This document shows, piece after piece, positions 1-35,789 of a stretch of 35,789 nucleotides of DNA. The DNA lies in the NCBI GenBank assembly GCA_026225295.1, contig JAMFSN010000184.1:1-35789 (forward strand), in the 5' to 3' direction. This DNA comes from Frankia alni (lineage in GTDB: Bacteria; Actinomycetota; Actinomycetes; Frankiales; Frankiaceae). The translations under genes were made by a program, and so were the position numbers. Under the pieces are notes generated by a model. That model did not search any database and had not been told where the DNA came from. It saw only the letters and a list, made by a program, of their open reading frames with translations. The stretch's first letter is position 1. Each line of letters opens with the position of its first letter.

Positions 1-50
1 AGCCCCAGCCCGACACACAGACCGGCCGCGCCAACGCACGTCCCAGAGCA

Positions 51-262
51 CGCTGACAACGACGCCCAGGGACCACCGGAGCGGCAGCGTCAGCGGGCCA
101 AAGACGACAGCGTCAACGCGCAGTCAGCGCCCGCTGACCATGACAAATGCCGAAAACGCCCCGATCGTCAGCGCCCCCGCACGTCCACCGGCCCGCCAAC
201 GACGACAATCCCGACGCCCCCAGCAAGCGTCATCGTCCCAGCGCCACCTAGCCAACGCTGAC
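51..262. repeat. Intergenic repeat cluster A (left-edge non-coding region 1-370)
   Basis: The first 370 bases hold no convincing gene. They are packed with short direct and inverted motifs of the type GTCAGCG/CGCTGAC and CCAACGCTGAC. A 71-base block at 192-262, read on the minus strand, aligns without gaps to 15901-15971 with about 51 of 71 identical bases by hand count. The 14-mer CGCTGACAACGACG at 51-64 recurs on the minus strand at 16146-16159. CGCCCGCTGACCATGAC at 128-144 resembles 17-mers at 12772 and 28480. The region lies just past the end of the wzz-like gene. Function is unknown; a dispersed non-coding repeat family is the simplest reading. Confidence 0.6.
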
Positions 263-370
263 CCTGCCAACCCAGCCAACCCACCGGTCCCCAGGCAACG
301 CTGACCCAGCCAACCGGCGCCCACCGGCTCCCCAGGCGCGCCGACCCAGCCGAGCGCGGGGCCGGGAGGG

Positions 371-2083
371 CTACTCCCAGTTGGGCTTTTCGCCGTTCGC
401 GGAGTCGGCTCCGGAGGTCGAGCCGCCCCGGGAGGAGATCTTCGCGGTGTGGAAGCGGTCGGTCACGTCGTCGGCGTTCTCCAGGCCGGACGCACTGCCC
501 GGAGTCGCCCGGGCCTCCTGGACCGGTGAGCCCGGAGAGTCCAGGTCGAGCCCGACCCCGTTGTCCGGTGCTTCGAGGACCGGACCGTGACTGCCGACCA
601 GCGCGGTGGAACGGCGCGCGGACCGGCGGTAACTGGACCGACCGTCGTGGACGAGCCCGACGATGCGCTCCGCCAGCCCGGGCCATTCCCCCATCACTTC
701 GGCGAGGACCGGAGCCGGGGTGTCCGTGCTGGTCAGCGCGATGACCACATCGGCCTGCATCGCGGAGGCGGCCGTCACCGGCAGCTCGGCGAACGCGGGC
801 GTCAGCAGCAGCACGAGATCGACGACCGGCGCCCGGTCGGCCAGGATCGGCGCCAACCCTCCGGGCCGGGCGGCCCGGGTGGGCGCGACCCGGCTGTAGA
901 GGACGTGCCCCCGCCCCCGACCCGATGAGCGGGCCAGGCAGGTCGGCTCGTTCGCCCAGCGCGGCAGGTCGATCGACGATGCCCGCGGCAGGCGCTCAAG
1001 TGCGCCGCGGACGCCGGTCCGGTGCGCGGCGTCCAGGATCAGCACCACACCCTGCTCGTCCGACCAGCTCGCGGCCAGCCCGGCGACGACGTCCGGTGAC
1101 AGGTCCGTCGCCCCGCCCGGAGTGAGCGCCACGACCTTGACGGCCGGGGCCAGCACGGAACCCATCGACGCGACCAGATCCTCGGTCGGCACCCCGGACG
1201 CCCGCCGGCCCCCCGGGATCTGGGCCAACAGCGGGACGCCGAGCAGGTCGGCGGCCGCCTTGCCACCCTGGACGGTCGGGCGACGCAGGTAGAGACCCCA
1301 GATGACGGCGGCCGACAGGAACAAGCCGACGACGACGGCGACCAGCGCGTTCCGCAGGGGCTTGGGCGCCACCTGGGTCGCCGACTGCGGCGCCTCGGCC
1401 AGCTGCACGATCGACGGCGAGTTCGCGGCCGTGAGCTGGTTGGTGTTCTCCTGGGAGGTGATCGTGGTCAGCAGCCGCTGGCCGCTGGTGATCTGCGCGG
1501 ACAGCGCCTGGCTCTGGGCCGTCGTCAGGGTGGCCCCTTGATTCGCCTGTTCGGCGGTCAGCCGGGCCAGGGTGGCCGTGGTCTTGGTGCGGAGCGCCTC
1601 GAGCCGCTGCTGCGTCGCGTCGCTGCCGGCCCCGGAACTCGCCACGATCTCCTGGTAGACGGTCTCGGCCGTCTTGACCATGGTCTCGGCCCGGGCCTTG
1701 GTCGTATCCGTCGCCGAAATGACGAAGAAGTAACCGGCGTCGGACGGGCTGGCCGACAGTCGGCTGGCCACGTAGTCGTGACTCAGCCCCATGGCCGCGG
1801 CGACCTTGTCGACCGCGGCGGTCGACGCGGCCAGCTGGGCCTGCGTCCGGACCACCGCCGTCGGATCGACCGAGCTGCTACTGATCGCGGCGGAACCGCT
1901 ACTCAGAAAGACGCTCGCCGAAGATTTGTACTTTGCCGTTTCCTGCTTGGACAGCACGAGCGCGACGGCCGCAAAGACCACCACCACGATCGCGATTGCC
2001 ACCCAGCGGCGGAGGAGGGCACGAAAAAGAGACAACCCCTGGGTTGCCCAGCCACTCCCCCGGGAGCCGGTCGCAGCGGTCAC
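371..2083 (-). CDS. Wzz-type polysaccharide co-polymerase with degenerate BY-kinase-like domain
   Basis: A chain-length determinant (Wzz/PCP family) of about 570 residues. A membrane segment at about 27-45 follows the basic stretch ALLRRW. An extracytoplasmic, Ala/Thr/Gln-rich, probably helical region follows, and a second membrane segment at about 247-268 ends in YLRRP. The C-terminal half has the layout of a CpsD/BY-kinase ATPase domain, but where the Walker A loop should be (about residue 317) it reads TPGGATDLSP with no GK[ST]; only a VVLILDAAHR Walker A'-like strand remains. It is therefore probably a pseudo-kinase. The tail is acidic, Ser/Gly-rich and lacks a tyrosine cluster. The GTG at 2083 has GGGAGG just upstream; a GTG at 2101 is the alternative. 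It lies downstream of the flippase gene on the same strand after a 244-base gap. A TAnnnT -10-like TAAGCT sits at 2239-2244 in that gap. Confidence 0.8.
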   Translation of the reverse strand: MTAATGSRGSGWATQGLSLFRALLRRWVAIAIVVVVFAAVALVLSKQETAKYKSSASVFLSSGSAAISSSSVDPTAVVRTQAQLAASTAAVDKVAAAMGLSHDYVASRLSASPSDAGYFFVISATDTTKARAETMVKTAETVYQEIVASSGAGSDATQQRLEALRTKTTATLARLTAEQANQGATLTTAQSQALSAQITSGQRLLTTITSQENTNQLTAANSPSIVQLAEAPQSATQVAPKPLRNALVAVVVGLFLSAAVIWGLYLRRPTVQGGKAAADLLGVPLLAQIPGGRRASGVPTEDLVASMGSVLAPAVKVVALTPGGATDLSPDVVAGLAASWSDEQGVVLILDAAHRTGVRGALERLPRASSIDLPRWANEPTCLARSSGRGRGHVLYSRVAPTRAARPGGLAPILADRAPVVDLVLLLTPAFAELPVTAASAMQADVVIALTSTDTPAPVLAEVMGEWPGLAERIVGLVHDGRSSYRRSARRSTALVGSHGPVLEAPDNGVGLDLDSPGSPVQEARATPGSASGLENADDVTDRFHTAKISSRGGSTSGADSANGEKPNWE

Positions 2084-2327
2084 AGCGCCTCCCACCTGCA
2101 CCTACAACACGCCCCAGAGCAGGCCGTTCTGGTCGCACTCGCTGTTACCAACGGCTTGCGGACCGGCCGAACTCCCCGAGACCCGAACCGTCCACAAGCC
2201 GGACACCCGTAAGTGGACGGACCAGCGAACAAGTCAGAAGCTTAGTCCATCACCCAGAGCTACAACAGGTTGGCCCGCTGGCGAAATACAGGTAAGCCCG
2301 GAGATCGGGGCCTTTCCACGACATCGG

Positions 2328-4364
2328 CTATTGCGGGCCGTCCGGGCGCCGGCCCGGAGGTCGGTTTCCGGGGGTGCGGGAGGCCGCCGAGCGGGCGGCC
2401 GGCGGCGCCGGGAACGTGGGCGGGGGCGCCGGGAAGGTCGGCGGTCCGGCGGGCGGCTCGCCCCCGCGGCGGCGGACCGTCGGGTCCGGGCCGTCCCCGT
2501 CCCGGAACGGCTCGCCGAGGTGGTCGGCACCGTCCCGGGCAGGTGGCGCGGCGGGGGCCGGGCGCCGGCCGAGACCGCGTTCGCTCTCCGCGGCCCGGGC
2601 CTCCCGCCGCAACAGGATGAACGACAGCGGGACCAGGCTCCAGAAGGCGACCGCGTAGCCCCAGGCGGTGCCCTGGGCACCACCGACTTCCAACCCGACG
2701 ATGCTGCAGACGAGCAGCAGCGGGGCCTGCGTCGCGTGCAGCCGGAACGTCACCCGGGCCCGGCCCAGCGAATACAGCACGCACGCGGGGCCGATCATCA
2801 TCGCCGTGCCGGCCTGCTGGATCACCGAAGCGGGCAGGATGTGCCTGGTCAGCGGCCACGAATCGTGCAGCAGGGCGAATCCCACCCGGCCGGGCACCAG
2901 CAGGAACAGACCGCCCCAGGCCAGCCCGGTCAGCGTCACCAGCCCCGACAGCAGGCAGGCGGCCCGCATCATCTGCCGGGCGTCCATGTCCTTGCGGCGG
3001 GACAGCTCCGGGATCGCGAAGCTCAGGATGCCGACCGCCAGCACCTGGGTCGGACCGAGCAGCGTCTGCGTGCCCCGCAGGGCGCCGACGATCTCGAGCG
3101 TCCCGAGGGTGCCGATCAGCAGGGTGGAAGCCTGCAACGCCCCCTGCACGGTGACGAATTCGGCACTCAGGTAGCCGGCGATCTCCCGGTGCTCGGTGAT
3201 CCAGGCCCGGGCTTTGCGCACGTCCGGCCAGATCCCGGCCTGGACCGCCCCGACGAACGCCGCTCCGGCCGCCGCCGCTCCCCAGACCAGGATGTACGGA
3301 GCGGCCGAGCGCACCCCGTTCAGCAGCAGGGCGGCGAACGCCCCGCCCTGGATCACGCCCCACAGCAGGTCGTTGGCGGCCGCGGCGCCCGGACGACCCT
3401 GGGCGAAGAAGACGTACCGCCACGAGTCCTGCAGCAGCAGTCCCGGGATGACCACGCCCATGGCCAGCACCGCGGTCCCGGTGGGGCCGCCGAGGGCCAG
3501 GCCGGCCAGGGCGGTCACCGCCCCGACGACCAGGGCCAGGGTCGTCGCCGTTCCGGTTGCCGAGCGCGCCGCCCGCCGGAACTCGCCGCGGGTCACGTCG
3601 GAGAAGCGCATTCCCAGCGGCGCCGTACCGACGGAGCGGGAAAAACCGACCACCACCGCGAACACCGCGAACGCGATCCCGAACGCCCCGAACTCCGAGG
3701 CCGTCACCTGCCGGGCGACCAGGAACGACATGGCCGCGTTGGTCCCGCTGGACAGGATCTGGTCGAGCAGGGTGAGTACCGCCCGGTTGCGGCCTGAGGA
3801 GACCTTGCGGGCCGGCTGCTCGTCGCCCGGCCGCGACAGGGTCCGGCCCGGGCGGGCCGGGCGGACCCGGGTCGGCCCGACCCGCCCGGGCGGGGTCGCG
3901 GTCGACGGGACGTCGAGCCGTTCGAGCAGGTCGTCGACCGCATACCCGGTGCCGTCCGGCGCGCTGCGCTCGTAACTGCGCCAGTTGTATGGAGGGTCGG
4001 GATCGGTCCGCTCGAGCGGACGTGGGGATCCGTAGAGGCGGGGTTCGAAATCGATCCGCCCGAAGGAACCGAGCTGACCGAGGTCGATGTTGCCGGTGGC
4101 GTACTCGAAGAACGGGTATGACAGCTGTTCGTCCCGGCCGCCGCGACCTTCCCGCCGGCCGCCGCGAGCCTCCCGGCGACCCTGGCCCTCCCGGCGGGTC
4201 TGAGCCTCCCGGCGGGTCTGAGCCTCCCGGCGGGTCTGGCTCTCCCGGCGGGTCTGGTCGCCACGGCTCCCCGCGCCGTCCGCGCTCGACGGAGTCGGGG
4301 CAGCGTCAGGCGCGGCGCGGGCCTCGCCGTCTTCGCGCCCGCGACCCTCCCGTGCCCCGCTCAC
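2328..4364 (-). CDS. Polysaccharide (Wzx-type) flippase with long repeat-bearing N-terminal tail
   Basis: A multi-spanning protein of the polysaccharide biosynthesis/flippase (MOP) superfamily, about 678 residues. It is expected to move lipid-linked glycan units across the membrane. The membrane core runs from about residue 195 to 590 and begins with AVLTLLDQILSSGTNAAMSF, typical of Wzx-like proteins. It is preceded by about 190 residues of charged, presumably cytoplasmic sequence with QTRRE(A) repeats (about 36-65) and a more ordered stretch around LSYPFFEYATG. The last about 90 residues are rich in Pro, Gly and Arg, with two TFPAPP units. The GTG at 4364 is chosen because AGGA lies 6 bases upstream and it sits 86 bases after the methyltransferase stop. 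The reading frame is open further up to 4547, but that would overlap the upstream gene. The long tails are unusual for Wzx, whose usual length is 400-500. Confidence 0.8.
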   Translation of the reverse strand: MSGAREGRGREDGEARAAPDAAPTPSSADGAGSRGDQTRRESQTRREAQTRREAQTRREGQGRREARGGRREGRGGRDEQLSYPFFEYATGNIDLGQLGSFGRIDFEPRLYGSPRPLERTDPDPPYNWRSYERSAPDGTGYAVDDLLERLDVPSTATPPGRVGPTRVRPARPGRTLSRPGDEQPARKVSSGRNRAVLTLLDQILSSGTNAAMSFLVARQVTASEFGAFGIAFAVFAVVVGFSRSVGTAPLGMRFSDVTRGEFRRAARSATGTATTLALVVGAVTALAGLALGGPTGTAVLAMGVVIPGLLLQDSWRYVFFAQGRPGAAAANDLLWGVIQGGAFAALLLNGVRSAAPYILVWGAAAAGAAFVGAVQAGIWPDVRKARAWITEHREIAGYLSAEFVTVQGALQASTLLIGTLGTLEIVGALRGTQTLLGPTQVLAVGILSFAIPELSRRKDMDARQMMRAACLLSGLVTLTGLAWGGLFLLVPGRVGFALLHDSWPLTRHILPASVIQQAGTAMMIGPACVLYSLGRARVTFRLHATQAPLLLVCSIVGLEVGGAQGTAWGYAVAFWSLVPLSFILLRREARAAESERGLGRRPAPAAPPARDGADHLGEPFRDGDGPDPTVRRRGGEPPAGPPTFPAPPPTFPAPPAARSAASRTPGNRPPGRRPDGPQ
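4170..4259 (-). repeat. 18-bp tandem repeats inside the flippase gene
   Basis: Five consecutive 18-base units start at 4170, 4188, 4206, 4224 and 4242. The unit is ctcccggcgggtctgagc on the plus strand. The middle ones are nearly identical and the 4170 unit is degenerate. They encode the hexapeptide repeats QTRREA/S in the N-terminal tail. Because the unit is a multiple of three, copy-number change would alter tail length without breaking the frame. Confidence 0.85.
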
Positions 4365-4450
4365 CTTGTTTCCTGGTCCCCTCTTGCCTTGCCGTACGCC
4401 AGCCGGGCCGCCCGCCCGCCGCGGGACCGGGCGGTCCGATGGTCCCTCAG

Positions 4451-5743
4451 CTAGAGCACGACCGGGTGGGGAACCGGAACGATGAACCGGCCGCCCCGGC
4501 GCGCGTACTCGGCCTGCTGCGCCATGATCTCGGTCTTGACGTTCCACGCGAGCAGCAACAGGTAGTCCGGTTGCCGTTCGAGCAGCACCGCCGGGTCGAG
4601 AATCGGGATCCGCGCGCCCGGCACGTATTTGTCCTGCTTGTGCACGTTGCGGTCGACGATGTACGAGACCAGCGAGTGGTCGACACCGCTCGAGTTCAGC
4701 AGGGTCGCGCCCTTGGCGGCCGCCGCGTAGCCGGCGATCGTCCTACCGTCGGCGGCCAGCGAGGTCAGCAGCTCGACGAGTTCCCGTTGCACGGTGGCCA
4801 CGTCACCGGCGAACGTCTCGTACCGCTCGAACGTCGTCAGGCCGGCCGCCTGCTCGGCGGCCAGCACCCGCGCGACCTCCGGCGTCGGGGTGTCGGTCCC
4901 GGTGTCCGCCCGTTGCATCCGCCAGCGCAGGGTGCCGCCGTGGATCTCCGGAAACTGCTGGACGTCGACCAGTCGCAGCCCGTGCCGACGCATCAGCGCT
5001 TCCACCGCGGTGGTCGAGAAGTAGCAGAAGTGCTCGTGGTAGATCGTGTCGAACTCGGTGTGCTCGAGCAGCGGCCCGATGCCCGGGTTCTCGACCGAGA
5101 CGACGCCGTCGTCGGCCAGCAGGATGGCCAGGCCCTCGACGAAGCTGTTGAGGTCCGGGACGTGGGCCATCACGTTGTTGGCGATGATCACATCGGCGCG
5201 GATCCCCTCGGCGACCAGGCGGCGGGCCATCTCCGCGCCGAAGAACTCCTCGCGGGTCGGCACGCCGGCCGCGCGGGCGGCGGCCGCCGGGCCCGGGGTC
5301 GGCTCGATGCCCAGCACGTCGATGCCCCGGTCGATGAACGCCTTCAGCAGGTAGCCGTCGTTGCTCGCGACCTCGACGGCCAGGCTGCCGGGGCCGAGCC
5401 GGCGCTGGTCGATCAGCTCGATGACATGCTTCTCGGAGTGCTTCACGAGGTAGTCGCTGTACGAGGAGAAGTACGGGTAGTCCGCGTCGAAGATCTCCTC
5501 GGCCGGCAGCTCGTGGGTGAGCTGGACCAGGGTGCAGGTCTCGCAGAAGCCGCCCTCGAGCGGGACCGCCGGGTCCGGCGCGGCCAGCGCGTCCGCGCGG
5601 ACCAGCCGGTTCGCGATCGGGGTGGAACCCAGCGACAGGAAGGGCCGGGGCGGGGCGACGCCGCACGACCGGCACGCCGCCACGACCGTCGCGGCCAGGC
5701 CGCCCGCGATGGGGCTGGTCGGTGCCGCCTGGTCTTCTGACAT
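4451..5743 (-). CDS. NDP-sugar C-methyltransferase (TylCIII/NovU-like)
   Basis: A SAM-dependent methyltransferase of 430 residues in the three-part sugar C-methyltransferase family. The N-terminal zinc-binding part has paired cysteines C24-x2-C27 and C67-x2-C70. The central SAM-binding fold has AVEVASNDGYLL. The family-typical HEHFCYFS lies further on, and the C-terminal domain has KGATLLNSSG and LLLAWNVKTEI. Family members add a methyl to a keto-sugar nucleotide, usually at C3, giving branched deoxysugars; the substrate here cannot be read from sequence. The ATG at 5743 has a strong AGGGGGAG site just upstream, and upstream in-frame starts lack one. It is the first gene of a minus-strand set with the flippase and Wzz genes. 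Confidence 0.88.
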   Translation of the reverse strand: MSEDQAAPTSPIAGGLAATVVAACRSCGVAPPRPFLSLGSTPIANRLVRADALAAPDPAVPLEGGFCETCTLVQLTHELPAEEIFDADYPYFSSYSDYLVKHSEKHVIELIDQRRLGPGSLAVEVASNDGYLLKAFIDRGIDVLGIEPTPGPAAAARAAGVPTREEFFGAEMARRLVAEGIRADVIIANNVMAHVPDLNSFVEGLAILLADDGVVSVENPGIGPLLEHTEFDTIYHEHFCYFSTTAVEALMRRHGLRLVDVQQFPEIHGGTLRWRMQRADTGTDTPTPEVARVLAAEQAAGLTTFERYETFAGDVATVQRELVELLTSLAADGRTIAGYAAAAKGATLLNSSGVDHSLVSYIVDRNVHKQDKYVPGARIPILDPAVLLERQPDYLLLLAWNVKTEIMAQQAEYARRGGRFIVPVPHPVVL

Positions 5744-6129
5744 GCGCTCCCCCTGACTTCGACGACCCGGCATCGGTGTCGTCGGACATCTGACCAGATG
5801 GATCCCGTGTCCGCGCAAGAGGGGGCGCGCATCGGCGACCACCCGACCCGGGCGGCCCTCTCGGCGGCCCCCGGCGTTCACCGCCGGTTGTGCTGCGTTC
5901 ACCGACGGTCGCCCTTGATGCTAACGAGTTGGCGGCGGAGCGCCACCGCCCCGGGCGGATTCCCGATACCGCCCGAAATACCTGGGGCACGGTGCGTGGT
6001 CTGCGCCACCCAATCCCGAAAACTGGTAAATGCCCTGGCTATCCTGACCGTTCCTACTCCGGTAGCGCCTTGTGTCGCGCGGTCGGATTCCCGCGCTCGG
6101 GGGCGCGGTCTGGCTGGAGGCCTTCTGCC
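5744..6129. other. Divergent intergenic region between methyltransferase and glycosyltransferase
   Basis: About 390 bases separate two divergent genes, so promoters for both should lie here. The stretch 6010-6060 is relatively AT-richer and includes a possible -10 element TATCCT at 6040-6045. A possible minus-strand -10 element TAGCAT, upstream of the methyltransferase, lies near 5918-5923. Neither has a convincing -35. Short open frames crossing it have no coding character. Confidence 0.3.
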
Positions 6130-6169
6130 GTGAAAATTCTTGTCGTCCCGTGAGAATTCTTGTTGTCGA
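6116..6169 (+). repeat. Tandem duplication of the glycosyltransferase start region
   Basis: Two adjacent 20-base copies, gtgaaaattcttgtcgtccc (6130-6149) and gtgagaattcttgttgtcga (6150-6169), differ at four positions. The only good ribosome-binding site, GGAGG at 6116-6120, is spaced nine bases from the first GTG. Since 20 is not a multiple of three, the first copy is in a different frame from the gene. Confidence 0.8.
6130..6153 (+). CDS. Possible 7-codon leader peptide with stop overlapping the next start
   Basis: From the GTG at 6130, which has the GGAGG site, the frame encodes Met-Lys-Ile-Leu-Val-Val-Pro and ends at TGA 6151-6153. That stop overlaps the GTG start of the glycosyltransferase at 6150. 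It mimics the glycosyltransferase N-terminus (VRILVV), so it arose by duplication of the start. It could serve as a translated leader coupling initiation at 6150. It may equally be an inert by-product. Confidence 0.35.
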   Translation: MKILVVP

Positions 6170-7352
6170 CGCCGCGCTGCGTGAGAACGGCGGACTGCGG
6201 GTCATGCTCGACCTGTCCGCGCGCTGGAACCGCGCCGGTCACCCGACGACCTTCTTCACGCTGCAGCGGGTACCGGACGAGACTCGGCTGCGCCCGCGGG
6301 TCCGCATGGTGTACGGCGAGCCGCGGCTCCGCCGGCTCCGGTCCGCCCTGCCGAAGATCTTCCTCCGGCTGCTCAGGGCCGCCCGCCGATCCGACGTGAT
6401 CGTCTCGGTATCCGAGATGGGGATGAACGTCCTGCTGGCCAAGGCCGCGGCGACCATCACCCGCCGACCGCTGGTGATCGCCGTGCACACCCCGCTCGGG
6501 GACTCGGTCCGCGAGTGGGTGCCGTTCGGCCTGCGGCGACTCGTCCTGGCCGTCAACCGGCGGTCCGACGCCTCGATCTGCGTGTCGGAGGGCCTGGCCG
6601 AGGCGACCATCGCCCAGGGGGTCCAGCCCGCGCGGGTCCACGTGGTGACCAACGGCGTCGACGTGGCCGCCATCCGGGCCCGGGCCGACATCGATCCGGG
6701 GCTGACCCTCGGCAGGCCGCTGGTCGTCGCGGTCGGCCGGCTGACCCCCCAGAAGGGCTTCGACGTCCTCATCGAGGCGCACGCCCGGGCGTTGGCCGCC
6801 GGAGCCGCGCACCACCTGGCGATCATCGGCGAGGGCCCCGACCGGCCCCTGCTTGAGAAGCAGATCGCCGAGCTGGGCGTGACGACGTCGGTGACGCTGC
6901 TCGGCTTCCGGGAAAACCCGCACGCGTTCATGCGCCGCGCCGACCTGTTCTGCCTGCCGTCGCGGTGGGAGGGCTACCCGCTGGTGGTGATCGAGGCGCT
7001 GGCCGTGGGCGTACCCATCGTCGCGACCGACTGTGTCTCCGGCCCGACCGAGATCCTGGCCGGGGGCCGGTACGGCGACCTGGTCGAGGTCGGGTCGGCG
7101 AGCGCCCTGGCCGCGGCGATCGCGCGCCGGTTGGCCGATCCGGCGGCACCCGAGGCCCGGGCGGCGGCCGCCGAGCGGGCCCTGGACTTCGATCCGGACC
7201 GGGCCGCGGCCCGTTTCCTGGAGATCTTCGCGACGCTGAGCCCCCGGACGGCACCGGCGCCGGTGGCCATCGTCCCGGCCGGTCCGGTCAGGACCCCCGG
7301 CGTGGCCGTGACGGTGCCCGACGACCGCCCGTCCGCCGGAACGGCCGGCTGA
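6150..7352 (+). CDS. Family 4 (GT-B) glycosyltransferase
   Basis: A retaining GT-B glycosyltransferase of 400 residues. The N-terminal half starts VRILVVDAALRENGG, with a glycine-rich acceptor-side loop. The C-terminal donor domain has VAVGRLTPQKGFDVLI, IIGEGPDRPLLE and the E-x7-E motif E274/E282 in WEGYPLVVIEAL. It should transfer a sugar from a nucleotide donor to the lipid-linked glycan at the cytoplasmic face. The GTG at 6150 begins the family-like N-terminus but lacks its own ribosome-binding site; that site serves the duplicated start at 6130. An in-frame GTG at 6072 would add an unfamiliar 26-residue lead. It is transcribed away from the methyltransferase gene and converges with the acyltransferase gene 24 bases downstream. 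Confidence 0.88.
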   Translation: MRILVVDAALRENGGLRVMLDLSARWNRAGHPTTFFTLQRVPDETRLRPRVRMVYGEPRLRRLRSALPKIFLRLLRAARRSDVIVSVSEMGMNVLLAKAAATITRRPLVIAVHTPLGDSVREWVPFGLRRLVLAVNRRSDASICVSEGLAEATIAQGVQPARVHVVTNGVDVAAIRARADIDPGLTLGRPLVVAVGRLTPQKGFDVLIEAHARALAAGAAHHLAIIGEGPDRPLLEKQIAELGVTTSVTLLGFRENPHAFMRRADLFCLPSRWEGYPLVVIEALAVGVPIVATDCVSGPTEILAGGRYGDLVEVGSASALAAAIARRLADPAAPEARAAAAERALDFDPDRAAARFLEIFATLSPRTAPAPVAIVPAGPVRTPGVAVTVPDDRPSAGTAG

Positions 7353-7376
7353 GGATTCTCACGGCCACCGGGACTC

Positions 7377-8741
7377 TCAGGGGAGCAGGGCCAGGGGGTC
7401 GGTGCAGAGCATCTGGGCCACCGCCCGGATGGCGGCCGGGTCGAAGACGTTGCCGTGGAACCCGATGTTCACGTCCAGTCGGCCCTGGACCTCTGAGAAG
7501 TAGACGGTGACGTCCTCCGGACGGCCCTGGGTGGCCAGCGCGTGGAAGCGGGCCTGCCGACCCCCGTCCAACCAGGGCAGATCGTCGAACACCGACAGCC
7601 GACCCAGGTGGTTGAGGATCGGGTGGGCCCGGGGCCGGGCCGGCCGGGTGGTCGGCGGGTTGTCCTCGCCGTGCCGGGCGGCGTGGACGGCGTAGAACGC
7701 CATCGTGGCCAGCGGCAGCGCTGAGGAGACGGAGGCCTTGAGCGCCCGGCCGATCGCTTCGGGATCCCGGGCGTCGTCGGGCGCGAGATACACCGGGACC
7801 GCGAAGTTGCCCATCACGAACGCGTCGGAACCCAGGTAACGACGGTTGTCGACAAGCGTCGTGAGGCCCGGCGCGGCCGGCGGCAGGCCGACCGCGGCGA
7901 GCGCCGGACCGGTCACCGCATAGAGCACGGTGGCCACGCTGGCGGTCGGCGCGTGGGCGTCCCGCCAGGCCCGCAGCCAGGGCAGCAGGTCGGCCGGGCC
8001 GCGCGCGCTGACCACCCGCAACGCGGGGCTCCAGGCCACATCGTCGGGATCCGGACCGGATGCCTCACCGGGCTCCACCCCGGGAGGCCCGCCGTGGGCC
8101 GGGTGGTCGGTTCCGGCGTCGGCTGCCCGCCCGGACCCGGGCCCGGAAGCCGGCCCGGACCCGGAATCGGCCGGGGGCGCCGGGCGCGATTCCCGGAAAG
8201 TGCGGACCAGGGTGCCCGAATCCTGGATCCAGGACCGCGCGAGCGCCCGGGCCATCGGCGCCCGGGTCCGCGCGACCAGCAGCTCGGAGGGCGTGCCACC
8301 GACCGCCGCCGCCCGCAGCACGGCGGCCGCGACCCGGCGCGACGTCCACCCGTCGTACAACCAGTGCTCAAGGTTCAGCGCGAACACCTCACGCCCGACG
8401 CTGAACCGCAGCGGCACGTCGGGCGCCGACCGGTGCAGAGCGGCGACGACCTCATCCGGGTCCGACCCGTCGGCGTCGACGGCCGTCACCATCCGGTCGC
8501 AGTGCCCGGCCAGCTCCGGTCCGGGCACGTACTCCCAGCGCGAACCCTCGACCCGCCGCCGGAACAGACGGTGGTGGGGAGCGACGGCGGCGAGCCGGCG
8601 CAGCGCGCCCCGGACCGCGTCGACGCCCGGGGTGTCGAGGCCCCCGATGAGGTTCACGGTGCGGGCGTCGAGCCACATCCGGTCGCGCGGGTTGAACGGC
8701 CGGGCCCGCCGGCCCGGCCGCCGCGCGGCATCAGTCGGCAA
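7377..8741 (-). CDS. Condensation-domain/WES-like acyltransferase
   Basis: A stand-alone protein of 454 residues resembling the condensation/acyltransferase superfamily (NRPS C domains, PapA, wax-ester synthase/DGAT). FNPRDRMWLDART near the N-terminus matches the opening of this fold. The HHxxxDG active site appears as E125-H126-WLY-D130-G131-W-T, keeping the second, catalytic His but replacing the first by Glu. A Gly/Pro/Ser-rich, probably disordered insert lies at about 185-235. MGNFAVPVYL resembles the later conserved strand. It may acylate the glycan or a sugar intermediate (inference); activity is not assured. The start is a TTG at 8741; the next Met (8678) would cut the conserved opening. 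It follows the 3,5-epimerase gene by 48 bases and probably shares its transcript. Confidence 0.65.
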   Translation of the reverse strand: MPTDAARRPGRRARPFNPRDRMWLDARTVNLIGGLDTPGVDAVRGALRRLAAVAPHHRLFRRRVEGSRWEYVPGPELAGHCDRMVTAVDADGSDPDEVVAALHRSAPDVPLRFSVGREVFALNLEHWLYDGWTSRRVAAAVLRAAAVGGTPSELLVARTRAPMARALARSWIQDSGTLVRTFRESRPAPPADSGSGPASGPGSGRAADAGTDHPAHGGPPGVEPGEASGPDPDDVAWSPALRVVSARGPADLLPWLRAWRDAHAPTASVATVLYAVTGPALAAVGLPPAAPGLTTLVDNRRYLGSDAFVMGNFAVPVYLAPDDARDPEAIGRALKASVSSALPLATMAFYAVHAARHGEDNPPTTRPARPRAHPILNHLGRLSVFDDLPWLDGGRQARFHALATQGRPEDVTVYFSEVQGRLDVNIGFHGNVFDPAAIRAVAQMLCTDPLALLP

Positions 8742-8789
8742 CGCCGGCCCCGGCCCCGGCCGGTGGTCCGGCCACTCCGCGTCCGGGGG

Positions 8790-9332
8790 TCACGCGTCGC
8801 TCCTGGGCCTGAGCAGCGCCCAGGCCTGGTCCTTGGCCGAGATGACGCTGACCGGCAGCGGCCAGTCGATGGCCAGCGCGGGGTCGTCGAACCGCAGCCC
8901 CCGGTCGTGCCCGGGCGTGAACGGGATGTTCATCTGGTACACCGCCTCGGTCGCGTCGACCAGGGTCTGGTACCCGTGGGCCAGCCCGGGAGCCACGTAC
9001 AGGGCCCGGCGGTTGTCGGCGGTCAGCTCGACCGCGACGTGGGTCAGGTAGGTCGGCGAGTCGACCCGGACGTCGACGATCACGTCGAGCAGGGCACCCC
9101 GGGTGACCCGGACGAGCTTCGACTCCCGCAGCGGCTCGGCCATCCAGTGCAGCCCCCGGACGGTCCCGGCCCGGTGGTTGTAGGCGAGGCTGCACTGGGC
9201 GACGACCGCCTCCAACCCGGTCGCGGCGAAGTCATCGGCGCTGAATGTCCGGGCGAACAGGCCCCGCTCGTCGGAGAACGCCTCCAGGTCGACCGTGAAC
9301 ACGCCGTCGATGGTGGTGGGAAGAATCTTCAT
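8790..9332 (-). CDS. dTDP-4-dehydrorhamnose 3,5-epimerase family (RmlC-like)
   Basis: A cupin-type sugar-nucleotide epimerase of 180 residues, the usual length. It has the family signatures GTVRGLHW, KLVRVTRGALLDVIVDVR, LYVAPGLAHGYQTL and FDDPALAIDWP. The His of RGLH is at the position of the RmlC catalytic base. It inverts C3 and/or C5 of a 4-keto-6-deoxy sugar nucleotide. Whether the product is rhamnose-like or a branched sugar depends on partners: a C-methyltransferase and an SDR enzyme are in the locus, but rmlA, rmlB and rmlD are not visible. The ATG at 9332 starts the family-typical MKILPTTIDG; the ribosome-binding site is weak. It lies downstream of the SDR gene after a 149-base repeat-filled gap. 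Confidence 0.88.
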   Translation of the reverse strand: MKILPTTIDGVFTVDLEAFSDERGLFARTFSADDFAATGLEAVVAQCSLAYNHRAGTVRGLHWMAEPLRESKLVRVTRGALLDVIVDVRVDSPTYLTHVAVELTADNRRALYVAPGLAHGYQTLVDATEAVYQMNIPFTPGHDRGLRFDDPALAIDWPLPVSVISAKDQAWALLRPRSDA

Positions 9333-9368
9333 AGGTGATGGCCACGGCTCTCGTCGGGTTCGGACCAC

Positions 9369-9472
9369 CAGCGGTTCTGGAACATCAGTGGTTCTGGACC
9401 CTCAGCGGCTCCAGGAACACCGGTGGCTCCGGAAACATCATGATCTCCGGAACATCCATGATTCCAGCAGGT
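9369..9472. repeat. Degenerate 17-18 bp tandem repeat between SDR and epimerase genes
   Basis: Six consecutive units of 17-18 bases start at 9369, 9386, 9403, 9421, 9439 and 9456. Their consensus is roughly cagcggctcyggaacat. They fill most of the 149-base gap between two same-strand genes. They do not form a CRISPR: units abut without spacers and differ from each other. Function is unknown. Confidence 0.65.
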
Positions 9473-9481
9473 CGGGGAACG

Positions 9482-10507
9482 TCAGTAGGTCCAGAACAGC
9501 TCGGCGTCGACCTGCCGGGTCGCGATCAGGTGCTGGAGCTGCTTGAGCCGGGTGTGGCCGCGCCCAGTGAACGTCTCAGAGTCGAGCTGGATGCTGGTGA
9601 AGATGTCGAAGAGCTGGCGGGCGCCGCGCAGCGCGTCCCACTCGCAGGCGAACCCGGGCAGCTGGCTGTGGATCTTGTCGAACGAGACGCGGTAACTGCG
9701 GTTGTCGCCGCCCGCGTCGCCGAAGGTCAGCTGGCAGCCCGGAAAGACCGACGCGACGGCGTCCGCGATCTCCTTGACCTGGTAGTTCTGGGCGGTGTCG
9801 CCGACGTTGAAGATCTGGTTGTGGATCGCGGCGCGCGGGGCGACCAGCGCGCACCGGATCGCCTTGGCGATGTCGAGGGCGTGCACCAGGGGCCGCCAGG
9901 GGGTGCCGTCGCTGGTCATCGCGATCTCGCCGGCGGTCCAGGCCACCCCGGCCAGATTGTTCAGGACGATGTCGAAGCGCATCCGCGGGGACGCGCCGTA
10001 CGCGGTGGCGTTGCGCATGAAGGTCGGCGAGAACCCGTCGGCGGCGAGCGGCGCGACGTCCCGCTCAACCAGCACCTTGCACTGGGCGTAGGCGGTCTGG
10101 GGATCGACCGGTGAGGTCTCGGTCACGTCGTCACCCTCGGCCACCCCGTACACGCTGCAGGAGGACATGTAGACGAACCGCGAGACGCCGGCCTCCTTGG
10201 CGAGCGTCGCCAGCCGCACCGACCCGACGTGGTTGACCTTGAAGGTCACGTCCGGCGCGAGCTGCCCGAGCGGATCGTTGGACAGCTCGGCCATGTGCAC
10301 GACGGCGTCGAAGCCTTCGAGGTCGTCGGCCGTCAGGTGGCGGAGATCCTTGTTCAGCGTGTACGGCGTCCGGTCGCCCCCGCGGTAGAGCCAGCCCTGC
10401 TTGTAGTAGCCGGTGTCGAGGCCGGTCACCTCGTGCCCGTCGCGCATCAGCTCGGGCGCCAACACGCACCCGAGATAGCCCTCGGTACCGGTAACGAGAA
10501 CCTTCAT
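9482..10507 (-). CDS. NAD(P)-dependent sugar epimerase/dehydratase (extended SDR)
   Basis: An extended short-chain dehydrogenase/reductase of 341 residues, acting on nucleotide sugars. The N-terminal Rossmann loop is T6-GTEGYLG13. SSCSVYG supplies the catalytic Ser region and TAYAQCKVLVE the Tyr-x3-Lys pair. WRPLVHALDIAKAI and NQIFNVGD are typical of the substrate half. The exact reaction (4,6-dehydratase, 4-reductase or epimerase) cannot be assigned. The ATG at 10507 has a strong GGGGAGA site upstream. The gene is divergent from the oxygenase gene and heads a minus-strand set with the RmlC-like epimerase and acyltransferase. Confidence 0.87.
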   Translation of the reverse strand: MKVLVTGTEGYLGCVLAPELMRDGHEVTGLDTGYYKQGWLYRGGDRTPYTLNKDLRHLTADDLEGFDAVVHMAELSNDPLGQLAPDVTFKVNHVGSVRLATLAKEAGVSRFVYMSSCSVYGVAEGDDVTETSPVDPQTAYAQCKVLVERDVAPLAADGFSPTFMRNATAYGASPRMRFDIVLNNLAGVAWTAGEIAMTSDGTPWRPLVHALDIAKAIRCALVAPRAAIHNQIFNVGDTAQNYQVKEIADAVASVFPGCQLTFGDAGGDNRSYRVSFDKIHSQLPGFACEWDALRGARQLFDIFTSIQLDSETFTGRGHTRLKQLQHLIATRQVDAELFWTY

Positions 10508-10652
10508 GTCCGATCTCCCCCCACCACGACGCCGTGCCCCCGCACCGAAAGTACCGAAGCACCCCTCTGATCGCGCGGCCGCCCGATCGGTGGGCGACCG
10601 CCCGGACCCGCTACGGGCCACCCGTCGGACCTCCGGAAATTGTCTGCCGATT

Positions 10653-10658
10653 TAGCAT
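10653..10658 (+). promoter_or_regulatory. -10 element of a probable leaderless promoter
   Basis: TAGCAT ends six bases before the ATG at 10665, in a short AT-richer patch. No ribosome-binding site lies before that ATG. This spacing fits a leaderless transcript, common in actinobacteria. No clear -35 is seen. Confidence 0.4.
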
Positions 10659-10664
10659 TGCTCC

Positions 10665-11636
10665 ATGACTGACCAGCCGGTTCCGGTGATCGACGCGGGT
10701 CGGGCGAGCGGCCCCGAGCTGGCCGCCGCCCTCGAGCGCGCCTCGTGCGCGTTACTGGTCAACACCGGCGTCCCCGACGCACTGCGCGGCGCGATGGTCG
10801 AGGCGGCCCGCACGTTCTTCCACCTGCCCCGGGAGCAGAAGGCGCGGGTCGAATGGCCCGGCACCCGCCCGTGGACCGGCTGGCAACCCGTGCGCGAATG
10901 GGGCCCGGAGGTCTCCGGGTTCGCCCGCCCGGATCTCGTCGAACGGTTCGAGGTCCAGCTGCCGATGCCGGACGGCCCGGTGGCGGCCGTCGACCAGGAC
11001 CACTGGGCCACCACGTTTGCCCTCTGGCCGGACCACCCGGCCGATCTACGAAGCCGGTGGACGGCGTTCTACGCGGCCCTGGCCGGGCTCTCGTCCCACC
11101 TGATGGGACTGCTCGCCGCGGCCTACGAACTGCCCACCGACGAGCTGGCGGCGTGGACGGACCGGCAGTTTTCGAACCTGGTCGCCAACTGGTACCCGCC
11201 TCAGCCGGCCCCCCCGCCGGCCGGCGCGGTGCGCCAGCACGCCCACACCGACATCGGGGGCCTGACCCTGCTGTGGGCCGACGATCAGCCCGGCGGCCTC
11301 GAGGTCACCTTCCCCGGCCAGCGGGGGTGGACGCCCGTTACCCTTCCGCCGGATGCCTTCCTCGTGCAGGCCGGTGATCTCCTGGCCCGGTGGACCAACC
11401 ACCGCATCCGGGCCAATGTGCACCGGGTCGTCAACCCGCCACCGGCGCTCGCGGCGACCACCGAGCGGATCTCGGTGGTCTTCTTCCACCACCCGGACCT
11501 GTCCACCGAGGTGCGTCCGGCGCCGTCGGTGCGACGGCCGGACCAGCGCGCGGACCGGGCCGTCCACGCCGGCGCGCACGTGATCAAACGGCAGCTCGGA
11601 GGAGTTGGCGTAACCAAAACAACAACGCCCGAATAG
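10665..11636 (+). CDS. 2-oxoglutarate/Fe(II) oxygenase, isopenicillin N synthase-like
   Basis: A 323-residue non-haem iron oxygenase of the isopenicillin N synthase/2OG dioxygenase family. The N-terminal part (VPVIDAGRA; FFHLPREQKARV) matches the DIOX_N region. The C-terminal jelly-roll has the iron triad H194-x-D196 and H253, and R268-x-S270 for the 2-oxoglutarate carboxylate, so it looks active. Family members hydroxylate, desaturate or cyclise small molecules; the substrate is unknown. Placement between sugar-nucleotide and glycosyltransferase genes suggests a glycan-related role, but only by context. The ATG at 10665 is probably translated from a leaderless message. The glycosyltransferase gene follows on the same strand. 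Confidence 0.85.
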   Translation: MTDQPVPVIDAGRASGPELAAALERASCALLVNTGVPDALRGAMVEAARTFFHLPREQKARVEWPGTRPWTGWQPVREWGPEVSGFARPDLVERFEVQLPMPDGPVAAVDQDHWATTFALWPDHPADLRSRWTAFYAALAGLSSHLMGLLAAAYELPTDELAAWTDRQFSNLVANWYPPQPAPPPAGAVRQHAHTDIGGLTLLWADDQPGGLEVTFPGQRGWTPVTLPPDAFLVQAGDLLARWTNHRIRANVHRVVNPPPALAATTERISVVFFHHPDLSTEVRPAPSVRRPDQRADRAVHAGAHVIKRQLGGVGVTKTTTPE

Positions 11637-11737
11637 AGACAACACGCGTCTATCCGTTGTGTATCGGTTTGGTGAATGCCAACGCCCGGCCCGGATGGGA
11701 GACTGTCTGCGTGCAGAGACCACAGGGGGCCACCGAA

Positions 11738-12664
11738 ATGGTGGAAACAGGCATTGCCGACAGTGGGCTCGCGGCCGGCTGGGACTTCGAGGTCGTCGTC
11801 GTCAGCTTCCACAGCCGGGGCGAGTTGACCACCCTCATCGCCGGGCTACCGGCCGATCTACCACTGGCCATCGTCGACAACGCCTCGGGCGCCGACCAGG
11901 TCGGCGAGCTGGTGGCCGACCGGCCGAGCGGACGGTACGTCGATTCCGGCGGCGGTAAGGGCTACGCCAAGGCGGCGAACATCGGGGTCCGGACGTCGTC
12001 CTATCCCTTCGTCGTGTTCGCCAACCCCGACAGCCGGCCGACCGTCGACGTCATGATCAAGCTGGTGGACGACCTGCGGGCCGATCCGACGCTGGCCACC
12101 GTGGCGGCCACCATGAAGGCCAAGGACAACACCATCGAGCTCGGCAACGGCGGCTGGGAGCCGACCCCCCGGCGGGTGTTCCTGCACGCCATCGGGGCCC
12201 ACAAGCTGTTTCCGACCGTCGGTCTGTTCGCCCGGCCGACGCCCGGCCGGCCGATCAACGTCGACTGGATGACCGGCGCGGCTCTCGCGACCCGGCGCCA
12301 GACCTTCGTCGACCTCGGCGGCCTCGACGAGCGCTACTTCGTCTACAACGAGGACGTCGCGCTCGGGCGGCGGGTCCGCGAGGCGAACATGGGTCAGAAG
12401 CTGCGCACCGACCTGCTGGTCCCGCACGACGCGGGCAGCTCCGGGGCCGGCAAGACCTGGATGCTGCAGATGCGCGGCGCGTCCATGATCGCCTATCTTC
12501 GCGATCACAACTCGGCCGGCCGGGTCTCCGCCATGCGGGCCCTGTTCGTCGTCGGCTACCTGGCCCGCTGGGCCGTCCACCGGGCCCGCGGGAACCAGCG
12601 GCTGGCCGCCGAACACCTCGCGTACGTCAAGGGCCTCACGATCGGACGTCCACCCCAGGAGTAA
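11738..12664 (+). CDS. Family 2 (GT-A) glycosyltransferase, rhamnosyltransferase-like
   Basis: An inverting GT-A glycosyltransferase of 308 residues. It starts with FEVVVVSFHSRGEL, then LPLAIVDNASG, GKGYAKAANIG and the metal-binding FANPDSRP. The acceptor side has DWMTGAALATRRQTFVDLGGLDERYF and the acidic NEDVALGRRV. The order resembles rhamnosyltransferases such as WbbL, but specificity is not certain. Two starts are possible: the ATG at 11738, with GGGGG eight bases upstream, and an in-frame GTG at 11711, with GGGAG upstream, adding nine residues. It lies 101 bases after the oxygenase gene. Confidence 0.85.
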   Translation: MVETGIADSGLAAGWDFEVVVVSFHSRGELTTLIAGLPADLPLAIVDNASGADQVGELVADRPSGRYVDSGGGKGYAKAANIGVRTSSYPFVVFANPDSRPTVDVMIKLVDDLRADPTLATVAATMKAKDNTIELGNGGWEPTPRRVFLHAIGAHKLFPTVGLFARPTPGRPINVDWMTGAALATRRQTFVDLGGLDERYFVYNEDVALGRRVREANMGQKLRTDLLVPHDAGSSGAGKTWMLQMRGASMIAYLRDHNSAGRVSAMRALFVVGYLARWAVHRARGNQRLAAEHLAYVKGLTIGRPPQE

Positions 12665-12674
12665 CTCCCCCGAT

Positions 12675-12755
12675 CTCCTGCCTCACCCGGGGCTCCTGCC
12701 TCACCCGGGGCCCCTGCCTCACCCGACCGGCATCGGCCTCACCCGACCGGCATCG
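12675..12755. repeat. Short tandem repeats after a glycosyltransferase gene
   Basis: Two perfect 18-base units ctcctgcctcacccgggg (12675-12692 and 12693-12710) are followed by a partial unit and then by two copies of a unit cctcacccgaccggcatcg (12717-12736, 12737-12755). The shared core is cctcacccg. They begin ten bases after the stop of the plus-strand gene and lead into the dispersed repeat at 12772. Confidence 0.75.
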
Positions 12756-12771
12756 TCAGCGGACGCCCCAA

Positions 12772-12868
12772 CGCCCGTTGACTATGACGCCCGCCGGCGT
12801 CCACGCCGGAATCCGCAAGTGACCGGGTCAACCGGCGCTGGGACCTGCGGTGACGATGTCGCTCGCGG
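12772..12868 (+). repeat. Dispersed intergenic repeat copy B
   Basis: This lies between convergent genes (12665-12898). A 17-mer cgcccgttgactatgac at 12772 and a 42-base block starting gtcaaccggcgct at 12827 are both repeated at 28480 and 28535 with exactly the same 55-base offset. The 42-base blocks agree at about 33 of 42 positions by hand count. The segment ACGATGTCGCTCGC resembles ACGATGTCACTCGC in copy C. No coding sense is seen. Confidence 0.65.
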
Positions 12869-12898
12869 CCGGGAGCGGCCCTGGCCCCCGCCGACGGG

Positions 12899-14095
12899 TC
12901 AGGCTTCGGCGAGCGCCGGGTGGTCCTCGGTGGCCGGCGGGGCGGCGGCGACCGCGCCCGGAGCGACCCGCTCGGGCTTGGGCCAGGCCGCGTCGCCCTT
13001 GGCGCCCAGGAACCGCTTGACCCCGCCGAGCGCCACCGCCTGCAGGAAGAAAACCTGCCCGACGAGGCGGACCGGGGCCGGCGGCCGCTGGCCGGACGCC
13101 ACCGCGGCCAGACTGGCGACCCCGACGGCGTTGCCGGCCAGGAACAGCCGGGCCAGCCGGCTGCCCCGGGCCGCCGCCGGAACGGCCAGGCCGACCAGCG
13201 TCACGTGGGCCATCGGGCCGAACGAGGAACGCACCAGCCGGTGGCCCCAGATCTGCGGGGTCACCGGAAGCGCGCCCGGGACGAGCACCTCGCGGCGCCG
13301 CCACAGCAGGTCGAGGTTGATGGCCACGACCCGGATACGTCGTTCCCACTCGTCGCGGAAGGTCGGGCTCGAGGATTCCATCGTGTAGGCGGACGGCTCG
13401 TACACGACCCGCTGACCGGCCTCGACGACGTCCAGGGCGATCCAGGCGTCGTCGACCATGACACCGGCCGGGATTCGCTGGAACACCTCGCGACGGAAGG
13501 CCAGCAGTTCCCCGACGACGCCCAGGGTGTTGCCGGTGGCCGACTCGCGCTGCTTGAGCCACGACTCGAACTTCCAGTAGAAACCCTGCGCGCCGGACGG
13601 GTCGTCGACCCGCTTCTCGCCGGCCACCGCGCCGACCGTCGGGTCGGTGAAATGCCGGGCGATGGCCCGCAACGCGCCCGGCCCCATCACGGCGTTCGCG
13701 TCGGTGAGCACCACGATGGGTGAGGTGGCCGCCTCGACCCCGCGGTTGACGGCCTCGATCTTGCCCAGGCGTTCACCGGAGAACAGCACCGTCACCCCGG
13801 GACGGCGGGCCGCCTGGGCGGTGGCCGGATCGTCGGCCACGATGATGATCTCGGTGGGACCGGGGTAGGCGTCACCGGTCAGCTCGTCGATCTTCGCGCC
13901 GATGACGGCCGCTTCACGGTACGCGGCGACGACAACGGTGAGCGCCGGCCAGCTTTCCGGATCACGGGCCTCGGGAGCGTCCAGTCCCCGACTGCGCAGG
14001 CCGATGTAGACCGGGTAGACGACATGCCCGTAGAGCATTGTCAGCCCCAGCAAACCGGCGGACACGTATCGACGAGACGTGGGCGTTACCGTCAT
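12899..14095 (-). CDS. Membrane-associated family 2 glycosyltransferase
   Basis: A GT-A glycosyltransferase of 398 residues related to processive, membrane-bound GT2 enzymes. An N-terminal hydrophobic segment (about 10-32) is followed by ALTVVVAAYREA, EIIIVADDPAT, GKIEAVNRGVEAA and VVLTDANAVMGPGAL (the DxN/DxD site). GVMVDDAWIALDV gives the acidic acceptor motif and ERRIRVVAINL occupies the QxxRW region in altered form. Hydrophobic segments follow after about 280. It probably extends a glycan at the inner membrane face. The start is the ATG at 14095. It is divergent from the next glycosyltransferase gene and its end faces repeat copy B. Confidence 0.85.
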   Translation of the reverse strand: MTVTPTSRRYVSAGLLGLTMLYGHVVYPVYIGLRSRGLDAPEARDPESWPALTVVVAAYREAAVIGAKIDELTGDAYPGPTEIIIVADDPATAQAARRPGVTVLFSGERLGKIEAVNRGVEAATSPIVVLTDANAVMGPGALRAIARHFTDPTVGAVAGEKRVDDPSGAQGFYWKFESWLKQRESATGNTLGVVGELLAFRREVFQRIPAGVMVDDAWIALDVVEAGQRVVYEPSAYTMESSSPTFRDEWERRIRVVAINLDLLWRRREVLVPGALPVTPQIWGHRLVRSSFGPMAHVTLVGLAVPAAARGSRLARLFLAGNAVGVASLAAVASGQRPPAPVRLVGQVFFLQAVALGGVKRFLGAKGDAAWPKPERVAPGAVAAAPPATEDHPALAEA

Positions 14096-14283
14096 GCCGG
14101 CCAGCTTAATGTGCTCGGCGGTTCCCGACAGATGGGCCCCGCTCTATTGCGAACTGGGACAAACGGCTTCGCTTGGTGCTGGAGCGACCATGGCCTCCGG
14201 TAGCGCGAAAAAATCATGATCGCGCCACCTTCGGCCTGTCCGCGCCGGCCGAAAATGCCTCTTGTGCATCTTCGCGGCGGTAT

Positions 14284-14300
14284 CGCTACGCTTAGTAGCG
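14284..14300. promoter_or_regulatory. Inverted repeat in a divergent promoter region
   Basis: CGCTAC-gctta-GTAGCG has perfect 6-base arms. It sits in the 292-base divergent gap (14096-14387) between two glycosyltransferase genes, which is AT-richer than its surroundings. It could be an operator for a dimeric regulator. No consensus was recognised. Confidence 0.3.
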
Positions 14301-14387
14301 GTCAGGCGGGCGTCAGACCCCGGGATTGTTTCCGCCCGGTAACGCGGGACCATACGGAGAAGACACGACAGTCGAGAGCGGGGGACG

Positions 14388-15746
14388 ATGCAGGCCGCAG
14401 CGAGGTCCACAGCAAGGTCCGACGGGGGAACCGGAACGTCCGCCGCCGGGGCCGGGGGCGCGCCGCGGTGGCTGGTCATCGCCGAGGAGCCGTTCCTGCC
14501 GGCCGACGCCGGCGGCCGGGTCGAGACCATGAATTTCCTGTCCGCCGCCCACGCGGCCGGCATCGACCTACGGGTCCTCATCCCGACCAGGGAACCGCTC
14601 GACGAGGCCCGCTATGCGGCCCTGCTGCCCGGGGCGTCGATCGTGGCCCTGCCCCGCGACCCGTCCCCGCTGGCCCACCTGTCGCGGGCGCCCTACGTCC
14701 AGGCCTCCCGACCGGTCGCGCCGCTCGAACGGGCCCTGGAGGTCACCCCGCCGCTCGTCGACGCGGTGATCAGCTACAGCACGCGGGTCGCCCACCTCGG
14801 CGAGGTCGTCGCCCAGGCCTGGGGGATCCCGCATCTGGTCCGCTCCTACAACGTCGAAACCGAGTACTTCCGGGTCCTGGCCGGGCGCACGTCCGGCCCG
14901 CGCTCGGCCGCCTACCGGGTCGAATACCTGAAGATGCGGCGGGCCGAGGCGGCCATGCACACCTCGCCGACGGTCACCGCCATCGCCGACATTTCGCGCG
15001 AGGACCACGTCTGGCGCTCGGAGCGGGCCACCGTCCGCACGATCCACCTGCCGCCGTTCCTGCCCACCCCGGCCGGAGCGGACGGGGCACCCGGACCGGC
15101 CTCGGCCCGGGTGCCCGACCGGGTCCTGTTCGCCGGCTCGCTGGACACCCCGACCAATACCGAGGCGCTGCGCTGGTTCCTGTCCGCCGCCTGGCCGGCG
15201 CTGCGGCGGTTGCGCCCGCACGCCACCCTCCAGGTGGTCGGCCGGCGCGCCCCGGCCGAGCTGATCGCCGAACTGCTGGCCCATCCGGGCGTGACCGTCG
15301 AGGTCGACGTGCCGGACATGGCCCCGTACCTGGCCGCCGCCTCGGTGTCGATCAACCCGATGCGGTCCGGCTCGGGCGTCAACATCAAGATGGTGGACGC
15401 GATGGCCGCCGGCCTGCCGGTGGTCAGCACGGCGGTCGGCAGCCGCGGCATGCACTGGGAGCCCGGCCGGGATCTGCTGGTGGCCGACGATCCGGAAGGC
15501 TTCGCGCGGGCCGTGGCCCGACTGCTGGACGACCCCGGCCACGCGGCCACGGTGGCCGCCGCGGGCCGCGCGTTCGTGGTCCGCGAGCTGGACTGGGCCA
15601 CCTTGATCGACCAGATCCGCACGGAACTGCACGGACCGGGAAGCGTCACGGCCGGTCCGGAGCCAGCCGGCGCCGACGTAGACAGCGCCGAGCCGGGCAG
15701 CGCCGACGTGCGCGGCCCGTTCGAGCCCCGGACCTCCGCCGTCTGA
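14388..15746 (+). CDS. Family 4-like glycosyltransferase
   Basis: A GT-B glycosyltransferase of 452 residues. A low-complexity N-terminus (about 1-27) precedes PRWLVIAEEPFLPADAGGRVETMNFL, a typical opening for this subgroup. The donor half has RVLFAGSLDTPTNTEALRWFL, LQVVGRRAP, SVSINPMRSGSGVNIKMVDAMAAGLPVVSTA and a DLLVADDPEGFA stretch. Where most GT4 enzymes show E-x7-E, the second acidic residue is an Asp (MVDAM) and the first is replaced. That also occurs in some subfamilies, so loss of activity should not be assumed. The ATG at 14388 has GGGGGA immediately upstream. It is a single-gene unit ending at the convergent region that holds repeat copy C. Confidence 0.83.
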   Translation: MQAAARSTARSDGGTGTSAAGAGGAPRWLVIAEEPFLPADAGGRVETMNFLSAAHAAGIDLRVLIPTREPLDEARYAALLPGASIVALPRDPSPLAHLSRAPYVQASRPVAPLERALEVTPPLVDAVISYSTRVAHLGEVVAQAWGIPHLVRSYNVETEYFRVLAGRTSGPRSAAYRVEYLKMRRAEAAMHTSPTVTAIADISREDHVWRSERATVRTIHLPPFLPTPAGADGAPGPASARVPDRVLFAGSLDTPTNTEALRWFLSAAWPALRRLRPHATLQVVGRRAPAELIAELLAHPGVTVEVDVPDMAPYLAAASVSINPMRSGSGVNIKMVDAMAAGLPVVSTAVGSRGMHWEPGRDLLVADDPEGFARAVARLLDDPGHAATVAAAGRAFVVRELDWATLIDQIRTELHGPGSVTAGPEPAGADVDSAEPGSADVRGPFEPRTSAV

Positions 15747-15900
15747 CGCCCGGTGGCCGCCGGGTGGCCGGGTCAGCGGGCCTTGGAGCGTGCGTTGGCG
15801 CAGCCGGTTCGCGGGTTGTCTGGGGTTGTGGGCTGGTTCCGGGTGCGGTCGCGGGCGGGGTTCGGGTCAGGTCGCAGGTGGGGTGGCGTCGGTTGGCGGA

Positions 15901-15971
15901 GTCAGCGTGGCCTATCACGCGCCGGGACGATGTCACTCGCCGTTGGCCGGCGGACTGTCGTCGGCGGCGGG
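15901..15971 (+). repeat. Dispersed intergenic repeat copy C (non-coding region 15747-16188)
   Basis: The 442-base gap between convergent genes has no credible gene. Block 15901-15971 aligns without gaps to the minus strand of 192-262, with about 51 of 71 identical bases. Shared runs are GTCAGCGT, GGGACGATG and TGTCGTCG. Further motifs of the family follow, including CGCTGACAACGACG on the minus strand at 16146-16159. A G/T-rich plus-strand stretch (15790-15900) precedes it. Confidence 0.65.
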
Positions 15972-16188
15972 TGTAGGAACGTCCGGAGACACTGACGCAG
16001 GGAATCTTTCCGGCAACCGGCAGTCTCAACGTGCGCGGAACGCGCGTTGACGCTGCCACGAAAGCTCCGCTGATGCTGGCATTCCGGCCGTACCCAACCC
16101 ATCGAGCCGCGACGGCGCCACCGCCGGCCCCGGCCAGGACCGTACCGTCGTTGTCAGCGCAGGCCGGGCAGCCCGCTGACCCGGCCGG

Positions 16189-16842
16189 CTACCAGCCCAG
16201 GACGAGTTTGCGGGCGAAGAACGCTTCCGCGTAGCGGCTGCCGCACTCGACGCCGCGCAACCGCAGCACCGAGCGGAACAACTCCTCGTCGAACCAGGGC
16301 TTGCCGACCTGACTGACGAAATGCCGGTGCAGGTGCTCGACCTTGGCCGTGACCACCTCGTCGGTGAGCGGCACGTACACCGACGGCCGCCCGACGTCCC
16401 CGTCCCACTTGGGGATCTCGTACTCGAGGATGAGCGCGCCCCGGAACGCCTGCCAGGCCAGCTCGGCCAGGGCCCGGTGATCCTGGTGCAGGTCGGCCGT
16501 GGACGGGGCCAGCACGATGTCCGGACGGACCTCCCGCGCGACGCCCAGCAGCACCTCTTTGGCGCCGGCCCAGTCCCCGGGCACAAAACCGTCCCGCATG
16601 GCGTGCAGGTGGAGCGCGGCCGCGCACGGCCCGAGCAGGGCCCGGACACTGCTCTCGGCCTCGGCCCGCCGCTCCCCGACCGCGGACAGCACCACCCAGT
16701 GCACCTGGGTCCTGGGGTGCTCGGCGACCAGCCGCAGCAACGTACCGCCGGCGCCGATCTCCAGGTCGTCGGAATGGGCCCCGAGCGCCACCACCCGGTA
16801 GGCGATGCCGTCGGCCGGCGGCCCGACCGACAGTTCGATCAC
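16189..16842 (-). CDS. PIG-L/LmbE-family deacetylase
   Basis: A zinc-dependent N-deacetylase-like protein of 217 residues. The metal/catalytic motif is GAHSDDLEIGAGG near the N-terminus (H23, D25, D26) and a downstream HQDHR supplies the further His. The family removes acetyl from GlcNAc-type substrates (PIG-L, MshB, BshB). In this locus an N-acetylated sugar or sugar nucleotide is a likely target, by inference. The GTG at 16842 overlaps the TGA of the upstream nucleotidyltransferase gene (GTGA), indicating translational coupling. It is the last gene of the minus-strand set starting at the second Wzz gene. Confidence 0.85.
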   Translation of the reverse strand: MIELSVGPPADGIAYRVVALGAHSDDLEIGAGGTLLRLVAEHPRTQVHWVVLSAVGERRAEAESSVRALLGPCAAALHLHAMRDGFVPGDWAGAKEVLLGVAREVRPDIVLAPSTADLHQDHRALAELAWQAFRGALILEYEIPKWDGDVGRPSVYVPLTDEVVTAKVEHLHRHFVSQVGKPWFDEELFRSVLRLRGVECGSRYAEAFFARKLVLGW

Positions 16843-17654
16843 GGGGCGTCTTCCCAGACCGCCCACGGACGGGACTCGGTGTACCAGAGCTCCTCGAGGA
16901 TCATGCGGTCCTTGGCCGTGTCCATGGCCCGCCAGAAACCCTTGTACGGGTGGGCGTGCAGCCGGCCGGCCTCGGCGAGCCGGGCGAACGGGGCGTCGAC
17001 CAGCTCGTCACCGGGGTTCATGACGTCGAACAGGGCCGGGGTCAGGACGAAGAACCCGGCGTTGATCAGGACCCCCTGGTTGGCCATGGGGGCGATGCGG
17101 TCGACCTGGCTGCTGCCGGTCGACAGCTCCACGGCGTGCAGGCTCTCCGGCGGCGGGACGGCCAGCAGGGTGGCGACCGCGCCCGAGGCGACCGCCTCGT
17201 CGATCATCGTCGGCAACGGCACGTCCGACAGCCCGTCGGCGTAGTTGGCCAGGAAGTACTCCTCGCCCACGACGATGTCGCGGACGGCCTGCAGCCGGTC
17301 GCCGATGTTGGCGTCCAGCCCGCTGTCGACCACCGTGACGCGCCAGTCGGAGAGGTCACCGGACCGGAAATGATGGGTGGGAACCCCCGGCACCGCGGAC
17401 GGCTCGCTGACCACCTGGTCGGACAGGCTCAGCACCCAGGCCCGCACGACCTCGGCCCGGAAGCCCACGCACAGCACGAAGTCGGTGTGGCCGTGCCAGG
17501 CGTACCACTTCATCAGGTGCCAGAGAATCGGCTGGCCGCCGATCAGGTGCATCGGCTTCGGCGCGTCGGAGGCCCGCTTGGGGCGGTAGGTGCCCTCCGC
17601 GCTGACATCCCGCAGCCGTTGTCCCTGGCCACCGCAAAAAAGGACGACCTTCAC
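16839..17654 (-). CDS. Sugar-1-phosphate nucleotidyltransferase, glucose-1-phosphate cytidylyltransferase-like
   Basis: A 271-residue nucleotidyltransferase. It opens with VKVVLFCGGQGQRLRD, the G-G-x-G-x-R nucleotide loop. RPKRASDAPKPMHLIGGQPILWHLMKWY then gives the PKPM and ILWHxMK signatures of RfbF-type glucose-1-phosphate cytidylyltransferases, and FLANYADGLSDV carries the metal-binding Asp. Such enzymes make CDP-glucose for 6-deoxy or dideoxy sugars. No CDP-glucose 4,6-dehydratase is recognised here. The alternative is a general NTP-sugar transferase. The GTG at 17654 has GGGGGA six bases upstream. The deacetylase gene overlaps its end. Confidence 0.8.
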   Translation of the reverse strand: MKVVLFCGGQGQRLRDVSAEGTYRPKRASDAPKPMHLIGGQPILWHLMKWYAWHGHTDFVLCVGFRAEVVRAWVLSLSDQVVSEPSAVPGVPTHHFRSGDLSDWRVTVVDSGLDANIGDRLQAVRDIVVGEEYFLANYADGLSDVPLPTMIDEAVASGAVATLLAVPPPESLHAVELSTGSSQVDRIAPMANQGVLINAGFFVLTPALFDVMNPGDELVDAPFARLAEAGRLHAHPYKGFWRAMDTAKDRMILEELWYTESRPWAVWEDAP

Positions 17655-17730
17655 CTGCGTCCCCCCATATGTACAGACAGTAGTCAGACCCCGTGTCGCG
17701 GGTGAACTCTACCCGTGGGCCACCGGCTGG

Positions 17731-18822
17731 TCAGCGGGGGGACGCGGGCCGCTCGAACGCCGGGGAGGCGGCCGCCGCGACGAGCAGCCGGGGGTGTCCG
17801 GATCCGTCGGCCGGCTCCGTCCAGGTGTCCACGACCGCGGTCGCGTCCCCCGACCGCGGCAGCCCGTACGCCACCGTCCGGTTGTCGGGCCAGGCGATCT
17901 GATCGTCGACGCTGCGGGGGTCGGCCAGCGGGGTGCGGCGCAGGGTGGCCAGGTCGAGCACGGTCGCCCGCCAGCGCCCGGTCGCCGGGCCGGCGACCCG
18001 TTGCTTGAAGGCGATCCGGGTGCCGTCCGGCGACAGCGACGGGCATTCCACGTTGGTCGTCAGCGTCCGGACCGTGCGGGTGGTCAGGTCCCCGCGGACC
18101 AGGTACGTCGTCCCGCCGGTGGCCAGCGTCGCGTAAAAAGTGGTGTCGTCGGCGGCGAAGGTGACGCCCCAGAAGTTGGCGTCCGCGGGCCGGATCCGCC
18201 GGCCGGCCCGGTAGATCGCGAACGACTCGAGATTGCCCAGGCCGACGCCCCGCCGGGTGTCGTAGAGGGTGGTGGCCGTCGAGAAGGCGGCCCCCGCGTA
18301 CCCGTGCCCGGTGACGAAGACCGTGACCGCCGCGTACCGGCCGTCGGCCGACAGCCGGGCCCGGCTCGGCGCCCCGGAGACGCTGAACGACTGCCGGGGG
18401 CGCAGGTTGGCGTCGAACAGGTAGGCCCGGTAGGTGGTGATGATCCCGTTGTCCGCCGTGAGGCACAGCCCGACGGTGGCCGTGACGTCGACCCGGTCGC
18501 AGGTCAACCCGGTGACCGTCCGCGGGCCGGCCGGATCGTCGAGCGCGACCGTCGCGACCTGGCCGTAGGAGGCGTCGTGGGCGGTGTCCCGGAAGACCAG
18601 GCGGCCGGGTCCGAACAGACTGGCGGGCGCCCCGTTGCGCCCGGCCGATCCGGCCTCCGTCCGGCCGCCGTCCGCCCGGGACGTCGCCCGGTCCCGGGCC
18701 GCCCGCCGGCTCACGTGAACGCCGTAACCGGTCGCCGCCGCCGCGGCCAGCAGGACGACGACCCCGAACGCGACGAGGCGGCCCCGCCCGGGGCGGCCGC
18801 CGCCGGCCGCCGGCTCAGCCAC
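17731..18822 (-). CDS. Membrane-anchored beta-propeller (TolB/WD40-like) protein
   Basis: A protein of about 363 residues with one N-terminal membrane anchor (LVAFGVVVLLAAAAATGYG, about 16-34) and an exported domain. The exported part is built from repeats such as SADGRYAAV, FAADDTTFYATL, LSPDGTRIAFK and WPDNRTVAYG, the pattern of TolB-like or WD40-like six- or seven-bladed propellers. Two Cys in the first blade region (about LTCDRVDV and VGLCLTA) could pair. The role is unknown; it may sense or bind glycan or partner proteins outside the membrane. The GTG at 18822 overlaps the upstream MFS stop by eight bases, so the two are probably co-translated. A start at 18882 would lie deeper inside the MFS gene and is unlikely. 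Confidence 0.7.
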   Translation of the reverse strand: MAEPAAGGGRPGRGRLVAFGVVVLLAAAAATGYGVHVSRRAARDRATSRADGGRTEAGSAGRNGAPASLFGPGRLVFRDTAHDASYGQVATVALDDPAGPRTVTGLTCDRVDVTATVGLCLTADNGIITTYRAYLFDANLRPRQSFSVSGAPSRARLSADGRYAAVTVFVTGHGYAGAAFSTATTLYDTRRGVGLGNLESFAIYRAGRRIRPADANFWGVTFAADDTTFYATLATGGTTYLVRGDLTTRTVRTLTTNVECPSLSPDGTRIAFKQRVAGPATGRWRATVLDLATLRRTPLADPRSVDDQIAWPDNRTVAYGLPRSGDATAVVDTWTEPADGSGHPRLLVAAAASPAFERPASPR

Positions 18823-20173
18823 GGTCAGCCCGGGCCGCGAAGCGCAGCAGCGGAACCGCGACGACGAGCGCGACCACGCCACTGCCGACGGTGGCCCGCA
18901 GGGCCAGCGCCGCGCCCCCGACCGTCCACAGCAGGCCGAACCCGGCCGAGGCGATCAGCTGCCCGATCGCCGCGGCGGTGGCCAGCAGGGCCAGGCCGCT
19001 GGTCCGGGTGACCGGCGCGAGCAGGGCACTGGCGGCGGCGGCCAGCACGCCGTCGGTCGCGGCGTAGAAGGCGCCCAGCAACGCCAGGGCGGCGACGATC
19101 CCACCGGTACCGGTCCGGGGGACCAACAGCAGTCCGTAGACGGCCAGCAGGCAGCCGTAGCCGGTAAGCAGGACCCGGCCCCGGCCGTGCCGGTCGGCCA
19201 GCCGCCCGACGGGCACCGCCAGCAGCAGGTAGACGGCCGCGGTCCCGGCCGCCAGCAGCGGGAAGTAGGTGGTGGCGAGCGCGGAGGTGTCCCGCAGGCG
19301 CAGGTAGACGAACCCGTCGCCGACCATGGCCAGCGACAGCACGAACCCGGCGGCGACCAGAGCGGCGAAGCGCCGGTCGCGCAGGGGGGTGAACGCGGCC
19401 CGGGGCGGCGGCCGGTCGGGCCGGCGGGGGCGGGGAACCGGCGCGACGGCGTCGGCGTCGACGAGGAGGGCGAGCGCGGCGACCGCCACCACCGCGACCG
19501 CCGCGCTGACCACGAAGACCAGGTCGTAGGCCTGCGGGAAGGCGGCCAGCAGAACGAAGGCGGCGAACGGGCCGAGCAGGGCGCCGCCGGTGTCCATGGC
19601 CCGGTGGACCCCGAACACCAACCCGAGGTCGGCCGGCGCGGCGGCGGCGGCCAACATCGCGTCCCGGGGGGCGGTCCGGATGCCCTTGCCGATCCGGTCG
19701 GCGGCCAGCGAACCCGACACCAGCCCGCCGCCCGGGAGGCCGCCGGGCACCGCCCCCAGGACCAGTCCGAGCCGGGCGAACACCGACATCGCGTAGCCCA
19801 CCACCGCGACGTCGCGGTGCCGTCCCCACCGGTCCGACGCGTAGCCGCCGGCCAGCCGGACAACGGCCGTCACCCCTTGGTAGAGGCCGTTGACCAGGCC
19901 GTACTGCAGAGCGGTGAAGCCCAGGGTGGCCACCAGGTACACCGGCAGGACCGCGTTCACCATCTCGGTCGACAGGTCGGTGAGCAGGCTGGTCAACCCG
20001 AGCAGCAGGACGGTCGGGCCGGCCGCGGCCCGGACGGCGCGCAGCCCCGACCGCAGCCCCGGTCGGCGCGGGCGCCGACGGCCACGCGACCCGGCCCCCG
20101 GGCCCGATCCTTCCCCCGGCGCGGCCGGCCGGGGGACGGTCCGGTCCGGACGGTCGCGCAGGGTCGCGTACAC
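18815..20173 (-). CDS. Major facilitator superfamily transporter
   Basis: A 452-residue MFS protein. After a basic, Gly/Pro/Arg-rich lead (about 1-50), the first membrane helix starts TVLLLGLTSLLTDLSTEM. The loop 2-3 signature appears as GGYASDRWGRHRDVAVVGY, and SLAADRIGKGIRTAPRDAMLA resembles a subgroup of putative drug or metabolite exporters. About twelve hydrophobic segments are visible. The substrate is unknown; location suggests export of a glycan-related molecule, but context alone cannot prove it. The GTG at 20173 is the first start in frame. The beta-propeller gene overlaps its end by eight bases. Confidence 0.85.
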   Translation of the reverse strand: MYATLRDRPDRTVPRPAAPGEGSGPGAGSRGRRRPRRPGLRSGLRAVRAAAGPTVLLLGLTSLLTDLSTEMVNAVLPVYLVATLGFTALQYGLVNGLYQGVTAVVRLAGGYASDRWGRHRDVAVVGYAMSVFARLGLVLGAVPGGLPGGGLVSGSLAADRIGKGIRTAPRDAMLAAAAAPADLGLVFGVHRAMDTGGALLGPFAAFVLLAAFPQAYDLVFVVSAAVAVVAVAALALLVDADAVAPVPRPRRPDRPPPRAAFTPLRDRRFAALVAAGFVLSLAMVGDGFVYLRLRDTSALATTYFPLLAAGTAAVYLLLAVPVGRLADRHGRGRVLLTGYGCLLAVYGLLLVPRTGTGGIVAALALLGAFYAATDGVLAAAASALLAPVTRTSGLALLATAAAIGQLIASAGFGLLWTVGGAALALRATVGSGVVALVVAVPLLRFAARADRG

Positions 20174-20261
20174 GGCGGGAACGGTAGTCCGCCCCGGCTG
20201 GGCCGCGCCCGCGACCCGGCCACCCGGGATCGGGCCCAGGCGGTCCGGCGGTCAGCGGTGG

Positions 20262-21662
20262 TCAGCGGCGGCGGCGGCCACCCCGGCCGGCCGGCGCGCC
20301 GTCCGGATCATCGTCCGGGTAGCCGCGGCCGTCCGCGTCGGGCCGCGGGTAGGAGATCCCGCCGCCCCCCATGGTCGGATGTTCGGCGTACTCCTCCCGG
20401 CCGGATCCCGGGCCGGGCGCCGCCTCCCGGTCGTTGCCCCCGGCCGGCTCCCGCGCGTCCTGATAGCCGCGGGGGGCGGGATAGGTCCGGGGGTCCGGGT
20501 AGGTGCGGGGCTCGGGGTAGGAGCGCGGACCGGCGCCGCCCGCGCGGGGCCGGCGGGCGCCCGGGTCGGGATACGTCCGGGGGGTGTCCCGGCCGACCCG
20601 GACGGTGTCCTCCACCCAGCCGAGGTCGGTGACCCGCTGGGTGTGCTCGTCATGGACGTCGTCTTCCTCACCGGCCGACCGGGCCGACCGGATCGCCCAG
20701 TCCACGTCGGTGACCCGCATCGTGTGCTCGTCGTGCACCTCGTCGCCGGCCGGTCCGGGCCGGCGCAGCCCGCGCTCGGCCCAGCCCTCGTCGCCGACCC
20801 GCATGGTGTGTTCGTCGTGCAGGTCGTCGCCCCCGGCCGGCGCGGGCACCGGCCGCAGGCCCCGCTCGGTCCACTCGACGTCGCCGACCCGCATGGTGTG
20901 TTCGTCGTGCATCCCCGCGGCCCCGTCCGCCCCGCGCCGGGCGAACCCGTTCGCCGCGGCTGCGCCCGGGCGCGCCCGCGCGCCGGCCGGCCCGGCCGCC
21001 CGACCGCCCGGCGGTCCGCCGGTCGATCCCGTCGACGCGGCGCCGGGCGCCCGGGCGCCCCGGTGCGTGAACGCCTCGACCAGCAGCGCGATGACCACCG
21101 GGAACAGGACCGCCACGGCCAGCCCGCCCCCCAGCACCTTGCTGCGGGCCAGATCAAGCCGCTCGGGCGAGTTCGACGAGATCACCGACAGGCTGATGAA
21201 CAGGTTGGCGGGCGCCTTGGCCGCCTGCTGGCGGTCGGCCAGCTCGGACCGCAGCAGGCTGATGACCCCGTCCAGCGTCCGGGAGGCGATCTCCGGGTGG
21301 GTGCTGGTGGCCGCCACGAGCAGCACGGGCGCGCCGGGAGCGTGCGGATCGCTGTGGACCGTATAGGTGGCCGAAGCGCCCTGGGTGCGCAGTCCGTCGG
21401 CGGCGCTGTCGGTCGTCGAGGCCCGGGCCAGGATGGCGGCGGTCGACGCCATGTTGCTGCTGAAGCTCAGGTACGGGTTGGCCAGGGTCGGATCGGCCGC
21501 CGACACGACCGTCGGGGGCAGCAGGACGACGGTCGCGGTGCTGCGGTAGGAGTACGGCGTCCGCTTGGCCATGATGTTGGTGCCGAACGCGAGCACGACG
21601 AAGAGCGGTACGACGATGTACCACCGTCGCACGAGCACGCGGAGCGCGTCCCTGAGGTACAC
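20262..21662 (-). CDS. Wzz-type polysaccharide co-polymerase with repeat-rich cytoplasmic tail
   Basis: A 466-residue protein in three parts. A Wzz-like N-terminus (YLRDALRVLVRRW) leads into membrane segment 1 (about 14-32). An extracytoplasmic domain to about 176 follows, with YSYRSTATVVLLPP and a Ser/Ala-rich region, and then membrane segment 2 (about 177-197). The tail of about 270 residues has no kinase domain. It has four HDEHT(M/Q)RV(G/T)D motifs at 252, 282, 310 and 337, then Tyr-Pro repeats (RTYPDP, RSYPEP, RTYPAP; about 360-402), then a basic end. The threonines have V at +3 and acidic residues before them, as in many phospho-threonine FHA ligands; this is inference. The GTG at 21662 has GGGGAG seven bases upstream; an ATG at 21722 lacks such a site. 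It probably heads the operon with MFS, propeller, nucleotidyltransferase and deacetylase. Confidence 0.8.
   Translation of the reverse strand: MYLRDALRVLVRRWYIVVPLFVVLAFGTNIMAKRTPYSYRSTATVVLLPPTVVSAADPTLANPYLSFSSNMASTAAILARASTTDSAADGLRTQGASATYTVHSDPHAPGAPVLLVAATSTHPEIASRTLDGVISLLRSELADRQQAAKAPANLFISLSVISSNSPERLDLARSKVLGGGLAVAVLFPVVIALLVEAFTHRGARAPGAASTGSTGGPPGGRAAGPAGARARPGAAAANGFARRGADGAAGMHDEHTMRVGDVEWTERGLRPVPAPAGGDDLHDEHTMRVGDEGWAERGLRRPGPAGDEVHDEHTMRVTDVDWAIRSARSAGEEDDVHDEHTQRVTDLGWVEDTVRVGRDTPRTYPDPGARRPRAGGAGPRSYPEPRTYPDPRTYPAPRGYQDAREPAGGNDREAAPGPGSGREEYAEHPTMGGGGISYPRPDADGRGYPDDDPDGAPAGRGGRRRR
20625..20909 (-). repeat. Four spaced repeats encoding HDEHTMRV motifs
   Basis: Thirty-base units lie at 20880-20909, 20790-20819, 20706-20735 and 20625-20654. 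The first two are identical in DNA and the third and fourth differ at a few bases. They encode HDEHTMRVGD (twice), HDEHTMRVTD and HDEHTQRVTD, each followed by an acidic/aromatic segment (VEW, EGW, VDW, LGW). Spacing is 30, 28 and 27 residues. Confidence 0.9.
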
Positions 21663-21849
21663 CGTTCGGCTCCCCTGTTCGTCCCACCCGGCCGGCCCTC
21701 GCGGGCCCGCTCGCAGACCCATCGTGACGTTTCACGTCCGAGCGGTCTGCATCCGGCCCCTCCGGACAAGGTTCAGGTGACGCCGCCGGCCAACCCGATC
21801 CCGGTTCCGACGATCTGCCACCACCGGCCGGGTCCGGCCCGGCAGACCG

Positions 21850-22025
21850 GCCGGCAGTCGGTCGTACCGGTCGGGACCGGCGCCCGCGCCGCGCAGGATC
21901 AGCTCCAGCGCGTCCGCCCCGCCGCCGGCCCCCACACAGTGGCGGACGCCGGCGTCGGCCACCAGATCCTGCTCGAACGCGTCCACCGGCGCTCACGCCG
22001 GGCACCGGGCCGAGGAACGGCGGGC
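21850..22025 (-). pseudogene. DegT/DnrJ/EryC1/StrS aminotransferase relic
   Basis: The 451-base gap 21663-22113 holds a short minus-strand stretch beginning at about 21986. It reads VDAFEQDLVADAGVRHCVGA and continues GGGADALELILRGAGAGP. This matches the early conserved part of DegT-family PLP aminotransferases (FE..FA.Y.GV.HAVGV.SGTDAL.LAL.A.G.GP). Just upstream, in another frame, PFLGPV fits the preceding family motif, so a frameshift separates the two. Homology stops after about 40 residues, and no catalytic Lys region or other body is present. Sugar aminotransferases belong in such loci, so a decayed gene fragment is the best reading. Confidence 0.5.
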
Positions 22026-22113
22026 CGGGCGGATCGGGCGGGTATCGCGAAAAAAGGCCCCTCATCGGCCGTCCGGAGAGTCGCTGGCCGGATCGGCGGC
22101 CGGCCGCGGGGCT

Positions 22114-22704
22114 TCAGGAGAGGGCGTGAAAGCGGTTCTGGCTCGGTTCCAGGCCGGCGGTGAGCAGAGACTCCACCGCGTCGGCCGCCACTTCGAGGGT
22201 GACCGGCAGTTCTTTGCGTTCGACGGTGGAGAAATCCCGCAGCACGAAGGCGGCCGGGTCCATCCGTCCGGGTGGGCGCCCGATCCCGAACCGGACCCGC
22301 AGGAAGTCCGGCGAGCCCAGGGAACCGGTCAACGAGCGCAGACCGTTGTGACCGCCGGCCCCGCCGCCGCGTTTGAGGCGGATCGTGCCGAAGGGCAGGT
22401 CGAGTTCGTCGTGCACGACGACGATCCGCTCGATTTCGGCCTTGAAGAACGTCCGGACCGCGGCCACCGGGCCGCCGGCGGTGTTCATGTATGAACGGGG
22501 TTTCGCGAGCACCGCCCGCTCGCCCGCCAGGCGGGTCTCGGCCACATCGGCCCGGCCCTTGTGGGACCGCAGCCGTGCGCCGGCCCGCCCGGCGAGCGTG
22601 TCGACCACCATGAAACCGGCGTTGTGCCGGTTCCCGGCGTACGACGGGCCGGCGTTGCCGAGACCCACCACCAACCAGGGCCCGTCCCCGGACCCGGGTG
22701 TCAC
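22114..22704 (-). CDS. pth: Peptidyl-tRNA hydrolase
   Basis: A 196-residue enzyme that releases peptides from prematurely dropped peptidyl-tRNA. It has the family motifs [22 protein letters not shown] (substrate Asn and catalytic His), [10 protein letters not shown] and [11 protein letters not shown] with the catalytic Asp. Further on are [13 protein letters not shown] and [11 protein letters not shown]. The length is normal. The GTG at 22704 overlaps the rplY stop (GTGA), so the pair is coupled, as in many actinobacteria. Downstream the strand runs into the aminotransferase relic and the glycan locus. Confidence 0.96.
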
Positions 22705-23366
22705 TCTCGGCCGGTCTCCCCCGAGCCCGAGTCGCCGTCGTCGGTCGTGGACGGCTCCGCGCCCGTGGAGGGGCCGGCCGACGACAGCTCGGCGGCGTCC
22801 AGCTCGGCTTCGACCTGGGCGGCGCTCGGCGCCGCCAGGCCCTGGACGACGACGTACTCGGCGTCGGTGACCAGGCGGGTGCCGGACGGCAGCTCCAGGT
22901 CACCGGCGGTAATGCCGGCGCCGACGGTCAGGCCGGCGATGTCGACCTCCAGCGAGTCCGGGATGTTGGTCGCCTCGGCCTCGACCGTGACGGTCGTCAT
23001 CTGCTGGTCGACCAGCACTTCGCGCGGCTCACCGACCAGGATGATCCGCACGTCGACGGTGACCTTCTCACCCCGGCGCACGACGACCAGGTCGACGTGC
23101 TCGAAGCTCCCCCGGATGGGGTGGCGCTGGATCTCCTTGGGGAGAGCCAGCTCTGCCTGACCAGCCAGTTCGACGGTCAGCAGGACGTTCGAACCAGCGT
23201 CCGTCTTGAGCGCGTGGAGTAGGTCGCGGGCGGGCAAGGAAATGTGGCGCGGCGCAAGGCCGTGCCCGTAGAGCACTGCGGGTACCCGCCCGGCACGGCG
23301 GGTGCGTCGAGCCCCGCCCTTCCCGAACTCGGTGCGCGGCTCCGCGGCGATGCGGACCTCGGACAT
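22701..23366 (-). CDS. rplY: 50S ribosomal protein L25 / general stress protein Ctc
   Basis: A 221-residue Ctc-type L25 that binds 5S rRNA. The N-terminal L25 domain has [32 protein letters not shown]. The C-terminal TL5-like domain follows ([22 protein letters not shown]-like strands). A Ser/Thr/Asp/Gly-rich acidic tail closes it. The ATG at 23366 begins [11 protein letters not shown] and has AGGAGG about 12 bases upstream, a rather long spacing. The open frame continues upstream but has no family sequence there. It is the first gene of the rplY-pth pair and divergent from trpS. Confidence 0.95.
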
Positions 23367-23410
23367 GGCGGTGCTCGACCTCCTACGCTGGGGAAACGGC
23401 GCTTGTTTAG

Positions 23411-23431
23411 GTGTGAGGCGGTACCCCACAC
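23411..23431. promoter_or_regulatory. Inverted repeat upstream of rplY
   Basis: GTGTGAGG-cggta-CCCCACAC has 8-base arms with one mismatch. It lies 45-65 bases before the rplY start, in the 370-base divergent gap 23367-23736. It could be an operator or a 5' leader hairpin. No known consensus was matched. Confidence 0.3.
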
Positions 23432-23463
23432 CGAGCGCAATTTTCCACAGTACTTCACGGCGT

Positions 23464-23482
23464 CCCGTCATGACATGACGGG
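23464..23482. promoter_or_regulatory. Perfect 19-bp palindrome between rplY and trpS
   Basis: CCCGTCAT-gac-ATGACGGG has perfect 8-base arms around a 3-base centre. It sits in the divergent gap about 100 bases from rplY. Its symmetry fits a dimeric repressor site. The cognate regulator is not evident in the window. Confidence 0.4.
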
Positions 23483-23652
23483 CGGTTCGCGGGCGGGACG
23501 GATTCCCTGCCCCGTAACCATGGCACGACGCAGTCCGCGCCCGTCGACCCGACCCCTGATCGGGTGGCCGGCCCGGGCGTGTCACCCACCGGCCGGACCG
23601 CCCCCACCCCCGGCCCGGCGGCCGGTCAGACGGGGTCCCGCGCCGCGGTTGG

Positions 23653-23658
23653 TAGACT
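23653..23658 (+). promoter_or_regulatory. Possible -10 element for trpS
   Basis: TAGACT lies at the switch from GC-rich to AT-richer sequence, 79 bases before the trpS start. A matching -35 is not clear, so this is weak support. Confidence 0.3.
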
Positions 23659-23693
23659 TCGAAAACCGTCAGCAGGTCATTTCTTTCAGCCAG

Positions 23694-23715
23694 GTCCGAA
23701 TATTCAAGGTCGGAC
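23694..23715 (+). promoter_or_regulatory. Stem-loop in the trpS 5' leader
   Basis: GTCCGA-atattcaagg-TCGGAC forms a 6-base stem with a 10-base loop. Flanking CTTTC and GGAAAG could extend the pairing. It lies 21 bases before the trpS ATG. No T-box sequence and no run of Trp codons was recognised. Its regulatory role is open. Confidence 0.3.
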
Positions 23716-23736
23716 GGAAAGCCGTCGAGGTCAACG

Positions 23737-24735
23737 ATGCCGCCGTCAGAGCGCGTGTTCTCCGGGGTGCAGCCCACGGGCAAGCTCCACCTGGGAAATT
23801 ACGTGGGCGCGCTGTCGCAGTGGGCGGCCAACCAGGATGACTACGAAAACGTCTTCTGCGTTGTCGACCTGCACGCGCTGACCATTCCCGAGGCCATCGA
23901 CCCGAAGGTTCTGCGGGCCAAGAACCGGGAGGTCGCCGCGCTGTACGTGGCGGCCGGCATCGACCCTGACTCCGCCACGATCTTCCTGCAGTCGCAGGTG
24001 CCCCAGCATGCCGAACTCGCCTGGGTGCTCAACTGCGTGACGCCGCTCGGCTGGCTGGAGCGGATGACCCAGTTCAAAGCGAAGTCGGGTACGACGGAAA
24101 GCATCGGGACCGGGTTGCTCGACTATCCCGTACTGATGGCCGCCGATATTCTGCTGTACGACACGAACTTCGTCCCGGTCGGGGACGATCAGCGCCAGCA
24201 CATTGAACTGACGCGCGATGTCGCCCTGCGTTTCAATCACATGTTCGGGGACACGTTCGTCATCCCGGAACCGTTGATCCGCTCCAGCGGCGCGCGGATC
24301 ATGGGCTTCGACGACCCGACCCAGAAGATGTCGAAGTCGATCGGCGAGCAGAAGGGGACCCATTCCGTCGGCCTGCTCGACCCGCCGGACACCATCCGCA
24401 AGATCATCATGCGGGCCGCGACCGATTCCGGCCGTGACGTGCACTTCGACACGGCCGCGCCCGGCGTCCTGAACCTGCTGTCGATCTACGAGGTGCTGAC
24501 CGGCGAGAAGCGCGCCGACATCGAGGCCCGCTTCGACGGCCAGGGCTACGGCGTCCTGAAGCGGACGGTGGCCGACGCGGTGATCGCCGCGTTGGAGCCG
24601 CTCCAGGCCCGGTACGCCGAGCTCACCGCCGATCCGGCGACCATCGAGGAGATTCTGCGGCGGGGCGCCGAGCGGGCCGCCCCGATCGCCGAACGGACCA
24701 TGGAACGGGTCCGGGCCGCCACCGGCCTCGGCTGA
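23737..24735 (+). CDS. trpS: Tryptophanyl-tRNA synthetase
   Basis: A class I aminoacyl-tRNA synthetase of 332 residues that charges tRNA-Trp. The HIGH-type motif is H18-LGN, followed by YVGALSQW. DYPVLMAADILLYDTNFVPVGDDQ matches the Trp/Tyr substrate region and QKMSKS (K197-S201) is the second ATP motif. The length is standard. The ATG at 23737 has GAGG six bases upstream. It stands alone, divergent from rplY and converging with csoR, and it interrupts the usual prs-rplY neighbourhood. Confidence 0.97.
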   Translation: MPPSERVFSGVQPTGKLHLGNYVGALSQWAANQDDYENVFCVVDLHALTIPEAIDPKVLRAKNREVAALYVAAGIDPDSATIFLQSQVPQHAELAWVLNCVTPLGWLERMTQFKAKSGTTESIGTGLLDYPVLMAADILLYDTNFVPVGDDQRQHIELTRDVALRFNHMFGDTFVIPEPLIRSSGARIMGFDDPTQKMSKSIGEQKGTHSVGLLDPPDTIRKIIMRAATDSGRDVHFDTAAPGVLNLLSIYEVLTGEKRADIEARFDGQGYGVLKRTVADAVIAALEPLQARYAELTADPATIEEILRRGAERAAPIAERTMERVRAATGLG

Positions 24736-24791
24736 CCCGGGACAAAAAAGAGACGGCCCCCGCTGGGCGGAGGTCGTCGGGCCCGGGCTAT

Positions 24792-24808
24792 TGGCCCTGG
24801 CGGGGCCA
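24792..24808 (+). terminator. Possible weak terminator after trpS
   Basis: TGGCCC-tggcg-GGGCCA forms a 6-base GC stem 57 bases after the trpS stop. There is no T-tract, so termination is uncertain. The rest of 24736-25019, between convergent trpS and csoR, shows nothing else. Confidence 0.25.
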
Positions 24809-25019
24809 GGAAGAGCTTCGCCCCGCGACCCGGCCGGCAGCGACCTGTGCCCAGCGGTACGGACGGTTGAGCGGCTGTTCCCGGACAAACGGATAGTCGC
24901 GGCCTTCCCGCCCCAGCGCCGGTCGGACGGTCTGATCCGGGCGACTGACGGCTTCACGGACTCGTGGAACTGATCCGGACGGGCTCGGCGACGGTCGATC
25001 GGACCGGACCGGACCGGGA

Positions 25020-25451
25020 TCAGCGCGACAGCATGCGGCCGACCGCGCCCATCAGCTCGGCGGCCTGCTCGTCCGGATCACTCGGGCCGCCCCCGTGACC
25101 CAGCAGGCAGTGGCGGGCGTGCTGGTCGAGCAGCCCCAGGGCCACCTTGTCGAGCGCGGCCCGGACCGCGTTGATCTGGGTCAGCACGTCGATGCAGTAC
25201 CGGTCGTCCTCGACCATCTTCGCGACCCCCCGGACCTGGCCCTCGACCCGGGCGAGCCGGGCCAGCAGCTGGGGCCGGGTCGCACTGTAGCCGCGGGCCG
25301 AGCCCGCGGAACCGGCCGCCTCGCCGGTCGCCCCGGTCGGTCCCGCACCCGCGGGCGACGTGACGACAGCATCGGACGGGGGCGACGGGGTGGGCGGGCT
25401 GGACTGGGATGCGGCGGGCTGGGATGCGGCGGGCTGGGATGCGGCGGGCAT
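25020..25451 (-). CDS. csoR: CsoR-family copper-sensing repressor
   Basis: A DUF156 regulator of 143 residues. The helical core starts LLARLARVEGQVRGVAKMV. The Cu(I) ligands C86, H111 and C115 have the exact C-x24-H-x3-C spacing of CsoR, here in YCIDV and DQHARHC. It represses the copper genes until Cu(I) binds. An N-terminal extension of about 50 residues, with three PAASQ units and Ser/Pro/Gly-rich sequence, precedes the core and is unusual (the family is about 90-120 residues). The ATG at 25451 has GAGGAG five bases upstream. It is divergent from copZ-copA, and CsoR-like boxes lie between them. Confidence 0.9.
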   Translation of the reverse strand: MPAASQPAASQPAASQSSPPTPSPPSDAVVTSPAGAGPTGATGEAAGSAGSARGYSATRPQLLARLARVEGQVRGVAKMVEDDRYCIDVLTQINAVRAALDKVALGLLDQHARHCLLGHGGGPSDPDEQAAELMGAVGRMLSR

Positions 25452-25452
25452 G
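25408..25452 (-). repeat. 15-bp tandem repeat at the csoR start
   Basis: Three 15-base units, gatgcggcgggctgg, lie at 25408, 25423 and 25438; the last ends in catg and contains the start codon. They encode the PAASQ repeats. The unit length keeps the frame. Confidence 0.85.
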
Positions 25453-25485
25453 GACACTCCTCGGCGCGACGGACGTGTGGTGACA

Positions 25486-25501
25486 ATACCCCGCCGGGGT
25501 A
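25486..25501. promoter_or_regulatory. CsoR-like operator, box 1
   Basis: ATACCCCGCCGGGGTA is a palindrome of the GC-tract type bound by CsoR. It is about 35 bases upstream of csoR, overlapping a possible minus-strand -10 (TATTGT), so it probably gives autoregulation. Confidence 0.6.
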
Positions 25502-25523
25502 CCACCAGCGGGGCCGCGACCGT

Positions 25524-25552
25524 TTGACCGGGATACCCGCGGCGGGTATACC
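25524..25552 (+). promoter_or_regulatory. copZ-copA promoter with CsoR-like box 2 in the spacer
   Basis: The -35 TTGACC (25524-25529) and -10 TATACC (25547-25552) are separated by exactly 17 bases. The palindrome ATACCCGCGGCGGGTAT (25533-25549) fills that spacer. Bound CsoR would block the polymerase directly. This is the clearest promoter in the window. Confidence 0.75.
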
Positions 25553-25567
25553 TCGAGCTGCGGGTTG

Positions 25568-25584
25568 ATACCCCGACAGGGTAT
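25568..25584. promoter_or_regulatory. CsoR-like operator, box 3
   Basis: ATACCCCGACAGGGTAT is a third box of the same type, near or just downstream of the copZ transcription start. It is spaced about 35 bases from box 2. Confidence 0.6.
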
Positions 25585-25615
25585 CTGGAGCATCTCGCCG
25601 AGGAGAGCAACCACC

Positions 25616-25834
25616 ATGGAGCGCGTCTACGGAGTGGCCGGAATGACCTGCGAACATTGCGTGCGCGCGGTCAGCTCAGAGGTCGGCGACGTCGACGGGG
25701 TCACGGCGGTGGTGGTCGATCTGCGGGCCCGGACCGTGGTGGTCAGTGGTGACCGGTTCAGCGACGACGCGGTGGCCGCCGCGATCGAGGAGGCCGGCTA
25801 CCAGTTGGCCACCACGGGCGCGCGCCGTGAGTAG
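25616..25834 (+). CDS. copZ: Copper chaperone (CopZ-like HMA protein)
   Basis: A 72-residue heavy-metal-associated domain protein. GMTCEHC places the Cu(I)-binding cysteines at C12 and C15, and the pattern of the ferredoxin-like HMA fold follows. It carries Cu(I) to CopA and perhaps CsoR. The ATG at 25616 has GAGGAGA upstream and begins [12 protein letters not shown]. Its stop overlaps the copA start by eight bases, indicating coupling. The operon is driven by the CsoR-boxed promoter. Confidence 0.92.
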
Positions 25835-28331
25835 CCCGGTCATACCGCCGATCGAGCCGCCCCGCGCCCCGCTCGACCCGGTCCGGCCGCCCGGTCCGGC
25901 CGACCCGGCGAACCCGACCAGCACCGTCGCGCTGGCCCTGGGCGGGATGACCTGCGCGGCGTGCGCGGCCCGGATCGGGAAGCGGCTGAACCGGATCGAC
26001 GGCGTCACGGCCACCGTCAACTACGCCACCGAGCAGGCCCACGTCCGGTACGACCCGGTCCGGGTCAGCCCGCGCGACCTGGTCAGCGCGGTGGAAGCGG
26101 CCGGCTACCGGGCGCACCGGCCTGGGCCGGACCGGTCCCCGACCGCCGAACCGGACGGGACCGGGCCGGACGGGACCGGGCCGGCAGCGGACCGGGCGGG
26201 GCGCCGATCCGACCTCCGCCGGCTGATCATCACCGCCCTGCTGGCCGTACCGGTCGTGATCCTGGGCATGGTGCCGCCCACCCAGTTCGACGGCTGGCAG
26301 TGGGTCTCCCTGGCCCTGGCTCTGCCGGTGGTCAGCTGGGGCGGTTGGCCGGTGCACCGCGCCGCGCTGGCCGCGGCCCGGCACCGGACCACCACGATGG
26401 ACACCCTGGTCTCGCTCGGCACCCTCGTCGCCTTCGGCTGGTCGCTGTACGCGCTGTTGCTCGGGTCGGCCGGGCGGATCGGGATGCGGATGGACCTCGC
26501 TCTCACCGCGTCGACCGGCGCGGCCGGCGGGGAGGTCTACTTCGAGGTGGCCGCCGGCGTGACCACCTTCATTCTGGCCGGCCGCTACGCCGAGGCGCGG
26601 GCCCGCCGCCGGTCGGGGGCGGCGCTGCGGGCCCTGCTCGACCTGGCCGCCAAGGACGTGGCGGTCCTGCGGACCGGCAGCGACCAGCCGGCCGGGGACG
26701 CCACCGGAACCGGCGGGGTCGACCGCGAGGTACGCATCCCGGTCGACCAGCTGATGGTCGGCGACCGGTTCGTGGTCCGGCCCGGCGAGAAGATCGCCAC
26801 CGACGGCGTGGTGGTGGTCGGCGCGGGCGCGGTCGACGCGAGCTTGCTGACCGGCGAGAGCGGACCGGTCGAAGTGGGCGTCGGCGACGCCGTCACCGGT
26901 GCGACGGTCAACGTCGGCAGCCGGCTCGTCGTGCGGGCCACCGGGGTTGGCGCCGACACCCGGTTGGCCCGGATCGGCCGGCTGCTGGCCGACGCCCAGT
27001 CCGGGTCGGCGCCGGCGGCCCGCCTGGCCGACCGGATCAGCGCGGTGTTCGTCCCGGTCGTCGTGGGGGCGGCACTCGCGACCCTGCTCGGGAGCCTGGC
27101 CGCGGGGCTCGGTGCGGCGCACGCGATCACGGCGGCGGTCGCGGTGCTGATCGTGGCCTGCCCGTGCGCGCTGGGCCTGGCCACCCCGACCGCCCTACTG
27201 GTCGGAACCGGCCGCGGCGCCCAGCTCGGCATCCTGGTCAAGGGGCCGGAGGTGCTCGAACAGACCCGTCGGGTCCGGGTCGTCGTCCTGGACAAGACCG
27301 GCACGCTGACCTCCGGGTCGATGTCCCTGCACGGGGTGCACCCGGCGGCCGGGATCTCCGCCGCCGAACTGCTGGACCGGGCCGGGGCGGTCGAGGCGGG
27401 CAGCGAGCATCCGGTCGGGCGCGCGGTCGCGGCGGCCGCCGCCCGGCGGGGAGCACTCCCGCCGGTCACGGACTTTGCCAGCGAGGCCGGGCGGGGCGTC
27501 ACCGGCTCGCTGGTCCGGCCGCCGGCCGCCGTGGTCGGACCGCCGGCCGCCGTGGTCGCGGACGACCGCGCGCCCGGGGACGGCAGCGCCGGGGCGGCCC
27601 GCGCCGAATCCGTCCAGGTGATCGCCGGGAAGCCGTCGTTCCTGGCCGGACATGGCCTACGACCTGCCCCGGAGACCGCCGCGGCCGTCGAGCGCATCGA
27701 GGCCGCCGGCCGGACAGCGGTGCTGGTCGGGTGGGGCGGCCGGGTGACCGGGGCGCTCGAACTGGGCGACCAGGTCCGTCCGACCAGCGCCCAGGCGGTG
27801 GCCGACCTGCGCCGGCTGGGTCTGCGGCCCATGCTGCTGACCGGCGACAATCAGCGGGCCGCCCGGGCGGTCGCGGCGAGCGTCGGGATCGCCGCCACCG
27901 ACGTGCTGGCCGAGGTCAGCCCGGAAGGCAAGGTCGAAGCGGTGGCCGGGCTCCGGCGGGCCGGCCAGGTGGTCGCCATGGTCGGCGACGGGGTCAACGA
28001 CGCGGCCGCGCTGGCCACCGCCGATCTCGGCCTGGCCATGGGCACCGGTGCGGACGTCGCCATCGAGGCGGCCGACCTCACCATCGTGCGGGGCGACCCC
28101 CGGGCGGTCGCGGACGCGATCCGGCTGTCCCGCCGGACGCTCCGGACGATTCACGTGAATCTGTTCTGGGCGTTCGCCTACAACGCGGCGCTCAGCCCGC
28201 TCGCGGCGCCCGGGCTGGTCGGGCCCCTGTTGGCCGGGGCGGCCATGGCGTTCTCGAGCATCTTCGTGGTGACCAACAGCCTGCGCCTGCGGCGCTTCCA
28301 GCCGTGGGCCATTTCGTCGACCAGCCCCTGA
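25827..28331 (+). CDS. copA: Cu(I)-exporting P1B-type ATPase
   Basis: An 834-residue copper pump in the membrane. One N-terminal HMA domain has GGMTCAAC (C43, C46). TGES (342-345) is the actuator motif. C445-P446-C447 in the transmembrane metal site, with the later [11 protein letters not shown] and MAFSS, is the P1B-1 (Cu+) signature. D489-KTGT is phosphorylated, H528-P529 is the P1B nucleotide-domain His-Pro, and [10 protein letters not shown] follows. A Gly/Ala/Arg-rich insert near 570-590 is a mild oddity. The GTG at 25827 overlaps the copZ stop, and the frame before it is chance open frame. It exports Cu(I) from the cytoplasm. Confidence 0.96.
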
Positions 28332-28479
28332 TCCGGCGGTGCGGCCGGGCCGGCTGGCCGGCGACGGCCTGGTTGCGGGACGGGACGGCGAAGTTCGGCA
28401 GCGCCAACGAAGATCAAGAGCGTCGCGACACTGACGGTCAGGGCCAGGCAGCGGTTGGCAGCGCCCGCGGACGCCAAAG

Positions 28480-28576
28480 CGCCCGCCGACAACGACGCTT
28501 GGCCAGATTCCGGCCGGGATTTGGGGTTGGCGGCGTCAACCGGCGCTCAGACCTGCGCTCACAATGTCACCTACGG
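28480..28576 (+). repeat. Dispersed intergenic repeat copy D (non-coding region 28332-28693)
   Basis: The 362 bases between convergent copA and prs hold no credible gene. The 17-mer cgcccgccgacaacgac at 28480 and the 42-base block at 28535 repeat the arrangement of 12772/12827 with the same 55-base offset. The 42-base blocks share about 33 positions. Other CGCTGAC/GTCAACG motifs lie around them, for example near 28637. Confidence 0.65.
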
Positions 28577-28693
28577 CATCAGCCCAACCGGGGCACGAGT
28601 CGGCCTCGTCAACGGCGACCGACGCGCACGCCGACGCTGACAGTGGCCACCAGCCGCCTCTCGGCCCGGCAACCGTCGGGAAGCGACGTCCGG

Positions 28694-29671
28694 TCAGGCC
28701 TCCCCGCCGAACAGGCCGGTCACCGAGCCGTCTTCGAAGACGGCTTTCACGGCCGCCGCCAGCAGCGGCGCGATCGACAGCTCGGTGAGCTTGTCGAACC
28801 GCGATTCGCTGGGCACCGGCAGCGTGTTGGTGATGACGACCTCGCTGATGGCGGAGTTCTTCAGCCGGTCGACCGCGGGACCCGACAGGACCCCGTGGGT
28901 CGCGGCCGCGACGACGCCCGCCGCGCCCTGGGCCATCAACGCCTCGGCGGCCTTCACGATGGTGCCACCGGTGTCGATCATGTCGTCGACGATGATGCAG
29001 GTCCGGCCCTCGACCGCTCCGACCACCTCGGACACCTTGACCTGGTTGGGCACGCTCGGATCACGGCGCTTGTGGATGATCGCCAACGGGCAGCCGAGCC
29101 GGTCGGTCCAGCGCTCGGCGACCCGCACCCGGCCGGCGTCGGGCGCGACCACGGTGACGCCCGCCGGGTCGAGCTTGCTCTCGATGTAGTCGGCCAGCAG
29201 CGGGAGTGCGAACAGGTGGTCCACCGGCCCGTCGAAGAAGCCCTGGATCTGCGCGGTGTGCAGGTCGACCGACATCAGCCGGTTGGCGCCGGCCGTCTTG
29301 AACAGGTCGGCGACCAGGCGGGCGGAGATCGGCTCCCGGCCGCGGTGCTTCTTGTCCTGCCGGGCGTAGGGGTAGAAAGGGGCGACCACGGTGATCCGTT
29401 TGGCGCTGGCCCGTTTCAACGCGTCGACCATGATGAGCTGCTCCATCAGCCAGGTATTGACCGGCTGACAGTGGCTCTGCATGACGAACGCGTCGCAGCC
29501 GCGGACCGACTCCTCGAACCGCACGAAGATCTCCCCGTTGGAGAACTCATAAGCGCTGGTCGGTACCGGTTCCACTTCCAACTCGGCCGCCACGGCGTGC
29601 GTGAGCTCGGGGTGCGAGCGGCCGGCGAACAACATGAGGTTGCGCCGGTTCTCGGTCTGATAGCCCGTCAC
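28694..29671 (-). CDS. prs: Ribose-phosphate pyrophosphokinase (PRPP synthase)
   Basis: A 325-residue class I PRPP synthase making phosphoribosyl pyrophosphate from ribose-5-phosphate and ATP. It has [14 protein letters not shown], the ATP-loop region [15 protein letters not shown] and [12 protein letters not shown]. The PRPP-binding motif is [14 protein letters not shown]. The length is normal. The GTG at 29671 overlaps the glmU TGA (GTGA), so the pair is coupled, a conserved bacterial arrangement. Downstream is repeat copy D instead of rplY-pth. Confidence 0.97.
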
Positions 29672-31218
29672 GTGACGCCGCTCCCGTCCTGGTGGTGGGT
29701 GTGCCCGGATCCGGTGGCGTCGCGGGCTACCTCACCATTGTCGCTGATCGTCCCGGCCGTCCCATCCCCAAGATCATCGAGGGAATCACCGAGAGCGGCC
29801 CGGGCGGCCGCCGTACCGGGCCGCCGCCGTTGGACCCAGCCCGGAATCGTGCGCTGGGCACCCTCCCGGAGGGCGAGCGCTCCGGGCGGCACGTCCTGTT
29901 TCACGACCGCCCCGGCGCCGGTGTAGGCGCCCGCGCCGATCACCGCCGGCGCGATGATCACCGTCGCGCTGCCGATCTTCGCCTCGGGACCCACGGTCGA
30001 CCGACGCTTGGTCACGCCGTCGTAGTTCGCGAAGATCGTTCCGCACCCGATGTTGGCCCGGGCGCCGACGGTCGCGTCGCCGACGTAGGCCAGGTGCGGC
30101 ACCTTGGCCCCGTCCCCGAGGTCGGCCGCCTTGGTTTCGACGTACGCGCCCAACTTGCCGCCCCGCCCGAGCCGGGTCCCGGCCCGCAGGTGGGTGTACG
30201 GGCCGACCACGGCGTCGGGACCGATCTCGCTGCGGTCGGCGGTGGTCCGGGTGACCTTCGCGCCGGACCCGACGACGGTGTCGGTCAGGGTCGTGTCCGG
30301 CCCGACCACCGCGTCCCGCGCGATGTGGGTCGTGCCGCACAGCGACGTGTTGGGCAGGACGGTGGAGTCGGGCTCGAACGTCACGGTGGTATCGATCCAG
30401 GTCGTCGCCGGGTCGACCACGGTGGTGCCCTCGGCCAGCACCCGCGCCACGATGCGGTCACGCATGACCCGGCCGGCCGCCGCGAGCTGGGCCCGGTCGT
30501 TCACCCCGGCCACCTCGGCCGCGCTGGGGGTGACATGGGCGGCCACGGTGCGGCCGTCGGCGACGAACATCGCCACGACGTCGGTGAGGTACTCCTCGCC
30601 CTGCGCGTTGGCGGTCGACAACTTGGCCAGGGCGTCGGTCAACGGACCGGCCTGGAAGGCGTAGACGCTCGTGCCGACCTCGGGAATGGCCGCCACGACC
30701 GCGTCGGCGTCGCGCTGCTCGACGACGGCCCGCACGCCCCCGGCATCGTCACGGACGACCCGGCCGTACCCGGTCGGGTCGTCGAGGCGGGCGGTCAGCA
30801 GCGTGGCCACGGCGTCGGCCTCGGTGTGGCGGGCGATGAGCTGGTCCAGGGTCGCCGAGGTGAGCAGCGGCGCGTCGCCCGGGACGACGATCACCAGATC
30901 GTCCTCGGCGAACGAGCGGGCGGCGAGCGCGACGCGGACGGCGTGGCCGGTCCCCCGCGGGACGTCCTGAACGACCGCCTCCACCGACGGGGCGGTCGCG
31001 GTTGCGGCCGCCTGGTCGAGCGCGGCGACCACCTGCTCCCGGCCGTGGCCGACGACCACCAGGTGCCGGGGCGCCCCGAGCGGGCCGACCGCCGCCAGCA
31101 CGTGGTCGAGCAGGCTGCGACCGGCGATCGGATGGAGGACCTTCGGCGTTCGCGAGCGCATCCGCCGGCCCTCGCCCGCCGCCAGAACAATTACCGCCGC
31201 CGGCCGGACCCGATTCAC
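29668..31218 (-). CDS. glmU: Bifunctional GlmU (UDP-GlcNAc synthesis)
   Basis: A 516-residue bifunctional enzyme that acetylates glucosamine-1-phosphate and then couples it to UTP for peptidoglycan and glycan synthesis. The N-terminal uridylyltransferase domain has [35 protein letters not shown] sits at the end of that domain. The C-terminal left-handed beta-helix has many hexapeptide repeats and the acetyltransferase part [32 protein letters not shown] Gly/Asp/His-rich tail of about 45 residues follows. The GTG at 31218 is preferred because GGGAG is five bases upstream; an ATG at 31230 would add four residues. prs overlaps its end. Confidence 0.96.
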
Positions 31219-31523
31219 GCGCTCTCCCATCGGTGGTGGACGCCGCCGTTCATGGTCGCCGCCGGCCGTTCGTGGTGCTCACCCGGGCCCGGGCGGTGGG
31301 CGCGCCCTCGTCCCAGGTGGCCCGTTCGCCCGTCCGGCCGGTGGGCCCTCGACAGGATACTGGTCACGGCCCGGCGCGCCCGGTCGGACATTCCTGGCCG
31401 GCGGGTCCGGGAACCCGGGACCAGAGCCCGGCCCGAACCGAATCCCGAGCCGCGCTCGACGGGAAAATCCGAGAATCGCAATCATCTATCGGAAACGAGA
31501 GCCGTGAGCAATGAATTGTTTTG

Positions 31524-31595
31524 CTCCGCTGCCAGGACTCGAACCTGGAACTACGACTCCAAAGGTCGACGAGTTGCCGATTACTCCACAGCGGA
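31524..31595 (-). tRNA. tRNA-Gln (anticodon UUG)
   Basis: The minus-strand sequence folds as a cloverleaf. Acceptor arms are TCCGCTG/CAGCGGA with discriminator G. The D arm is GAGT...ACTC. The anticodon loop CTTTGGA gives TTG (Gln). The T arm is CCAGG-TTCGAGT-CCTGG. The anticodon stem has one T-T mismatch at its top pair. The 3' CCA is not encoded. It is 72 bases long. Confidence 0.93.
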
Positions 31596-31609
31596 ACGTC
31601 CGCCGTAGA

Positions 31610-31639
31610 AGTATAGACCAGCGCCGAAATGTCCGCCAA
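31610..31639 (-). promoter_or_regulatory. Promoter for tRNA-Gln
   Basis: On the minus strand TTGGCG (31634-31639) and TATACT (31610-31615) are separated by 18 bases. The -10 ends 14 bases before the tRNA 5' end. This is a good match to the main sigma factor consensus. Confidence 0.55.
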
Positions 31640-31915
31640 CAGGCCACGGCCGGCCGGCAACCGTCGGTACCGGGCTCCGCCGGGCCGGTCGGACGACCGG
31701 GCGGCGCGACAGTCGGGCGGCGCGCGCCGTCGCCACCACCGGACGGCGCGCCGTCGATGCCCCCGCAGCCGGTGCCGGGAGCGAAGAAGATTCGCCGCCC
31801 GTTCTCCGTCGTGGATGCCGCCGGTCAGGCGGGCGGGTTACCGTGAGTCCGAGGCGCGACCTGATCACTGCCCGCCAGAGCACCGAGACCAGACCACCGC
31901 GACGGATGGGGACCC
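31640..31915. other. Non-coding stretch before the desaturase gene
   Basis: Between the tRNA promoter and the desaturase start I see nothing certain. Short GGCGGCG-like motifs and a GGGTTACCG patch near 31838 are present, but no convincing promoter. Open frames overlapping the tRNA are not genes. Confidence 0.3.
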
Positions 31916-32899
31916 ATGACAGCTACCGACACGGTGGTCACCTCCGCGGTGAACCCCCGGAAGACGACGCCCGGCGTTCGGCGCGAGACGGTCGCGCCCC
32001 GGTCCATGGCGAAAGCACGGATCGAGCAGCTCAGTCTGACCGCCTTCATCGTCATTCCGTTCGCGGCCATCGTGGCGGCCATCCCACTCGGGTGGGGACA
32101 GTGGATCGCCTGGCGGGACGTGATCGTCGCTTCCGTTCTTTACATGGTCACCGGGCACGGGATCACGGTCGGATTCCATCGCTATTTCACCCACAGCGGT
32201 TTCAAGACCTCCCGCCCGGTCCGGATCGCGTTGGCCGTGGCCGGCAACATGGCGATCGAAGGCCCCGTGATCCGGTGGGTCGCCGACCACCGCCGCCACC
32301 ACGCGTTCAGCGACAAGGACGGTGACCCGCATTCGCCGTGGCGCTACGGCCCGGGCCCGCGCGCGCTGACCAAGGGCTTCTGGCACGCCCACATCGGCTG
32401 GCTGTTCGACCTGGAGCAGACCGACCAGCAGCGCTACGCCCCCGACCTGCTCGCCGACCGCGACCTCGTCCGGGTGAGCCGGTTGTTCGCCCCGCTGGCC
32501 GCGACCAGCCTCTTCCTGCCCGCGCTGATCGGCTACCTGTGGGGCGGCAGTCTGACCGCCGCGCTGGAGATGTTCTTCTGGGCCGGACTGGTCCGGGTCG
32601 GGGTGCTCCACCACGTCACCTGGTCGACCAACAGCATCTGCCACATCGTCGGGAAGCGGCCCTACAAGTCCCGCGACCGGTCGGCCAACGTCTGGCCCCT
32701 GGCGTTCGTGTCCATGGGCGAGTCGTGGCACAACCTGCACCACAGCGAGCCGACCCTGGCCCGGCACGGCGTGAAGAACTGGCAGGTCGACACGAGCGCG
32801 TACCTCATCAAGCTGGCCGAGACGCTCCGCCTGGTGCGCGACGTCCGGTGGCCCGACCACGAACGCCTCAAGGCCCGGACCGTCGCTTCCGTCGCCTGA
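31916..32899 (+). CDS. Membrane fatty acyl desaturase (acyl-CoA delta-9 type)
   Basis: A 327-residue integral membrane di-iron desaturase. The three histidine boxes are H88-RYFTH, H125-RRHH and H272-NLHH, with the usual spacing. Four or so hydrophobic stretches are arranged as in Ole1/DesC-type acyl-CoA desaturases. It should insert a cis double bond into saturated acyl chains, adjusting membrane fluidity. No fused cytochrome b5 is present, so a separate ferredoxin/reductase is needed. The ATG at 31916 has GGGGA just upstream. It is a single-gene unit converging with the ABC-F gene. Confidence 0.93.
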   Translation: MTATDTVVTSAVNPRKTTPGVRRETVAPRSMAKARIEQLSLTAFIVIPFAAIVAAIPLGWGQWIAWRDVIVASVLYMVTGHGITVGFHRYFTHSGFKTSRPVRIALAVAGNMAIEGPVIRWVADHRRHHAFSDKDGDPHSPWRYGPGPRALTKGFWHAHIGWLFDLEQTDQQRYAPDLLADRDLVRVSRLFAPLAATSLFLPALIGYLWGGSLTAALEMFFWAGLVRVGVLHHVTWSTNSICHIVGKRPYKSRDRSANVWPLAFVSMGESWHNLHHSEPTLARHGVKNWQVDTSAYLIKLAETLRLVRDVRWPDHERLKARTVASVA

Positions 32900-32937
32900 C
32901 CCCGGATGGCCTGACCCGGACGGCCTCACCCCGCCGC

Positions 32938-32961
32938 CCGGGCTCGGCCGCCCGAGCCCGG
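32938..32961. terminator. Bidirectional terminator-like hairpin
   Basis: CCGGGCTCGG-ccgc-CCGAGCCCGG is a perfect 10-base stem with a 4-base loop, in the 80-base gap between two convergent genes. A further copy of the right arm at 32966-32975 allows an alternative pairing. There is no T-tract, as often in high-GC genomes. Confidence 0.55.
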
Positions 32962-32979
32962 CCGCCCGAGCCCGGCGGC

Positions 32980-34769
<1,790 letters not shown>

Positions 34770-34773
<4 letters not shown>

Positions 34774-35789
34774 CCGCCGCCGGCCGGTCCGCTGCCAGCC
34801 GAGTCGCCGACACCCGGTCCAGCGCCCCGGGCGCCGGCCACCGGGCCGTGGGCCCGGCGCACCGCCCGGCAGACCCCGAGGTCGGCCAGGCCGGCGGCCA
34901 ACGCGACGCTCCCGGCCGGGCTGCCGGCCAGGAACGCGCAGGTCGGCCCGGATCCACTGACGATCGCGCCGACGGCGCCGAGGTCGCGCCCGGCGGCCAG
35001 GACCTCCCGCAGCGCCGGACGCAGGCGTAGCGCCGCCGGTTCCAGATCGTTGGTGAGAGCGGCGCCCAGCGCGACCGGATCGCCGGTCAGCAGCGCGGCC
35101 AGTACCGCGTCGGGCGGGGTCGGCTCGCGGTCGGCGGGGTACCCGAGCCGGTCGAACTCGGCGTACACCGCCGGAGTCGACAAGCCGCCGTCCGCGAGCG
35201 CGAAGACCCAGTGGTACTCGCCCCGGTCCGGAACCGGGCTCAGTACTTCGCCGCGACCGGTCCCGAGCGCCGTGCCACCGGTCACCGGGAAGGCGACGTC
35301 GCTGCCCAACCGGGCCGCGAGCCGGGCCAACTGATCCACGGACCGGCCCGTCCCCCACAACGCGTCGCAGGCCACGAGGGCGCCGGCCGCGTCGGCGCTC
35401 CCCCCGGCCATGCCGGCCGCGACCGGGATCGCCTTGCGCAACGCCAGATGGACGCCCGAGCGGACGCCGGCTTCCCGACCGAGCAGCCGCGCCGCGCGGA
35501 CCGCCAGGTTGTCGGCATCGGTCGGGACTTCCGTGAGCGCCGGGGCGGTCGACCCACGCGACCCACCGGCCCGGCCCGGCCCGGCGGGCCGGGCGTCGGC
35601 CCCTTCGCCCTCGACCTCGACGGTGATCGGCGGCTCCGCCGGGTCGGCTCCGGGCGCCCCGGCCCGGTCCGTCGCCGTGATTTCGTCATACAGCGAAACG
35701 GCCTGGAGCACCGTGGCCACGTCGTGGTAGCCGTCCGGGCGGCGCCCGCCCACCCCGAGGTGCAGGTTGACCTTGGCGGGAGCCCGGAC
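34770..35789 (-). CDS. ispE: 4-diphosphocytidyl-2-C-methyl-D-erythritol kinase (5' end outside window)
   Basis: A GHMP-family kinase of the MEP isoprenoid pathway. The frame is open to the right edge, so the first few residues are missing. The visible protein begins VRAPAKVNLHLGVGGRRPDGYHDV, the family start, and the ATP loop is VAAGMAGGSADAAGAL. DVAFPVTGGTALGTGRGE and the late GAIVSGSGPTCAFL match IspE. An acidic Gly/Ala/Pro-rich insert (about 50-95) is larger than usual. It is coupled to the ABC-F gene by ATGA overlap. Confidence 0.95.

Follow-up and report, generated by a model that had tools for sequence, protein, structure and literature searches.

A kinase-less polysaccharide co-polymerase of Frankia alni with repeated acidic–threonine motifs in its predicted cytoplasmic tail, putative sites of threonine phosphorylation

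The window discussed here – the whole stretch of DNA that was analysed, 35,789 nucleotides from Frankia alni – is one entire contig (C251) from a draft genome of 5.8 Mb. It contains an open reading frame at 20262–21722 on the minus strand, encoding 486 amino acids if counted from the first ATG. The GTG at codon 21 of this frame is preferred as the start, because orthologues begin at the equivalent codon (VYLRD...); with that start, the residue numbers 252, 282, 310 and 337 assigned to HDEHT in an earlier, sequence-only reading of the DNA are exact. The gene has pth and rplY directly upstream and an MFS gene downstream, and genes of the glycosyltransferase, epimerase and methyltransferase kinds lie at 4–17 kb in the window; in relatives, no conserved order with pth or rplY was found within about 9 kb. 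The protein and the parts of it that matter to our discussion are as follows:

20262–21662, minus strand: kinase-less polysaccharide co-polymerase, 466 amino acids from the GTG (486 if the ATG at 21722 is used), start placed by comparison with relatives
21060–21662, minus strand: co-polymerase core, consisting of TM1, an extracytoplasmic α/β domain and TM2 (AlphaFold model and structural match)
20265–21059, minus strand: cytoplasmic tail, predicted to be mostly disordered (AlphaFold pLDDT)
20886–20909, minus strand: copy 1, HDEHTMRV, residues 252–259
20796–20819, minus strand: copy 2, HDEHTMRV, residues 282–289
20712–20735, minus strand: copy 3, HDEHTMRV, residues 310–317
20631–20654, minus strand: copy 4, HDEHTQRV, residues 337–344
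20595–20612, minus strand: fifth, degenerate site, EDTVRV (acidic-Thr-x-x-Val)
20463–20579, minus strand: Tyr/Pro-rich segment with R-(T/S)-Y-P-(D/E/A)-P repeats, following the Thr repeats

The description of the protein as Wzz-like, also from the sequence-only reading, is correct if taken to mean a polysaccharide co-polymerase, since its AlphaFold core – in a model built from 34 homologues – resembles KpsE (Foldseek E 4e-5, Z 12.2), Wzc (Z 10.3, rmsd 2.7 over 172 residues) and WzzE (Z 8.8). In Pfam, the Wzz family PF02706 does not match the window protein and gives weak matches in five of the eight alignment members (best E 8e-4). On the strength of the predicted structure, the protein is a polysaccharide co-polymerase, with two membrane helices (TM1, about residues 14–34; TM2, about residues 171–201) flanking an α/β extracytoplasmic domain. 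Model confidence is mostly above 90 for residues 1–201 and mostly below 55 from residue 211 onward. The tail beyond TM2 is thus predicted to be disordered and contains no kinase domain, in agreement with the earlier reading, and the protein falls outside the PCP-2a/BY-kinase class, which is recognised by a cytoplasmic BY-kinase with Walker motifs.

All four HDEHT(M/Q)RV copies reported for the tail are there, sharing H-D-E-H-T-x-R-V-x-D-x-x-W, and EDTVRV, overlooked at the time, can be added to them. The tail therefore has five acidic-Thr-x-x-aliphatic sites, a number reached in none of 5000 shuffles of the tail (maximum, three). The sequence-only reading had named restriction of the motif to this strain as a refutation, and the literal sequence HDEHTxRV is indeed private to this genome. 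HDEHT(M/Q)RV is absent from the 34 other genomes of a 35-genome Frankiaceae sample that includes the window's own, Candidatus Frankia californiensis and Ca. F. meridionalis, and a tandem pair of the motif is absent from a collection of about 85,000 species, searched with CAC as the sole codon allowed for the first His and CGN for Arg, in which the records nearest the window's genome may be missing. A single motif in Ca. Frankia californiensis (RYNEQPTVRTTVDRAFRSD) looks convincingly homologous to the repeat by eye; as 1237 of 10,000 shuffles (about 12%) score as high, descent of the repeat from it is not claimed. Separately, the Tyr/Pro-rich RTYPDP segment is similar in composition to a linker, also rich in Tyr and Pro, in the FhaA-like protein of this genome (L140), a likeness that may reflect no more than low complexity.

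What is kept in relatives is a more abstract pattern, defined here – with thresholds of our own choice – as a Thr preceded by two or more acidic residues within five positions and followed by I, L, V, F or M exactly at +3. All eight distinct orthologue tails in the Frankiaceae have it (1.2 expected), in forms such as VELETSEF, NDTERTYRI, DLDYTAEF, VDDATVVL and RETTMVL, with one or two sites per tail and without repeats. A hydrophobic residue at other offsets was found in two to four of the eight tails, a Ser control with hydrophobic +3 in three (1.3 expected), and no offset or Ser control exceeded four to five.

The pattern extends beyond the family. Among class-wide homologues (84 tails in 50 clusters), the motif occurs in 10.9 clusters, compared with 3.7 expected and with 0 of 1000 shuffles as high, or in 10.4 (again 3.7 expected) once the window protein is removed. 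Because these tails had already been inspected, a held-out set of 72 tails was drawn from fresh genomes belonging to a single different family. The motif is present in 23 of them (5.2 expected; 0 of 1000 shuffles as high), and the Ser control gives 3 against 5.9 expected. As hydrophobic residues are also raised at other downstream offsets in this set, some of the signal is a plain hydrophobic patch after an acidic Thr, and the fairest test is one restricted to Thr sites in acidic surroundings: of 122 non-redundant sites of this kind, 37 (30%) are hydrophobic at +3, compared with 17% at other offsets (p about 1.5e-4 for +3), and Ser shows no peak. Overall, enrichment of the motif in the tails of kinase-less homologues from actinobacteria is about threefold or more (at least two thirds of the class-wide tails are without it), and there is no enrichment in the C-termini of 133 gene-like neighbouring ORFs used as a control (14 vs 12.6 expected). 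Judged by sequence, this putative phosphosite pattern recurs in the tails of actinobacterial co-polymerases that have no kinase. The restriction to one strain that would have refuted the sequence-only reading applies to the literal motif and not to the abstract pattern behind it, which is found in all eight Frankiaceae orthologues and is enriched and centred on +3 in two separate actinobacterial sets.

The homologues show further diversity in their tails and architecture. Many genomes have two co-polymerase paralogues near each other, one short-tailed and one long-tailed (L098–L110 and L176–L200, family f17), with the acidic-Thr motif often present in the long tail. One group of tails (L148–L153) terminates in a conserved sequence of another kind, close to DDEPYVVFDPTRPGR, and another (L122, L124, L130 and L131) shares the ending INTNEWVWPGD...RNPFFDPEFTKRQL; both endings look like further docking motifs. 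In L060, L061, L136 and L016 – including Streptomyces roseicoloratus (L136) and Ca. Frankia californiensis (L016) – the co-polymerase domain is fused, in either order, to an O-antigen polymerase/ligase-like membrane domain.

How the motif might work is suggested by published phosphosites. Mycobacterium tuberculosis peptides that lose Thr phosphorylation on PknA depletion are acidic at −1 and at −3 to −6 and have Leu or Val at +3 (PMC7164672), a pattern that the five acidic-Thr-x-x-Val sites of the window protein fit. FHA domains bind phosphothreonine, often with a contribution from the +3 residue, the preference for which differs among FHA domains (PMC4037201), and in mycobacteria the flippase MviN, once phosphorylated, is bound by FhaA (PMC11898655, citing Gee et al. 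2012). The window's genome encodes about 22 Ser/Thr kinases and 11 FHA domains, with two of each within about 8 kb of one another on contig C265. For these reasons – the PknA pattern, FHA reading of +3, the MviN–FhaA precedent and the genome's own complement – we favour phosphorylation of the tail followed by FHA binding. The proposal of a multivalent phospho-Thr platform has support in part: orthologues keep the pattern and a published Thr phosphosite pattern is matched, but the proximity to FHA or Ser/Thr kinase genes that the earlier reading had suggested looking for was found in none of 44 loci (the window and 43 neighbourhoods), using an FHA model that did find known FHA loci, two of them outside its training. 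In the literature, we found neither phosphoproteomic nor binding data for any member of the co-polymerase group, and nothing on a phosphorylated Wzz-type protein or its FHA partner.

The main rival is that the Thr motif is a short docking motif, working independently of phosphorylation through its acidic patch and hydrophobic residues, for a cytoplasmic partner such as a polymerase, a glycosyltransferase or a BY-kinase encoded elsewhere. In Gram-positive bacteria, the C-terminal tail of the CapA/Wzd adaptor activates CapB/Wze, and the tail discussed here might be compared with it. Many sites do consist of an acidic stretch that leads into a few hydrophobic residues (DDDTQVF, DDDATAVIVV, SDDDYTVVVV), in keeping with the rise at several offsets in the held-out set, and further Wzz-family proteins are encoded elsewhere in the window's genome. 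However, the signal demands Thr, Ser not sufficing, and peaks at +3, neither of which would be expected of a plain hydrophobic motif, and no BY-kinase gene lies near the co-polymerase gene in any of the 44 loci; we consider docking of this kind unlikely, but worth keeping in mind.

We give rather less credence to the idea that a short piece of the tail was recently duplicated in tandem, without specific function, in a disordered region that tolerates such change. Disordered tails are known to be prone to tandem expansion, and the exact repeat is limited to one genome, as such an origin would have it. Yet the copies have not drifted evenly: pairwise comparison of their eight core codons gives 10 synonymous and 3 non-synonymous differences, whereas the 14 codons around the core give about 9 and 48, respectively (the pairs not being independent in either count), so that the protein sequence of the core appears to have been kept while its DNA and the linkers drifted. 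Moreover, the abstract motif is maintained in orthologues that have no repeats. Least probable by a wide margin is that the HDEH units bind a metal ion, making the tail metal-responsive or metal-crosslinked: the four H-D-E-H units do provide eight histidines, and a P-type metal ATPase with an HMA domain is encoded at 25746–28331, but pth, rplY and trpS separate its gene from that of the co-polymerase, and we rank this idea low because the paired histidines are kept at no orthologue site, unlike the Thr and the +3 residue.

Phosphorylation of the tail with FHA reading would, in outline, proceed as follows. Transmembrane Ser/Thr kinases would phosphorylate the tail threonines, FHA-domain proteins would bind the resulting phosphothreonines, and this binding would couple assembly or activity of the co-polymerase to growth and cell-wall signalling. 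In an oligomer, four or five sites per chain would create a highly multivalent docking surface, whereas the relatives would manage with one or two; the best reading is that the window protein has amplified a tag found singly or in pairs in its orthologues. Taken together, the sequence comparisons suggest that threonine phosphorylation controls polysaccharide export here. We think phosphorylation by a kinase, taken by itself, slightly better than an even bet, and the full chain – a kinase-less co-polymerase whose tail is phosphorylated by a Ser/Thr kinase and then read by FHA proteins – somewhat short of even.

The window encodes a second protein of interest in this respect:

371–2101, minus strand: second Wzz-type protein, with a PF02706 match and a kinase-like region that lacks Walker A (no G-x-G-K-T/S)
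452–472, minus strand: DDVTDRF (acidic-Thr-x-x-Phe) at the C-terminus of this protein; STDRF in three other Frankiaceae genomes

Its orthologues in those three genomes likewise lack Walker A and keep STDRF, and together these proteins form a pseudokinase co-polymerase family with a degenerate BY-kinase-like half. Nearby, at 2328–4547 on the minus strand, lies a gene for a flippase-like membrane protein that matches no Pfam family; its N-terminal cytoplasmic extension is long (about 230 residues) and charged, and its C-terminal region contains DPTVRRR. In the Frankiaceae, acidic-Thr sites are thus found in both kinase-less and dead-kinase co-polymerases, which would fit a replacement of tyrosine control by threonine control. 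More tentatively, with the balance of probability against it, one may imagine a widespread actinobacterial class of kinase-less or dead-kinase co-polymerases in which the Wzc/CapAB tyrosine switch has given way to a Thr-phosphorylation/FHA switch in a disordered tail, the window protein being its extreme multivalent form.

The control of surface polysaccharide export and chain length in actinobacteria without Wzc-type kinases is poorly known. If the proposal is true, a Thr motif in the co-polymerase tail would tie polysaccharide export to the PknA/PknB–FhaA network of cell-wall growth. It also offers a simple rule – acidic residues, Thr and a hydrophobic residue at +3 in place of a BY-kinase domain – against which existing actinobacterial phosphoproteomes can be examined.

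With Wzz, KpsE and Wzc, the window protein shares two membrane helices and an α/β extracytoplasmic core; it differs from them in the small size of this core, in its long, predicted disordered cytoplasmic C-terminal tail with Thr motifs, and in having neither a BY-kinase nor a tyrosine cluster. BY-kinase-type Wzz fusions in related genomes have the same N-terminal co-polymerase module, but carry a tyrosine-kinase domain, and none of 14 such proteins has an acidic-Thr-x-x-hydrophobic site in its last 110 residues. In its proposed working, the window protein would resemble MviN as bound by FhaA: MviN, too, is a membrane protein that serves glycopolymer export, and an FHA protein binds its cytoplasmic part, which is phosphorylated. 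The two differ in that MviN flips lipid II and has a pseudokinase domain, whereas the window protein is a co-polymerase whose tail is predicted to be disordered and has putative phosphosites.
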